NCBI RefSeq assembly: GCF_013426895.1
Contig: NZ_AP023174.1
Coordinates: 372,001 to 436,000 of the forward strand
DNA length: 64,000 nucleotides
Origin: Paraburkholderia largidicola
Lineage (GTDB): Bacteria > Pseudomonadota > Gammaproteobacteria > Burkholderiales > Burkholderiaceae
Direction: 5' to 3'
In this document: positions 1 to 64,000 of the stretch, in pieces
Numbering within the stretch: the first letter of the stretch is position 1
Layout of the letters: each line of letters starts with the position of its first letter
Translations under genes and position numbers: made by a program
The notes under the pieces: model-generated
The model's input: only the letters and a program-made list of their open reading frames with translations
Told to the model about the DNA's origin: nothing
Database searches by the model: none

Positions 1-2148
1 CGCGCTCCCGCTGATGGCGTGCTCAAGGCGGGACAGTCGCCGCTGCTGACTTTGCGCGTGCGCGACGGTGCGGCCGTGGCGGCATCGCGCGAAGCGTCGA
101 GCGTGAGCGAAGAAGCGCGCCAGACCATCGTGCTCGAACATGCTGGCGGTCTGCATGCGCGTCCGGCGGCGCGTGCGCGTGAAGCGGCGCGTGGTCTCGA
201 TGCGCGTGTCGAAGTGCGTTTCGAAGGCAAGAAGGCGGCGATCGAAAGCGTGGTCGGCTTGCTCGGCTTGGGCGCGGGGCAGGGCGCGACGGTCGAGATC
301 GTCGGTATCGGTGCGCAGGCTGGCGCGGCCGTCGAAGCCGTGGTGCGCGAACTGACGCGCGAGGCGCACGGCGAAGCGGAAGAAAAGCCCGCGCGGCAGA
401 TGTCGCCCGCGCCCGTCACCGCCGCGCCGAAAGCGGGTGAGCCGCTCGCGCCGAACACGCTCACGGGCGTATGCGCGGCGCCCGGCATCGCGGTCGGCAA
501 GCTCGTTCGTTGGGACGACGCCGACATCGATCCGCCGGAGACGACGGGCAACACGCCCGCTGCCGAAAGCCGCGCGCTCGACAAGGCAATCGCCGCCGTC
601 GACTCTGAACTGAACACGACCGTGCGCGACGCGTCGCAACGCGGCGCGCATGGCGAAGCGGGCATTTTCGCGGTGCATCGCGTGCTGCTCGAAGACCCGA
701 CGCTGATCGACGCCGCGCGCGATCTGATCAGCCTCGGCAAGAGCGCGGGCTTCGCGTGGCGCGAGGCGATCCGGGCGCAGATCGGCGTGCTGTCGAAGGT
801 CGACGATGCGCTGCTCGCCGAACGTGCCGCCGATCTGCGCGATCTCGAAAAGCGCGTGCTGCGCGCGCTCGGCTACTCGAACGCGGCGTCGCGTTCTCTG
901 CCCGATGAAGCCGTGCTGAGCGCCGACGAATTCACGCCGTCGGATCTGTCGACGCTGGATCGCAAGCGCGTCACTGCGCTCGTGATGGCGCGCGGCGGTG
1001 CGACGTCGCACGCGGCGATCATCGCGCGTCAGGCGGGCATTCCGGCACTGGTTGCCATGGGCGACGCGCTGCATGCAATCGCCGACGGCACGCAGGTCGT
1101 GGTCGACGCGACGGCGGGCCGTCTCGAATACGCGCCGAGCGCACTCGATGTCGAACGCGCGCGCAACGAGCGTGCGCGTCTGGCCGGCGTGCGCGAAGTG
1201 AATCGCCGCACGTCGCAGCAAGCCGCCGCCACCAGCGACGGCCGCGCGATCGAAGTCGCCGCCAACATCGCGACACTCGACGACGCAACGACCGCCGTCG
1301 ACAACGGCGCGGACGCCGTCGGCCTGCTGCGTACCGAACTGCTGTTCATCCATCGTCAGGCGGCGCCGACCGTCGACGAGCATCGCCAGAGCTATCAGGC
1401 CATCGTCGAGGCGTTGAAGGGCCGCACGGCCATCATCCGTACGCTCGATGTCGGCGCGGACAAGGAAGTCGATTACCTGACGCTGCCGCCCGAACCGAAC
1501 CCGGCGCTCGGCCTGCGTGGCATCCGTCTCGCGCAGGTGCGCCCGGATCTGCTCGAAGACCAGTTGCGCGGCCTGCTCGCGGTTCAGCCGCTGGGCAAGG
1601 TGCGCATCCTGTTGCCGATGGTGACGGACGTGGGCGAACTCGTGCGTCTGCGCAAGCGGATCGACGAACTCGCCGCCGAAGCGGGCCGCGCCGAGAAGAT
1701 CGAAGTCGGCGTAATGATCGAAGTGCCGTCGGCGGCGCTGCTCGCCGATCAACTGGCGAAGCACGCGGATTTCCTGTCGATCGGCACCAACGATCTCACG
1801 CAATACACGCTTGCGATGGACCGCTGCCAGCCCGATCTCGCCGCCCAGGCGGACAGCCTGCATCCGGCCGTGCTGCGCCTGATTTCGGTTGCCGTGCAAG
1901 GCGCGGAGAAGCACGGCAAGTGGGTCGGCGTGTGCGGCGCGCTCGCTGGCGATCCGCTCGCGGCACCGTTGCTGGTCGGCCTCGGTGTGACGGAACTGTC
2001 CGTCGACCCCGTGTCCGTGCCCGGCATCAAGGCGCGCGTGCGCAAACTCGATTATCAGTTGTGCCGTCAGCGCGCCCAGGACGCTCTGGCGCTCGAATCG
2101 GCACAAGCGGTAAGAGCCCTGAGCCGCGAAATCTGGCCGCAAGACTGA
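1..2148 (+). CDS. ptsP: PTS phosphoenolpyruvate-protein phosphotransferase, HPr-Enzyme I fusion (5' partial)
   Basis: The frame is open at the window edge, so the N-terminus lies upstream. Numbering from the GTG at 19, a short segment resembling the end of a IIA(Glc) domain comes first. An HPr domain follows (about 36-110) with the phosphorylatable His46 in GLHARPAA. Enzyme I starts near 145, with active-site His331 in GGATSHAAI, the PEP-binding C-terminal barrel (GLLRTELLF, IGTNDLTQY) and Cys639 in GVCGALAGD. It takes phosphate from PEP and passes it through His331 and His46 to sugar permeases. nagE follows 109 bp downstream on the same strand, so N-acetylglucosamine is the likely substrate. 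A IIA-HPr-EI arrangement is inferred, since the IIA part is not in view. Confidence 0.93.
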   Translation, partial: RAPADGVLKAGQSPLLTLRVRDGAAVAASREASSVSEEARQTIVLEHAGGLHARPAARAREAARGLDARVEVRFEGKKAAIESVVGLLGLGAGQGATVEIVGIGAQAGAAVEAVVRELTREAHGEAEEKPARQMSPAPVTAAPKAGEPLAPNTLTGVCAAPGIAVGKLVRWDDADIDPPETTGNTPAAESRALDKAIAAVDSELNTTVRDASQRGAHGEAGIFAVHRVLLEDPTLIDAARDLISLGKSAGFAWREAIRAQIGVLSKVDDALLAERAADLRDLEKRVLRALGYSNAASRSLPDEAVLSADEFTPSDLSTLDRKRVTALVMARGGATSHAAIIARQAGIPALVAMGDALHAIADGTQVVVDATAGRLEYAPSALDVERARNERARLAGVREVNRRTSQQAAATSDGRAIEVAANIATLDDATTAVDNGADAVGLLRTELLFIHRQAAPTVDEHRQSYQAIVEALKGRTAIIRTLDVGADKEVDYLTLPPEPNPALGLRGIRLAQVRPDLLEDQLRGLLAVQPLGKVRILLPMVTDVGELVRLRKRIDELAAEAGRAEKIEVGVMIEVPSAALLADQLAKHADFLSIGTNDLTQYTLAMDRCQPDLAAQADSLHPAVLRLISVAVQGAEKHGKWVGVCGALAGDPLAAPLLVGLGVTELSVDPVSVPGIKARVRKLDYQLCRQRAQDALALESAQAVRALSREIWPQD

Positions 2149-2257
2149 TGGCGCTTGCGTCGCAAACAGTCTTAAAAGCCAACTTCGTCAGCTCGACATT
2201 TCAACCAGCATGTAAAGCAATTACGCAACTACACGAGACAAAGGAGTGGAGGTATCA

Positions 2258-4018
2258 ATGGATGGAAATCCGTTTCTGAAGATTCAGCGCCTTGGCCGCG
2301 CACTGATGCTGCCGATCGCGGTTTTGCCCGTCGCCGGCCTGTTGCTGCGCCTCGGCCAGCCCGATGTGTTCAACATCAAGATGATCGCCGACGCGGGCGG
2401 CGCGATCTTCGACAACCTGCCGCTTCTGTTCGCGATCGGCGTCGCTGTCGGCTTCGCGAAGGACAATAACGGCGTTGCGGCGCTGGCGGGCGCAATCGGC
2501 TATCTGGTCGAAGTGGCCGTGATGAAGGACATCAACGACAAGCTCAACATGGGCGTGCTGTCGGGGATCATCGCCGGTATCGTCGCGGGGATGCTGTACA
2601 ACAAGTACAAGGACATCAAGCTTCCCGACTACCTCGCGTTCTTCGGAGGCAAACGCTTCGTGCCGATTGTCACGGGGGTGGCGTGTCTGGTGTTAGGCAT
2701 CGTGTTCGGCTACGCGTGGGCGCCCGTTCAGGCGGCCATCGACGCAGCCGGCCACTGGCTGACGACGGCAGGCGCAGTCGGCGCGTTCGTGTTCGGCTTG
2801 CTGAACCGTCTGCTGCTGGTGACGGGTCTGCATCACATCCTGAACTCGCTCGCGTGGTTCGTGTTCGGCTCGTTCACGCCGCCGGGCGGCGCTGCTGTCA
2901 CGGGCGACCTGCACCGCTTCTTCGCAGGCGACCCGACGGCGGGCACGTTCATGACGGGCTTCTTCCCGGTCATGATGTTCGGTTTGCCCGCAGCGTGTCT
3001 GGCGATGTTCCATGAAGCACCGAAGGAGCGCCGCGCGCTGGTCGGCGGCCTGTTGTTCTCGATGGCGCTGACGTCGTTCCTGACGGGCGTGACGGAGCCG
3101 ATCGAATTTAGCTTCATGTTCCTCGCGCCTGTGCTGTACGCGATCCACGCGGTGCTGACGGGTCTGTCGCTTGCGATCTGCTCGGCGCTCGGCATCAAGC
3201 TCGGCTTCACGTTCTCGGCGGGCGCGATCGACTACGTGCTGAACTACGGTCTGTCGACAAAGGGCTGGGAAGCGATTCCCATCGGCATCGCGTATTCGAT
3301 CGTCTACTACGGTCTGTTCCGCTTCTTCATCCGCAAGTTCAACATGGCGACGCCGGGCCGCGAGCAGGAAACGCCGGAAGTGGCCAACGAGTCGTATGCG
3401 TCGGCCGGCTATGTGGCGCCTGTCGAAGGCGCGGCGGCTGCGTCGGGCACGCGTGCACAGCGTTACATCGCTGCGCTGGGCGGCGCGGCGAATCTGTCGG
3501 TGGTCGATGCTTGCACGACGCGTCTGCGTCTGTCGGTGGTGGATTCGGAGAAGGTGTCGGAGAACGAGCTGAAGTCGATCGGCGCGCGTGGCGTGTTGAA
3601 GCGCGGCGGCGGCAACGTGCAGGTGATCATCGGACCGGAAGCGGACATGATCGCCGATGAAATCCGCACGACGATCGCGAGCGGCGGTGCGGCTGCTGCT
3701 GTTTCGCCTGCCCCTGTATCGGCCAAGCCGGCTGCTGTCGCTGCGGCGCCCGCTGCTGCGACGGGCAACGGCCCACTCGATCCGGACCCGCTGCGTTGGC
3801 TCGCCGTGTTCGGTGGCGCGACCAATGTCGTGTCGCTGGAAGCCGTCGCGGCGACGCGTCTGCGTATCGTCGTGCGCGATCCGTCGGCTGTCGATCGCCA
3901 GCGTCTCGACACGCTGAGCATAGCGTGGGTATCGACGGATACGTTCCACATCGTTGTCGGTGACGATGCGCAGCGCTACGCGCAGCAACTGTCGACGCGC
4001 CTGACGGCAACGGCCTGA
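2258..4018 (+). CDS. nagE: N-acetylglucosamine PTS permease, EIIC-EIIB with a second IIB-like domain
   Basis: The 586-residue inner-membrane permease would import and phosphorylate N-acetylglucosamine. ATG 2258 is chosen because GGAGG lies 6 bases upstream; a GTG at 2246 overlaps that site. Residues 1 to about 370 form the hydrophobic EIIC domain (start MDGNPFLKIQRLGRALMLPI). A IIB domain follows with phosphorylatable Cys419 in DACTTRLRL. After an Ala/Pro linker a second IIB-like domain runs to the C-terminus, but the equivalent residue is Ala531 (VAATRLRI), so it cannot carry phosphate there. It follows ptsP, which supplies HPr and Enzyme I. A perfect palindromic terminator lies 29 bp downstream. 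Confidence 0.93.
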   Translation: MDGNPFLKIQRLGRALMLPIAVLPVAGLLLRLGQPDVFNIKMIADAGGAIFDNLPLLFAIGVAVGFAKDNNGVAALAGAIGYLVEVAVMKDINDKLNMGVLSGIIAGIVAGMLYNKYKDIKLPDYLAFFGGKRFVPIVTGVACLVLGIVFGYAWAPVQAAIDAAGHWLTTAGAVGAFVFGLLNRLLLVTGLHHILNSLAWFVFGSFTPPGGAAVTGDLHRFFAGDPTAGTFMTGFFPVMMFGLPAACLAMFHEAPKERRALVGGLLFSMALTSFLTGVTEPIEFSFMFLAPVLYAIHAVLTGLSLAICSALGIKLGFTFSAGAIDYVLNYGLSTKGWEAIPIGIAYSIVYYGLFRFFIRKFNMATPGREQETPEVANESYASAGYVAPVEGAAAASGTRAQRYIAALGGAANLSVVDACTTRLRLSVVDSEKVSENELKSIGARGVLKRGGGNVQVIIGPEADMIADEIRTTIASGGAAAAVSPAPVSAKPAAVAAAPAAATGNGPLDPDPLRWLAVFGGATNVVSLEAVAATRLRIVVRDPSAVDRQRLDTLSIAWVSTDTFHIVVGDDAQRYAQQLSTRLTATA

Positions 4019-4047
4019 CCTTCGTCACGGCCTGAGCTCTTGGCAAA

Positions 4048-4079
4048 GAAAATCGGCGCCCCGCGGGGCGCCGATTTTC
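4048..4079. terminator. Bidirectional intrinsic terminator between nagE and cydX
   Basis: A perfect 32-bp palindrome (two 16-base arms, no separate loop) has a GC-rich core and AAAA/TTTT ends. It sits between converging nagE and cydX and would end transcripts in both directions. Confidence 0.85.
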
Positions 4080-4089
4080 GTTTACCCGC

Positions 4090-4209
4090 TTACCGTTTGT
4101 CCGGATCGGCGTCCGGCTCGACGGCGTTGTTCGCTTCGAGCCACATCACATTGATGATGCCAAGCGCGAGTGCAAGCCCGATACCGAGAATCCAGCTGAA
4201 GTACCACAT
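4090..4209 (-). CDS. cydX: Cytochrome bd oxidase small subunit CydX
   Basis: The 39-residue membrane protein begins MWYFSWILGIGLALALG, the hallmark of CydX/CbdX, then continues INVMWLEA before a short acidic tail. One transmembrane helix is visible. CydX binds CydA and stabilises the heme site of the bd quinol oxidase. It starts 27 bases after the cydB stop codon on the same strand, as the third structural gene of the operon. It is small enough to be missed by length-filtered gene finders. Confidence 0.93.
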   Translation of the reverse strand: MWYFSWILGIGLALALGIINVMWLEANNAVEPDADPDKR

Positions 4210-4236
4210 GGTTCGCTCCCTCTTGCGCGTGGTGTA

Positions 4237-5373
4237 TCAGTACATCGAATGATGGTTCTGTTCGATCGCGTCGGCCGTGACCTTGCCGCGCATCACGCGA
4301 TACACCCAGCTCGTGTAGATGAGTATCAGCGGCAGAAAGATGATCACCGCGATCAGCATGATCTGCAGCGTCATCTGGCTCGACGTCGAATCCCAGACGG
4401 TGAGGCTGCTGCGTCCGTCGAGCGACGACGGCATGATGAACGGAAACATCGAAAAGCCCGCCGTCAGGATCACGCCGATCACCATCAGCGACGTCGACAG
4501 AAAGGCGCTGCGCTCGAAGCGCGAGCTTGCCAGCAGGAGCGCGAGCACGCCGCCGACAACACCCGCGACGGGCGCCGCGACCATCCACGGATACGTCGCG
4601 TAGTTGGTGAGCCACAGGCCCGGCGCACCGATCACGTTTTTCAGCAGCGGATTCGCGACGGTATCGAACGGCGCGGGCTCGGTGATCTGATAGCCGCCGA
4701 TCAGCGTCGCGACCAGCACGCCGCCGATCAGAAACAGCGCGACCGCGACCAGCGACGCAATGCGCAGCGCAACCGACGCGCGCCGCGCGACGACGCCGTC
4801 CGCCTTCATCTTGACGAACGCCGCGCCGTGCGCGACCAGCATCGCTACGCTCACCACGCCGCACAGCAGCGCGAACGGATTGAGCAGTTCGAAGAAGCTG
4901 CCGTGATAGGTGACGCGCAGATCCTGATCGAACTGGAACGGCACGCCTTGCAGCAGATTGCCGAACGCGACGCCGAACACCAGCGCCGGCACGAAGCCGC
5001 CGACGAACAGCGCCCAGTCCCACGCGGTGCGCCAGCGCGGGTCGTCGCGCTTGCCGCGATAGTCGAAGCCGACCGGGCGGAAGAACAGCGCGAACAGCAC
5101 GAGCAGCATCGCGAAGTAAAAGCCCGAGAAGGATGCGGCATACACCAGCGGCCACGCGGCGAACATCGCGCCGCCTGCGGTGATCAGCCAGACCTGGTTG
5201 CCTTCCCACGTCGCGCCGACCGTGTTCACGACGACGCGCCGCTCCGCGTCCGTCTTGCCGATGAACGGCAGCAGGATCGCTGCGCCCATGTCGAAGCCGT
5301 CGGTGAGCGCGAAGCCGATCAGCAGCACACCGACGAGCACCCACCAGATCACTTTGAGGGTTGCGTAGTCCAT
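4237..5373 (-). CDS. cydB: Cytochrome bd ubiquinol oxidase subunit II
   Basis: This 378-residue polytopic membrane protein is recognised by its N-terminus [17 protein letters not shown] and the [12 protein letters not shown] motif in the first helices. It is the second core subunit of the bd-type quinol oxidase, which reduces oxygen with quinol electrons without pumping protons. The frame stays open upstream, but ATG 5373 gives the family N-terminus. It lies 67 bp after cydA, with cydX following. Length matches CydB (about 378). Confidence 0.96.
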
Positions 5374-5440
5374 AGCGATGTTTCCTCGTGTTTTCGTGCG
5401 ACGGCAAGGGTGTTGCTGTCGATACCGCTGTCGAACCCGC

Positions 5441-7030
5441 TCATGCCGCCGTGTTCGCGCCGACGGCAGGCTTCGCGGTTTGCTCGTGGTGATAGCGTCC
5501 CGTATGCAGCGACGAAGGCCCAAGCCGCGCGTACTTGAACATCAGCGTGATCTCGATGATGAAGAGCGCGGTGTAGAACACGACGAAGCCCGCGAGGCTT
5601 AGATACAGATCGCCTGCCGTCAGGCTCGACGCCGACAGCGAAGTCGGCAGGATGCCCGCGATGGTCCACGGCTGGCGCCCGACTTCCGCGACGATCCAGC
5701 CGAATTCCGCCGCGAGCCACGGCAGCGGAATCGCCCACACGGCCCAGCGCAGGAACCAGCGGCGGCTGCCGCGCAGCAGCGAGCGTTGCGCGCAGAAGAA
5801 GAACGCGAGCACGAAGGTCGCGAGGAACAGGATGCCGAGGCCGACCATCAGCCGGAACGACCAGAACACGGGCAGCACGGGCGGCACGGTTTTCTTCGCG
5901 GCCTGTTTGATCTGCTCGGCGGAGGCGTCGGTGACGTTGGGGGTGAACTGCTTGAGCAACAGGCCGTAGCCGAGGTCCCGCTTGTGCTGGTCGAAGGCGG
6001 CGTGCGTTGCGTCGCTCGCGTCGCCTTGCTTGATCTTCTGCAGCGCGTCGTACGCGAGCATGCCGTTGCGGATGCGCGTCTCGTTGCGCGCCATCAGTTC
6101 TTTCAGGCCGACCACAGGTTCGTCGAGCGAACGTGTCGCGATGATGCCAAGCGCGTACGGCACGCGCAACGCGTAATCCGTGCGTTCTTCCTGCTGGCTC
6201 GGAATGCCGACAATCGTAAATGGCGCGGGCGGGGGCGCGGTCTCCCATTCGGATTCGATCGCAGCGAGTTTCATCTGCTGCACTTCGCCTGTGGTGTAGC
6301 CCGATTCGTCGCCGAGCACGATCACGCACAAGGTGGACGCCAGACCGAAGCCTGCCGCCACGGCGAACGAGCGCAGCGCGAAGTCGATGTCGCGGCGCTT
6401 GAGCAGATACCACGACGACAACCCGAGCACGAACATCGACGCCGTCACATAGCCCGCCGACACCGTATGCACGAACTTCACCTGCGCGACAGGATTGAAG
6501 ATCACGGCGAAGATACTCGACAACTCCATGCGCATCGTTTCGTAGTTGAACTCGGCGCCGACCGGGTTGTTCATCCAGCCGTTCGCAATCAGGATCCACA
6601 GCGCGGACAGGTTCGAGCCGAGCGCGACGAGAAACGTGACCATCAGATGCTGGATGCGTGACAGCCGGTTCCAGCCGAAGAAGAACAGCCCGACGAAGGT
6701 CGACTCCAGAAAGAACGCCATCAGCCCTTCGACGGCCAGCGGCACGCCGAAAATATCGCCGACATAGTGCGAGTAGTACGACCAGTTGGTGCCGAACTGG
6801 AACTCCAGCGTGAGGCCCGTGGTGACGCCCATCGCGAAGTTGATGCCGAACAGCTTGCCCCAGAACTGCGTCATGTCCTTGTAGATCGGTTTGCCCGTCA
6901 TCACGTAGACGCTTTCCATGATGACCAGCAGCCACGACAGCCCGAGCGTCAGCGGCACGAACAGGAAGTGATACAGCGCGGTGACGGCGAATTGCAGGCG
7001 AGAGAGATCGACGACGTCGCTAGCGGGCAT
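5441..7030 (-). CDS. cydA: Cytochrome bd ubiquinol oxidase subunit I
   Basis: This 529-residue protein carries the three hemes and the quinol site of the bd oxidase. Visible family residues are His21 (ALYHFLF, matching E. coli His19), Glu101 and Glu109 (VEG, FFLES), His188 (FVHTVSAGY, matching His186) and Met in FRLMVGLG (matching Met393). The GRQPW motif is present. The start ATG at 7030 lies inside the 3' end of cydP (11-nt overlap), suggesting translational coupling. High oxygen affinity is known for the family; the oxygen range used here is inferred. Confidence 0.97.
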
Positions 7031-7292
7031 GGTTGAGACCTCGAGTCGAAGGCGGCGGTGAGGCGGACGCCGGCACCGACAGCAGCGCCTGGGCGACCTG
7101 AGCAGGCGGGAGCGACATGTTTTGCGCCTGCGGATGATTGAAGAACGCGAACTTGAGCGCGAACAGAAGCGCGAATTTGATCGCGAGCACGATCAGGATG
7201 TCGCGCGCAAAGGTCGGACCGCGAGCCCACGCGACGATGCGGCTGGCGAGCGTGCGGCGTGTGGCATTCCTGTGATTGAGCGTGATGGCCAT
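7020..7292 (-). CDS. cydP: Cytochrome bd accessory small membrane protein, CydP-like
   Basis: A 90-residue protein starting MAITLNHRN has one clear membrane segment (DILIVLAIKFALLFALKFA) and a Pro/Ala-rich C-terminus. It heads the cyd operon and its last 11 nt overlap the start of cydA. Size, single helix and position match the CydP family of small bd-oxidase subunits found in beta- and gammaproteobacteria. ATG 7292 has no strong Shine-Dalgarno; an in-frame ATG further upstream would add a non-conserved, Arg/Pro-rich leader, so 7292 is preferred. The exact role is inferred from context. Confidence 0.75.
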   Translation of the reverse strand: MAITLNHRNATRRTLASRIVAWARGPTFARDILIVLAIKFALLFALKFAFFNHPQAQNMSLPPAQVAQALLSVPASASPPPSTRGLNHAR

Positions 7293-7439
7293 GTTCGATC
7301 CGCAACGACATCGCGCCGGGTGACCCGGCCAGACCCAGTGCGCATTACCTCGCGGCACTGGCGCGTGCATAACCATTGTAGGAACGGCCTGTCGGACGGG
7401 CCCGCGTCATCGTGTCGCGCGGCGCGTCCGGCTTTATCA

Positions 7440-7468
7440 CTAATAAGTCACGCTCTGCGCGAGGTCAA
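7440..7468 (-). promoter_or_regulatory. Sigma-70-type promoter for cydP-cydA-cydB-cydX
   Basis: On the minus strand TTGACC (7463-7468) and TATTAG (7440-7445) are separated by exactly 17 bases. The predicted start near 7433 leaves a leader of about 140 nt before cydP. I looked for an FNR/ANR-type TTGAT-N4-ATCAA site here and saw none. Confidence 0.55.
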
Positions 7469-7518
7469 GGCAATGTCTCGACAATGACGCGTATCTGCGC
7501 AATATTTGACGACGCGCA

Positions 7519-7553
7519 ATAAAAAACCCTGCCTTCTTGCGAAGGGCAGGGTT
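7519..7553 (-). terminator. Intrinsic terminator downstream of rpoH
   Basis: Read on the minus strand, a stem of AACCCTGCC pairing with GGCAGGGTT and an 11-base loop is followed by a run of T residues. It lies 55 bp past the rpoH stop. The 7293-7607 interval otherwise holds only the cyd promoter and leader. Confidence 0.85.
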
Positions 7554-7607
7554 CTGTCAGAAACGCGTGTGGCCAGTGACTGGCGCGCGCCCGCTGCTTC
7601 TCTGAGG

Positions 7608-8543
7608 TTACGCGTACTCGGCCAGCGCGGTGCGCATCTTCTTCATCGCACTGGTTTCGATCTGGCGAATCCGCTCGGCCGATACACCGAACTCGTCGGC
7701 CAGTTCGTGCAGCGTCGAACCGCCCGAGCCGTCGTCTTCCACCTGCAGCCAGCGTGCTTCGATGATGCGTCGGCTGCGCGGATCGAGCGACTCCAGCGCG
7801 CTCGCGATGCCGTCGCTCTGCAGACGGTCACGTTGACGCGCGGCCAGCACGGCCGTCGGCTCGCTGTGCGAGTCGGCGAGATAGGCGATCGGCGCGAACG
7901 CTTCTTCGCCGTCTTCGACCTGGCCTTCGAGCGCGATATCGCCGCCCGACAGCCGCGTTTCCATCTCGGCCACTTCCTCGCGCTTCACGTTCAGTTCTTT
8001 CGCCAGGCCCTCGATCTCGTCCGGCGTGAACGACTGCAACCCTTGCTTGTGACTGCGCAGGTTGAAGAACAGCTTGCGTTGCGCCTTGGTCGTCGCCACT
8101 TTCACCATGCGCCAGTTGCGCAGGATGTACTCGTGGATTTCGGCCTTGATCCAGTGCATTGCATAAGACACGAGGCGCACGTTCTGCGTCGGGTCGAAGC
8201 GCTTTACGGCCTTCATCAGGCCGATGTTGCCTTCCTGGATCAGGTCGGCGTGCGGCAGGCCATAGCCGAGGTAATTACGCGCGATCGACACGACCAGTCG
8301 CAAGTGCGACAGGACCAGCTTGCGCGCCGAGTCGAGATTGTTCTGCTCGCGGTACTCGGTGGCGTACTGGCGCTCTTCTGCCGGCGTCAGCATCGGAATC
8401 CGGTTTACGGCCTGGATGTAGGCGTCGATGTTGCCCAGCTGGCCGGGCAGAAGAGAAGCGTGCGAGAGCGCCAGTGCACCTGCCGGAGCGGCCTTAGCCG
8501 ACGACGGGCTCAGAGTACTCGGAAGGGTCAGTGTGTTGCTCAC
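7608..8543 (-). CDS. rpoH: RNA polymerase heat-shock sigma factor (sigma-32)
   Basis: This 311-residue sigma factor directs RNA polymerase to heat-shock promoters. Region 2 is visible as DLIQEGNIGLMKAVKRFD and the RpoH-type segment VRLVSYAMHWIKAEIHEYIL, followed by the RpoH box (NLRSHK) and a region 4 helix-turn-helix near the C-terminus (LADEFGVSAERIRQIETSAM). The start is GTG 8543, with AAAGGAGT seven bases upstream; the alternative upstream start would add residues unlike the family. It is transcribed alone and sits behind a CIRCE operator at 8598-8624. Confidence 0.96.
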   Translation of the reverse strand: MSNTLTLPSTLSPSSAKAAPAGALALSHASLLPGQLGNIDAYIQAVNRIPMLTPAEERQYATEYREQNNLDSARKLVLSHLRLVVSIARNYLGYGLPHADLIQEGNIGLMKAVKRFDPTQNVRLVSYAMHWIKAEIHEYILRNWRMVKVATTKAQRKLFFNLRSHKQGLQSFTPDEIEGLAKELNVKREEVAEMETRLSGGDIALEGQVEDGEEAFAPIAYLADSHSEPTAVLAARQRDRLQSDGIASALESLDPRSRRIIEARWLQVEDDGSGGSTLHELADEFGVSAERIRQIETSAMKKMRTALAEYA

Positions 8544-8597
8544 GTAGCAAACTCCTTTATTCAGACAAATGTCCGCCAAAGCGGACCACGATGGATG

Positions 8598-8624
8598 TTA
8601 GCACTCTCATTTCCCGAGTGCTAA
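8598..8624. promoter_or_regulatory. CIRCE element (HrcA operator) upstream of rpoH
   Basis: TTAGCACTC, nine bases, then GAGTGCTAA form a perfect 27-bp CIRCE inverted repeat 54 bp upstream of the rpoH GTG. It overlaps the proposed -10 box, so bound HrcA would block rpoH transcription. HrcA itself is not in the window. Confidence 0.9.
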
Positions 8625-8650
8625 TACTTAGAAGCCATAGGGGCATGCAA
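8621..8650 (-). promoter_or_regulatory. rpoH: Candidate sigma-70 promoter of rpoH overlapped by CIRCE
   Basis: On the minus strand TTGCAT (8645-8650) and TATTAG (8621-8626) are 18 bases apart. The predicted start, near 8614, falls inside the CIRCE repeat. The rest of the 352-bp spacer 8544-8895 shows no gene. Confidence 0.45.
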
Positions 8651-8895
8651 GTTCCCTCTTTCCTATCGAAAATGCACGTTCAATAGCATCGTACCTCATC
8701 TGCGGGTTTGGTACCGAACGCTTAGCATTCCTCGGCGGCAGCAAGATTCTGCAATCGTGGGTAAGATTTTTTCGGAAACAGAAGCAGTGATTTGCGAGTT
8801 TTCAGTTGTTATTAAAGGGTCCGATAGTTGCTTCTGTCTCTAGAATGTCGCGGCAACGATGTCCCTTGCTAAACCCCGCATCCGGTGGACGCACG

Positions 8896-9459
8896 ATGGA
8901 AAAAAAGAACAACGCTTCGTTTAATCTGGCACTCAAATGTGCTGTCGCTGCAGCGCTTCTCTGCGCGTCGGGCTTGGCCTCGGCGGACCAGTTCGGCGTT
9001 CAGATTGCGGGCGGTCTCGCCGATCACCACGTACGCAAACTCGACCTAGGCTTCGTCTGGGACCCCAATCTGACCTGGTGGGAAATCGGCGGCTGGCATT
9101 TCGCGCTGGTCGGCGAGGCGCATGCCGCGTGGTGGCACACGGACGAAGGCAACGTTCACGACAATATCGGCGAATTCGGCGTCACGCCGGTCGTGCGGTT
9201 CATCAAAAGCTCGGGGGCGATCCGCCCGTTCATCGAGGCGGGTGTCGGAGTGCGGATTTTGACCCATCCGCGCATCTCGTCGGACTACACGCTCAGTACC
9301 GCCTTCCAGTTCGCCGATATGGTGGGCGTCGGCGCGCAATTCGGCTCGCATCAGCAGTACCAGTTTGGCTACCGCTTTCAGCACGTCTCCAATGCAAGTA
9401 TCAAAGAGCCGAATCCTGGTATAAATTTCCAGCAGATTTACGTGCAGTACAACTTCTGA
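8896..9459 (+). CDS. pagL: PagL-like lipid A 3-O-deacylase (outer membrane)
   Basis: This 187-residue protein begins with a signal peptide (cleavage likely after ALASA-type residue 30) and ends in alternating beta-strand sequence with terminal Phe, as in outer-membrane barrels. The motif FQHVSNASIKEPNPGI resembles the PagL active site, with His163 and Ser165 spaced like the catalytic His126/Ser128 of Pseudomonas PagL. The residue spaced like catalytic Glu140 is Asn177 here, with Glu171 nearby, so activity is uncertain. ATG 8896 is preferred because it directly precedes the signal peptide. The family removes the 3-position acyl chain of lipid A. Confidence 0.8.
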   Translation: MEKKNNASFNLALKCAVAAALLCASGLASADQFGVQIAGGLADHHVRKLDLGFVWDPNLTWWEIGGWHFALVGEAHAAWWHTDEGNVHDNIGEFGVTPVVRFIKSSGAIRPFIEAGVGVRILTHPRISSDYTLSTAFQFADMVGVGAQFGSHQQYQFGYRFQHVSNASIKEPNPGINFQQIYVQYNF

Positions 9460-9504
9460 CGACCGCTGCCGGTATCGGCGCCGTCGTCGATAGGGGCGAA
9501 CGCG

Positions 9505-9888
9505 ATGCCGGCAAAAGTGATCGAAGCGATTCGCGGGCTTGAGCGCGATCGCTTTCGGGCGATGGTGGAAGGAAACGGACAGCGGCTCGACGCGCTGCTG
9601 TCGGACAACGTCATTTACGTCCACACGAACGGCAAGCGCGAGTCGAAGCAGCAGTTCATCGACGCCATCACGGCCGGGCGCCGCCGCTATCGCCAGATCG
9701 AGGTGCAGTCGCAGGACGTGCTGCCTGTCGGACGCGAGACCTGCGTCGTCACCGGGCGCGCGCTGATCGAGATGGAAGCGAATAGCGGCGCGCTGCTCTT
9801 TCCGATCGCTTACATGGCGATTCAGGCCCAGGAAGACGGCAAATGGCAGCTGATCGCGTGGCAGGCGACGCGTTGCGCAATCGAGTGA
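9505..9888 (+). CDS. DUF4440 / NTF2-like (SnoaL-fold) protein
   Basis: A 127-residue single-domain protein has the NTF2-like pattern of an N-terminal helix (RFRAMVEGNGQRLDALL), the LLSDNVIYVHTNG strand turn and a C-terminal WQLIAWQATR strand. This cone-shaped fold usually makes a small pocket in enzymes or ligand-binding proteins; no catalytic residue can be assigned. It follows the PagL-like gene by 45 bp in the same direction and may be cotranscribed. Function is unknown. Confidence 0.75.
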   Translation: MPAKVIEAIRGLERDRFRAMVEGNGQRLDALLSDNVIYVHTNGKRESKQQFIDAITAGRRRYRQIEVQSQDVLPVGRETCVVTGRALIEMEANSGALLFPIAYMAIQAQEDGKWQLIAWQATRCAIE

Positions 9889-9947
9889 CGCGGATCGCGC
9901 CTTCACTCTTCGTCTGACGGTAGCCGCCTCGTGAGCGGTCCGTGCGC

Positions 9948-9971
9948 GCGGGCGATGGTTGAATCGCCCGC
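9948..9971. terminator. Stem-loop between the DUF4440 gene and leuA
   Basis: GCGGGCGAT pairs perfectly with ATCGCCCGC across a 6-base loop, followed by GTTT on the plus strand. It lies between converging genes. The T tract is short, so it is only a likely terminator. Confidence 0.4.
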
Positions 9972-10039
9972 GTTTGCGCTTCTGCGGTCTTCCTGTTCGC
10001 TTCGTCCTGCCCCGTTTGCCGTTACGTGACGTCTTGCCG

Positions 10040-11885
<1,846 letters not shown>

Positions 11886-11900
11886 TTGACCCTCGCGATT

Positions 11901-11920
11901 CGTCCGATGGATAACGGACG
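11901..11920. other. Small hairpin in the leuA leader before the 54-codon ORF
   Basis: CGTCCG and CGGACG pair across an 8-base loop, a few bases upstream of the ribosome site of the 54-codon ORF. Its role is unknown; it may be part of the alternative leader folds. Confidence 0.35.
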
Positions 11921-11994
11921 AACACAGGCGACTACAGGTTTTGAAGGAACTACGGACTGGGGTGAAACAGGAACTGCTCTGGAGGACCGCCGCG

Positions 11995-12047
11995 AGTCGC
12001 TGTGGCGACTGCGTACGGCGCTACGTCTTGCTTAGGCTAGACGTAGC
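11995..12047 (-). promoter_or_regulatory. Paired stem-loops of the leuA attenuator
   Basis: Read on the minus strand, CGCTACGTC and GACGTAGCG (12040-12048 and 12019-12027) form a 9-bp stem that includes the last two CTA leucine codons and encloses the leader stop codon. A second stem AGTCGC/GCGACT with a 4-base loop follows at 12010-11995. A ribosome stalled on the CTA codons would prevent the first stem. No U-rich terminator follows, so the ending step could be Rho-dependent or translational. Confidence 0.5.
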
Positions 12048-12106
12048 GATAGGGGCCGCGCTAGGCGGCCGAGGGTAATTCGGAGGGTGTTCGGAATGGA
12101 ACGCAT
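12032..12106 (-). CDS. leuL: leuA leader peptide (attenuator, LeuL-like)
   Basis: A 24-residue ORF starts MRSIPNTLRITL and ends LSLRLA. Six of its residues are leucine (positions 8, 12, 15, 19, 21, 23); the last four all use CTA, a very rare codon in this G+C-rich genome. This is the classic design of a leucine attenuator leader: poor tRNA-Leu charging would stall the ribosome late in the ORF and change folding of the RNA that follows. It lies 334 bp before leuA on the same strand. No Shine-Dalgarno is visible and the promoter predicts a transcript starting near its AUG. Confidence 0.85.
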   Translation of the reverse strand: MRSIPNTLRITLGRLARPLSLRLA

Positions 12107-12112
12107 CTTTAC

Positions 12113-12142
12113 AAGATAAGCGAGGCGGCAGTGGCCTGTCAA
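12113..12142 (-). promoter_or_regulatory. Promoter of the leuL-leuA transcript
   Basis: On the minus strand a consensus TTGACA (12137-12142) is followed after 18 bases by TATCTT (12113-12118). Seven bases further is the A of the leuL ATG at 12106, so the RNA may be leaderless. Confidence 0.65.
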
Positions 12143-12210
12143 CCCGCTATTTGCTGCGATGCGTTCGCGAGAGCGTTCGCCGAGGCAAGCCGGACGGCTG
12201 TCGGCCCTTG

Positions 12211-13179
12211 TCAGGCGGCCTTCTGCGCGATCTCGACGATCAGCTCGACCTGGCGCGTGATCGCGGCCGGCACGGGCGCTTCGCCGTTCAGCACGGCGGC
12301 GATCCACGCCGCCGTGGTCGGCGCGTCGCGGCCTTCGGGCAAGTCGACCTCGGGCGCATCCGGCGACGAGCGCTCGGCCGAGATGCGTGTCTCGCAGATG
12401 CCGTCATGCAGCCAGTCGATCTGAACCTGGCGGCGCGTGTCGGCGACGGCCTCGCCTTCGGTGCCGCGCGCGAGCAGCGCGCCGCCGACCGCCATGGCGG
12501 GATGCGAGACGAACAGCTGAGTCAGGCTTTCGCGATAAGGCGGATGCGTGTAGTTCACGAGCCGCAACCCCGCCGGCGCGAAAGGCTGCAGAATCTTCAC
12601 GAGCGTGTGCGTCGAATTGCGCACACCCATTCTTCGACGCAGCGATAGCAGCCGCGCCAGCTTCGGCGCGAGTGTTCCGATGGGCGCGAACGCGAGCCGC
12701 TGATTGGCGAGGCTCGTTTCGATATCCGCGTGCGTCTGCGCGGGCGCGAGGTTCAGATGCGCAAAGATTTCGGCGCTCGTCACGCGGCCCGGATCTTCCG
12801 TCACCCCGTGCACCAGCACCGGCACGCCTTCGCGCGCGAGCAGCAGCGCCAGCAGCGGCACGAGGTTGGGCTGCTTGCGCGCGCCGTTGTAGCTCGGGAT
12901 CGACACGGCTTGATACGCATCGTGCTTCACCGCGACGGGCTCGAACGAAGCGTGGGCGGCTGCGAGCATCGCGGCCAGCTCGTCGGCGGATTCGCCTTTC
13001 ACGCGGTACGCCAGCAGGATCGCACCGAGTTCCAGGTCGGAAACGCGGCCGTCGAGCATCGCGCTGTAGAGCGCGTGCGTGTCCTCCGGCGTGAGCGCGC
13101 GCGCGCCGTTGGGACCGCGGCCGATTTCCTTGATGAATCGGGCGCAGGGAAAGGGAGTGGTGTCGGTGAGATCGGTCAT
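12211..13179 (-). CDS. ybiB: YbiB-type protein (glycosyltransferase/TrpD2 family, nucleic-acid binding)
   Basis: This 322-residue protein resembles anthranilate phosphoribosyltransferase in fold (ALTPEDTHALYSAML, DLELGAILLAYRVKGES) but lacks the phosphoribosyl-diphosphate signature of true TrpD. The family includes E. coli YbiB (TrpD2), known to bind nucleic acid without sequence preference and linked to the SOS response. ATG 13179 gives the family N-terminus MTDLTD; the frame is open further upstream without good start context. It precedes leuA on the same strand, but leuA has its own promoter, so linkage is positional only. Confidence 0.8.
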   Translation of the reverse strand: MTDLTDTTPFPCARFIKEIGRGPNGARALTPEDTHALYSAMLDGRVSDLELGAILLAYRVKGESADELAAMLAAAHASFEPVAVKHDAYQAVSIPSYNGARKQPNLVPLLALLLAREGVPVLVHGVTEDPGRVTSAEIFAHLNLAPAQTHADIETSLANQRLAFAPIGTLAPKLARLLSLRRRMGVRNSTHTLVKILQPFAPAGLRLVNYTHPPYRESLTQLFVSHPAMAVGGALLARGTEGEAVADTRRQVQIDWLHDGICETRISAERSSPDAPEVDLPEGRDAPTTAAWIAAVLNGEAPVPAAITRQVELIVEIAQKAA

Positions 13180-13417
13180 TGGGGAAATCGGTGTTCTGGG
13201 GACGGCGGCCGCCGCTGCGACGTGCCTGATTCCTTTCGAGTATCGCACGCCGGGTGCGCGTGCAAAACGCGAGTGAATTGACGGCCTGTCGCGAACCTTA
13301 CGGGACGGCTTCAGCGCGCGCCACCTGGCCGTTCGGCCAGGCTACGCGGGAAACGGCGCCGCGTTACACTCAATGCTTCGCCGCATCAGAGCGGTCCAAC
13401 AAAAGACGGAGAACGGA

Positions 13418-14116
13418 ATGGGTTACGTGTTTGCGCCAGCGCCGGTGACGGCAGTGCCAGTCGTCGGAACGGACGATAAATTCGCGGTGCGCCGCATTTA
13501 CTGCGTCGGCCGCAATTACGAGGCGCACGCGCGCGAAATGGGCCATGATCCCGACCGCGAACCGCCGTTCTTCTTTGCTAAACCAGCCGACGCCGTGCTG
13601 TATGTCGCGCCGGGCGCAACGGGAGAATTTCCGTATCCGGCGCAGTCGAAGAACGTGCACTTCGAGATGGAACTGGTCGCGGCAATCGGCAAGGCTGGCA
13701 AGAACATCTCCGCCGACAATGCGCTCGACCACGTCTACGGCTACGCGCTTGGTCTCGACATGACCCGCCGCGACCTGCAGGCGGAAGCGAAAAAGCTGGG
13801 CCGTCCTTGGGACACCGCAAAGGGCTTCGATCATTCGGCGCCGCTCGGCCCGATTCATCCTGTTTCGAAAGTCGGTCACGTCGGCAAGGGCGCGATCTGG
13901 CTCACCGTCAACGGTGAGGAAAAGCAGCGTTCGGACGTGTCGCAACTGATCTGGTCCGTCGCCGAGACGATCGCGTATCTGTCGACGCTGTTCGAACTGC
14001 AACCGGGCGACCTGATTTTCACGGGCACGCCGGAAGGTGTCGGCGCAATCGTGCAGGGCGATCTGATGAAGGGCGGCGTGGACGGGCTGGGTGAGTTCAG
14101 CGTGCGCGTCGTCTGA
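13418..14116 (+). CDS. Fumarylacetoacetate hydrolase family protein (fumarylpyruvate/fumarylacetoacetate type)
   Basis: This 232-residue enzyme has the short FAH-family form with the metal-binding acidic pattern HFEMELVAAIG and GLDMTRRD and the C-terminal LIFTGTPEGVGA motif. It hydrolyses a C-C bond in a beta-diketo acid. The gene for a maleylacetoacetate/maleylpyruvate isomerase follows 34 bp downstream, so the pair probably carries out the last two steps after ring cleavage of gentisate or homogentisate; the small size fits fumarylpyruvate hydrolase better than the long FAH. ATG 13418 is chosen for the sequence MGYVFAP and a nearby GGAG. Confidence 0.85.
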   Translation: MGYVFAPAPVTAVPVVGTDDKFAVRRIYCVGRNYEAHAREMGHDPDREPPFFFAKPADAVLYVAPGATGEFPYPAQSKNVHFEMELVAAIGKAGKNISADNALDHVYGYALGLDMTRRDLQAEAKKLGRPWDTAKGFDHSAPLGPIHPVSKVGHVGKGAIWLTVNGEEKQRSDVSQLIWSVAETIAYLSTLFELQPGDLIFTGTPEGVGAIVQGDLMKGGVDGLGEFSVRVV

Positions 14117-14150
14117 CGTCGCTGGCGACATTCAGGGGGAGCAAAACACA

Positions 14151-14795
14151 ATGAAGCTGTACAGCTACTTTCGCAGTTCGGCGTCGTATCGCGTGCGCAT
14201 CGCGCTGAACCTGAAGAACCTGTCGTACGAGTACATGCCCGTGCACCTGCTGCGCGACGGCGGTGAGCAGTTCAAGCCCGAATATCGCGAGCTCAATCAC
14301 GATGCCGTCGTTCCCACGCTGGTGGACGGCGACCATGTGATCACGCAGTCGCTCGCGATCGTCGAGTATCTCGACGAGACGCATCCCGAGCCGCCGCTGC
14401 TGCCGTCGAAGCCGATCGATCGCGCGTATGTCCGCTCGATCGTTCAGCAGCTCGCGTGCGAGATTCATCCGTTGAACAATCTGCGCGTGCTGAAGTATCT
14501 GAAGCGCACAGTGGGTGTGAACGACGAGGTGAAGGACGCGTGGTATCGCCACTGGATCAGCTCGGGCTTTGCCGCGCTCGAAGAGTATCTCGTCGCGGAC
14601 GGCCGCGCGGGCAAGCTGTGCTTCGGCGACACGCCCACCATCGCCGATATCTGCCTCGTGCCGCAGGTCTTCAATGCGAACCGCTTCAACGTCGATATGA
14701 GTCCATATCCGACCATTCGCCGCATCTGCGAGCACGCGAATACGCTCGATGCTTTCGCTCGCGCGGAACCGGGCGCGCAGCCCGATGCCGAGTGA
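14151..14795 (+). CDS. maiA: Maleylacetoacetate/maleylpyruvate isomerase (zeta-class GST fold)
   Basis: This 214-residue enzyme has the glutathione-S-transferase fold: the active-site loop SSASYRVRIALNLK at the N-terminus, the cis-proline segment AVVPTLV and ITQSLAIVEYLDE. It isomerises a cis-maleyl to a trans-fumaryl product with glutathione. The Ala in SSAS, where many MaiA proteins have Cys, resembles NagL-type maleylpyruvate isomerases. AGGGGGA lies ten bases before ATG 14151. It follows the FAH-family hydrolase that would use its product. A strong terminator follows. Confidence 0.87.
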   Translation: MKLYSYFRSSASYRVRIALNLKNLSYEYMPVHLLRDGGEQFKPEYRELNHDAVVPTLVDGDHVITQSLAIVEYLDETHPEPPLLPSKPIDRAYVRSIVQQLACEIHPLNNLRVLKYLKRTVGVNDEVKDAWYRHWISSGFAALEEYLVADGRAGKLCFGDTPTIADICLVPQVFNANRFNVDMSPYPTIRRICEHANTLDAFARAEPGAQPDAE

Positions 14796-14810
14796 AGCGC
14801 TGAAGCAATG

Positions 14811-14848
14811 AAAAAAGGGCGTCATGCGAATGCATGACGCCCTTTTTG
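14811..14848. terminator. Bidirectional terminator between maiA and ftsY
   Basis: AAAAAGGGCGTCATGC pairs with GCATGACGCCCTTTTT around a short loop, with A and T runs on both sides, between converging genes. Confidence 0.9.
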
Positions 14849-14882
14849 TTCCAACCGATGCCAGCTTCAGACGGTCAGGACA

Positions 14883-16040
14883 TCAACCCAGCAACGCATC
14901 CGAAAACTCTTCGGCGCTGAACGGCTGGAGATCTTCGACCTTTTCACCGACGCCGATAAAGTACACAGGCACAGGACGTTGTCGCGCGATCGCCGCGAGA
15001 ATCCCGCCCTTCGCGGTGCCGTCGAGCTTCGTCACGATCAGGCCAGTCAGGCCGAGCGCATCGTCAAAAGCCTTCACTTGCGCGAGCGCGTTCTGACCGG
15101 TGTTGGCATCGATGACGAGCAGCACTTCATGCGGTGCGCCGTCCATCGCCTTGCCGACCACGCGCTTCACCTTGCGCAGTTCTTCCATCAGATGAAGCTG
15201 CGTCGGCAGACGGCCGGCCGTGTCCGCCATCACCACATTGATCTTGCGGGCGCGCGCCGCGCCGACGGCGTCGAAAATCACCGCAGCGGGATCGCCGCTT
15301 TCCTGCTGCACGACCGTCACGTTGTTGCGTTGGCCCCAGATCGCAAGCTGTTCGCGCGCGGCGGCGCGGAACGTGTCGCCCGCGGCAAGCAGCACCGACT
15401 GGTTGAAGTTCTGCATATGCTTCGCGAGCTTGCCGATGCTCGTCGTTTTGCCCGCGCCGTTGACGCCCGCGATCATCATCACGGTCGGCTGGTAATGGCC
15501 GAGCGTCAACGACTTTTCCAGCGGCTTCAGCAGATCGATCAGCAGCGTGCGCAGCGCGGCCTTGACCTGCTGCGGATCGGTGAGTCGCTCGGCGCGCACT
15601 TTCTCGCGCAATGCTTCGAGCAGAAACTCGGTCGCGTCGACGCCCGCGTCGGACATCAGCAGCGCCGTTTCCAGTTCTTCGTACAGGTCTTCATCGATCT
15701 TCGCGCCGACGAAAATGCCCGTGATGCTCGTACTGGTCTTCGACAGACCGCTTCGCAGGCGCGTGAGCCACGAACGCTTCGCGGCGGCTTCGGGCACCGG
15801 CGGCGGGACGATTTCGGCGGCCTCGTCGTCCGTCTCTTCGAAGTCGGCGGCGTCGGGGACGTAATTGGGATCGAATTCAGGCGCATCGGCCGAGTCCGGG
15901 ACGGATTGCGAACGCGCGACGGGCGCTTCCGGCTCAGCCACGTCCTGCATGTCGACGTCGGCGCCGGAATCGGCCTGCGGCGCGTCAGGCGTGTCGTCGG
16001 GCGCCTTGGAACCCTTGAATCGTTTGAAAAAGCTGAACAT
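14883..16040 (-). CDS. ftsY: Signal recognition particle receptor FtsY
   Basis: This 385-residue GTPase docks ribosome-SRP complexes at the inner membrane. It has an N-terminal hydrophobic/basic start (MFSFFKRFKG), a long acidic A domain (about 15-95) and the NG domain with GTPase motifs [25 protein letters not shown] and TKLDGTAKGG. ATG 16040 matches the family start; the frame remains open upstream. It is divergent from rsmD, with a 299-bp spacer (16041-16339) in which I see no further gene. Confidence 0.96.
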   Translation of the reverse strand: MFSFFKRFKGSKAPDDTPDAPQADSGADVDMQDVAEPEAPVARSQSVPDSADAPEFDPNYVPDAADFEETDDEAAEIVPPPVPEAAAKRSWLTRLRSGLSKTSTSITGIFVGAKIDEDLYEELETALLMSDAGVDATEFLLEALREKVRAERLTDPQQVKAALRTLLIDLLKPLEKSLTLGHYQPTVMMIAGVNGAGKTTSIGKLAKHMQNFNQSVLLAAGDTFRAAAREQLAIWGQRNNVTVVQQESGDPAAVIFDAVGAARARKINVVMADTAGRLPTQLHLMEELRKVKRVVGKAMDGAPHEVLLVIDANTGQNALAQVKAFDDALGLTGLIVTKLDGTAKGGILAAIARQRPVPVYFIGVGEKVEDLQPFSAEEFSDALLG

Positions 16041-16339
16041 GGTCTGGACTGGAGTGAGATTGCGCCGGATTCCTGCTTTGGCCCGGCAACGCGTGGCGAC
16101 GAACGGCGGCGAGCCACGCGACAGTTCGGCGGCGTCCGCATGGCAGCGAAGTATGCGAAGCGCTGGAAGCCGCACATTTTATCAGGCGCGTCAGGCGGCG
16201 TCGTGAGCGCCGGCACCTGTGCACCGCCGTAGTGAACTTTGGCGAAGGCGGCTGCGCGCGTGTGGTAACGTTGGCGCTCCGGCCCCCCGATCGGATAGGT
16301 ATCGACGATCGGCGGGCGCACGCTCAACACACGAATCGC

Positions 16340-16978
16340 ATGTCCCGTCCTTCCCCTTCCCGCGCAAAAACCGGTGCAAAACACGGCGCAAAAAGCGCGC
16401 CTTCCGGCCGCGGCCAACCGCACACTATCCGCATTATCGGCGGCGACTGGAAACGCACGCCGCTGCCCGTAATCGATCTCGACGGCTTGCGGCCGACACC
16501 CGACCGCGTCCGGGAGACGCTGTTCAACTGGCTCGGCCAGCGGCTCGACGGCCAGCGCTGTCTCGATCTATTCGCCGGCAGCGGCGCGCTAGGCTTCGAG
16601 GCCGCGTCGCGCGGCGCGGCGCGCGTGCTGATGGTCGAACGTAACGCACGCGCGGCGGCGCAACTGCATGCAAATCAGGCCAAGCTGGCGGCGTCCGCAA
16701 TCGAAGTCGCCGAAGCCGATGGGTTGCGCCTCGCCGCGAGCCTCGCGCCCGGCTCGTTCGACGTCGTGTTCCTCGACCCGCCGTTCGGCGAGGATCTGCT
16801 CGATCGCGCGCTCGAACTCGCTGCGCCGCTGATCAGCGCGGATGGCTTCCTGTATGTCGAATCCGGTGAATCGCTCGATACCGCCGGACACCCGGCGCTC
16901 GAAGGCTGGTCCGTGGTACGGCAGGGCAAGGCAGGTGCTGTCCACTATCATTTGCTGCAGCGCGAAAATGAGGAATAA
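16340..16978 (+). CDS. rsmD: 16S rRNA (guanine966-N2)-methyltransferase RsmD
   Basis: This 212-residue SAM-dependent methyltransferase modifies G966 of 16S rRNA during 30S assembly. It shows the SAM-binding LDLFAGSGALGFEAASRGA loop, the conserved RPTPDRVRETLFNWL motif and the catalytic DPPFG. A basic Arg/Ser/Lys-rich N-terminal stretch (about 25 residues) precedes the domain. ATG 16340 is chosen as the first ATG giving the family length. coaD follows 117 bp downstream in the same order as in many proteobacteria. Confidence 0.93.
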   Translation: MSRPSPSRAKTGAKHGAKSAPSGRGQPHTIRIIGGDWKRTPLPVIDLDGLRPTPDRVRETLFNWLGQRLDGQRCLDLFAGSGALGFEAASRGAARVLMVERNARAAAQLHANQAKLAASAIEVAEADGLRLAASLAPGSFDVVFLDPPFGEDLLDRALELAAPLISADGFLYVESGESLDTAGHPALEGWSVVRQGKAGAVHYHLLQRENEE

Positions 16979-17095
16979 TGCGCGTTCCATAACAAGCGCC
17001 GGACGGCTTGCCGTTACGCGCGCGGTGTCGTCGTCAGACGAGTCCTGCGGGGCGTGTTCCGGCACGCCTTCTAGTCTGTAGAGAGGAGAAATCCC

Positions 17096-17605
17096 ATGGT
17101 TGTCGCCGTGTATCCGGGTACGTTCGATCCGCTCACGCGCGGTCACGAAGACCTCGTGCGTCGCGCATCGAGCATTTTCGACACGCTGGTGGTGGGCGTA
17201 GCGGATAGCCGCAACAAGCGGCCATTCTTTAACCTCGAAGAGCGGCTCGAGATTGCGAACGAAGTGCTCGGCCACTATCCGAACGTTCAGGTGATGAGCT
17301 TCAAGGGGCTATTGAAGGATTTCGTCCGGGTCAACAATGCGCGCGTGATCGTGCGCGGACTGCGCGCCGTGTCGGACTTCGAATACGAGTTCCAGATGGC
17401 GGGCATGAACCGCTACCTGCTGCCCGACGTCGAAACCATGTTCATGACGCCGTCCGATCAATATCAGTTCATCTCGGGCACGATCGTCCGTGAAATCGCG
17501 CAACTCGGCGGGGATGTGAGCAAGTTCGTGTTCCCGTCTGTCGAAAAGCGGCTGCAGGACAAGGTCGCCGTGCTAGAAGAGGCGCGCGCCGCCGCCAAGC
17601 CGTGA
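17096..17605 (+). CDS. coaD: Phosphopantetheine adenylyltransferase
   Basis: This 169-residue enzyme transfers AMP from ATP to 4'-phosphopantetheine, the penultimate step of coenzyme A synthesis. It has the nucleotidyltransferase signature [19 protein letters not shown] with the catalytic His, [13 protein letters not shown] and the [10 protein letters not shown] motif. The ATG is preceded by GAGAGGAGA. It lies between rsmD and the ferredoxin gene and may be cotranscribed with both. Confidence 0.96.
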
Positions 17606-17737
17606 TCCTCGCGCGCCTGACGGCGTAGCGCGTGCGTCGTCCGTGATAACCGGACACTCAGCGTGGTCTGTCCGTCAGGCGTAAAATTGCGGATTACGGA
17701 ACGTTAGCCGGCATGCAAAGCACGCGTGCCGGCATGA

Positions 17738-18007
<270 letters not shown>

Positions 18008-18018
18008 TTCATCTGAAG

Positions 18019-18052
18019 CGGCGCGCCGTTCGTGACACGAATCAGCGCGCCG
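18019..18052 (+). terminator. Intrinsic terminator downstream of the ferredoxin gene
   Basis: CGGCGCGC pairs with GCGCGCCG, enclosing an inner TTCGT/ACGAA stem, followed by a T-rich tract, between converging genes. Confidence 0.7.
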
Positions 18053-18072
18053 TTTGTATTGTTGTCGGCGCT

Positions 18073-19152
<1,080 letters not shown>

Positions 19153-19189
19153 GTTCTGCTCCTCTGTGGGCTATCTCGCGGCGTGCGGG

Positions 19190-19792
19190 TCAGGGATTGC
19201 GATGCAGTTGCATCATCGCGCGTTCGAGTTCGCCCTTGACGACGGTCGGCATCACCGCGAGCGCGCGTTCGATCGACGCGTCGATCACGTCCTGCTCTTC
19301 CCTGCGCGGCGGCTTCAGCACGAAGTTCGCGACGTCGGGCTTCGCGCCCGCGCGTGCGCTTTCGGGAATCAGGTCGCGCGGATGACCGATGCCGATGCGC
19401 AAACGCCAGTATTGCTGGGTCGACAGATGCGCGGAAATGTCCTTGAGGCCATTATGCCCGCCGCTACCGCCGCCGAGTTTCAGCTTCACGGTGCCGGGCG
19501 GCAGATCGAGTTCGTCATGCGCGACGAGAATCTGATCCGGCAGGATTTTGAAGAAATGCGCGAGCGCGACGACCGATTGACCCGAGCGGTTCATGTACGT
19601 CTGCGGCTCCAGCAGATGCACTTCCTCGCCATACAGGCGCGCTTTCGCATAGAAGCCGTGAAAGCGCCGCTCGTCGCGCAACGTCGCGCCGGCTTCGCGC
19701 GCAAGTTGGTCGACGAGCCAGAAGCCGGCGTTGTGACGCGTCGCGGTGTATTCAGCGCCCGGATTGCCGAGCCCGACGATCAGCTTGATCAT
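19190..19792 (-). CDS. pth: Peptidyl-tRNA hydrolase
   Basis: This 200-residue enzyme recycles tRNA by cleaving peptidyl-tRNA released from ribosomes. The signature [15 protein letters not shown], the catalytic His in [11 protein letters not shown], and the [10 protein letters not shown] and HDELDLPPG motifs are intact. ATG 19792 gives the family start; the open frame continues upstream through the rplY terminator. hisC follows 37 bp downstream; the rplY stop is 121 bp upstream. Confidence 0.96.
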
Positions 19793-19837
19793 GTTCGAGT
19801 GGACCACGCAACATGGCACGCGGCCTGGGAAAAATCG

Positions 19838-19871
19838 AAAAAAAACCCGCCGGGGCGAACCGCGGCGGGTT
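19838..19871 (-). terminator. Intrinsic terminator after rplY
   Basis: On the minus strand AACCCGCCG pairs with CGGCGGGTT (10-base loop), followed by eight T residues. Confidence 0.9.
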
Positions 19872-19913
19872 ACGTCGACCGTTCCATTGAAACGGATCGA
19901 GAGGATAGCGGCT

Positions 19914-20525
19914 TTATTCAGCAGCCGGCTTTTCGCCTTCAGCCGACGCTTCTTCCGACTGGGCACCAGCAGGAATCGGCGCCGAAACGATCACCGGGTT
20001 TTCTGCGACGAGGTGCGCAACCAGTGCGACGCCAGCCGGCAGAACGATGTCCGTTGCGTGGAGCGATTGACCTGCTTCGATCTTCGCCAGATCGACTTCG
20101 ATGAACTCCGGCAGAGCGGCCGGCAGACATTCGATTTCGATTTCGTTGATGACGTGCGAGATGATCGCGCCACCCGTCTTCACAGCCGGGTTGGTTTCCT
20201 GGTTCATGAAGTGCAGCGGCACCTTCGTGTGCAGCTTCTTCTTCGCGTCGACGCGCTGGAAGTCCACGTGCAGGATGATCTGACGGAACGGGTGGTATTG
20301 CACGTCGCGCAGCAGAACCTGTTGCGACTTGCCTGCCACTTCCAGGTCGAGGATCGACGAGTGGAATGCTTCTTTCTTCAGTGCGTGCCACAGCGCGTTG
20401 TGATCGAGTTCGATCAGTTGCGGTTCGCCAGCGCCGTACACGATGCCCGGGGCCTTGCCCGAGTTACGCAGGCGGCGGCTCGCACCCGTACCTTGCAAAT
20501 TACGCTCGAAAGCGACTACTTTCAT
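19914..20525 (-). CDS. rplY: 50S ribosomal protein L25 (Ctc form)
   Basis: This 203-residue protein binds 5S rRNA on the large subunit. It has the two-domain TL5/Ctc form: an N-terminal L25 domain ([18 protein letters not shown]) and a C-terminal beta domain (about 100-190), plus an Ala/Glu-rich tail. ATG 20525 is preceded by GGAG; an in-frame ATG four codons upstream overlaps that site and is less likely. Linked with prs upstream and pth downstream, the usual order in this group. Confidence 0.96.
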
Positions 20526-20678
20526 TTGAATCTCCATTATCTGCCCGCGACCAGGCAGTAAAACGGGTCTTGCTACCCTCGACGGGCTGAAGACCCCAGA
20601 CAAACCGGCATGAACCTTCGTTCGTTCACGCCAAATGCAAAAGCGCCGCATTCATCATGCGGCGCCTTCGCGAATACT

Positions 20679-21638
20679 TTAGCCTTCCGCGAACAGCGAC
20701 ATCACCGAGTCGCCGCGACGGATACGCGAGAACGTTTCGGCCAGCAGACCCGCGCTGGTCAGCGAGCGGATCTTGGTGCACGAGCGGGCTTCTTCGCTGA
20801 GCGGGATCGTGTCGGTGACGACGAGTTCGTCGAGCGCCGATGCAGCGATGCGCGGGCCCGCGCCACCCGACAGAACCGGGTGAGTCGCGTAAGCGAACAC
20901 CTTCGTTGCGCCGCGTTCTTTCAGCACTTGTGCTGCCTTGCAGAGCGTGCCCGCCGTGTCGACCATGTCGTCCATGATCACGCAGGTACGGCCGTCGACT
21001 TCACCGATGATGTTCATCACTTCGGCGACGTTCGCCTTCGGACGACGCTTGTCGATGATGGCGAGATCGCAGTTCAGCTGCTTGGCCAGCGCACGGGCGC
21101 GAACCACGCCGCCGACGTCCGGCGACACGACCAGCAGGTTCTCGTGATTCTGCTTGCGCAGATCGCCGAGCAGCACGGGCGTGGCGTAGATGTTGTCGAC
21201 GGGAATGTCGAAGAAACCTTGAATCTGGTCAGCGTGCAGATCCATCGTGATGATCCGCTCGACGCCAGCGATTTCCAGCATGTTCGCCACGACCTTCGCC
21301 GAGATGGCAACGCGCGCCGAACGCGGGCGTCGATCTTGACGGGCATAGCCGAAGTAGGGGATGGCTGCGGTGATCCGGCCAGCGGATGCGCGCTTGAGCG
21401 CATCCACCATGATCATCAGTTCCATCAGATTGTCGTTGGTCGGCGCGCAGGTGGACTGGAGGACGAAGACGTCCTTGCCACGTACGTTTTCCTGAATCTC
21501 GACCTGGATCTCACCGTCCGAGAAACGGGAGACCATTGCTTTGCCGAGGGGAATACCGAGGATCTTGACGACTTCCTGTGCAAGCGCCGGATTTGCGTTG
21601 CCAGTAAAAACCATCAGGCCGTCATGGCTGCTCATCAT
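20679..21638 (-). CDS. prs: Ribose-phosphate pyrophosphokinase (PRPP synthase)
   Basis: This 319-residue enzyme makes PRPP from ribose 5-phosphate and ATP for nucleotide, histidine and tryptophan synthesis. Motifs include [29 protein letters not shown] and the PRPP-binding loop [13 protein letters not shown]. Two consecutive ATG codons (21638, 21635) are possible starts. tRNA-Gln lies 44 bp upstream on the same strand, so the tRNA and prs may share a transcript. Confidence 0.97.
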
Positions 21639-21682
21639 GCACCTGCTTCAGGCTGTGGGAGGCGAGGAACTGCGAGAATTTT

Positions 21683-21759
21683 TGGCAGGGGAGGAAGGAC
21701 TCGAACCCTCGAATGCCGGAATCAAAATCCGGTGCCTTAACCAACTTGGCGACTCCCCT
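21683..21759 (-). tRNA. tRNA-Gln (anticodon TTG)
   Basis: Read on the minus strand, a complete 77-nt cloverleaf begins AGGGGAG and ends CTCCCCT-G-CCA. The acceptor stem is perfect, the anticodon loop CCGGA-TTTTGAT-TCCGG gives TTG, and the T loop reads TTCGAGT. The CCA end is encoded. It lies between ispE and prs. Confidence 0.95.
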
Positions 21760-21810
21760 ACACTAACTTTGAGCTTCACTGAACGTGTAGGCCGTTCAGT
21801 GCCGCGAAAC

Positions 21811-22692
21811 TTATGCCGCGAAAGCAAAGAGTGGATGCGTATCCAGACTTGCCGTTACTGCGCTATTCCATTCGACTGGCAGTTTGGCTTGCGCCGCGAC
21901 CGCTTCATCTTGACTACGGAACGCTGCAAAAACGCTTGCGCCTGATCCTGTCATCCGCGCCGGCGCGATGTTATCAAACCATCTAAGCACCTGCGCAACT
22001 TCCGCGTATTTTCCCACGACAACTTGCTGCATGTCATTCCGGCCGAAACTATCAGGCCATTCTGCGCTGCAACTTTGCTGTGCAAGAAAGTCCGTAATTA
22101 TGAGAGCCTTTGTATCTCTTGTCAACGCTTTTTCTGAAAAAATTGCTGACGTTGGAACATGAACTCTCGGTGTCACCACCAGAAAGTGGCGCGGCGGCAA
22201 TTGTACATGCTCGAGTGCTTCTCCGACACCCTCTGCGAATGCATTTTTTCCAAAAACAAAAAATGGCACATCGGCGCCGAGCTTCAATGCGAGCGCCTGA
22301 AGCTCCGCACGCGGCAAATCAAGCTTCCATAGACGGTTCAGCGCGAGCAGTGTCGTCGCTGCGTCGGAGCTGCCGCCGCCAAGGCCTGCGCCCATCGGCA
22401 GCACCTTGTCGATCTCGATGTTCACGCCCAGGCGCGTGCCTGTGTGTTCCTTCAGCAGCTTTGCCGCGCGAACGGTGAGGTCGGTGTCGGCGGGAACATC
22501 GGCGATTTCGGTGCCGCGCGTGATTGCGCCGTCGTCGCGACGCGTGAAGTGCAGCGTGTCACCCCAGTCGAGCAACTGGAACACCGTCTGCAGCGCGTGA
22601 TATCCGTTCGGCAGACGCCCGGTGATGTGCAGGAAGAGGTTCAGCTTCGCTGGAGCGAGACAGTCGCGCAGCGAGTCGTTCGTTTCGATCAT
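21811..22692 (-). CDS. ispE: 4-diphosphocytidyl-2-C-methyl-D-erythritol kinase
   Basis: This 293-residue GHMP kinase phosphorylates CDP-methylerythritol in the MEP isoprenoid pathway. Visible motifs are [14 protein letters not shown] at the N-terminus, the ATP-binding [15 protein letters not shown] and the C-terminal [12 protein letters not shown]. The 3' part of the gene, roughly 21811-22300, is clearly poorer in G+C than its neighbours (22 of 60 bases at 22081-22140 by hand count), though motifs remain intact. It follows lolB by 26 bp. Confidence 0.95.
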
Positions 22693-22718
22693 GAGTCTTT
22701 GCTAATCGCGCGTGCGGG

Positions 22719-23351
22719 TTACTGGTCGAGCACGAGCTTGATGTCGAGCGGTGGTTCGGTGCGCGCGAGATTCACGCGCTTGACGCCGGTTGCAGGCGCA
22801 TCGGCATAGGCGATGTAGTCGATCGTCCAGCCGTCCTGTTGAATTTCCTTCAGACGCGTGTCCTGCTGCGGATCTTTCTCGGTCTTCGCTTTCGATGTCG
22901 GCGCAACCGATGGCTGCAGCCAGTAGCGCAGCCCTTCGACAGGCAGCGCGAAGCCGAGCGCATTCTGCATCAGCGTGGAGACGTTATCGGCCGTGAGCGG
23001 CTGACGGTTCGGCAGTTCGAGCGTGGCGGCCGACGGCGACGACGTGACGATCGCCATTGTCTGTCCGAGCGGGTTGCGCAGTTGCAGCGTTACGGTGTCA
23101 CCGCGTTCCTGCCAGTCGAAATTGCCGTACGCATTACGCTGCTGGCCGTTCTGGTCGACGTACTGAACCGCGAAGCGGCCGTGATACGCGCGGCTCGTCT
23201 GCGCGGTGACGGCGGTCGCTGCATTCGACGTGGACGGACCTTGCGGCTTGACGGACGCGCAGCCCGACAGGGCGACGATGGCTGCGGCTGCGAGACCCAG
23301 CGCCGCGCGGCGCGGCGCTGGAAAGGAAAACACAGGAAAAGAAAAGTGCAT
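22719..23351 (-). CDS. lolB: Outer-membrane lipoprotein insertion protein LolB
   Basis: This 210-residue lipoprotein accepts lipoproteins from LolA and inserts them in the outer membrane. A signal peptide ends with the lipobox LSGC (Cys31 lipidated), followed by a LolA/LolB-type beta domain (YHGRFAVQYVD, RNAYGNFDWQ). Its ATG overlaps the stop of the upstream TPR gene (TGATG), so translation is probably coupled. Confidence 0.92.
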   Translation of the reverse strand: MHFSFPVFSFPAPRRAALGLAAAAIVALSGCASVKPQGPSTSNAATAVTAQTSRAYHGRFAVQYVDQNGQQRNAYGNFDWQERGDTVTLQLRNPLGQTMAIVTSSPSAATLELPNRQPLTADNVSTLMQNALGFALPVEGLRYWLQPSVAPTSKAKTEKDPQQDTRLKEIQQDGWTIDYIAYADAPATGVKRVNLARTEPPLDIKLVLDQ

Positions 23352-25192
23352 CAGAGATCGTTCACCTGAAAACGTTTAAGCGTTTTGACGAGCGTATCGT
23401 TGTCGGGTTCGAGCTTGCGGGCATCGCGCCATGCCGCGCGCGCCTGATCCTGGTCGCCGCTCTTCCACAGCACTTCGCCGAGATGCGCGCCGATTTCGGC
23501 GTTCGGTTGCAGGTCGTAGGCTTTGCGCAGCACCTTGATCGCGTCGTTGGTATCGCCGAGCCGGTACTTGACCCAGCCGACGCTGTCCATGATGAACGCG
23601 TCGTTCGGCGATAGCGCCAGCGCCTTCTCGACCAGCTTGTCCGCTTCCTGCAGCCGCTGGTTGCGGTCCGCGAGCGAATAGCCGAGCGCGTTGTACGCCT
23701 GCGCGTTGTCTGGTTGCGTGCGCATCAGCTTGCGCAACTGCGTTTCCATCACGTCGAAATGGCCGTTCTTCTCGGCGGCCATCGCGTAGTCGTAGGTGAG
23801 ATCCGGGTCGTCGGGGAAGTCCGTCGTGGCCTGCGCAAGACGCGCTTCGGCCTCCGGGTAGCGCTTCGCGTCGAACAGGATCGCAGCGTCGGTGCGCGCG
23901 ATCAGCGCCTGCTCATGCGGGTCCTGCGTGCGAATGCCGGCGAGCAGCTTGCGCGCGTCGTCGGATTTGCCGTCTCTTTGCAGCAATTGCGCGCGCGTGA
24001 TCTGCGCGGGAATGTACTGGGTGCTCGTGGCGGGAATCTTGTCCAGCCAGCGGTTCGCGCCTGCCGTGTCCTTCTGTTCCAGCGACAGCTGCGCGAGATA
24101 GATATACGCCTGACCCGGATCGGCGCCCGGCGTCTTCTCGGCCTTTTGCGCGTATTGCTGCAGATAGTTCTGCGCTTCCGGCAGGTTCTTCTGCTGGATC
24201 TTGATGAGCGCGAGCGCCATCAGCGGCGTCAGATCGTTCGGGTTGTCCTTCTGCATGAACTCGAACTGCTTCTGCGCGTCGTCGAGGCGGTCGCTGGCCA
24301 GATACATTTGCGCCAGCGCAAGCCGAGCCTCATGCGACTTCGGATTCGCCTGCACGTATTTCTCGATCGACGCGATGCCTTCCTTGCGCTCTTCCGGTCC
24401 CATCTGCGACAGCATCAACGCAGCGGGCAGATAGTCGGGCTTCAGCTTGAGCGCCTGTTCGAGCGACTTGCGCGCGCCGGGCGCATCGTCGGCGATGAGT
24501 TGCTGACGCGCGATCGCGAATTGCGCTTCCGGTCGGTTCATGTCGTTCGCGACCAGATCCTGCAGCACGTGCAGGCCGCCGATGCGATTCGGCCCGCGCG
24601 AGATCAGCAGTTGCAGCGCGAGAATGCCGTTGCCGCGGTTTTCAGGCGGAATCTTTGCGAGTTCTTTCGCGAGCATCGGCTTCGCGTCGTCAGGCTTGCC
24701 CGACAACACCAGCAGCGACGCATCCAGTTGCGCGGCGCGTTCCGATTGCGGCGCATACTGTTGCCACAATTGCGCAGCCGTCAGCGCATCCGACGGGCTC
24801 TGCGCGGCGAGCGCGATTTCCGTCGCGCGCTGCGCCATGCGCGGGTCGTGCGTGTCGCGCGCGAGCGAGAGATAGGTTTGATACGCGGGCGCGGGCTGAT
24901 TGCGTTGCAGCGCGACTTCCGCCGCCAGCACCTGGAATACGATCTGGCTCGTCAGCGCGACGCTGGGCAGATTGGCTTTATCTTCGGCGGAATCGGGGCC
25001 GAAAGCATCCTGCACGGAGACCGTGTTGTCATCCGAATCGGGCGATTGATCCTGCGCATGCGCGGGCAATGCGCCGAGCGCCCAGACAGCCAGCGCGGCC
25101 ACACCCAGCAGCCGGCGTGCGGAAACGGCGTGCGGCACGCCATTCGCACCGGTCCGGCGCTTCAAAAACTGCTTAACGATGGACAGGTTCAT
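23351..25192 (-). CDS. Periplasmic tetratricopeptide (TPR) repeat protein
   Basis: This 613-residue protein has a signal peptide (ends near PAHAQDQ, about residue 47) followed by many TPR-like helix pairs over the whole length, clearest at the C-terminus (PDNAQAYNALGYSLADRN, SPNDAFIMDSVGWVKYRLG). No enzymatic motif is seen. Position directly upstream of and overlapping lolB by one base suggests a role in lipoprotein or envelope handling, but this is inference. The 289-bp spacer before divergent mutM contains no gene. Confidence 0.88.
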   Translation of the reverse strand: MNLSIVKQFLKRRTGANGVPHAVSARRLLGVAALAVWALGALPAHAQDQSPDSDDNTVSVQDAFGPDSAEDKANLPSVALTSQIVFQVLAAEVALQRNQPAPAYQTYLSLARDTHDPRMAQRATEIALAAQSPSDALTAAQLWQQYAPQSERAAQLDASLLVLSGKPDDAKPMLAKELAKIPPENRGNGILALQLLISRGPNRIGGLHVLQDLVANDMNRPEAQFAIARQQLIADDAPGARKSLEQALKLKPDYLPAALMLSQMGPEERKEGIASIEKYVQANPKSHEARLALAQMYLASDRLDDAQKQFEFMQKDNPNDLTPLMALALIKIQQKNLPEAQNYLQQYAQKAEKTPGADPGQAYIYLAQLSLEQKDTAGANRWLDKIPATSTQYIPAQITRAQLLQRDGKSDDARKLLAGIRTQDPHEQALIARTDAAILFDAKRYPEAEARLAQATTDFPDDPDLTYDYAMAAEKNGHFDVMETQLRKLMRTQPDNAQAYNALGYSLADRNQRLQEADKLVEKALALSPNDAFIMDSVGWVKYRLGDTNDAIKVLRKAYDLQPNAEIGAHLGEVLWKSGDQDQARAAWRDARKLEPDNDTLVKTLKRFQVNDL

Positions 25193-25481
25193 ACATATCC
25201 GTTCAATGTTTCAGTCGATTGTAACGCGCTCGCTACAATAAGCGCATAACCGCGGACGCAAGTTGCAGACCAGTCGCGCCCATTCGCGCCGATAACGGGC
25301 TTACGGCCGCAAAGGCGCGCTCCGCCGATTGCAAAATCCTTTGTGCGGCTGGCCGCCTGAGGGCAATTCGCCGCGCCATATTCCCTGTGGATACGTCCGG
25401 TATCCACTTCGTTCCAATTTTTGCGCCCGGTCATTCCGACGGCCAGCGCAAGCTCGTTGTTAGCGATACCAGGCCCTGAAC

Positions 25482-26312
25482 ATGCCAGAGTTACCAGAAG
25501 TCGAGGTTACCCGACGCGGAATCGAACCGTACGTGGCGGGACACCGTGTCAAGCGCGTCGAAGTGCGCACGCCCATGCTGCGCTGGCCGATTCCGCCAGG
25601 TTTTGCCCGTCTGCTGCAGGGCCGGCTCGTTCACACGGTGGCGCGGCGCGGCAAGTATCTGCTGTTCGAGATCGACGAAGGCTGGTTCATCGTGCATCTC
25701 GGCATGACGGGGACGCTCAGGGTCCTGCGCAACGTGCCCCATCCACCGGCAGCTGCGAAGCACGATCACGTCGACTGGGTTTTCGACGACTTCATTTTGC
25801 GCTTCCGCGATCCGCGCCGCTTTGGCGCTGTGTTATGGCATACGCGCTCGGCGGGCGACGTTCTCGAACATCCGCTGCTGGCGGATCTCGGAGTCGAGCC
25901 GTTCGCGCCGTCGTTCTCCGGCGCGCTGCTGCATCGAAAGACGCGCGGACGGAAGATTTCGGTGAAGCAGGCGCTGCTCGCAGGCGATATCGTCGTCGGC
26001 GTGGGCAACATTTACGCATCTGAAAGCCTCTTTCGCGCGGGTATCCGGCCGACCACGGCTGCCGGCCGCATCTCGCTCGTACGTTACGGTCTGCTTGCAG
26101 ACGCCGTGCGCGTGACGCTTGCCGCCGCGATCGAGAAGGGCGGCAGCACGTTGCGCGATTTCGTCGGCAGCAACGGCGAGAGCGGATACTTCCAGCTCGA
26201 CTATTTCGTCTATGATCGCGCGGGTCTGCCATGCCGCGTGTGCGGCACGCCGATCAAACAGATCGTGCAGGGGCAACGCTCCACTTACTACTGTCCGACC
26301 TGTCAGCGCTGA
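25482..26312 (+). CDS. mutM: Formamidopyrimidine-DNA glycosylase (Fpg)
   Basis: This 276-residue enzyme removes 8-oxoguanine and formamidopyrimidines. The N-terminal catalytic [15 protein letters not shown] (Pro2 nucleophile), the helix-two-turn-helix [13 protein letters not shown] and the C-terminal zinc finger (CRVCGT and CPTC) are all present. mutY starts 7 bp after its stop, so the two 8-oxoguanine repair enzymes form an operon. Confidence 0.97.
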
Positions 26313-26319
26313 TCCGTTC

Positions 26320-27423
26320 ATGTCCGTTCCTGCCTCCACGACTGCTATTCCTACGATACCCACGCTGTCCGATTTCTCTGTGCGCCTGATCGCATGGCAG
26401 CGCGAACACGGCCGTCACGACCTGCCGTGGCAGAACACACGCGACCCGTACCGCATCTGGCTGTCCGAAATCATGCTGCAGCAGACGCAGGTGTCGACGG
26501 TGATCCCGTACTACGGGCGTTTTCTCGCGCGTTTTCCGGATGTTGCCGCGCTCGCCGCCGCACCCGCCGACGACGTGATGACGCTATGGGCCGGCCTCGG
26601 TTACTACACGCGCGCGCGCAATCTGCATCGCTGCGCACAGGTCGTCGTCGAGCAGCATGGCGGGCGGTTTCCCGAGTCCGTGGAAGCGCTCGCGGAGTTA
26701 CCCGGTATCGGACGATCGACGGCGGCCGCGATTGCATCGTTTGCCTTCGGCGCGCGCGCGACGATTCTCGACGGCAATGTGAAGCGCGTGCTGGCGCGCG
26801 TGTTCGGTGTCGAAGGTTTTCCGGGCGAGAAGAAAGTCGAGAACGGCATGTGGCTGCTGGCCGAATCGCTGCTGCCCGTGAATGCGACCGACGCCGACAT
26901 CAGCGCCTACACGCAGGGCCTGATGGATTTCGGCGCGACGCTGTGCGCGCGCGGCAAGCCGGATTGCGTGCGCTGCCCGTTCGCCGTCGATTGCGTGGCG
27001 AACGTGACGGGGCGTCAGCGCGAACTGCCGGCGGCGCGCCCGAAAAAGACGGTGCCGACGCGCCGCACGTGGATGCTGCTGCTGCGCGACGGTGACACGG
27101 TGATGCTCGAAAAACGCCCGCCGTCGGGCATCTGGGGCGGCTTGTGGAGTCTGCCGGAAGCGGCGGATGAAGCAGCGCTCGCGCAACTCGCGCGCGACTT
27201 CGGCGCGACGGAGGGCGTGTCGCCGCTCGCACCGCTCACGCACATATTCACGCACTTCAAGCTCGACATCGAGCCGCGCATCGCGGAGTTCGATCGTGCG
27301 GCGAAAGCCACGAGCGCGCGCGATGCCGACACCGTATGGATGTCGCTCAACGAACTGGACGCGTATGGCGTGCCCGCGCCCGTGCGCAAGCTTCTCGAAG
27401 GCCTGCAGGGTTCGCTGATCTGA
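26320..27423 (+). CDS. mutY: Adenine DNA glycosylase MutY
   Basis: This 367-residue enzyme removes adenine mispaired with 8-oxoguanine. It shows the catalytic LSEIMLQQTQVSTVIPYY, the helix-hairpin-helix LPGIGRSTAAAIASFAFG, the catalytic Asp in ILDGNVKRVL, the [4Fe-4S] ligands C-x6-C-x2-C-x5-C (CARGKPDCVRCPFAVDC) and a C-terminal Nudix-like domain. ATG 26320 is seven bases after the mutM stop. Its stop is 14 bp from that of the convergent Lon-domain gene. Confidence 0.96.
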   Translation: MSVPASTTAIPTIPTLSDFSVRLIAWQREHGRHDLPWQNTRDPYRIWLSEIMLQQTQVSTVIPYYGRFLARFPDVAALAAAPADDVMTLWAGLGYYTRARNLHRCAQVVVEQHGGRFPESVEALAELPGIGRSTAAAIASFAFGARATILDGNVKRVLARVFGVEGFPGEKKVENGMWLLAESLLPVNATDADISAYTQGLMDFGATLCARGKPDCVRCPFAVDCVANVTGRQRELPAARPKKTVPTRRTWMLLLRDGDTVMLEKRPPSGIWGGLWSLPEAADEAALAQLARDFGATEGVSPLAPLTHIFTHFKLDIEPRIAEFDRAAKATSARDADTVWMSLNELDAYGVPAPVRKLLEGLQGSLI

Positions 27424-27437
27424 ACGGCGAACGCCGG

Positions 27438-28073
27438 CTACAGCAGCTGATGCTGCTGCATGTAGTGATGCACGATGTCGATCCGTGCGCCGGCGTCCTG
27501 CAGTTCCATCAGCTTTTGACGCGCCTTCAGCGCGATGGGCAGCACTTCGGACAGGCGGTTCGACACCCACGTCGGATCGTCCAGCCTGAACGGCTCGAGG
27601 AACGGCAGGCTTTCGGCATCGCGCTCGCGAATCGTCGCGATGATGCGCTCCAGCACTTCCGCACACGCGCCGAACTTTTCCTCGTAATGCGTGCCTTCTA
27701 GCGGTACGTCGCTGCCGATCAGCTCGGCCATCCCGACGAGCAGGCCACCCTGTTCGACACGATGCGACAGCAGCCGGAACCGCTCGGTGCCGCGCGCACG
27801 AATCAGCAGCATGCCGAACTCGTCGACATCGCAAACGTCGATTTCCGCGAGGCAACCGACGCTCTCCGGCACGGACGGCTCATCGGGCTGGGCGACTTCC
27901 CCGCCGCTTTTCAGCAGACACACGCCGAACGATGTGTTGTCACGCAGACAGTCGCGCGCCATGTCGAGGTAGCGTGCCTCGAAGATTTTCAGCGGCAGCA
28001 GTCCATCGGGAAAAAGGACGGTGTGCAAAGGAAACAGCGGCACATCGGCAAGCACGGACGGTGTAGAGGACAT
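27438..28073 (-). CDS. Lon N-terminal substrate-binding domain protein (protease-less)
   Basis: This 211-residue protein corresponds to the N-terminal (LON/PUA-like) substrate-binding domain of Lon: DVPLFPLHTVLFPDGLLPLKIFEARY, and a helical C-terminal half. No AAA or protease part is present, so it is a stand-alone recognition or assembly domain. It is the last gene of a minus-strand run after rapZ (64 bp away), as in related genomes. Its job is unknown. Confidence 0.85.
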   Translation of the reverse strand: MSSTPSVLADVPLFPLHTVLFPDGLLPLKIFEARYLDMARDCLRDNTSFGVCLLKSGGEVAQPDEPSVPESVGCLAEIDVCDVDEFGMLLIRARGTERFRLLSHRVEQGGLLVGMAELIGSDVPLEGTHYEEKFGACAEVLERIIATIRERDAESLPFLEPFRLDDPTWVSNRLSEVLPIALKARQKLMELQDAGARIDIVHHYMQQHQLL

Positions 28074-28137
28074 GGCGCAACGCTTCGGTTAGGGCCGCCG
28101 CTGCGAGCGACGGCCGGTCGGGCCACCATCGGGTAAC

Positions 28138-29031
28138 TCAGGCGACCAGTTTCGATGAGTCGTCGACGTTGATCGGCGCATCGCGATGCCGCACTATCAC
28201 GTTTGCTTCACTCGCGAAACGCGCGGCGAGCGTTTCGGCGATGAATACCGAGCGGTGCTGTCCGCCCGTACAACCGATTGCAACGGTCAGATAACTGCGA
28301 TTGTCGTCGCGGAAATGCGGCAGCCATTTCTGCAGGAACGACTCGATGTCGCCGATCATCTGCTGAACGACGGGCAGTGCATCGAGGAAATCGATGACGG
28401 GCTTGTCGAGTCCCGTCAGCGGACGCAGCTCGCGGTCATAGTAGGGATTCGGCAGCGTGCGCACGTCGAATACGAAGTCGGCGTCGAGCGGTACGCCGCG
28501 CTTGAAGCCGAACGACTCGAACATCAACGCGAGTCCCGTGTGCTCCTGCTCGATGAAACGCTTGACCCACGCGCGTAAAACGTTTGCCCGCAAGTTGCTG
28601 GTATCGATCTGATGGCCGAATTCGGCGAGGCCCGCGACGAGTTCGCGCTCGCGTTCGATCGCTTCGGCAAGCGACGTCAGCACGCCGACGTCGGCATCGT
28701 GCGCGGGCGAGCCCGACAGCGGATGGCGGCGGCGTGTTTCGGAAAAGCGTTGGATCAGGGCCTGCGTGCTGGCGTTGAGGAACAAGACGCGCACGTCGTG
28801 CTGGCCGGCGAGATCGCGGATCATTTGCGGCATGTCGTCGAGCGAGGCGCCCGAGCGCGCGTCGATCGCCACCGCGAGCCGGTCCTGGCCGTCGCCCGCG
28901 AGGTAAGCGGCGAGTTCTGGCAGAAAGCGCGGCGGCAAATTGTCGACGCAGTAGTAGCCCGCGTCTTCGAGCGCGTTCAAAGCGACAGACTTGCCGGAGC
29001 CGGAGATACCGGTGATCAGGATAATGCGCAT
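28138..29031 (-). CDS. rapZ: RNase adapter protein RapZ
   Basis: This 297-residue nucleotide-binding protein is in E. coli an adaptor that targets small RNAs to RNase E and controls glucosamine-6-phosphate synthase levels. The Walker [32 protein letters not shown] and the C-terminal [15 protein letters not shown] motifs are intact. It follows hprK by 77 bp and forms the PTS-Ntr cluster with ptsN. Whether a GlmZ-type RNA exists here is unknown. Confidence 0.95.
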
Positions 29032-29108
29032 GGAGTCGTGGAATCCGTTGGGTTCATCATAGCATCCGGTGTCACCCGCTGTGCCGCCGCGGCTTCGCGC
29101 GCATTGCG

Positions 29109-30077
29109 TCAGATCAGTTTGCCGGGGAACTGGCTGTCGGGGTCCTGCATGGCGAGGCGCTGACGGTCCATGAAGTCCCGCAGCGTGTCGATGCCGCGCA
29201 GTTGCAGGATCGTGTTACGTACTGCGGCTTCGACCAGCACGGCGAGGTTTCGGCCGGCCGCCACTTGGATCGTGACCTTGCTGATGGGCAGGCCGAGCAC
29301 GTCGACAGTCTGGCTTTCGAGCGGCAGGCGCTGGAATTCGCCATCCGGTCGGCGCACCAGCTGGACGATCAGCTTCAGCTTCATTTTCCGGCGCACGGCC
29401 GTTTCACCGAAGATCGTCTTGATGTCGAGCAGGCCGAGGCCGCGCACTTCGAGCAGGTTCTGCAGCAGCGGCGGGCAGCGTCCTTCGACGAAATCCGGGC
29501 CGAGGCGCACGAAGTCGACGGCGTCGTCGGCAACCAGGCCGTGGCCGCGCGAGATCAGTTCGAGGCCGAGTTCGCTCTTGCCGAGGCCCGAATCGCCCGT
29601 AAGCAGCACGCCCATGCCGAGAATGTCGAGAAACACGCCGTGCAGCGTTGCACGCGGCGCAAGGATGCGCGACATGTAAAGGCGCAGGCTGTCGATCACG
29701 GCAGCGGGCGACATCGGCGTCGTGAAGAGCGGCGTCGACGAGCGCGTGCAGCGCAGGACCAACTCCGGCGGCGCGGCGACGCCGCCCGCGACGACGAGGA
29801 ACGGCGGCTCGAGCGCGATCAGCTCGGCCATGTGGCGCGAGCGGTCTTCGTCGGATTGACGCTGGTAGTAGTTGGTTTCGGCTTCGCCGAGCACCTGGAT
29901 CCGGTTGGGGTGGATCAGGTTAAGGTGGCCGACGAGGTCGGCGCTGGACGTTGCAGTCGCAACCGTTTCTGCCGAGAAGCCACGCTCCCAGCCCTCATGC
30001 CCCGTCAGCCAGCTGAGTTTCAGCGCGGCGGCGTTGTCGTCGAAAATGCTTTGGGCGTTGATGCTGGACGTATCCAT
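29109..30077 (-). CDS. hprK: HPr kinase/phosphorylase
   Basis: This 322-residue bifunctional enzyme phosphorylates a serine of HPr and reverses it. The P-loop [18 protein letters not shown] is followed by [11 protein letters not shown] and the HprK signature [16 protein letters not shown]. In this group it acts on the HPr of the nitrogen PTS. ptsN is 232 bp upstream and rapZ downstream. The HPr-EI fusion at 1-2148 is another possible target; the serine site in its HPr could not be confirmed by eye. Confidence 0.95.
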
Positions 30078-30309
30078 GAATCCCTGACTCCCTGACCTCG
30101 TATGTGCCGCTAGAGTGCTGCTGGGGTGCTAATGTCTGCCGCCTGTTCGCTGCGCAGTCCGCCTGTTGCTCGCGTTGCGACGCCGTGCACCGAACATGTT
30201 CGGCTCGCAGCGACGCCGGGTTGCCGGGTCTCGCTGCAAGCCTCGAATCAAACGCGGTGCCGCGGCGCGGTGCCTCTCACGTTTTGAGCTGCGAAACGCT
30301 GCCGATACG

Positions 30310-30765
30310 TCAAGGTTGCCACTGAGTCAGCAGGCGATGCAACGCCTCGCGGTCCTCTTCTGTGTGCAACCGTTCGCGCGCTTCGCGATCCGACAACAGT
30401 TGGGCGATCTCCGACAGGATTTCAAGGTGCTGCTGCGTCGCCTGTTCGGGGACGAGCAGGAAGATGAGCAGCGATACGGGCTGGCCGTCCGGCGATTCGA
30501 ACGGGATCGGATCGGCGAGCCGCACGAAGGCGGCAAGCGGCTGCTTGAGGCCCTTGATGCGGCCGTGCGGGATCGCGACGCCTTCGCCGAGCCCCGTTGA
30601 ACCGAGGCGCTCGCGCGCGAACAGATTGTCAGTCACCGTGCTGCGGGCGATGCCATTCTGGTTTTCGAAGATCAGGCCCGCTTGCTCGAATACGCGTTTC
30701 TTGCTTGTAACCGCGAGACCGACGACGACGTTTTCGAGGGGAAGATATTTGGCTAAACGATTCAT
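30310..30765 (-). CDS. ptsN: Nitrogen-regulatory PTS IIA protein (EIIA-Ntr)
   Basis: This 151-residue protein has the IIA(Fru/Ntr) fold with phosphorylated His67 in GVAIPHGR. The PTS-Ntr chain passes phosphate from PEP through EI-Ntr and HPr to PtsN, whose state controls potassium transport and nitrogen or carbon responses. ATG 30765 gives the family start MNRLAKYLPLENVVVG; the open frame upstream adds Arg-rich, non-family sequence. There is no strong ribosome site. hpf, rpoN and the lpt genes lie upstream, hprK downstream. Confidence 0.95.
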   Translation of the reverse strand: MNRLAKYLPLENVVVGLAVTSKKRVFEQAGLIFENQNGIARSTVTDNLFARERLGSTGLGEGVAIPHGRIKGLKQPLAAFVRLADPIPFESPDGQPVSLLIFLLVPEQATQQHLEILSEIAQLLSDREARERLHTEEDREALHRLLTQWQP

Positions 30766-30864
30766 GTTGACAGGCGCAAAGGTCGCCTGGATTCTCCTCG
30801 CTGTGGCGTTTGAAAAGCGTTCCATGCCTCGCAGCTGCTCATGGCGAATCCAGCGACGCGCGAT

Positions 30865-30909
30865 GAGCCCTGCTCTTGAGACCCGCAATGATCCCTTTGT
30901 GCAGGGCTC
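30865..30909. repeat. Inverted repeat in the ptsN 5' region
   Basis: GAGCCCTGC and GCAGGGCTC (perfect 9-base arms) enclose a 27-base loop. On the minus strand it would lie in the 5' leader of ptsN, about 100 nt before the start. It could be an RNA structure or an operator. Confidence 0.4.
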
Positions 30910-31070
30910 GGGCTGGACAAAGACCCCGAAGGTAACCGATTTATTATAGAACAGGGTTGCTACCGATGGTGCGCCGCGCCATGACTCAAAAATTGGCGTG
31001 CCTCGTGGATCGTACGGGACTGCGAACCACGCGCATGAAGTGCCATGCGCCGCAAGCAACGTGCACCTAA

Positions 31071-31097
31071 ACAAAAACCGCCCGATATCGGGCGGTT
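31071..31097 (-). terminator. Intrinsic terminator downstream of hpf
   Basis: AACCGCCCGAT pairs with ATCGGGCGGTT (perfect 22-bp palindrome), followed by TTTGTTT on the minus strand. Confidence 0.9.
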
Positions 31098-31126
31098 CGC
31101 GGGGCCAAGTAAAAGCCTCTACTGGC

Positions 31127-31486
31127 TTATTGCGGTGGCACTTCGGGTTGTGCCGCCAGCGGCTGATACTTGATTGCCTCGTGCTGATGGCCCTGCAGGC
31201 GATCCTTGTGACGAATGACTTGGCGGTCAAGCTTGTCGATCATCAGGTCGATCGCGGCGTAGAGGTCGCCATCACAGCTTTCGACGAAAATGTCCTTGCC
31301 CTTCAGATGCAGGTTGATTTCAACCTTTTGTCTCTTTTCCTTTTCCTTGTGGTTGTCGACCGAGAGGACCACACTGCCATCGATCACCTGATCGAAATGT
31401 CTTAGCACCCTGTCAAGTTTGGTGATCACGTATTCTCGCAACGCTGGCGTTACATCGAGATGGTGTCCACTGATCTTCAGATTCAT
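31127..31486 (-). CDS. hpf: Ribosome hibernation promoting factor (short form)
   Basis: This 119-residue protein binds the decoding region of stationary-phase ribosomes and favours inactive dimers. The fold is recognised by [20 protein letters not shown], basic loops ([10 protein letters not shown]) and [17 protein letters not shown]. Its length matches the short HPF/YfiA form and lacks the dimerisation domain of long HPF. ATG 31486 has GGAGAAG upstream. It lies between rpoN and ptsN as in many proteobacteria. Confidence 0.94.
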
Positions 31487-31661
31487 AGTGCTTCTCCAAG
31501 CTAGTGGCCGCCTGGTCCGCATGAATCGCGCGAGCGCCGGTCGATTCCCTCGATCTGCCACGCCGTCCCCCGTTTGACAGGCTGCTGGCAGGTCGCATCG
31601 GCCAGCCTGCTCCGCCAAACAGCGGCGCGGCCGGAAAATACCCGCCACAGGACGTAACGGG

Positions 31662-33182
31662 CTAAAGAGACTTGCGCAGATTGACTGCCGGGATCTTCAG
31701 TGCTTCGCGGTATTTCGCAACGGTACGGCGAGCGACGACGAAACCCTGTTCCGCCAGCAGTTCGGCAATGCGGCTGTCTGAAAGAGGAGATTTGGTGTCT
31801 TCCGCTCCTATCAGTTGCTTGATGAGTGCGCGAATGGCCGTTGAAGAGGCCGCGCCCCCCGTGTCGGTGGACACGTGCGATCCGAAGAAGTACTTAAATT
31901 CAAGCGTCCCGAATGGGGTGAGCATGTACTTGCCGGTTGTCACACGCGAGACCGTCGACTCGTGTAAACCCAGCGTATCAGCTATTTCCCGCAAAACCAA
32001 GGGGCGCATGGCAATTTCGCCGTGGGCGAAAAAGTTCTTTTGACGCTCCACAATTGCCTGTGCGACACGCAGGATCGTCTCGAACCGCTGCTGGATATTC
32101 TTGATCAGCCAACGCGCTTCCTGCAGTTGCTGCCGCAGTGAACCGCTGCCCGGATCGCCGCGATTGTTGCGCAGGATATTCGCGTACAGATGGTTGATAC
32201 GCAGTTTCGGCACGACTTCCGGATTCAGTTCCGCCTGCCATCCCTGTGCGGTTTTGCGCACCATGATGTCGGGCACGACGTAGTCCGCTTCGGCCTTGCC
32301 GTAGGCCGCGCCCGGGAACGGCTCCAGCGAACGGATCAGCGCATGGGCTTCGCGCAGATCGTCGTCGCTTGCCTTCAGGTATTTGCGCAGACGCGTGAAG
32401 TCGCGTGCGGCAAGCAGTTCCAGATGATGCGCGACGATGTCGAGCGCGAGCGTGCGCGTGGGCGACGGCTCGAGCCGGCACAGCTGCAAACGCAGGCATT
32501 CGGACGCCGAACGCGCGCCGACGCCCGCTGGGTCGAAGCTGTGCAGCAAGGCGAGGGCCGCGTTCAGTTCGTCGGTATCGACTTCGAGTTCTTCGGGCAG
32601 ATCGGCGAGGATTTCGTCGAAGGTGGCCGTCAGATAGCCGTCGTCGTCGAGTGATTCGATCAGGAACGTGATGAGCGCGCGGTCGCGTGCGCTTGCTCCC
32701 GTGACGCGAAGTTGAGCAGTCAGGTGATCGCGCAGCGTCGTGGTCGATTCGTGGATTTGCAGCGGCGGCAGATCGTCGTCGTCCGATGCGTTGCCCGAAC
32801 GGCCGTAATCGTCGAGATTCCACTGGTTGGCATCCGAGTTCCCGTCAGAACCCATGCCGTTGTATTCGTCCACACCTTGAGGCTCGCCGCCTTCCTGGCT
32901 TTCGCTGGAAGAGCTCGACGACGACGAAGACGGCGGCGCGCTAGACATCTCTTCCGGCGAGGTGTTCTGCGACGTCTGCGAGATGACCGTGCCGTCGGCG
33001 GCAACGCGCAACGGACTCGCGATCCAGTCGTCCTCCGTTTCCAGCAACGGATTCTGGGCGATCGCCATCGACACTTCCTGTTGCAGCTCAAGCGTAGACA
33101 GCTGCAGCAGCCGGATGGACTGTTGCAGTTGTGGTGTCAGCGCAAGATGCTGCGACAGGCGGAGTTGGAGGCTGGCTTTCAT
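31662..33182 (-). CDS. rpoN: RNA polymerase sigma-54 factor
   Basis: This 506-residue sigma factor recognises -24/-12 promoters and needs enhancer-binding activators. Region I ([19 protein letters not shown]), an acidic region II with a nine-Ser run (about residues 84-95), the core-binding region and the C-terminal RpoN box [15 protein letters not shown] are present. ATG 33182 gives the family start; the frame upstream is open but lacks family sequence. It stands between lptB and hpf; lptB ends with its own likely terminator. Confidence 0.96.
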
Positions 33183-33351
33183 GGCAATGTGAGATTCATT
33201 GTAGAGAGTTTGCCACGACCGCGATACCTGGCGACACCCGCAAAAACGCGTGTGCACCAGATTTTGGCGCGGACGGCCGATAACGCAGGCGACACCGCGC
33301 GCGGCAACACGCCAGCGTAGCCCGTCAAAATTACTGAACCCGTGTTTTGAA

Positions 33352-33371
33352 ACGGCCTGGGATCAGGCCGT
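33352..33371 (-). terminator. Likely terminator downstream of lptB
   Basis: ACGGCCTG and CAGGCCGT form a perfect 8-bp stem with a GGAT loop, followed by TTTC on the minus strand, between lptB (ends 33415) and rpoN (starts 33182). Confidence 0.55.
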
Positions 33372-33414
33372 GAGGGCGGCGCTGCACGCGGCGTCCACGA
33401 GCCGCGTGCGCGTC

Positions 33415-34197
33415 TTACATGCGGAAGTGTTCGCCCAGATAGACGCGGCGCACGCTCTCGTTTTCAATGATGTCGCCGGGGGCGCCGGCCGCGAGTACGC
33501 TGCCGTCGCTGATGATATATGCGTGATCGCAGATACCGAGGGTCTCGCGGACGTTGTGATCCGTGATGAGTACGCCGATGTTGCGCTGCTTCAGGAACTT
33601 CACGATCTTCTGGATTTCCAGCACCGCGATCGGGTCGACGCCCGCGAACGGTTCGTCGAGCAGGATGAAGCTCGGATTGGTTGCGAGCGCGCGCGCGATC
33701 TCGACGCGGCGGCGCTCGCCGCCCGACAGCGACAGCGCAGGGTTCTCACGCAAGTGGGCAATCTGCAGTTCGTCGAGCAACGCTTCCGTGCGCGACGCGA
33801 TCGCGTCTTTCGACAGACGCTTACCGTCCTCGCCGAACTGCAGCTCCAGCACGGCGCGGATGTTTTCCTCGACGGACAGCTTGCGGAACACGGACGCTTC
33901 CTGCGGCAGATACGACAGGCCGAGCGACGCGCGCTTGTGAATGGGCAGAAGGCTGATTGACTTGCCGTCGAGATCGATCTCGCCGGCGTCAAGCGGCACG
34001 AGGCCGACGATCATGTAGAACGACGTCGTCTTGCCGGCGCCGTTCGGACCGAGCAGGCCGACCACTTCGCCGCTTTTCACGTCGAGCGAGACGTCCTTGA
34101 CGACCGTGCGCGAACCATAGCGCTTCTTCAGATTGCGGACGACGAGCGAACTGCTGGTGCCTGCCGGCTTTCGATGGGGAAGGGCGGGGGCGCTCAC
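33415..34197 (-). CDS. lptB: LPS export ABC transporter ATP-binding protein LptB
   Basis: This 260-residue ATPase powers extraction of LPS from the inner membrane with LptFG. Walker [12 protein letters not shown], signature [15 protein letters not shown] and the Walker [11 protein letters not shown] are complete. The N-terminus has about 20 extra residues ([20 protein letters not shown]) before the ABC domain. Its start overlaps the lptA stop (ATGA at 34194-34197), so translation is coupled. LptF and LptG are not in the window. Confidence 0.96.
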
Positions 34198-34871
34198 GGC
34201 TTCGTCGTTCCTTGTCCCTGGAATTGGTTGGTCGGTTGCAACGTCGCCGACGGTCCGCTGATCGGCTGGGCGCCGCCATTGCGCGGCGACAGCATCGCGC
34301 GCACACGGCCGTTCGGATTGCCCGGACCTGCAACGTCCTTGCCGGCCTTCGCCGTGTAGAAGTCGTTCTGGCCGTCGTAGGTGATGACGCTGCCGTGCAC
34401 TTCGTCCATGATCGTGTTCAGGCCTTGCAGGCGGCGCACGGTTGCGCGCGTCGTCAGCGTGGTGAGGTCCTGCTTGCCGTCGTAGTCGATGCGTTCGGCA
34501 TCGCCGTCGATGTATTCATCGACGCCGTCGCGCTTCTGGCGGAAGTACGCGAGGTTCTTGCCCGTCGACGTGCCCGTTGCATACTGATAGCCCTGCGGGT
34601 CCTGCGTCACTTCGACGCGGTCCGCCTTGATCACGATCGTGCCTTTGGTCGCGACCACGTGGCCGGTGAAAATATTGACCTGCTTGAGGTCGTCATACGT
34701 CATGTTGTCCGCTTCGATGTTGAGCGGCTTGTCCTTGTCGGCACGTTCGGCATGCGCGAGCGGCGCAAAACCGGCAAGCGGCAGGGCGATCAGGAGTGCC
34801 GCAAGCCCGGCGCGGCTCGTGCGAAGCGCGCGCATGCGGCCGGACTTAAAACGGGGGAACGATTCGTTCAT
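34194..34871 (-). CDS. lptA: LPS transport periplasmic bridge protein LptA
   Basis: This 225-residue protein has a signal peptide (ending near [10 protein letters not shown]) and an OstA-type beta-jellyroll domain ([31 protein letters not shown]) that forms the filament carrying LPS across the periplasm. A Gly/Gln/Pro-rich C-terminal tail follows. ATG 34871 is used; the in-frame ATG at [10 protein letters not shown] is an equally plausible start for the signal peptide. lptC is 21 bp upstream, lptB overlaps downstream. Confidence 0.9.
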
Positions 34872-34892
34872 GCAGTCACGCTGGAATTGGAT

Positions 34893-35498
34893 TTACCCGG
34901 GTTGCTTCTGGGAACTGCCGGAGTCGACGGGGGCGATGGCGCCACGCACGTTGCCGAATAGCTGGATGACCCGGGTGACATTGTTGTAGTTCATACCGCT
35001 GGCCGTCATGATCGACTGGCCGCGCTGAAGTTTAACCGGCTTTTCCGTCTCGATGACATCGTCGTTCACGAGCACACGGAAATGCGAGGAATCGGCCTGC
35101 ATTCTCGGGTCGCCAAAACCGGCGTCGCGCACGATGCGCGCGTTGTCGTACAGATCGACGATCGAGGCGTCGCCGTTCACCGTGCCGCGGTCGCCCGTCG
35201 CCGTGACGACGGGTTTGCCCGGCTGGAACGCGCGAATCGCGGGCATGGTGAGATTGCTCACTTCGTCGTCTTCATAGTGAATGAGCTTCGACGCGGTGAG
35301 CCGGTACTGTGTCGCGCCCGACTGATCGAGTTCGGAGATCGAAAAGTTGTCGGCGAAATAGTCGGGCGTGTGCTGTTTCGGACGGATCACGCCTTCGTCC
35401 TGGCGCGGCAGCGTAGCCTGCAGCAGCCAGTACGTGATGCCGGCGAGCGCCGCCATCGCGACGAGCGGAATCAGCGAGGTCCAGCGAAACTGGTTCAT
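34893..35498 (-). CDS. lptC: LPS export inner-membrane protein LptC
   Basis: This 201-residue protein has one N-terminal membrane helix (SLIPLVAMAALAGITYWLL) and a periplasmic jellyroll domain that receives LPS from LptBFG and hands it to LptA. Its start overlaps the kdsC stop by four bases (35495-35498), the pattern of a coupled operon. Confidence 0.92.
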   Translation of the reverse strand: MNQFRWTSLIPLVAMAALAGITYWLLQATLPRQDEGVIRPKQHTPDYFADNFSISELDQSGATQYRLTASKLIHYEDDEVSNLTMPAIRAFQPGKPVVTATGDRGTVNGDASIVDLYDNARIVRDAGFGDPRMQADSSHFRVLVNDDVIETEKPVKLQRGQSIMTASGMNYNNVTRVIQLFGNVRGAIAPVDSGSSQKQPG

Positions 35499-36055
35499 CC
35501 GACGAGGCCTCGCTGCGCCTCGCCGCTGCATGCGGCGGCGAGCAGCGCGTCATAGCGGCCTTGCGCGCGCAACAGCGCGTCGCACACTTCGCGCACCGCG
35601 CCGTGGCCGCCGCGCGCTTCACTGACCCAGTGCGCACGGGCGATCACTTCGGGATGCGAGTTTGCCGGCGCCGCTGCGAAGCCGACCTTCAGCATTACGG
35701 CGAGGTCGACCCAGTCGTCGCCCATGTAGCCACATTCTTCGGGTGTGCGGCCCGTTTCCTTCAGCAACTGCTCAAATGCCGCGAGCTTGTGCTCGACGCC
35801 CTGATACACGTGCGTGATGCGCAGATTCTCCGCGCGCTTCTCGACGATGCCCGACTTGCGCCCCGTGATGATCGCCGTGTCGATGCCGGCCTCGCGCAGC
35901 AGCTTGGCGCCGTGACCGTCCATCGAGTTGAACGCCTTCATCGTGTCGCCTTCGGCAGTAAACAGCAGGCTGCCGTCGGTGAGCACGCCATCGACGTCGA
36001 ATATCATCAGCTTCACGCGGCTTGCGCGTTCGGCTGCGGTCAGGGCGGGGGCCAT
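35495..36055 (-). CDS. kdsC: 3-deoxy-D-manno-octulosonate 8-phosphate phosphatase
   Basis: This 186-residue HAD phosphatase makes Kdo from Kdo-8-phosphate for LPS inner core. Motif I is DVDGVLTDG, with GDDWVDLAVM in motif IV; no cap insert, as in the tetrameric KdsC family. Its ATG shares a base with the kdsD stop (TGATG), indicating coupling. Confidence 0.94.
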   Translation of the reverse strand: MAPALTAAERASRVKLMIFDVDGVLTDGSLLFTAEGDTMKAFNSMDGHGAKLLREAGIDTAIITGRKSGIVEKRAENLRITHVYQGVEHKLAAFEQLLKETGRTPEECGYMGDDWVDLAVMLKVGFAAAPANSHPEVIARAHWVSEARGGHGAVREVCDALLRAQGRYDALLAAACSGEAQRGLVG

Positions 36056-37038
36056 CAGATCACCTTCTTCGAAAACAGATCGTGCATGTTGAGCGCGCCG
36101 ATCAGCTTGCCTGCTTCATCGACGACGAGCATCTGATTGATCCTATGGCGCTCCATCAGTTCCACGGCTTCGACCGCGAGACGGTCGGGACCGATCGTGC
36201 GCGGGCCGTGCGTCATCACGGAATCGATCGACAGTGCGCGGAAATCGCCGTCGCGCTCGAGCACGCGGCGCAGGTCGCCATCGGTGAAGATGCCCTTGAC
36301 CCGCTCATTTTCGTCGACGATAGCCGTCATGCCCATGCGCTTGGCCGTGAGCTGGAACAGTGCGTCGCGCACGGTCGCGTCCGACAGCACCTTCGGCACC
36401 TGGTCGCCCGTGCGCATCACGTCGCGCACATAGGTGAGCAGGCGCCGGCCGAGCGCGCCGCCCGGATGCGAGCGCGCGAAATCGTCGGCGCCGAAGCCAC
36501 GCGCTTCGAGCACGGCGACGGCGAGCGCATCGCCGAGCGCGAGCGCGGCCGTGGTGCTGGCCGTCGGCGCGAGATTCATCGGACAGGCTTCCTTTTCGAC
36601 GCCGCAATACAGATGCACGTCGGCGATCCGGGCGAGGCTCGAACCGGGGCGGCCCGTCATCGCGATCATCTTCGCGCCGAGGCGCTTGACGAGCGGCAGG
36701 ATCGCAACCAGTTCTTCCGATTCGCCGGAGTTCGACATACCGATGAAGACGTCGTCGGCTGTGACCATGCCGAGATCGCCGTGGCTGGCTTCGGCGGGAT
36801 GCACGAAAAACGCGGGCGTGCCCGTGCTCGCGAGCGTCGCAGCGAGCTTGCGCGCGATATGACCGGATTTGCCGATGCCGGAGACGACCACGCGCCCACG
36901 GCAGCCGAGAATGAAGTCGATTGCTTCGAGGAACGCGTCGTCGAGATGATCACGAAGGGAGCGTACGGCGTCCGCTTCGATGTCGAGCACGTCGCGAGCG
37001 AGCGCAAGTGCCCGGTCGCCATTGATTTTCGCTATCAT
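36055..37038 (-). CDS. kdsD: Arabinose-5-phosphate isomerase KdsD
   Basis: This 327-residue enzyme interconverts ribulose 5-phosphate and arabinose 5-phosphate, the first step to Kdo. An N-terminal SIS sugar-isomerase domain (VVSGIGKSGHIARKLA, SNSGESEELV) is followed by two CBS domains. ATG 37038 gives the family start MIAKINGDR. No ribosome site is seen, and a TATACT box lies so close that the mRNA may be leaderless. It heads the Kdo/LPS operon. Confidence 0.94.
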   Translation of the reverse strand: MIAKINGDRALALARDVLDIEADAVRSLRDHLDDAFLEAIDFILGCRGRVVVSGIGKSGHIARKLAATLASTGTPAFFVHPAEASHGDLGMVTADDVFIGMSNSGESEELVAILPLVKRLGAKMIAMTGRPGSSLARIADVHLYCGVEKEACPMNLAPTASTTAALALGDALAVAVLEARGFGADDFARSHPGGALGRRLLTYVRDVMRTGDQVPKVLSDATVRDALFQLTAKRMGMTAIVDENERVKGIFTDGDLRRVLERDGDFRALSIDSVMTHGPRTIGPDRLAVEAVELMERHRINQMLVVDEAGKLIGALNMHDLFSKKVI

Positions 37039-37044
37039 CCGGGG

Positions 37045-37053
37045 AGTATAGCA
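37045..37053 (-). promoter_or_regulatory. Extended -10 promoter immediately upstream of kdsD
   Basis: On the minus strand TGCTATACT forms an extended -10 element (TG, one base, TATACT); no -35 hexamer was found. Position +1 would fall on the A of the kdsD ATG at 37038, suggesting a leaderless mRNA. Confidence 0.4.
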
Positions 37054-37186
37054 AAGGCGCATGTTCGCCGCGCCGGGAACGACCTTTCCGGACATTGCCT
37101 TCACGGGTCCCTGAACCTTGCTGCGCGGGCGTTTGCGCGTAGCTCCGCCGACGAACCAGGATGCTCTATCCCATGCGCTTTTGCCG

Positions 37187-39190
37187 ATGATTTCCCCGCT
37201 CGAAATGACGCTGTTCCTGCTGCTGGCTTCAGTGGTGGGCGTCGTCGTGTTCCGCTATCTGAACCTGCCGCCGATGCTCGGCTATCTGTCCGTCGGCATC
37301 GTGGTGGGGCCGCACGCGTTCGGCATCGTGCCGGATTCGGTCGGCGCGCAGAACCTCGCCGAGTTCGGCGTCGTGTTCCTGATGTTCTCGATCGGGCTGG
37401 AGTTCTCGCTGGCGAAACTGCGCTCGATGCGCCGGCTCGTGTTCGGCCTCGGGCTGCTGCAGGTGCTCGGCACGATCGCCGTTGGGGTGTCGCTCGGCTT
37501 CGTGCTGGAGCGCTGGGTGCATATATCGTGGCAGGCGAGCGTCGCACTGGGCGGCGCGCTCGCAATGTCGTCGACGGCGATCGTCAGCAAGATGCTCGCG
37601 GAGCGGCTCGAAATCGAAACCGAGCATGGCCGCAATATCTTCGGCGTGCTGCTGTTTCAGGATCTGGCCGTGGTGCCGCTGCTGATCATCATCGCGGCGC
37701 TCGGCGGCAAGTCGGAAGACCTGATGGCGGCGCTCGGCATCGCGTCGATCAAGATCGTGATCGCACTGGCGCTGCTGCTGATCGTCGGCCAGAAATTCAT
37801 GACGCGCTGGTTCAATGTGGTCGCGCGGCGGCGCTCGCAGGAGCTGTTCATCCTGAACCTGCTGCTGGTGACGCTCGGCGCCGCGTTCATCACCGATAAA
37901 TTCGGCTTGTCGCTCGCGCTCGGCGCGTTCATCGCGGGCATGTTGATCGCCGAGACGCCGTATCGACATCAGGTGGAAGAGGACATCAAGCCGTTTCGCG
38001 ACGTGCTGCTCGGTCTCTTCTTCGTGACGACGGGCATGCTGTTGAATCCGATGGTGATCTGGCAGCATCCGTTGATCGTGCTCGCGTTCCTGATCGGCCC
38101 GGTGCTGTTGAAAGCGGTGATGATCACGGGCCTTGCGCGCCTGTTCGGCGCGACGCCGGGCGTGGCGATGCGCACGGGCATCGGGCTCGCGCAGGCGGGC
38201 GAATTCGGTTTCGTGCTGCTCAACCTGATTCTCGATAAACATCTGGTCGACGCGACGCTGTTGCAGGCGATTCTCGCCGCGATGCTGCTGTCGATGCTCG
38301 CCGCGCCGTTCATGATCCAGAACGCCGATCGGCTCGTGCTGCGTGTGTCGTCGACGGAATGGATGATGCAATCGCTGCAGATGACGCGCATCGCGACGCA
38401 AAGCCTGAAGCAGAGCGGCCACGTGATCATTTGCGGTTATGGCCGCGCCGGGCAGAACCTCGCGCGCATGCTGGAGCACGAAGGTCTTTCGTATGTCGCG
38501 CTCGACCTCGACCCCGATCGTGTCGCCGCGGCAGCGGCGGCGGGCGAGTCGGTCGTGTTCGGCGATGCCGGGCGGCGCGAGTCGCTGCTTGCTGCGGGTA
38601 TCCATCGCGCGGCGACTGTCGCTATCACCTATGCGAACACGCCGTCCGCATTGCGCGTGCTGCACAACATCCACGAACTCGAACCGACGCTGCCCGTGAT
38701 CGTGCGCACCGTCGATGATTCCGATCTCGAAAAGCTGCTCGCCGCGGGCGCGACGGAAGTGATTCCGGAGATCGTCGAAGGCAGTCTGATGCTCGCGTCG
38801 CATACGCTCGTCGTGATGGGCGTGCCGATGCGGCGCGTCGTGCGGCGTGTCGAGGAGCTGCGCGACGAGCGTTATAGTCTGTTGCGCGGCTACTTCCACG
38901 GCGCGGACGACGTCGAGGACGACGACGGTCACGAGCAGGTGCGGCTACAATCGGTGCCCGTCGACGAAAAGGCGGATGCCGTCGGGCGCACGCTCGAAGA
39001 GCTCGGGCTTTTCGATCTCGGCGTCGAAGTGACGGCGATTCGCCGGCACGGCATTCGCGGCGTCGAACCCGATCCGTCGACCAAGCTGCGCGCAAGCGAT
39101 ATCGTCGTGCTGCGCGGCCTGCCTGAAGCGCTGGCCGAAGCGGAAGAGCGTTTGTCGAAGCATCGGCGCGCTGGCGCGGCCGCGGCCTGA
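37187..39190 (+). CDS. CPA2-family monovalent cation:proton antiporter with RCK domain (KefB-like)
   Basis: This 667-residue protein has about twelve membrane segments of the Na+/H+ exchanger type (residues 1-390, with GLARLFGATPGVAMRTGIGL), then an NAD-binding TrkA-N domain (VIICGYGRAGQNLARMLEHE) and a TrkA-C domain. This is the architecture of KefB/KefC-type potassium efflux systems, which open on electrophile stress when bound to glutathione. ATG 37187 is the best start by family length. It is divergent from kdsD. No KefG/KefF-type ancillary oxidoreductase gene is seen beside it. Confidence 0.9.
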   Translation: MISPLEMTLFLLLASVVGVVVFRYLNLPPMLGYLSVGIVVGPHAFGIVPDSVGAQNLAEFGVVFLMFSIGLEFSLAKLRSMRRLVFGLGLLQVLGTIAVGVSLGFVLERWVHISWQASVALGGALAMSSTAIVSKMLAERLEIETEHGRNIFGVLLFQDLAVVPLLIIIAALGGKSEDLMAALGIASIKIVIALALLLIVGQKFMTRWFNVVARRRSQELFILNLLLVTLGAAFITDKFGLSLALGAFIAGMLIAETPYRHQVEEDIKPFRDVLLGLFFVTTGMLLNPMVIWQHPLIVLAFLIGPVLLKAVMITGLARLFGATPGVAMRTGIGLAQAGEFGFVLLNLILDKHLVDATLLQAILAAMLLSMLAAPFMIQNADRLVLRVSSTEWMMQSLQMTRIATQSLKQSGHVIICGYGRAGQNLARMLEHEGLSYVALDLDPDRVAAAAAAGESVVFGDAGRRESLLAAGIHRAATVAITYANTPSALRVLHNIHELEPTLPVIVRTVDDSDLEKLLAAGATEVIPEIVEGSLMLASHTLVVMGVPMRRVVRRVEELRDERYSLLRGYFHGADDVEDDDGHEQVRLQSVPVDEKADAVGRTLEELGLFDLGVEVTAIRRHGIRGVEPDPSTKLRASDIVVLRGLPEALAEAEERLSKHRRAGAAAA

Positions 39191-39313
39191 CGCTTGCTGG
39201 CATTCTTCACCAAAGATCACGCGGCGCGCGGTTCCAACGCCAGGCGAACGCGCGCGGCATTCATGCAATTCACTGGAAATATCAGGGTCTTGACGGACCC
39301 GTCTGGAGTCATC

Positions 39314-39880
39314 ATGTCCAACGCGCCTGCGAATCAGCCTTTCGATCCGGCCGACTACATCAACAGCCAGATCCGCACGGTGCCCGACTGGCCGCAGCCC
39401 GGCGTGCAGTTCCGCGATATCACGCCGCTTCTGCAACAGCCGAAGACGCTGCGCGTGCTGATCGATCTGTTCGTGCAGCGCTATATCGATCAGAAGCTCG
39501 ACTACGTCGCGGGGCTCGATGCGCGCGGCTTCATCATCGGGCCGATTCTCGCGTACGAGCTGAACCTCGGTTTCATTCCGATCCGCAAGATCGGCAAGCT
39601 GCCGTACAAGACGGTGTCCGAATCGTACGAACTCGAATACGGCACGGCGACTGTGGAGATTCATGAGGACGCCTGCAAGCCTGGCGACCGCGTCGTGATC
39701 GTCGACGATCTGATCGCGACGGGCGGCACGATGATGGCAGGCAAGAAACTACTGGAGCGTCTCGGCGCGACGGTGATCGAAGGCGCGGCAATCGTCGATC
39801 TGCCCGATCTCGGCGGTTCGAAGCTGCTGCGCGAAGCGGGCCTGCCGCTTTTCACGGTCACGACGTTCGGCGGCCACTGA
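39314..39880 (+). CDS. apt: Adenine phosphoribosyltransferase
   Basis: This 188-residue enzyme salvages adenine to AMP using PRPP. It has the RDITPLL motif, [15 protein letters not shown] and the PRPP-binding loop [16 protein letters not shown] 39314 gives the family length; upstream in-frame sequence has no support. It lies 123 bp past the antiporter gene and 49 bp before the LysE gene on the same strand. Confidence 0.95.
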
Positions 39881-39929
39881 TTCCTTTGCACGTCATTTTG
39901 TACGTCCCTTTGAACGGAGCTTTAGCGCG

Positions 39930-40544
39930 ATGCCAAACTTCCTGCTGTTCCTCGCGACGTCGATAGCGATCACATTCGCGCCTGGTCCTGACAACCTGCA
40001 GGTTCTCGCGCGCGGCATTTCGCAGGGACGCGCGGCAGGCTTCGTCGCGGCACTCGGCTTCGCGGCGGGCATTTCGTTTCACACGACGCTCGCCGCGCTC
40101 GGCATCGCGGCCGTGCTGCGTTCGTCGCCCGTTGCGTTCGAGGTTCTCAAGCTCGCGGGCGCGGCGTATCTGATCTGGATCGGCATCAAGGCCTTGCGTA
40201 GCAAAGGTCTCGCGACGGCGCACGAGCGCCCGCCGCAACCGCTTATGTCGATCTTTCGGCAGAGCGTGATCGGCAACATGCTGAACCCGAAGGTGACGTT
40301 GTTCTTCGTCGTGTTCCTGCCGCAATTCGTCGATCCGCATGGCGCGCAGAGCGTCACGTTGCAGATGCTCGAACTAGGCCTGCTGTTCATGTTGCAAACG
40401 GTCGTCGTGTTCTCGCTGTTCGGCGTGTGCGCGGGCATGATCGGCGGATGGCTCAAGCGCCGGCCGCGTGCGGGTGTGTGGCTCGACCGGCTTGCGGGCG
40501 CGACGTTTATCGCGATCGGCATTCGCGTCGCGCTGCGCGACTGA
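39930..40544 (+). CDS. LysE/RhtB-family amino acid exporter
   Basis: This 204-residue membrane protein has six hydrophobic segments and the LysE signature APGPDNLQVLARGISQGR near the N-terminus, plus GNMLNPKVTLFFVVFLPQFV in the middle. The family exports amino acids and related solutes; the substrate cannot be read from the sequence. GGAG lies upstream of ATG 39930. The Nudix gene begins 38 bp after it. Confidence 0.88.
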   Translation: MPNFLLFLATSIAITFAPGPDNLQVLARGISQGRAAGFVAALGFAAGISFHTTLAALGIAAVLRSSPVAFEVLKLAGAAYLIWIGIKALRSKGLATAHERPPQPLMSIFRQSVIGNMLNPKVTLFFVVFLPQFVDPHGAQSVTLQMLELGLLFMLQTVVVFSLFGVCAGMIGGWLKRRPRAGVWLDRLAGATFIAIGIRVALRD

Positions 40545-40582
40545 TTCATCGCGCTTCATCCATCACGCTGTCTGGAGTTTTC

Positions 40583-41443
40583 ATGTCTTTGCCTTGCATC
40601 GTCGCCGCGCGCCGTTTCGATCCCGCCTTGCATCTTCCGTTCGTGATCGATGGTGAGCGTGTCGGCTGGGTTCGCGCGAGCGACGTGCCGCTGCTCCAGC
40701 GCTGGCCCGATGTGTTCGACATCGACACGCAGCGGGTCACGCTTGCGCAGCAGTTCAACACCGTCGATCTGCGCAGCGCCGCGCTCGGCTCGGTGATCGG
40801 CTCGCTCGCCGCCGAGGGCCGCATTCCCGGCTGGCGCGACGAAACCTACGCGATCCGCAATGCATTCGATGCGCCGCCGCTCGCGTATATCGAACGTGCC
40901 GCTTCGCGCTTTTTCGGCACGATGACCTACGCGGTGCATCTGAACGGCGTCGTAGAATATGCAAATTCCGCGTCGCCGGGTGCGCCGCGATTGTGGATCG
41001 CGCGCCGCAGCGACACGAAGGCAACCGATCCCGGCATGCTCGACAACGTCGTCGCGGGCGGTATCGGCTGGGGCTTCAGCCTCGCCGAGACGATCGTCAA
41101 GGAGTGCTGGGAGGAGGCGGGCATTCCGGAAGAGATCGCTGTGCGCGCCGTCGCGGGACGCACGGCGCATGTGCTGCAATCGCTGCCCGAAGGCACGCAG
41201 GCCGAGCAGATCTTCATCTACGACCTCGCGTTGCCAGAAGACTTTGCGCCGCGCAATCAGGACGGCGAAGTCGGCGAGCATCGGCTGGCGCGCATCGAAG
41301 ACGTCGCGCAGGCGATCGAAGAAGGCGCGATGACGGTCGATGCCAGCCTCGCGACGCTCGACTGCCTGTTGCGCCGCCGCTGGATCGACGAAGATGCATG
41401 CGAAGGCATCGATGCGCTATTCGAACCGCCCGTTCTCGCCTGA
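40583..41443 (+). CDS. Nudix hydrolase with N-terminal DUF4743 domain
   Basis: This 286-residue protein has a DUF4743 domain (about 1-110) and a Nudix domain with the box GWGFSLAETIVKECWEEAGI (Lys in place of the usual Arg). The family includes the yeast YJR142W/plant thiamin-damage hydrolases, which clear oxidised thiamin diphosphate analogues; other diphosphate substrates remain possible. GGAG lies upstream of ATG 40583. purU follows 57 bp downstream. Confidence 0.87.
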   Translation: MSLPCIVAARRFDPALHLPFVIDGERVGWVRASDVPLLQRWPDVFDIDTQRVTLAQQFNTVDLRSAALGSVIGSLAAEGRIPGWRDETYAIRNAFDAPPLAYIERAASRFFGTMTYAVHLNGVVEYANSASPGAPRLWIARRSDTKATDPGMLDNVVAGGIGWGFSLAETIVKECWEEAGIPEEIAVRAVAGRTAHVLQSLPEGTQAEQIFIYDLALPEDFAPRNQDGEVGEHRLARIEDVAQAIEEGAMTVDASLATLDCLLRRRWIDEDACEGIDALFEPPVLA

Positions 41444-41500
41444 CGAAGCGACGCAGCACACACCACGAAACACGCACTGAAGAAGGGAGTCACCGAGGTC

Positions 41501-42364
41501 ATGTCGACCGAACACAGCTTTATTCTCAAACTGTCGTGCGCCGATCGGCCCGGCATCGTTCACGCCGTGTCGGGTTTTCTGTTCGAGCGCGGCAGCAACA
41601 TCCTCGACTCCGCGCAATTCGGCGACAGCCACACGGGTGAATTTTTCATGCGGGTCCACTTCCAGCAAGTGGGCGGCGACCCCGGTCTCGACGCGCTGCG
41701 CACTGCGTTCACGACGCTCGCCGAGCAGTTCGGCATGCGCTGGGAACTGCACGACGCGAACGAGAAGCCGCGCGTCGTGATCATGGTGTCGAAGATCGGC
41801 CACTGTCTGAACGATCTGCTGTTCCGCTATCGCACGGGGCAACTGAACATCGAGATTCCGGCGATCATCTCGAACCACAAAGAGTTCTATCAGCTCGCCG
41901 CGAGCTACGACATTCCGTTCCATCACTTCCCGCTGACGTCGAAGGACGCGAAGGGGCAGCAGGAAGCGCGCGTGCTCGAAGTGATCGACGAATGCAAGGC
42001 GGATCTGGTGGTGCTTGCGCGCTACATGCAGATTCTGTCGCCGGAACTGTGCGAACGGCTGGCCGGGCGCGCGATCAATATTCACCACTCGTTCCTGCCG
42101 AGCTTCAAGGGCGCGAAGCCGTATTACCAGGCGTTCGACCGCGGCGTGAAGCTGATCGGTGCAACGGCGCATTACGTGACGACGGATCTCGACGAAGGCC
42201 CGATCATCGAGCAGGAAGTGGAGCGCGTCGATCACAGCATGACGCCGGATCAACTGACGGCGATTGGCCGTGATGTGGAATGCGTGACGCTGGCGCGCGC
42301 GGTGAAGTGGCACGTCGAGCACCGTATCGTGCTGAACGGCAGCAAGACGGTCGTGTTCCGCTGA
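41501..42364 (+). CDS. purU: Formyltetrahydrofolate deformylase
   Basis: This 287-residue enzyme hydrolyses 10-formyl-THF to formate and THF, balancing one-carbon pools. An N-terminal ACT domain (ILKLSCADRPGIVHAVSGFL) senses glycine or methionine in the family, and the formyltransferase domain shows NIHHSFLPSFKGAKPYYQAF and the catalytic Asp in GATAHYVTTDLDEGPII. It is followed by a strong terminator. Confidence 0.95.
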   Translation: MSTEHSFILKLSCADRPGIVHAVSGFLFERGSNILDSAQFGDSHTGEFFMRVHFQQVGGDPGLDALRTAFTTLAEQFGMRWELHDANEKPRVVIMVSKIGHCLNDLLFRYRTGQLNIEIPAIISNHKEFYQLAASYDIPFHHFPLTSKDAKGQQEARVLEVIDECKADLVVLARYMQILSPELCERLAGRAINIHHSFLPSFKGAKPYYQAFDRGVKLIGATAHYVTTDLDEGPIIEQEVERVDHSMTPDQLTAIGRDVECVTLARAVKWHVEHRIVLNGSKTVVFR

Positions 42365-42382
42365 TTCGTTTTGTTTTGCTTG

Positions 42383-42422
42383 AAACCGGCGCGTGTCGTG
42401 ATCGGCAGCGCCGGTTTTTTAT
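42383..42422. terminator. Terminator between purU and the PepSY gene
   Basis: AAACCGGCGC and GCGCCGGTTT form a perfect 10-bp stem followed by TTT on the plus strand, between converging genes. Confidence 0.88.
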
Positions 42423-42442
42423 TTGGCGAAGCGGGTGATGCG

Positions 42443-43681
42443 TTAGCGCGAAGCCGCGCTTTCCGTCTGCGTCTGAATGACGCGCGTCTTTGTCTTGCGT
42501 GCGCTCGATGCCTGGCGGCGCGCGTTCAGTTTCTTCAGCCAGATCAGGAGGCCTGTTGCACTCAGCACGGCCACCATCACGCCAACACAGCTGATCAGGA
42601 TTCGCCCGCCGACGCCGAGAATGCGCCCCGAATGCAGCGGGAATTGTGCCTGCATGAAGAGGTCGCCTGCTGTTCCCTTGCCGGGAAGCTGCGCGCCGAG
42701 CGGCTGGCCGGTCTGCGCGTTCCAGTAAGTCCACGCGTTGCCGAGACCGCCGTCGCCGTGGTCGTCGCCGGCACCGAAATAGCCGATGCCGTACACATGG
42801 AACATCGGCGCGTAGTAGATCGCGCCCGGCGGCGCGTCGATGTGCTTGTCTGCGCGCGCCCGGATCGCTTTGCTCAGGATTGCTTCGCGCGCGATGGGTG
42901 CCTCGTTCGGCTTCGCGTTGGGCAGTAACGACGGATCGGTGAACGGCGTCGGCGTGAGCGTCGAGACGAACTTGACGATAGGCTGCACGACAGGCGTCGA
43001 CAGGTTCATCGACACCGACGTCACCGCCATCATCAACAGCAGTCCCCAGATCCAGACACCGCCCGAACGGTGCAAGTCGAAGGTGAGCGCGTAGCCGCCG
43101 CGCCGCACGCGAAACGCGAACGACTTCCTCCACGCCTTCATGCTGGGGAACGACAGCACGAGCGCGATCACGCTATCGAAAATCCACACGATCCCGACAA
43201 TTCCCATCAGCCACGTGCCGATATCGATGCCGCCCATGAACGGCAGGAACAGCGTGTAGTGCAGCTTGTAGATGAACGGCATCAGATTCAGCCGCGCGAT
43301 GGATAGCGCGCCCCATTCGCGGCGGCTCTGGATCGCGCCCGTCGCGGGATCGACGGCGATCTGGTTGAAGTCGAGCGGGTAGGGCTGGTTCGTTTTCGGG
43401 TCAACGCGCGGCAAAACCATCATCTGCAACGCGTGGCCCGGTTCGACCGATAGCGGCAGATAGGTCACCTGAAGCCGCGGATCGCCTGCTTCGACGCGGC
43501 GCGCGAGTTCCAGCGACGGCAGCGGCTGTGCGTCGCTGCGCGCATAGAAGAAGGTCGGGTTGAGCATCGCGTCGAGTTCGTGATCCCACGCGATCAGCGC
43601 GCCCGTCAGCCCCGCGACGAACAGAAACAGCGCGATGCCGATGCCGAACCAGCGGTGCAGACGCACGAGCACGGGTCTCAT
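42443..43681 (-). CDS. PepSY-associated membrane protein (iron-regulated, PiuB/FoxB-like)
   Basis: This 412-residue protein has four or more membrane helices; an N-terminal helix pair (LVRLHRWFGIGIALFLFVAGL), a PepSY domain and a late helix bundle with HRSGGVWIWGLLLMMAVTS. The family comprises inner-membrane heme-containing proteins implicated in siderophore iron reduction. ATG 43681 is preferred. A Fur-box-like site lies 73 bp upstream (43754-43772), which supports iron control. Confidence 0.83.
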   Translation of the reverse strand: MRPVLVRLHRWFGIGIALFLFVAGLTGALIAWDHELDAMLNPTFFYARSDAQPLPSLELARRVEAGDPRLQVTYLPLSVEPGHALQMMVLPRVDPKTNQPYPLDFNQIAVDPATGAIQSRREWGALSIARLNLMPFIYKLHYTLFLPFMGGIDIGTWLMGIVGIVWIFDSVIALVLSFPSMKAWRKSFAFRVRRGGYALTFDLHRSGGVWIWGLLLMMAVTSVSMNLSTPVVQPIVKFVSTLTPTPFTDPSLLPNAKPNEAPIAREAILSKAIRARADKHIDAPPGAIYYAPMFHVYGIGYFGAGDDHGDGGLGNAWTYWNAQTGQPLGAQLPGKGTAGDLFMQAQFPLHSGRILGVGGRILISCVGVMVAVLSATGLLIWLKKLNARRQASSARKTKTRVIQTQTESAASR

Positions 43682-43753
43682 GCGCGGCTCCCGTCGAAGG
43701 CGACGGCCGTGGATGGCGAAGAAATGACGGACATGACGGCGTGATGTCTTGCG

Positions 43754-43772
43754 AATAAGAACGATTCGCATC
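43754..43772. promoter_or_regulatory. Fur-box-like site upstream of the PepSY gene
   Basis: The minus-strand 19-mer GATGCGAATCGTTCTTATT matches AATGAGAATGATTCTCATT at 14 of 19 positions by my count. Iron-dependent repression of the PepSY gene would follow. Confidence 0.5.
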
Positions 43773-43939
43773 TTATGGGGCGAACGGGGATGCCGCAAGA
43801 GTTTCGTAAGGACGGACGACTTTTATTTCCGTGAGACGCGACAGTAGGCGCGGTGCCGTTGATATAAATGTTGCGAGGGTGCGACAAATTGTCGCGCCGG
43901 GCTTTTCAGCCCGCTGTCGTCGGCCGCTTCAAAATGAAA

Positions 43940-43966
43940 AAAGGCGGCCTCGCGGTCGCCCCTTTG
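43940..43966 (-). terminator. Terminator downstream of the AI-2E permease gene
   Basis: On the minus strand GGCGACC pairs with GGCCGCC around GCGA (one mismatch), followed by six T residues. Confidence 0.65.
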
Positions 43967-43992
43967 GGTCTCAGTGCTGGCAGCTTCAGGCG

Positions 43993-45078
43993 TTACACCA
44001 GCCGCAGATAAATCAGTTCACGCTTGATATACGCGTAGAAGATCGGCGCGGCGATTACGCCCGGAATGCCGAACGCGGCTTCCATGACGAGCATCGCGAT
44101 CAGCAGTTCCCACGCGCGCGCCTCGATCTGGCCGCCAATGATGCGCGCATTCAGGAAATACTCGAGTTTGTGGATCAGGATCAGGAAGATCAGCGCCGTC
44201 ACGGCAGCCGGAAAGCTCACCGACAGCGCGACGGCCACGATAAGCGTATTCGAGATCAGATTGCCGATCACAGGCAGCAAGCCGACGATGAACGTGATGA
44301 TGACGAGCGTCTTCGCCATCGGCAGCGGCGCGTGAAAGAGCGGCAACAGCAGCAACAGGAAAATGCCCGTGAACACCGTGTTGATCGCCGAGATCTTCAC
44401 CTGCGCGAACACGATGCGGCGGAACGCATCGGCGAAACGGCTGACGCGCGTGATGAACGCGGTGGACAGCGGCAGCCGCTGCATATGCCGGGTCGCGCCG
44501 ACCGCGATGATCGCGCCGATGATCATGCCGATCAGCACATGCGTGAAGATGCGCGCCGCGTTCTTGCCGCCTTGCGACAGCGTGCTCGCGTGCGTCTGCA
44601 TCAGCACGGTGGCTTTTTCCTTCATCTGCTCGGTGGAAACGGGCAGGTTCTGCGCGACGAACTGGGGCAGACGGCCGCGCGCCTGATCGATCAGCGACAT
44701 GGCCTGGTCGAGCAGCTTCTGCACGCTCGGCACGTCCTTCTCGAAGTGATCGATCACGGCGACGGTGAAGCCCGTCAGCACGCCGACGATCACCGCGGAG
44801 AGAATCACCACCGAGAGCCAGCGTGCGCGCCCGCTCGACATGTGTTTCTCGATACGTGGCGCGAGCGTATGGACGAGCTGGAACACGAGCATGCCGGCGA
44901 GCAGCGCACCCAGCAGCTTGAGTTCGAGCACCGCCCACATCGCAAGGAGCGCGACAATGTAGCTGCCTATTTCGACCGCCGACAGTTTCGGCAGGCTCAT
45001 GTCGCTGGTCAGCCTGACCGGGCGAGGGCGCAGATCCTGCACCTGCCCGTCATCACGGGCCGGATTACGCTTGGCCAT
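43993..45078 (-). CDS. AI-2E family transporter (PerM/TqsA-like)
   Basis: This 361-residue protein shows eight or so hydrophobic segments typical of the AI-2E/DUF20 permease family, with a soluble loop after segment three (FEKDVPSVQKLLDQAMSL) and GLLPVIGNLISNTLIVAVAL. The family includes TqsA, an AI-2 exporter, and Na+/H+-type members; no substrate can be inferred. It follows uvrA by 21 bp on the same strand and likely shares its transcript. Confidence 0.87.
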   Translation of the reverse strand: MAKRNPARDDGQVQDLRPRPVRLTSDMSLPKLSAVEIGSYIVALLAMWAVLELKLLGALLAGMLVFQLVHTLAPRIEKHMSSGRARWLSVVILSAVIVGVLTGFTVAVIDHFEKDVPSVQKLLDQAMSLIDQARGRLPQFVAQNLPVSTEQMKEKATVLMQTHASTLSQGGKNAARIFTHVLIGMIIGAIIAVGATRHMQRLPLSTAFITRVSRFADAFRRIVFAQVKISAINTVFTGIFLLLLLPLFHAPLPMAKTLVIITFIVGLLPVIGNLISNTLIVAVALSVSFPAAVTALIFLILIHKLEYFLNARIIGGQIEARAWELLIAMLVMEAAFGIPGVIAAPIFYAYIKRELIYLRLV

Positions 45079-45099
45079 GGCTTTCTATAGTCTCCAACC

Positions 45100-48000
45100 T
45101 CAGGTTTTGACGCTCGGCTTGCCGGCCTTCGCCGGTGCCTTGCCCGTTGCTCTTGCTGTTCCTGCCGCTGGTTTCGCTGTCGATTTCGATGCCGGTTTCG
45201 GCGCATCTGCGGCAACGGCCTTTTTCGCCCTTACCGCTTTTACGGCCGGTTTCGCCGATTCTGCAGTGTCTTCAATGACAGTTGCCTCCGCTTCGTCGTC
45301 GGATTCTTCGCTGTTCACCTTCGTCGCATAGTCCGCGCCTGCTGCCGCTTCGTCCGCCGCCTTGTCGCGCTGCAACAGCGGCGCGAGATAACGACCGGTA
45401 AAACTTGCCTTCGACTTCGCAATCTGCTCCGGCGTGCCTTGCGCGATGATCTGACCGCCGCCGGCGCCGCCTTCGGGGCCGAGATCGATGACCCAGTCGG
45501 CAGTTTTTATCACATCGAGATTATGCTCGATGATAACCACGGTATTTCCTTGATCGCGCAACCGATGGATGACTTCGAGCAGCAGCGCGATATCGTGGAA
45601 GTGCAGACCCGTGGTCGGCTCGTCGAGGATATACAGTGTGCGACCCGTATCGCGCTTGCTCAGTTCCAGCGACAGCTTCACGCGCTGCGCCTCGCCACCC
45701 GACAGCGTGGTCGCCGACTGGCCGAGCCGGATATAGCCGAGACCGACGTCCAGCAACGTTTTCAGCTTGCGCGCGACGACGGGCACCGCCTTGAAGAAGT
45801 CGTATGCGTGCTCGACCGTCATCTCCAGCACTTCGCTGATGTTCTTGCCCTTGTACTGGATATCGAGCGTTTCGCGGTTGTAGCGCTTGCCGTGACAGAC
45901 GTCGCACGGCACGTACACGTCGGGCAGGAAGTGCATTTCGACTTTCAGCACACCGTCGCCCTGACACGATTCGCAGCGCCCGCCCTTCACGTTGAACGAG
46001 AAGCGGCCCGGATCGTAGCCGCGTTCCTTCGCAGCGGGGACGCCCGCGAACAGTTCGCGGATCGGCGTGAAGAGGCCCGTGTACGTGGCGGGATTCGAGC
46101 GCGGCGTGCGGCCGATCGGCGACTGGTCGACGTTGATGACCTTGTCGAAATGCTCGAGCCCTTCGATCGCCTCGAACGGCGACGGCTCGGTCGACGAGCC
46201 GTACAGGTGTTGCGCGACGGCGTGATACAGCGTGTCGTTGATGAGGGTCGACTTGCCCGAGCCCGAGACGCCCGTCACGCAGGTCAGGAGACCGACGGGC
46301 AGATCGAGCGTCACATGCCTCAGGTTGTTGCCGTAAGCCTCGACGATGCGCAGATGGCGCTCGTCGGGCTGTTTGCGGTCGTCGGGGAATTCGATGCGCC
46401 GCGCGCCCGCGAGATACTGACCCGTCATCGATGCAGGGTCTGCCTGCACTTCGTCAGGCGTGCCTTCGGCGATCACCATGCCGCCGTGCTCGCCCGCGCC
46501 CGGCCCCATATCGACGACGTAATCGGCCATGCGGATCATGTCTTCGTCGTGCTCGACGACGATCACCGAATTGCCGAGATCGCGCAGATGCTTGAGCGTC
46601 GAGATGAGGCGGTCGTTGTCGCGCTGATGCAGACCGATGGACGGTTCGTCGAGCACGTACATCACGCCCGTCAGCCCCGAGCCGATCTGCGACGCGAGAC
46701 GGATACGCTGCGCCTCGCCGCCCGACAGCGTTTCCGCGCTGCGTTCGAGCGACAGGTAGTCGAGCCCGACGTTATTCAGGAACATCAGACGGGCGACGAT
46801 TTCCTTGATGACCTTGTCGGCGATTTCGCGCTTCGAGCCTTCGAGCCGCAGCGTCTGGAAATAGCCGAGCGTGTCGCGCAGCGGCCAGCCGCTGACCTCG
46901 AAGATGCCACGCGCGTCACTATCCGTGCCGATGCGCACGAATCGCGCTTCGCGGCGCAGGCGCGTGCCTTCGCACGACGGACACGCCTGGTTGTTCTGAT
47001 ACTTCGCCAGTTCCTCGCGCACCGCGACCGAGTCGGTCTCGCGATAGCGCCGCTCCAGATTCGGAATGATCCCTTCGAACACATGCTCGCGCACCGACGT
47101 GCGGCCGCGCTCGTTGATGTACGAGAACGGCACCGTCTGCTTGCCCGAGCCGTACAGCAAGATATTGCGCACCTTTTCCGGCAGGTCTTCGAACGCGGTA
47201 TCGATATCGAACTCGAAGAACGCCGCGAGGCTTTGCAGCATCTGGAAGTAGAACTGGTTGCGCCGGTCCCAGCCCTTCACAGCGCCCGCCGCCAGCGACA
47301 GCGACGGATGCGCGACTACGCGCTTCGGATCGAAGAACGTGATCTGCCCGAGGCCGTCGCATTCCGGGCACGCGCCCATCGGGTTGTTGAACGAAAAGAG
47401 GCGCGGCTCCAGTTCCTGCAGCGAGTACGAGCAGATCGGACACGCGAACTTCGAGCTGAACAGATGCTCTTTGTCGGTGTCCATTTCGAGCGCGATCGCG
47501 CGGCCGTCGGCAAGACGCAGCGCGGTTTCGAACGATTCGGCCAGACGCTGCTTCGCGTCGGCGCGCACCTTCAGACGGTCGACGACGACGTCGATCGTGT
47601 GCTTGTCGTTCTTCTTCAGCTGCGGCAGCGAGTCGACTTCGTAGATTTTCGCGACGCCTTCGTTCGCCGTGCCGCCGCCGGAGCGCACGCGAAACCGGAT
47701 GAAGCCTTGCGCCTGCATGTCTTCGAACAGCTCGGTGTGCTCACCCTTGCGGTTCGCGACGACGGGCGCGAGGATCATCAGCTTCGTGTCTTCGGGCAGC
47801 GCGAGCGCGGCGTCCACCATCTGCGAGACGCTTTGCGCCTCCAGTGGAATTTCGTGGTCCGGGCAGTACGGCGTGCCGACACGTGCGTAAAGAAGTCGCA
47901 GGTAGTCGTGAATTTCGGTGACCGTGCCGACTGTCGAGCGCGGGTTGTGCGAAGTCGCTTTCTGCTCGATCGAAATGGCGGGCGACAGACCTTCGATCAG

Positions 48001-48222
48001 ATCGACGTCCGGCTTTTCCATCAATTGCAGGAATTGCCGGGCGTACGCAGACAGGCTCTCCACATAGCGGCGCTGGCCTTCGGCATAGAGCGTGTCGAAG
48101 GCGAGCGACGATTTGCCCGAGCCGGACAAGCCGGTAATCACGACCAGCTTGTGACGCGGCAAGTCGAGATTGACGTTCTTCAGGTTGTGGGTCCGAGCCC
48201 CACGGATACGGATTTGTTCCAT
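45100..48222 (-). CDS. uvrA: UvrABC excinuclease subunit A with C-terminal Lys/Ala tail
   Basis: This 1040-residue damage sensor dimerises and loads UvrB on lesions. Both ABC ATPase modules are present ([31 protein letters not shown]), with zinc-finger modules ([25 protein letters not shown]). The typical protein ends near residue 950; here a 90-residue tail follows, first acidic ([18 protein letters not shown]) then Lys/Ala/Pro-rich. ATG 48222 gives the family start [11 protein letters not shown]. The AI-2E gene follows 21 bp after the stop. No LexA-type CTGT-N8-ACAG box is seen upstream. Confidence 0.97.
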
Positions 48223-48256
48223 GAACCGGCGGGAAGAGGAGAAGGCTAAACCTGCT

Positions 48257-48262
48257 ACTATA
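48257..48262 (-). promoter_or_regulatory. Possible -10 box for uvrA
   Basis: TATAGT on the minus strand lies 35 bp before the uvrA ATG; no matching -35 is seen. Tentative. The rest of 48223-48505 shows no gene. Confidence 0.25.
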
Positions 48263-48505
48263 ACGACTTTTCCAGACCGCCGTTACGGCTTCCTGACAGT
48301 GCGCAAACTGCGTGCTGACAAAGACGAAAGCGTCGTTTTTTCGCGGTTCAGCGTTGCGGGGAATGGCTCGTAGTTGAGGGCGATTTCTGCCTTCTGCAAG
48401 AGACCAGACACCCGTTATAAGCCTGGCCAGCGCTGGAGGCTGCGCATGTGTCGTGCATGTGGGCTGTCACGCGATTCGCTGTCCGTCATTCAATAATCGT
48501 TCCCG

Positions 48506-49693
48506 ATGTCCAATCCGTCCGCCACCTCCACACGCATGAGCGCGCCCGAGTTGCGCGCGACCGTGTCGCTAGCCGCGATCTTCGCGCTGCGCATGCTGGG
48601 TCTCTTCATGATCATGCCCGTCTTCTCGATCTACGCGAAGACGATTCCGGGCGGCGACAACGTGTTGCTGGTCGGCATTGCGCTCGGCGCCTACGGCGTG
48701 ACGCAATCGCTGCTGTACATCTTCTACGGGTGGATTTCCGACATGATCGGCCGCAAGCCGGTCATCGCGATGGGTCTGCTGATCTTCGCGCTCGGCAGCT
48801 TCGTTGCCGCGTCCGCGCACGACATGACGTGGATCATCGTCGGCCGCGTGATTCAGGGGATGGGCGCGGTGTCGTCGGCGGTGATCGCGTTCATCGCGGA
48901 CCTGACGGCCGAAGAGCATCGCACCAAGGCGATGGCGATGGTGGGCGGCTCGATCGGTGTGTCGTTTGCGGTGGCGATCGTCGGCGCGCCGATCGTGTTT
49001 CACTACCTCGGCATGAGCGGCCTGTTCACGCTGGTCGGCATCTTCTCGATTCTCGCGATCGGTGTGGTGCTGTGGGTCGTTCCCGATGCGCCGAAGCCCG
49101 TGCATGTGCCCGCGCCGTTCCACGAAGTCCTGCACAACAAGGAACTGCTGCGTCTGAACTTCGGCGTGCTGGTGTTGCATGCCACGCAGACGGCACTGTT
49201 TCTGGTCGTGCCGCGCATTCTGGAAGCGGGCGGCCTGCCCGTTTCGTCGCACTGGAAGATTTACCTGCCCGTCATGGGCCTCGCGTTCGTGATGATGGTC
49301 CCGGCGATCATCGCCGCGGAAAAGCGCGGCAAGATGAAGCCGGTGCTGCTAGGTGCGATTGGTCTTATCCTGATCGGACAGTTACTTCTCGGCATCGCAC
49401 CGCATACCATTCTGACTGTGGCAGCGATTCTGTTCGTCTACTTTCTCGGGTTCAATATTCTCGAGGCTTCGCAGCCTTCGCTGGTGTCGAAGCTGGCGCC
49501 GGGCACCCGCAAGGGCGCGGCGGCCGGCGTCTACAACACCACGCAGTCGATCGGCCTTGCAATGGGCGGCGTGATCGGCGGCTGGCTATTGAAAGTCGAT
49601 GGACAGAGCGCCGTGTTTTTTGCATGCTCAGGGCTTGTGGCTTGCTGGCTTATAATCGCGGCCAGCATGAAACAGCCGCCACGCAAGGCATAA
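48506..49693 (+). CDS. MFS transporter
   Basis: This 395-residue protein has twelve predicted membrane helices and the MFS motif A GWISDMIGRKPVIA in the loop between helices 2 and 3; motif C-like glycine/proline patterns follow. The family drug:proton antiporters resemble it, but it lacks the C-terminal YAM domain of YajR. Substrate unknown. It lies between uvrA and ssb, and ssb begins 138 bp downstream in the same direction. Confidence 0.88.
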   Translation: MSNPSATSTRMSAPELRATVSLAAIFALRMLGLFMIMPVFSIYAKTIPGGDNVLLVGIALGAYGVTQSLLYIFYGWISDMIGRKPVIAMGLLIFALGSFVAASAHDMTWIIVGRVIQGMGAVSSAVIAFIADLTAEEHRTKAMAMVGGSIGVSFAVAIVGAPIVFHYLGMSGLFTLVGIFSILAIGVVLWVVPDAPKPVHVPAPFHEVLHNKELLRLNFGVLVLHATQTALFLVVPRILEAGGLPVSSHWKIYLPVMGLAFVMMVPAIIAAEKRGKMKPVLLGAIGLILIGQLLLGIAPHTILTVAAILFVYFLGFNILEASQPSLVSKLAPGTRKGAAAGVYNTTQSIGLAMGGVIGGWLLKVDGQSAVFFACSGLVACWLIIAASMKQPPRKA

Positions 49694-49831
49694 AGCTTTT
49701 ACGGCACGAATTTACAAGGCGGCGGTCAATCGGGGCGCAGCGGCGCGCTTTCCGTTCACTGACACAGGCGGCTGGGGCGCGAAGCGCCATCGGCGCCGCG
49801 TCGCCGGCAACGGAATCAACAGGAGAAACTC

Positions 49832-50371
49832 ATGGCATCCGTGAACAAGGTCATTCTCGTCGGCAATCTGGGTGCCGATCCGGAAGTCCGTTATCTTCCG
49901 AGCGGCGACGCAGTGGCGAACATCCGCCTTGCAACGACCGACCGCTACAAGGACAAACAGTCGGGCGAATTCAAGGAAATGACGGAATGGCACCGCATTT
50001 CGTTCTTCGGGCGCCTGGCTGAGATCGTGTCGGAGTACCTGAAGAAGGGCTCGTCGGTGTACATCGAAGGCCGTATCCGCACGCGCAAGTATCAGGCGCA
50101 GGACGGCACGGACCGTTACTCGACGGAAATCGTCGCTGACCAGATGCAGATGCTCGGCGGCCGCAGTGGCGCGGGCGGCGGCGGTGGTGGCGATGACGGC
50201 GGCTATAGCCGTGGCGAATCGATGGAGCGCGGCGGTGGCGGCGGTGGCCGCATGTCGGGCGGTGGCGGTGGTGCTGGCCGCGTGTCGGGCGGCGGTGGCG
50301 GCGGTCAGAGCCGTCCGAGCGCGCCGGCCGGCGGCGGGTTCGATGAGATGGATGACGATATTCCGTTCTAA
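49832..50371 (+). CDS. ssb: Single-stranded DNA-binding protein
   Basis: This 179-residue protein coats single-stranded DNA in replication and repair. An OB-fold domain ([38 protein letters not shown]) is followed by a Gly-rich linker (about 110-165) and the acidic interaction tip DDDIPF. The ATG has CAGGAGAAA upstream. A strong terminator follows at 50405-50440. Confidence 0.97.
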
Positions 50372-50404
50372 TCCGTCCCAGACCGCAAGCGTCGACGAAC
50401 GAAC

Positions 50405-50440
50405 ACAAAAACACCCCGCCACCGAGCGGGGTGTTTTTTT
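50405..50440 (+). terminator. Intrinsic terminator of ssb
   Basis: ACACCCCG and CGGGGTGT form a perfect stem followed by seven T residues (and AAAA in front). Confidence 0.93.
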
Positions 50441-50485
50441 ACATGCCGACGTTTCGCATTGAAAACGCAAACCAGGCGCCAAGCC

Positions 50486-51229
50486 TCAAGCCACTCCGCC
50501 ATTCGCCCGCAGAACCTGCCCATTCACCCACGCGCCATCCGTCCCGGCAAGAAACGCGACCGCGGAAGCAATATCCTCCGGCTGCCCCAGGCGTTGCAGC
50601 GGCGGCATCTTCGCGAACGTCTGAATCTGCTCTTCCGTCTTGCCGTCGAGGAACAGCGAAGTGGCCACCGGCCCCGGCGCCACGGCATTGACGGTGATGT
50701 TGCGCCCGCGCAGTTCCTTCGCGAACACATGTGTGAACGATTCGACGGCCGACTTGGTCGCGTTGTAGATCGCGTAGCCCGGCATGTTCAGCGCGAGCGT
50801 CGTGCTCGAAAAGTTGACGATGCGTCCGCCGTTGTTCATCCGCGTTGCCGCTTCGCGCAGCGTGTTGAAGGTGCCGCGAACGTTGATATCGAAGGTTTGC
50901 GCGAAGAGCGCGTCGCTGGTTTCGGCGAGCGGCATCGTCTTCAGGATGCCCGCGTTGTTGACGAGCACGTCAACCTTGCCGAGCTGTTGCTCCGTCGCTT
51001 CGAACATGCGGCGCACGTCGTCGGCGTTCGAGACGTCCGCCTTGACCGCAATCGCCGCTGCGCCCTGCGCTTTCAGTTCGGCGACGAGGGCATCCGCTTC
51101 CTTCGAGCTTGCCGCGTAGTTCACGACGACCGCAAAACCGTCGCTGGCAAGGCGGCGCGCGATCGCTGCGCCGATACCACGCGATGCGCCCGTGACGATA
51201 GCAACCTGTGCGTTCTTGACGTTGTTCAT
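50486..51229 (-). CDS. Short-chain dehydrogenase/reductase
   Basis: This 247-residue NAD(P)-dependent oxidoreductase has the TGASRGIGAAIARRL cofactor motif, NNAG, the catalytic Ser and Tyr-x-x-x-Lys (YAIYNATK) and the PG-type motif near residue 180. It resembles 3-oxoacyl reductases and broader aldo/keto alcohol dehydrogenases; substrate unknown. ATG 51229 has AAGGAA upstream. It is divergent from the LysR regulator, which probably controls it. Confidence 0.9.
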   Translation of the reverse strand: MNNVKNAQVAIVTGASRGIGAAIARRLASDGFAVVVNYAASSKEADALVAELKAQGAAAIAVKADVSNADDVRRMFEATEQQLGKVDVLVNNAGILKTMPLAETSDALFAQTFDINVRGTFNTLREAATRMNNGGRIVNFSSTTLALNMPGYAIYNATKSAVESFTHVFAKELRGRNITVNAVAPGPVATSLFLDGKTEEQIQTFAKMPPLQRLGQPEDIASAVAFLAGTDGAWVNGQVLRANGGVA

Positions 51230-51288
51230 GATCCGATTCCTTGAAGTGGTGTGTTGGTGAGAAGGATGATCGGACATCTCGGCGAAGA

Positions 51289-51312
51289 GATAATCAGCCG
51301 AAAGTTGTTATC
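51289..51312. promoter_or_regulatory. Inverted repeat between SDR and LysR genes (candidate LysR operator)
   Basis: GATAA, 14 bases, TTATC form an interrupted palindrome between the two divergent starts, the place for a LysR binding site. Only the 5-bp arms support it. Confidence 0.35.
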
Positions 51313-51353
51313 ATCATTCCATTCACTTCAACAATGACGCGAAAGCAGCCGCC

Positions 51354-52259
51354 ATGGACCGTTTTCAGGAAATGCTGGTGTTCGTCCGCATCGCCGAGCG
51401 GCAAAGCTTCACACGTGCCGCCGACGATCTGCAGATCCCGCGCGCCACCGTCACGAACCTGATGAAGCGGATGGAGCAACGGCTCGGCGCGCGACTGCTC
51501 GAACGCACGACACGCACCGTGCGCCTCACGCACGACGGCGAAGCGTACTACCGCCGCTGTGTGCGTCTGCTCGCGGACATGGAAGAAGCCGAAGGTTCGT
51601 TTCGCGATGCCGCGCCGAAAGGTCTGTTGCGCGTGAATCTGCAAGGCACGCTTGCGCGGCATTTCATCGTGCCCGCGCTGCCGGAATTCCTCGCGCGCTA
51701 TCCGGGCATCGAGTTGCATATTGGCGAAGACGACCGCCTGGTCGATCTGGTGCGCGAGGGTGTCGATTGCGTGTTGCGCGCGGGGAATCTGCAGGATTCG
51801 TCGATGGTCGGGCGGCGCGTCGCGCGGCTCGAGCAGGTGACGGTCGCGAGCCCGGCGTACCTGGAACGGCACGGCGTGCCCGACGATCTCGCCGCGCTCA
51901 CCACGCATCGCGCCGTCAATTACATGTCGAGCGCGACAGGCAACGCGCTGCCGCTCGAATTCACCGTCGATGAACGCATCGTCGAGGTGAATCTCGAGGC
52001 GGTCGTTTCCGTGACGGGCACGGACCTGTACACGGGCGCCGCCGTCGCGGGGCTGGGTCTCGTGCAGGTGCCGCGCTATCGCGTGCAGAGCGAACTCGCC
52101 GCGGGCAGCCTCGTCGTCGTGCTGCCGCAACTTCCGCCGCCACCGATGCCCGTCACCGTGCTCTATCCGCAAAGCCGCCAGTTGTCGTCACGCGTGCGGG
52201 TGTTTGCGCAATGGCTGCGCGAGATCTTCGACGCGGCCGGCGGGTTGAAGGTCGGTTGA
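51354..52259 (+). CDS. LysR-family transcriptional regulator
   Basis: This 301-residue regulator has an N-terminal winged helix-turn-helix (FVRIAERQSFTRAADDLQIP, ATVTNLMKRMEQRLGARLLER) and a substrate-binding domain. It resembles the AaeR/YhjC subgroup. It is transcribed away from the SDR gene 125 bp distant and likely activates it. The inducer is unknown. Confidence 0.92.
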   Translation: MDRFQEMLVFVRIAERQSFTRAADDLQIPRATVTNLMKRMEQRLGARLLERTTRTVRLTHDGEAYYRRCVRLLADMEEAEGSFRDAAPKGLLRVNLQGTLARHFIVPALPEFLARYPGIELHIGEDDRLVDLVREGVDCVLRAGNLQDSSMVGRRVARLEQVTVASPAYLERHGVPDDLAALTTHRAVNYMSSATGNALPLEFTVDERIVEVNLEAVVSVTGTDLYTGAAVAGLGLVQVPRYRVQSELAAGSLVVVLPQLPPPPMPVTVLYPQSRQLSSRVRVFAQWLREIFDAAGGLKVG

Positions 52260-52277
52260 AGGCGAGCCGGCGCATCG

Positions 52278-53081
52278 CTAAAGCGGGCGGTCGAGATGTG
52301 TGAGCGCATCGCGCATCGGCTGACTGGATGAAACGATCGGGCCCGTCAAAGGCGTGTCGAGATCGACGATCACATACACGGCCGATGCAATCGACACCGC
52401 GCCCAGCATGATCATCACGAGCGCCAGCGCGTTGCGAGGCGCGACGATGCCGAAGCAGAGAAAGATGATCATCAGCCAGAAGGTGAGCGTGGTGAGGAAG
52501 GGCTTCGAGATCGAGCTATGCGCTTCCTCGATCAACGTCCAGCGCGCCTGGATCACCCGCTCGAAACGCGCAATGCATTCGGCCTGAGTGTGCTGCTGGT
52601 AGCTGTTGGCGGGCTGCAGCTTGCGCACTGCGACGAACGATTCGTTGAGCAGATCGCCAAGTCCAATGTCTTCGAGCTTGTCGTGTTCGAGATCGGTCTT
52701 GAACCGTGGATAGTTGCCCGACGGCGCGCGCTCACCGGGCCAGGTCGCGGCGATCGCCGCAGCCGTGTACGAGCGCAGCAGCGTGCGCGGGTATTGCGCC
52801 TCGGGACCGTACTGGCGCAACGCCATGTCGAGCTGGATCAGTTCGGCGGCATACGAGCGGAAATCGTTTCCAACCGTATCGAAGCTGCTTTTCGCCGACG
52901 CCGTCAGCAAGCCCAGCACCAGCGCCGCGAACGTCACGAGCATCGTCATCACGAGCTGGATCAGCTGGAGCGTCTCGTGCCTGCGATGTTCTTCGGGCAG
53001 ATAAGGCTTGCCGAAAAAGCCGACGCCCGTTCCCGCCAGAAGCAGAACGAACACCACGAGCGCTGACAATGTCTCTTGCAT
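52278..53081 (-). CDS. DUF4239 (bestrophin-like) membrane protein
   Basis: This 267-residue protein has two N-terminal helices (SALVVFVLLLAGTGVGFFG; LVMTMLVTFAALVLGLLTA), a soluble central part (about 75-200) and two C-terminal helices (FLTTLTFWLMIIFLCFG). The DUF4239 family has been compared with bestrophin channels, but no function is known. The start is taken at ATG 53081; a TTG at 53120 lengthens it without a ribosome site. It is convergent with the LysR gene (18 bp). Confidence 0.75.
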   Translation of the reverse strand: MQETLSALVVFVLLLAGTGVGFFGKPYLPEEHRRHETLQLIQLVMTMLVTFAALVLGLLTASAKSSFDTVGNDFRSYAAELIQLDMALRQYGPEAQYPRTLLRSYTAAAIAATWPGERAPSGNYPRFKTDLEHDKLEDIGLGDLLNESFVAVRKLQPANSYQQHTQAECIARFERVIQARWTLIEEAHSSISKPFLTTLTFWLMIIFLCFGIVAPRNALALVMIMLGAVSIASAVYVIVDLDTPLTGPIVSSSQPMRDALTHLDRPL

Positions 53082-53420
53082 AAACGTGGTCCGCGTAGCC
53101 GTCGCTTCGCTAATGTCCAATAACTTTGCAGCGCGGGCAAGTCTCGATCCGAACTGTTAAATCAAGGACACCAAACCCAAATAGCGAGAAGAAAGATTCA
53201 GCAAGCAGCGAGTGTCTATGCGCGAGATCAATTAAGCGACCGTTTCGATCGAAAGCGACCTTACAGGCCATAAAGTTTTGGTCGAATTAGCCGTAACTGA
53301 AAATGTGGTGCGTTTGCTTAATTTTTAATCGGGTTGCGGACCTTGCCTATGGGCCTGGGCGCAGCAAGCCTGCTGTGGAACCGGAAGATTCCCGCCAGGC
53401 GGCCATAGGAGACATGCTTC
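53082..53420. other. Intergenic region upstream of the chemoreceptor
   Basis: This 339-bp, A+T-richer spacer lies between the divergent DUF4239 and chemoreceptor genes. It contains the sigma-28-type promoter at 53271-53297 and no gene I can support. Confidence 0.55.
53271..53297 (+). promoter_or_regulatory. Sigma-28 (FliA)-type promoter of the chemoreceptor
   Basis: TAAAGTTT, eleven bases, GCCGTAAC resemble the FliA consensus TAAAGTTT-N11-GCCGATAA: the first box is perfect. It lies 123 bp before the ATG. Confidence 0.65.
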
Positions 53421-55070
53421 ATGTTGAAAGGTCTTTCGATTCGCGCATACCTCACGTTAATGGTCGTGCTGTTCGGCGTGGTATTGCTGATCGGCGCGGC
53501 AGCGGGGCTGCTATCGCTGCGTGAAAGCAATGCGTCGTTGCAACAGATGTATACCGTCGATACGCCCGCCGTGGCGGATCTCGAAGGTAGCGCCGGCCAG
53601 TTGCTGCGTCTGCGTCTCGCGCTGGCGACCTACTCTTCGCTGATCGAGCTGAACGATCAGGAAGGCGCCGATGCCGTGCTGAAGCGCTTCGATACGTACC
53701 AGAAGGTGTCGAACGAACGTCTTGCGCATTACATCAGCAAGGCCAGCAACGACGCCGACGAACAGCGCCTCATCAAGGACATGCAGGACAAGCGCGATGT
53801 GTTCCTGCACGAAGGCGCCGAGCCCGCGCTCGCGGCGCTCAAGTCCGGCGACAAGGCAGCTTTCCAGCAACTTCAGGCGCACAAGCTGTCGCCGCTATAC
53901 AGCGCTTATGAAAAGGCGATGCTGACGCTCGAAAAGCTGCAGCTCGATCACGCCGAGCAGCGTTACCAAGAAGCACAGCAGCTCTTCTACACGATCAGTG
54001 TAGCGGTCGCGATCGGCATGGCGGCGACGCTGATCTTCGCGTGGCTCGGACGCATGATGATGGTTCGCGCCATCGTGCATCCCGTCGATGCCACCATCGA
54101 GCAGTTCCAGCGCATCGCGAACGGCGATCTGACGGGCCGCATCGACAACGTTAGCGACAACGAGATGGGCCGTCTCGCGGCGGCGCTGCGCAAGATGCAG
54201 GAGTCGCTGATCGCGACGGTGAACACGGTGCGCCACGGCACCGATTCGATCGATACGGGCGTGAGCGAAATCGCCGCGGGCAATACGAACCTGTCGCAGC
54301 GCACGGAAGAGCAGGCAGCATCGCTCGAAGAAACGGCGGCGAGCATCGAGGAACTCACATCGACCGTCAAGCAGACGGCCGACAACGCGAAGCAGGCCAG
54401 CTCGCTCGCGCAGGGCGCATCGACACTCGCAGCGCAGGGCGGCGATCTCACGCAGCAGGTGGTCGGCACGATGCAGAAGATCGTCGACGACTCGCGGCGT
54501 ATCGCGGATATCGTCGGCGTGATCGAAGGCATCGCGTTCCAGACCAACATTCTCGCGTTGAACGCAGCCGTCGAGGCGGCGCGCGCGGGCGAGCAGGGCC
54601 GTGGTTTTGCGGTGGTGGCGAGCGAAGTGCGCTCGCTTGCGCAGCGTAGCGCGGCCGCGGCGAAGGAGATCAAAGGTCTGATCGGCGAATCGAACGAGCG
54701 CGTGACGGCGGGCGCGGACCTCGTGCAGCGTTCGGGTTCGACGATGACGGATATCGTCGATGCGATCGCGCGCGTCAGCGCGATCATGAGCGAGATCGCC
54801 GAGGCCGCAACCGAGCAGAGCACGGGCATCGATCAGGTGAATCTCGCCGTCGCGCAGATGGATGAAGTGACGCAGCAGAACGCGGCGCTCGTCGAGCAGG
54901 CGGCGGCAGCGGCAAGTTCGCTCGAAGAGCAGGCACGCCGGTTGACGTCAGCGGTGGCGGTGTTCAGGACGGATAGCGGGCAGGCGTCGGCGTCGCGTAA
55001 CGCTGCGCGCCGCACGGTGCCGCAGAAGCACGACATGACGATGCAGATGGAAGCGGCGGAAGCGATTTGA
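53421..55070 (+). CDS. Methyl-accepting chemotaxis protein
   Basis: This 549-residue receptor has an N-terminal membrane helix ([20 protein letters not shown]), a periplasmic four-helix-bundle Tar-type sensor domain (about 35-190), a second helix, a HAMP domain and a cytoplasmic signalling domain with the hairpin tip [20 protein letters not shown]. The ligand is unknown. The nearest promoter is sigma-28-like, tying it to flagellar expression. A GGAG lies upstream of the ATG. The terminator at 55137-55174 is shared with the ba3 operon. Confidence 0.93.
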
Positions 55071-55136
55071 TCGCGATGGCCAAAGCCTGAGTGAATCGCG
55101 AACTGCGATTTGCTCGCGGCACAGAGGCGTACAACA

Positions 55137-55174
55137 AAACGGCGGTGCAAGCCTTCACGCTTGCACCGCCGTTT
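55137..55174. terminator. Bidirectional terminator between chemoreceptor and ba3 oxidase operon
   Basis: AAACGGCGGTGCAAG pairs with CTTGCACCGCCGTTT, a 15-bp stem with T runs on either side, between converging genes. Confidence 0.92.
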
Positions 55175-55197
55175 TTCTTACGACGTGACGTGACGCT

Positions 55198-56010
55198 CTA
55201 AGGCTGTCTTTCAGCGTAATACTTCGCGGCCCCGTCGATTTCCTCGGGCGTCATATTGCGCGCGACGTTGCGCATCTGTTCGTTGATGTCGTTGTGACGG
55301 GTGCCGTCCGCAAACGCGCGCAGTTGCGCCGCCATATACACCGACGATTGCCCGCCCAGCCAGGGCGCGGCGCCCTTTCGGTCGCGATCGCCATGACAGG
55401 CCGCGCAGGGCGCGATGTTGCGCATCGGCGAGCCTTCGTTGACGAACTTGCGGATGGTGGCATCTTCGGCCGTGGCCTGTTCGACGGCGGCGGGGCGCGG
55501 CAGCGTCGAATAGTAGTTCGCGAGGTCGTGCAGATCGCGGTCGTTCAGATGCGCGATGATGGGCGGCATGATCGAGTTCATGCGCTGGCCACTCTGATAA
55601 TCGCGCAACTGCTTGTAGACGACGTCCGCGTATTGCCCGGCGAGCACGGGCGCCGTCACCTGGATCAGACTCTCGACGCCATGACACATCGAGCAGTTTT
55701 GCGCGAGCGTCGCGCCACGGCCAATCGACTCGGCGCTGGGGCGCGTGCGTCCCCAAGGCGGCAGAGGCGGCAACACGAGCACGTTGCTCGGCGCTGGGCC
55801 GGCGACGTTGTCGCTTTGCGTGAACCATGTGGATGGCGCGCCTGCCGCGCTGCAGATCGTTGCCCACAGTCCGCGCTGCGTGAAGTCGGGATGCTTCGAC
55901 GGCAACCAGATAAAGCCGATCAGAATCGCCACGATGGCAATGACGATCACGCCGCCGACGCTCGACGTGAACCATCGGTTGCTGAAGCTGAAGACGCGTT
56001 CTTCGCTCAT
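55198..56010 (-). CDS. Diheme cytochrome c of the ba3 oxidase operon
   Basis: This 270-residue protein has one N-terminal membrane anchor (VGGVIVIAIVAILIGFIWL) and two c-type heme motifs (CSMCH, CAACH). It probably passes electrons to the CuA site of subunit II. ATG 56010 overlaps the subunit I stop by 4 bp (ATGA at 56007-56010). It is the last gene of the operon. Confidence 0.88.
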   Translation of the reverse strand: MSEERVFSFSNRWFTSSVGGVIVIAIVAILIGFIWLPSKHPDFTQRGLWATICSAAGAPSTWFTQSDNVAGPAPSNVLVLPPLPPWGRTRPSAESIGRGATLAQNCSMCHGVESLIQVTAPVLAGQYADVVYKQLRDYQSGQRMNSIMPPIIAHLNDRDLHDLANYYSTLPRPAAVEQATAEDATIRKFVNEGSPMRNIAPCAACHGDRDRKGAAPWLGGQSSVYMAAQLRAFADGTRHNDINEQMRNVARNMTPEEIDGAAKYYAERQP

Positions 56011-57632
56011 GACCGCGCTCCCACCGATACGGCCGGCACGGAAGTCTGCTGCAAGCCGAGCAGTTGTGCGATGGGCACGCTGTAGTTGACGATCGTCAGT
56101 CCGATCATCAGCGCGACCCACAGGCCGAAGCTGTTCAGCGCAGCGGGCACGCGTTCGACGGGATGCACGGGCACGCTGAAGCGGAACTGCTTCGGTTGCT
56201 CGATCGCGCCGAACTGCGACTTCGCGAGAATGTAGAGAAACAGGAACCCGGAGATCACCAGAATCAGGCCGCCGAATGCCGACACGGCAACCCAGACGGC
56301 TTGCGGCGCGATCGCAGGATTGCTGTAGTCGTAGTACGCCATGCGGCGCGGCGCGCCAAGCAGGCCGACGTAATGCCACGGCAACGTGACGACCATCATG
56401 CCGATGAACCACAGCCACAACTGCCAGCGGATCAGGCGCAGCGAGCCGATCGCGCGGCCCGTCAGTTGCGGCCACAGTTCATACGCGATCGCGAAGTACA
56501 TGATGACGATCGCGCCGCCGAAGATCAGGTGGAAGTGCCCCGTGACCCACTGCGTGTTGTGGATGGTCTCGTTCAGCTGATAGCTCATGTTGATGAGCCC
56601 GCCCGCCCCGCCGAAGCCGAGCATGATGAACGAGAACGCGATGACGAGCATCATCGGGTTGTCCCACGGCAGCGCTTTCAGCCAGCCGAATGCGCCTTTG
56701 CCGCCGCGCAGCCGCCCGGCGATTTCCACCGATGCGCAGATCGTGAACACGGTGAGCAGCGTCGGCACCGACACCATGCCCGTGAACACCGCATGCACGA
56801 ACTTGAAGCCCGCACCGACCTGCGGATCGGCGAACAGATGGTGAATGCCGATCGGCATCGCGAACACGAGGAACAGGATGAACGACACGCGCGCCATCGA
56901 ATCGCTGTACAGCCTGCCGCCGATCGCGCGCGGCACCAGTGTGTAATACGCGATGTACGACGGCACCAGCCAGAAATAGACGATCGCGTGCAGCGTCCAC
57001 GAGAACAGCACGCGCGCGAGGCCTGCGTCGATGGTCGATTTCAGGCCGAGCGCGACGGGCAGAATCTGGAACAGAATCTCGAGCGCCGCGCCCACGGCCG
57101 TCCATGCCCACAGATAGGCGCCCGCCACGTTCGCGTACATTGCGAGCGGTACCGGCTTGCCGGGGTTCGCGCGCTTCCAGACGTGCAGGTTGACCCCCAT
57201 CAGCGCGACCCAGATCCATGAGCCGACCACCACGAGCACGACGCCGATGTAATAGAACGGGCTGCCGATCATCGGCGGATAGAACGTGAACAGCACGGAC
57301 GCCTGGCCGGCCGCAACGGGCACCATCGCCATGATTGCGCCGACCACCAGCAGGATGAAGCCGGCCCACGCCCACTTCAGACCGACGAGCGCCTGTTGAA
57401 GCGCCAGTTCGACGATCGCATAGCCGAAGCCCATGGCGACGAGCGTGGGCAGCACGTAGGCCATCACCGTGCCGTGCGCCGTCACCGAGCGGTAGTACAG
57501 CTCCGGTTCGCCGATCCACGGATGCAGCGGACTGCGCACGAGCATTTGCCATGCGCCCAGCAGCAGCGCAATTCCGAACGCGATGAACGCGAGCCAGAAG
57601 TGCGCGAGAACGAGTCGCTTAGCGTGAAACAC
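56007..57632 (-). CDS. ba3-type cytochrome oxidase subunit I
   Basis: This 541-residue protein has about thirteen membrane helices. Metal ligands seen are VTAHGTVMAY (low-spin heme), TLHAIVYFWLVPSY (CuB His with the Tyr four residues on), GIHHLF (CuB) and GHFHLIFGG (two hemes). The HPxY pattern and absence of the Glu of the A-type D-pathway point to the B-family (ba3), a single-channel proton pump. The start overlaps subunit II by 14 nt. Confidence 0.9.
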   Translation of the reverse strand: MFHAKRLVLAHFWLAFIAFGIALLLGAWQMLVRSPLHPWIGEPELYYRSVTAHGTVMAYVLPTLVAMGFGYAIVELALQQALVGLKWAWAGFILLVVGAIMAMVPVAAGQASVLFTFYPPMIGSPFYYIGVVLVVVGSWIWVALMGVNLHVWKRANPGKPVPLAMYANVAGAYLWAWTAVGAALEILFQILPVALGLKSTIDAGLARVLFSWTLHAIVYFWLVPSYIAYYTLVPRAIGGRLYSDSMARVSFILFLVFAMPIGIHHLFADPQVGAGFKFVHAVFTGMVSVPTLLTVFTICASVEIAGRLRGGKGAFGWLKALPWDNPMMLVIAFSFIMLGFGGAGGLINMSYQLNETIHNTQWVTGHFHLIFGGAIVIMYFAIAYELWPQLTGRAIGSLRLIRWQLWLWFIGMMVVTLPWHYVGLLGAPRRMAYYDYSNPAIAPQAVWVAVSAFGGLILVISGFLFLYILAKSQFGAIEQPKQFRFSVPVHPVERVPAALNSFGLWVALMIGLTIVNYSVPIAQLLGLQQTSVPAVSVGARS

Positions 57633-58191
57633 AGCTGAGCCTCCGATGTTGTTTTGCCTGTTCGAAGAAGGCAGCCTTGTCGATCACCTTCACATGCGCC
57701 CACATCGTCTGATGGCCGAAGCCGCAAAACTCGTGGCAGGGCATCAGGTGATCGGCGGGTTTGTCGAAGGAGGAGGAAAACGTCGCGACGTAGCCCGGCA
57801 CGACCATCGTGTTGATGTTCGTGTCCGTGACGAGCAGGCCATGCACGACGTCGGCGCTCGTCGTGCGGAAGGTGATGTCGGTGCCGGCGGGCACGACCAG
57901 ACATTGCGGCGTGAACGAGTATTGCTGCGCGATGAAGCGCACGACGACCGTGCCGTCGGGATCGACGCCCGTGCCCAGATTGCTTTCGACAAATTCGCCG
58001 GACATCTGCAGGCGCGACGGGTCGATGGTTTCGACGCGCGAGGGCGGCATCATCGCGTAGTGCAAGCCCGAGTACACGACGACTACGAGCATGAACACGA
58101 CGATCGCGATGACGAAGTAAGCCCAGCGCTTTTCAGCGCGCTCGGCGACGCCGTGGCCACTATCCGGGGAATGAGAAGGTTGGGTCGACAT
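57619..58191 (-). CDS. ba3-type cytochrome oxidase subunit II
   Basis: This 190-residue protein has one N-terminal membrane helix (VIAIVVFMLVVVVYSGL) and a periplasmic CuA domain with the copper ligands in CHEFCGFGHQTMW and VVHGLLV. It takes electrons from cytochrome c. A single helix is typical of ba3-type subunit II. The start is 2 bp after the upstream small gene's stop. Confidence 0.92.
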   Translation of the reverse strand: MSTQPSHSPDSGHGVAERAEKRWAYFVIAIVVFMLVVVVYSGLHYAMMPPSRVETIDPSRLQMSGEFVESNLGTGVDPDGTVVVRFIAQQYSFTPQCLVVPAGTDITFRTTSADVVHGLLVTDTNINTMVVPGYVATFSSSFDKPADHLMPCHEFCGFGHQTMWAHVKVIDKAAFFEQAKQHRRLSCVSR

Positions 58192-58193
58192 GA

Positions 58194-58376
58194 TCAGTGA
58201 ATGACGCCGCGCGGCACAAATACGAGAAAGTAAAAGCCGATCCAGATCGCCAGCACGACCACGGCCGCGACGCCCGCGACCGCGATTGCGCCGTGCGGTC
58301 CTTGCGCGACGATGCGCTCGACTTCGTCGTCCGAAGCGTTGCCGGGGTGGTCGCCGGAGTGAACGTTAGGGTCCAT
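58194..58376 (-). CDS. Small cytochrome oxidase subunit
   Basis: This 60-residue protein has an N-terminal charged part and a single C-terminal helix (AIAVAGVAAVVVLAIWIGFY). Position just before subunit II and size suit a ba3-type single-helix (IIa-like) subunit. Assignment is by context. Confidence 0.6.
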   Translation of the reverse strand: MDPNVHSGDHPGNASDDEVERIVAQGPHGAIAVAGVAAVVVLAIWIGFYFLVFVPRGVIH

Positions 58377-58418
58377 CTGCCATATCTCCGAGGACAGGGT
58401 TTATACGAATAATGTGGG

Positions 58419-59774
58419 CTAGTGCAACGGCGCCTTGCGCAGTTCGTTGACCTGCTTCGCCGTCACGGGCTGGCCATGATTGCCCCACGCGGTGCGGATG
58501 TACGTGACGACGGCGGCGAGATCTGTATCGTTCAGTTCCTGCGCGAACGGCGGCATGCCATACGGTTCGGGGTTGCGTCGCGTGCCGGGCGGGAAGCCGC
58601 CGTTCAGCACGATCCGGATCGGGTTGACGGCCGAGTCCATTTCGATCGACTGGTTGTGCGCGAGCGGCGGGTAGTGTTGCAGATGGCCTTCGCCGTGCTC
58701 GCCGTGACAGGTCGCGCACTTCGCCATATAGATGCGCTGGCCGTTCTCGAACACGGCGGGCTTCACGGTCGCCGACGGACCGGTCTTGCGGCCGGGGTCG
58801 TTGTCGGGCAGCGTCTTCAGATAGACGGCCATGGCCTTCACGTCGTCGTCGCTCATGTATTGCAGGCTGTGATAGGTGACCTCGGCCATCGGGCCGTAGA
58901 CTGCGCCGCGATCCGAGATGCCCGCCTGCAGCAGATCGACGATGTCCTTGATGCTCCAGTCGCCGAGACCGCCGTCCTTGTCTGACGTGAGCGACGGCGC
59001 GTACCAGTTCTGCACGGGGATCAGGCCGCCCGCGAACTGCTCGCTCTTCGACGAGCCGCCGAGCAGATTGATCTTCGTGTGGCACATCGAACAATGGCCG
59101 AGCCCTTCTACGAGATACGCGCCGCGATTCCATTCGACCGAGCGGCTCGGGTTCGGCTGGAATTCACCCTCGCGGAAATACAGCGAGCGCCAGCCGAGCA
59201 GCAACTCGCGCTGGTTGAACGGGAAGCGCAGGTCCAGCTTGCGGCTCGGTTGATGCACGGGTTCCACCGACTGCAGATACGCGAAGATCGCGTCGGAGTC
59301 TTCGCGCGTGACTTTGGTGTAGGCCGCAATCGGCATCACCGGATAGATCAGCTTGCCGTCGGGGCTTTTGCCCGTGCGCATCATCTTGAAGAACTCGTCG
59401 GCTGTCCATTTGCCGATGCCGTACTCCTTGTCGGAGCTGATGTTCGGCGTGTAGAAGGTGCCGAACGGCGTCTCCATTGCGAGGCCGCCGCCGAAGGTCT
59501 TGCCGCGCGGTGCCGTATGGCAGGCCACGCAGTCGCCTGCGCGCGCGAGATATTCGCCGCGTTTGACGATCTCGGGACGCGTGTCCGGGCCAGCAGGCGC
59601 CGCGGCTTCTGCGGCATGCGCGGCGGCGATGAACGGCGAGCGAGGCGCGAGCGCGGCGAGCGTGAACATGGCGCCCACGGCGAGCGACACGGTGATGCGG
59701 CGCGCGGCACGCGCGGCGCGTGGCATGCGATGCACGGAACTGATCGACACGGAGCTAAAGGAGAGAGTCTTCAT
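58419..59774 (-). CDS. Triheme cytochrome c (alcohol/gluconate dehydrogenase type)
   Basis: This 451-residue periplasmic protein has a signal peptide (ending near AAHAAEA, about residue 55) and three c-type heme motifs (CVACH, CSMCH, CATCH). Sequence type resembles the triheme cytochrome subunits of membrane dehydrogenases. No dehydrogenase gene lies beside it; it is in the oxidase operon instead. ATG 59774 overlaps the stop of the preceding gene (ATGA), which fixes the start. Confidence 0.9.
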   Translation of the reverse strand: MKTLSFSSVSISSVHRMPRAARAARRITVSLAVGAMFTLAALAPRSPFIAAAHAAEAAAPAGPDTRPEIVKRGEYLARAGDCVACHTAPRGKTFGGGLAMETPFGTFYTPNISSDKEYGIGKWTADEFFKMMRTGKSPDGKLIYPVMPIAAYTKVTREDSDAIFAYLQSVEPVHQPSRKLDLRFPFNQRELLLGWRSLYFREGEFQPNPSRSVEWNRGAYLVEGLGHCSMCHTKINLLGGSSKSEQFAGGLIPVQNWYAPSLTSDKDGGLGDWSIKDIVDLLQAGISDRGAVYGPMAEVTYHSLQYMSDDDVKAMAVYLKTLPDNDPGRKTGPSATVKPAVFENGQRIYMAKCATCHGEHGEGHLQHYPPLAHNQSIEMDSAVNPIRIVLNGGFPPGTRRNPEPYGMPPFAQELNDTDLAAVVTYIRTAWGNHGQPVTAKQVNELRKAPLH

Positions 59775-60484
59775 TCCGGTTGGCTCCCACATGCGAGCGG
59801 CAGCTTGCCGGGCAATCGCGGCACGGGACGCGGATCGGTGGGACGCGGCTGGCGCGCGAGCCAGCTCGATACGGCAGTGATGTCCTTATCGCTCAGCTTC
59901 ACAGCGATGGCATGCATGCAGTCGGGCGCGAGCGCGTGACGCGTGCCCGAACGCCATGTGCCCATCTGTCCGGCGATATAGCTCGCATGCAGACCGAGCA
60001 GACCGGGAATACCCGGTTGCTGTCCCGTCAGCCGCTCGCCATGACACGCCGCGCATGCGGGTATGCCGCGCTTCGTGTCGCCTTGCATGACGACCTGCTT
60101 GCCGTAATCGAGCGTCGCTTGCGACACCGGGTTGGTATCGGGATTCGGATACGGCGGCTGCAGATCGGCGAAGTACTGGCTGATCTTGCGCAGGTATTCG
60201 TCGGGGAGAAACGCGAGCAGATAACCCATCGGCGGATAGGTGCGGCCGCCGTCGCGAAATGCTGTCAACTGGTTGAACAGATACTCGGCGGGCTTGCCCG
60301 CGATACGCGGAAAGTAATCGTTGTTGCGCCCCTGGCCCTGCGCGCCGTGACAGGTCGTGCAGGCGTGCATTTTCTCGTCCATCGCCGACGGTGCGGGCGC
60401 GTCGTTCGACGCCGCGAATGACGCTCGCGCGCAAAGGGCGCACAACAGCAAAAGGATCGAAGAGCCGATGGTTCTGCGCTGCAC
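59771..60484 (-). CDS. Diheme cytochrome c, first gene of the oxidase operon
   Basis: This 237-residue protein has a signal peptide (ending RASFA near residue 24) and two heme motifs (CTTCH, CAACH). The start is the GTG at 60484, with GAGG seven bases upstream; it gives a normal signal peptide. It heads the six-gene operon and the triheme gene follows with a 4-bp overlap. Confidence 0.88.
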   Translation of the reverse strand: MQRRTIGSSILLLLCALCARASFAASNDAPAPSAMDEKMHACTTCHGAQGQGRNNDYFPRIAGKPAEYLFNQLTAFRDGGRTYPPMGYLLAFLPDEYLRKISQYFADLQPPYPNPDTNPVSQATLDYGKQVVMQGDTKRGIPACAACHGERLTGQQPGIPGLLGLHASYIAGQMGTWRSGTRHALAPDCMHAIAVKLSDKDITAVSSWLARQPRPTDPRPVPRLPGKLPLACGSQPE

Positions 60485-60870
60485 GACTGGCCTCGTAGGG
60501 AAATAGGGTTTGTAGATATCGTTGTGTTGCACCCTTGGGAAGAGACGCTTTGCGCTCTTCTCTTTTGCTTCTCTACCGCGGCCGCCTAGGCGACCCATGA
60601 CACGCGAAGTCTGTTGCTCTTACCTGTGCGATGTGCGGCGCCGCCAGTCTAGTCAAGTCCGAAAAAGCTCGCAGAAGAGGGTACGGATTGACGCGCGCGC
60701 ATGCGTAGCGCTTGCCGTCGATGCGGCAAACGCATTGATACAGTAAGGCATCAGGATGACGCTGGCGTTGCAATCATCATAGGTGGCAATTGGTCGCGTT
60801 TCAACGCAGCATAAACACTTGCAGTAATTGTCGTGTCAACTAAGCATTGATGCAGATACTGCAATCGCGT
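60485..60870. other. Intergenic region upstream of the ba3 operon
   Basis: The 386-bp spacer between the LysR gene and the operon holds TTGCAGTA (60819-60826) and TACTGCAA (60857-60864), an 8-bp inverted repeat 30 bases apart, which may end LysR transcription or bind a regulator. No convincing gene or promoter is seen. Confidence 0.4.
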
Positions 60871-61764
60871 TCACGCGAGAAGGCGCATGAATGCTTCGCG
60901 CGCATCGCTGACGCGCGCGCTTTCGCCGGGACGTCCGGGCAGCAGATGAAACTCGACGGCTGGCAACTGGGGAAGGCCGATTGTCGGCGGACACAGCACC
61001 ATGCCGGAGCCGATCGACGATTCATTCAGACATGAGATACCAAGCCCCGCCTTCAACGCCAGTTGAAGACCCGCCATGCCCGATGCCGAATGCGATACGA
61101 GATACGACACCTTGTTCTCGTCGAGCAATCTGACGACGAAACGCTGCAGCTGACACGTCGACGGCAGGAGCACGAGATGGAAAGGCGCGGCGAGGTGTCG
61201 CGGATCGGCGTCGGAGGACATCGCCCACACCAGCTTCTCGCGTCGCACGACGGTGCTCGCCGCATGCGGGCGGTTCGGTGTCGCGCGCTTCGTGCCCGGC
61301 GCGACGATACGCAGCGACAGGCCGATATCGAACGTGGTGTCGTCTTCGACGCTGCTGTCGATCACCGCGCTCGGCAGCACGGTCACATGCAGGCGCAGCC
61401 GCGGATGCTGCTCGGAAAACATTTTCAGTACGCGCGCGACGTCGTGCGGCCGGTAGTAGTCGGTGATCGCGATGCGCAGCTCGCCGTCGAGCGAGCGGCC
61501 TTGCAGGTCTTCGAATGCCGCTTCGCTCATCGCCAGAATGCGGCGCGCGTGATCGAGCAGCTTCGCGCCCGCTGGCGTCGCGGTAACGCCCTGCTTGCCG
61601 CGCAGGAACAGAGGTTGCCCCGCGCGCTCTTCGAGCTTCTTCAATTGCTCGCTCGCCGACGACTGCGACAGGAACACGCGTTCCGCGCCCGCCGATACGC
61701 TGCCCGCTTCCGCGACGGCAACGAAGGTGCGCAACTGCGCAAGGTCGAACGCGCGCTGGTTCAT
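60871..61764 (-). CDS. LysR-family transcriptional regulator
   Basis: This 297-residue regulator has an N-terminal winged helix (FVAVAEAGSVSAGAERVFLS, SASEQLKKLEERAGQPLFLR) and a LysR substrate-binding domain. It is divergent from an MFS transporter (98 bp), its probable target. The inducer is unknown. Confidence 0.9.
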   Translation of the reverse strand: MNQRAFDLAQLRTFVAVAEAGSVSAGAERVFLSQSSASEQLKKLEERAGQPLFLRGKQGVTATPAGAKLLDHARRILAMSEAAFEDLQGRSLDGELRIAITDYYRPHDVARVLKMFSEQHPRLRLHVTVLPSAVIDSSVEDDTTFDIGLSLRIVAPGTKRATPNRPHAASTVVRREKLVWAMSSDADPRHLAAPFHLVLLPSTCQLQRFVVRLLDENKVSYLVSHSASGMAGLQLALKAGLGISCLNESSIGSGMVLCPPTIGLPQLPAVEFHLLPGRPGESARVSDAREAFMRLLA

Positions 61765-61862
61765 GTTTCGGATTCTCCGATGGATGACATCCTATTTTCC
61801 CGCTTTTCCGATTGATCGTCCAATCCTACGATAGCCGTCAACCGATTCAACTGGAGGCGATC

Positions 61863-63158
61863 GTGGGGCAGAGTTCAGGAATGGGCGGTAATCACCGCTG
61901 GAAGGTGCTGGGTGTCGGCTTCGCCGCGAACGCGAGCTTTTCGGCCGCTTTTTCAGGCATTCCGACAACGGCGATTTTTCTGCGCAACGGCTACCACATC
62001 GGCAACGGCGGGCTGGGCCTCGTGCTCGGCATGCTGGGGCTCGGCATCGCCATCAGCGAATTGCCGTGGGGATTGCTCACCGACCGTTGGGGTGACCGGC
62101 GCGTGTTGCTGCTCGGTCTTCTGACGACGGCGGCCGCGCTGGCTGCGATGGCAGTCTTCGTGGTGCCGCGCGGCGCCGATGCGCCGGGCATCGTGCCGCT
62201 CGCGCTCGGACTGCTCGCCGTCGGGTTGCTGGGCGGCAGCGTCAATGGATCGAGCGGGCGCGCGGTGATGGCGTGGTTTCGCGAAGGCGAGCGCGGCCTC
62301 GCGATGAGCATCCGGCAGACGGCCGTGCCCGCAGGCGGCGGACTGGGCGCGATTGCGCTGCCGGCGCTTGCCGCGCATGTCGGCTTTGTGGGCGTGTACG
62401 GTGTGCTCGCCACGCTGTGCGCGGTGACCGCGTGGTTCGCGTGGCACTGGCTGCACGAGCCACCCGTCGCGGCTGCGCAGGGGGGCCCGCATGCAGCGTC
62501 GGTCGGCGCCGCCGCTGCTTCGCCTGCCGAGCCTGCCGCGTCCGTTTCGCCGCTGCGCGATGCCGGCGTGTGGCGTGTCGCGCTGGGCATCGGCGTGCTG
62601 TGCGTGCCGCAACTCGCGGTCGTGACGTTCGCGACGGTCTTTCTGCACGACTTCGGCCATGCCGGCGTGTTCGAGATCAGCGCGACGATGGCCGCCGTGC
62701 AAACGGGCGCTGCCGTCGCACGCGTGTGGAGCGGGCGCTGGACGGACCGGCACGGCAACCGGCGCCAATACATGCGCGCCTGCAGCGTGCTGACGGCGCT
62801 GCTGTTCGCGACGCTCGCGCTGATCGCGGCGGGCACGGGCGGCGCGCACGGCGCGATCACGATCGTGCTCGCGGCGATGGTGATGCTCGGTGGCGTGAGC
62901 GCGTCCGCGTGGCACGGCGTCGCCTACACGGAACTGGCGACGCTCGCGGGCACGCGCCGCGCGGGCACCGCGCTGGCGATGGGCAACACGTGCGCATTCA
63001 TGACCCTGTTCGTCACGCCGCTTGCCATTCCGCCACTGCTCGCGGCGACCTCGTGGCCGGCCGTTTGGGCGATCGCGAGTGTGTGCGCGCTGCTCGCGCT
63101 GCCCGTCTTTCCGCGGCCTGTGCGCACGGCGCGGTATGTGTCGAGAGTCAGGGCGTGA
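61863..63158 (+). CDS. MFS transporter divergent from LysR
   Basis: This 431-residue protein has twelve predicted helices and MFS motif A GLLTDRWGDRRVLLLGLL. A linker of Ala/Pro/Ser between the two halves is evident. The start is chosen as GTG 61863, with GGAGG five bases upstream; ATG 61881 is the alternative. Substrate is unknown. A terminator follows. Confidence 0.85.
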   Translation: MGQSSGMGGNHRWKVLGVGFAANASFSAAFSGIPTTAIFLRNGYHIGNGGLGLVLGMLGLGIAISELPWGLLTDRWGDRRVLLLGLLTTAAALAAMAVFVVPRGADAPGIVPLALGLLAVGLLGGSVNGSSGRAVMAWFREGERGLAMSIRQTAVPAGGGLGAIALPALAAHVGFVGVYGVLATLCAVTAWFAWHWLHEPPVAAAQGGPHAASVGAAAASPAEPAASVSPLRDAGVWRVALGIGVLCVPQLAVVTFATVFLHDFGHAGVFEISATMAAVQTGAAVARVWSGRWTDRHGNRRQYMRACSVLTALLFATLALIAAGTGGAHGAITIVLAAMVMLGGVSASAWHGVAYTELATLAGTRRAGTALAMGNTCAFMTLFVTPLAIPPLLAATSWPAVWAIASVCALLALPVFPRPVRTARYVSRVRA

Positions 63159-63190
63159 TCGTGTCGATACTTTTTTGAAGGTCCTTTTTG

Positions 63191-63221
63191 GCGTTCGGCC
63201 ATGAACCGGACGCTTTTTTTA
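63191..63221 (+). terminator. Intrinsic terminator of the MFS gene
   Basis: GCGTTCGG pairs with CCGGACGC (one G-T wobble) around a 7-base loop, followed by seven T residues. Confidence 0.9.
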
Positions 63222-63806
63222 TTTTGGCGCTATTTCTTCGAGGTGGAGTTAATCGAATTGATTGTGTAATCGGAAATCGATGTGATCTGTCTGATATTTC
63301 TGTCATGAAAGTCAGAATTATTTTAGAGGTTGATTTTTATTGGTTTCAATTTCTAAGCGCGTTCTCCTCTCAAGAGCATACTGTGTCACCGTGATTCTGT
63401 AGAGTGGCTCATATTTACCTTGAATCTAAGATGCACTGGCGCAATTCTGCGAGCGTGGGCCTGATGCACCGACTGTCTCCTTGCTATAGAGCCCTGTGCG
63501 CTATGGTTTCCTAGCAAGCCTTTGGAAATTTCGGAAATAGCATGACGAATAGGGTTAAGCGCTATCTCAATGGAAAAAGGCCCGTAATGGGTAATAATTC
63601 AACGAAACTTCTATTTTGTCTTTGAATCGGCCATTGATTCGGAACTCTCTGATATTCCATTTCTGCCTCGGATGTTTTGATGCGTTTTGTCGGACCATGA
63701 TTCGTTATATGTCGCGAGCGTTGTCGTAAAACGGGCTCGTTTCGACGTTGCTGCGAAATGAGCATTTCGACATCGACAAACACAAACCAATAACAAGGCG
63801 GCAATA
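63222..63806. other. A+T-rich intergenic region upstream of the response regulator
   Basis: This 585-bp spacer is much poorer in G+C than the rest (22 of 60 bases at 63241-63300 by hand count). It has no ORF I can support, no tRNA, and no strong promoter I can name. It may be a silenced or regulated promoter region, or a horizontally acquired segment. Confidence 0.6.
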
Positions 63807-64000
63807 GTGAATCTTCGAATCATGCTGGCAGACGATCATCCGTTTGTTCTGCTCGGTATCCGGGCCACGCTCGTGGCGCATGGAGGATTCACGATCGTCG
63901 GTGAGGCGACGAACCCTTCGTCACTCGTTCAACTGATGGGCAAGACGTCGTGCGATGTGCTGGTCACGGACCTGACCATGCCGGATGCGTCGGGCGACGC
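63807..64000 (+). CDS. Response regulator, receiver domain (3' partial)
   Basis: The frame starts GTG 63807, with AAGGCGG upstream, and runs off the window. The visible 64 residues are the N-terminal half of a receiver domain: LADDHPFVLLGIRATL with the acidic pair, then VTDLTMPD with the phospho-accepting Asp. The DDHP pattern suggests the NarL/FixJ (BvgA/EvgA/RcsB-like) class, which would add a C-terminal helix-turn-helix. It lies behind an A+T-rich region. Confidence 0.88.
   Translation, partial: MNLRIMLADDHPFVLLGIRATLVAHGGFTIVGEATNPSSLVQLMGKTSCDVLVTDLTMPDASGD

Follow-up and report, generated by a model that had tools for sequence, protein, structure and literature searches.

Enterobacterial attenuators of the leuL type consist of a short Leu-rich open reading frame (ORF) upstream of leuA, in which rare Leu codons act as control codons and are covered by an RNA stem. 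A leader of similar build lies before leuA in Paraburkholderia largidicola, in the 64,000-nucleotide stretch of DNA analysed here (the window). It has in common with the leuL type a short ORF rich in Leu codons, the use of rare Leu codons, a stem over them and the position before leuA. Unlike the leuL type, the locus has no U-run terminator after its leader hairpins, a predicted leaderless start and a second leader-like ORF. We consider it probable that the locus is a leucine attenuator of leuA in which a leaderless leader and a tandem second leader act in a row.

The LEU element of Actinobacteria is the nearest known system in gene and layout. Its description (PMC1262725) includes a leader with a run of leucines upstream of leuA, a pseudoknot and no obvious terminator; the Leu codons of the leader are said to pair with the Shine-Dalgarno (SD) sequence of leuA, and translational control is proposed. 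The P. largidicola locus shares with the LEU element the leucine leader before leuA and the lack of an obvious terminator, and its helices D and E (below) may cross as in a pseudoknot, but the LEU element has one leader and this locus has two.

Two further systems resemble single features of the locus. The attenuator transcript of trpL in Sinorhizobium meliloti begins with the ATG of the leader (PMC7298713), a leaderless start as predicted here, but that system concerns tryptophan and has one leader and a transcription terminator. The Salmonella mgtCBR operon has tandem attenuators, with a single long leader that holds two short ORFs (PMC3641672); two short ORFs are also found here, but the gene and the signals of mgtCBR are others and amino-acid synthesis is not involved. 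A search of the open-access literature found no description of the Burkholderiales leader family or of its combination of features. Leucine leaders, leaderless leaders and tandem attenuators are each known, and it is their combination across several families of the order that looks new.

The first leader and its promoter

12113..12142, minus strand: sigma-70-type promoter, with -35 TTGACA at 12142-12137, -10 TATCTT at 12118-12113 and an 18-nt spacer
12106 (ATG) to 12032 (TAA), minus strand: first leader ORF (leuL-like), MRSIPNTLRITLGRLARPLSLRLA and stop, predicted to be leaderless
10040..11698, minus strand: leuA, 2-isopropylmalate synthase, 552 aa, named from plasmid-record annotations of homologues

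The first leader has 24 codons, of which six encode Leu: CTC, CTC and four times CTA, at codons -17, -13, -10, -6, -4 and -2. CTA accounts for 19 of the 1628 Leu codons (1.2%) in the 41 CDS-like ORFs of the window. The binomial probability of at least four CTA among six Leu codons is 2.7e-7, a value without correction for the search that first brought the ORF to notice. The first-pass annotation had described this ORF, with its six Leu codons and four rare CTA codons, and both its coordinates and its counts are right. On the other side of the promoter, the ORF 13248-12211 (minus strand), which we take to be YbiB/TrpD2-like, ends about 70 nt before TTGACA.

Far from being lost in relatives, the outcome that the first-pass annotation had named as contrary to its reading, the leader with its CTA codons precedes leuA in 79/79 loci (76 distinct). 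These loci comprise 69 with a full-length leuA (24 plus 45 more of the genus), five with a shortened leuA and five named Paraburkholderia/Burkholderia. There were 70 full-length leuA1 matches, and 69 upstream regions were used, G069 (residues 1-513 only) being left out; L033 and L035, copies of L008 and L009, were excluded from the leader count. A strict pattern caught the leader in 76 loci, and in the remaining three it is present with one pattern residue altered. Among the 76 distinct loci CTA occupies codon -6 in 76, codon -4 in 76, codon -2 in 73 and the fourth place in 70. The exact leader motif was found in 10/21 sampled genomes, and all 10 carry leuA of this type. A search of the whole P. 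largidicola genome for a second copy of the first leader gave no significant match. As a separate observation, six copies of the motif CTTTCGCTACGCCTGCCCTAA are present in this genome (G000:C1 and C2), perhaps as part of a repeat.

The C-terminus of the leader, LSLRLA, is strongly kept (73/76), as would suit a small functional protein in which the CTA codons were incidental. This explanation is nevertheless very improbable: residue 4 is variable (I, F, V, Y, L) while the rare codon stays at fixed places, and the last codons sit in an RNA stem. Sequence comparison gives good support to the proposal of the first-pass annotation that leuA is preceded by a leucine leader. What that annotation missed is the probable leaderless start, the second ORF with its RNA element and a terminator-like hairpin, all described below.

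The promoter scan found one promoter against a shuffle mean of 0.1, and its -10 TATCTT ends 6 nt before the leader ATG. TTGACA stands 36 nt before the ATG in 73 of the 76 distinct loci and 37 nt before it in the other three, and in all 76 the Shine-Dalgarno motifs GGAG, GAGG and AGGA are absent from -18 to -4. It is from this spacing and the absence of an SD motif that a leaderless first leader is predicted; with a normal sigma-70 promoter, transcription would start at or adjoining the A of the leader ATG. The nearly constant spacing between promoter and AUG suggests that the sensor has leaderless initiation as an invariable component. In 35 leaders of other loci TTGAC lies 36 nt (22 leaders) or 37 nt (13 leaders) before the ATG, a count that is illustrative only, since an upstream TTGAC was one criterion by which these leaders were hand-picked from 73. 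The main text of the B. cenocepacia start-site map does not contain the name leuA. At locus L100, from a gammaproteobacterial MAG, a leader MATLRNIFALSINSALLLNLLLRL (then stop) begins 37 nt after TTGAC, upstream of leuA, which suggests that the layout extends beyond Burkholderiales.

Hairpins A and B behind the first leader

12020..12047, minus strand: hairpin A, a 9-bp stem with two inner pairs, which covers the final Leu codons and has the stop codon in its loop; arms GCTACGTCT with AGACGTAGC
11986..12019, minus strand: hairpin B, G+C-rich, abutting A and followed by CCUCC

The 9-bp stem over the CTA codons that the first-pass annotation had noticed is real (12047-12020), and its second hairpin adjoins this stem at 12019-11986. 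The alignment of the two hairpins holds 55 of 58 sequences, with L156, L158 and L159 left out. In these 55 distinct sequences 96.4% of the cells of hairpin A are paired, with one-sided changes only and no double change. Slid controls of the combined A and B structure reached at most 51% paired, and the structure does not beat shuffles in cells paired (218/500) or in covariation (67/500). Helix B is only 42.6% paired on the MAFFT alignment, in which gaps scattered its right arm, and it was recounted with both arms anchored. In the 54 distinct sequences so anchored the third base pair of B is C-G in 38, U-A in 15 and C-A in 1, a double change that probably arose at clade level and not in many separate events.

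The order promoter, leader, hairpins, leuA is that of a classical leuL-type attenuator, in which A would serve as pause hairpin and B as intrinsic terminator, with no part for the second ORF; that A takes in the stop and the Leu codons nearest to it, and that a G+C-rich B adjoins it, fits this layout as well. However, the longest T run in the 25 nt after B is at most 3 in 69/75 loci, 4 in five and 5 in one, and a scan of 11600-12250 gave no terminator-like match at B. For want of a U-run, hairpin B was rejected as an intrinsic terminator. Conserved blocks, moreover, run past hairpin B into the start of the second ORF (the conserved-block pattern missed one of 29 loci, L015), which also counts against a classical leuL-type attenuator and leaves it improbable. 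Folds with a mock ribosome gave no clear alternative (antiterminator) structure.

The second small ORF

11899..11922, minus strand: hairpin C (TTCGTCCG...CGGACGAA), directly 5' of the SD of the second ORF, from alignment and RNAalifold
11890..11894, minus strand: Shine-Dalgarno sequence GAGGG of the second ORF
11721..11885, minus strand: second small ORF, 54 aa, starting MHVAW, interpreted as a second leucine leader in derived form
11796..11807, minus strand: leucine tract of the second ORF (TTG CTC CCG CTA)

In the window the second ORF ends 22 nt before leuA, and in 44/63 loci with a located start it overlaps the start of leuA. Its differences between loci are spread over the three codon positions as 1859/2429/2322 (434 non-independent pairs); there is no third-position bias and therefore no indication that the peptide is under selection. 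The leucine tract pattern is present in 30/76 loci (three of the 76 are duplicates), and the ORF itself is missing by pattern from 5/73. As judged from these alignments, it is the start region of the second ORF that is conserved and not the peptide, while the tract and the D/E element described below are conserved in one clade. The lack of amino-acid constraint, the limited occurrence of the tract and the absence of the ORF from some loci together indicate that part of the genus can do without the second stage.

The leucine tract and the RNA element of the second ORF match a leader that ends ...LSLLLPIGCRA (then stop) and adjoins leuA in Oxalobacteraceae, Alcaligenaceae and Cupriavidus. In Oxalobacteraceae, to which 28 loci were assigned by genus name, the second leader stands at the same place, has its own SD and ends in L..LPIGCRA, LPIACLA (each before the stop) or variants of these. 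Both leader ORFs are present in 22/28 of these loci, and the D/E model matches two more (L037, L040); of the remaining four, L041 has the second leader only, L064 and L080 have the first only, and L095 comes without upstream sequence. Alcaligenaceae (e.g. L044-L047) and Pandoraea L076 have a single LPIGCRA-type leader before leuA. A different leader is found in Pandoraea L087 and L092, and Cupriavidus L193 has the LPIGCRA-type ending together with the D/E element (59.8 bits).

The D/E RNA element

11741..11790, minus strand: D/E element, matched in the window with 15.8 bits and E 0.054 (weak)
11789-11779 with 11763-11753, minus strand: helix D, of which 9/11 pairs form in the window
11769-11765 (GTGGC) with 11745-11741 (GCCAC), minus strand: helix E

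The loop of helix D holds GUGGY, and GCCAC downstream is its partner in helix E, so that the two helices are predicted to cross as those of a pseudoknot would, just before leuA. Among 73 loci of other types, the D/E ending was found by pattern in 35 distinct stretches, which left 28 distinct other-family sequences after trimming. In these 28, helix D has 96.4% of its cells paired and 6/11 of its pairs changed on both sides; none of 500 shuffles reached as high a covariation (0/500), and slid controls were at most 57% paired. A second set of 21 Paraburkholderia-type sequences does not include the tract-bearing rows without a recognisable D/E (L005, L007, L024, L122 and L125). Here helix D is 77.5% paired and helix E 98.1%, and three sequences show a double change from G-C to C-G in helix E. 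Against 500 shuffles, the D/E structure of the 21 sequences did better in most measures but not in all, with counts of shuffles as high of 15 for cells paired, 5 for covariation, 125 for double-change pairs and 474 for pair types.

A covariance model trained on these 28 sequences from other families, with no Paraburkholderia among them, matches the element within the second ORF in 12/19 sources, with E from 1e-7 to 0.054. These are the window and 11 Paraburkholderia-type loci (L010 and L013, both with E 1e-7, and L160, L023, L145, L031, L121, L032, L002, L004 and L003); in the other seven of the 19 (L005, L006, L008, L019, L021, L024 and L143) there is no D/E match at the element. Searched against the whole P. 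largidicola genome, the model gave no significant match, the window being second best with E 3.98. In a sample of 150 genomes of the order the element was found at E <=0.01 in 12, with the genome of P. largidicola not among them. It lies 30-175 nt upstream of leuA of the same type, on the same strand, in 10 of these 12; the other two matches are among the weakest, and in their genomes no leuA of this type passed the threshold. Given the matches inside the second ORF and the occurrence of the element next to leuA elsewhere, the second ORF of the window is most simply a derived LPIGCRA-type leader. This kinship and the helices A, B, D and E can be read from the aligned nucleotides themselves, as can the first leader, its conservation, its codon bias and its promoter spacing.

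Rfam covariance models run over 11000-13000 gave five matches, all far below gathering. On 14 loci they gave one gathering match only, at L028, beyond the 3' end of leuA. This match (L028:1350-1489) is to RF02421 (Burkholderia sRNA Bp1_684) and lies just 3' of a leuA of the second type, on the other strand.

Candidate off-switches: intrinsic termination, Rho or translational control

11829..11847, minus strand: hairpin F, an 8-bp stem followed by CTGTTTGTTC, terminator-like, inside the second ORF
12080..12088, minus strand: ACCCTCCGA, codons 7-9 of the first leader, a candidate anti-SD by its complementarity to the second ORF's SD region (RNAalifold)

The first-pass annotation had noted that a U-run is absent and had suspected an unusual ending. 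This holds for hairpin B, but the terminator-like hairpin F at 11847-11829 was overlooked. Hairpin F is the only terminator-like site in 11600-12250, where one was found against a shuffle mean of 0.5. A terminator-like hairpin is present near this place in 46/73 loci, at about -124 to -157 from leuA, with changing stems and weak tails. Any of hairpin F, Rho and translational control may be the off-switch in the window.

Rho would be a variant of the last step of the tandem-leader reading. When the first leader is finished, Rho would load on the untranslated, C-rich stretch 11990-11905 and end transcription there, and this termination would be blocked by ribosomes that have stalled or that translate the second ORF. 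The stretch contains 29 C vs 18 G, counted within it alone, and no intrinsic terminator-like site, as such a mechanism would have it, but the terminator-like hairpin F stands further downstream. We regard termination by Rho as possible, with the balance tilted against it.

In pure translational control, transcription would never be ended and the first leader would only open or close the start sites downstream. Several features are in keeping with this: the pseudoknot-like D/E element directly before leuA, the overlap of the second ORF with the leuA start in most loci, and the candidate anti-SD with its possible coevolution in Oxalobacteraceae, for which the evidence follows. Against it, T runs of 5-7 occur within 25 nt after E in the single-leader loci L039, L042, L047 and L075, and TTTTT in Cupriavidus L193; these look like transcription termination. 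In such single-leader relatives, the T runs suggest, E may be a terminator and D its antagonist. On this evidence pure translational control is rather unlikely.

RNAalifold, applied to 71 sequences, predicts a helix between ACCCTC in the first leader and GAGGGT at the SD of the second ORF, and Oxalobacteraceae keep such a pairing with quite different sequences (e.g. L055/L065, L088). The pairing was compared with permuted partners in 14 of the 22 Oxalobacteraceae loci, the near-duplicates L051, L054, L057, L062, L065, L071, L072 and L074 having been taken out. Between nt 1-45 of the first leader and the second start site, matched pairs gave -15.4 vs -13.2 kcal/mol for permuted pairs (25/20000; repeat 31/20000), a result that is suggestive only, because the segment was chosen after the data had been seen. 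For other parts of the leader in the same family the permutations gave 528/20000 (whole leader) and 13918/20000 (3' part). When two Paraburkholderia-type loci were added to the 14, the value was 1/20000; in 14 Paraburkholderia-type loci alone, the pairing of nt 1-45 was not significant (2448/20000) and the whole leader gave 665/20000. Seven shifted control segments gave 399/20000 at -100, 1094/20000 at -75 and at least 3651/20000 at the others. There was no excess of pairing between nt 1-45 and the leuA start (19523/20000), and in single loci other pairings score better than that with the start site. Comparing duplex energy with synonymous recoding did not single out the start-site pairing, with 1/200 for L088 and at least 0.095 for the others among the 27 loci listed, and was set aside as a criterion. 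The permutations are thus suggestive of coevolution between the first leader and the second start site in Oxalobacteraceae.

Proposed mechanism

In the tandem-leader reading, transcription would start at the AUG of the first leader and ribosomes would read a leaderless message. A shortage of charged leucyl-tRNA would stall ribosomes on the CTA codons; with an ample supply they would complete the leader and leave, and hairpin A would close. About 150 nt further on lies the SD-led second leader, which would descend from the '...LSLLLPIGCRA' (then stop) and D/E leader type of other Burkholderiales. Stalling or queuing of ribosomes on the first leader would hold the start site of the second ORF open, and translation of the second ORF would avert the ending of the message (by hairpin F or Rho) and bring ribosomes to leuA. 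In this scheme we infer leaderless initiation, a response of the leader to leucine supply and all that follows the stall.

A more specific form of this reading is a relay, which we put forward tentatively, as less likely than not. Ribosomes on the first leader would mask or free the anti-SD and so set translation of the second leader, which in turn would decide whether leuA is transcribed and translated. Leucine would then be the amino acid read by both leaders, and the long-range pairing between them would have coevolved from family to family.

These loci point to a family of leucine leaders that is widespread in Burkholderiales. Its members form a natural series of single leader, tandem leaders and decayed second leader, along which the evolution of a two-step attenuator may be traceable.

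Other leuA leaders and shortened leuA1 genes

The D/E model gave no match in three actinobacterial loci (L191, L192 and L195). Two of these, L191 and L192, have the short ORFs MLRGLLLSCRGGGL and MQFGLLLLSCRDESSD before leuA. The ATG of the MQFGLLLLSCRDESSD leader stands a few nt after a -10-like TACGCT, and this leader may thus be leaderless too.

A second type of leuA in Paraburkholderia has a leucine leader of its own, MYRAQT.LSLLLARSTGLGLLLRAS. (then stop), with small variations (L025-L030, L077, L081 and L082). This leader has CTA codons and a hairpin CTAGCCCG...CGGGCTAG.

In L156-L160 (G028, G018, G016, G031 and G021), whose genomes contain the second type of leuA as well, the similarity to leuA1 stops after about 330-353 residues. 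The leuA1 ORFs of L157 and L160 end soon after ...HPYAG. The shortened leuA1 may be a decaying gene or a catalytic-domain-only enzyme, and the upstream leader is kept in all five loci.
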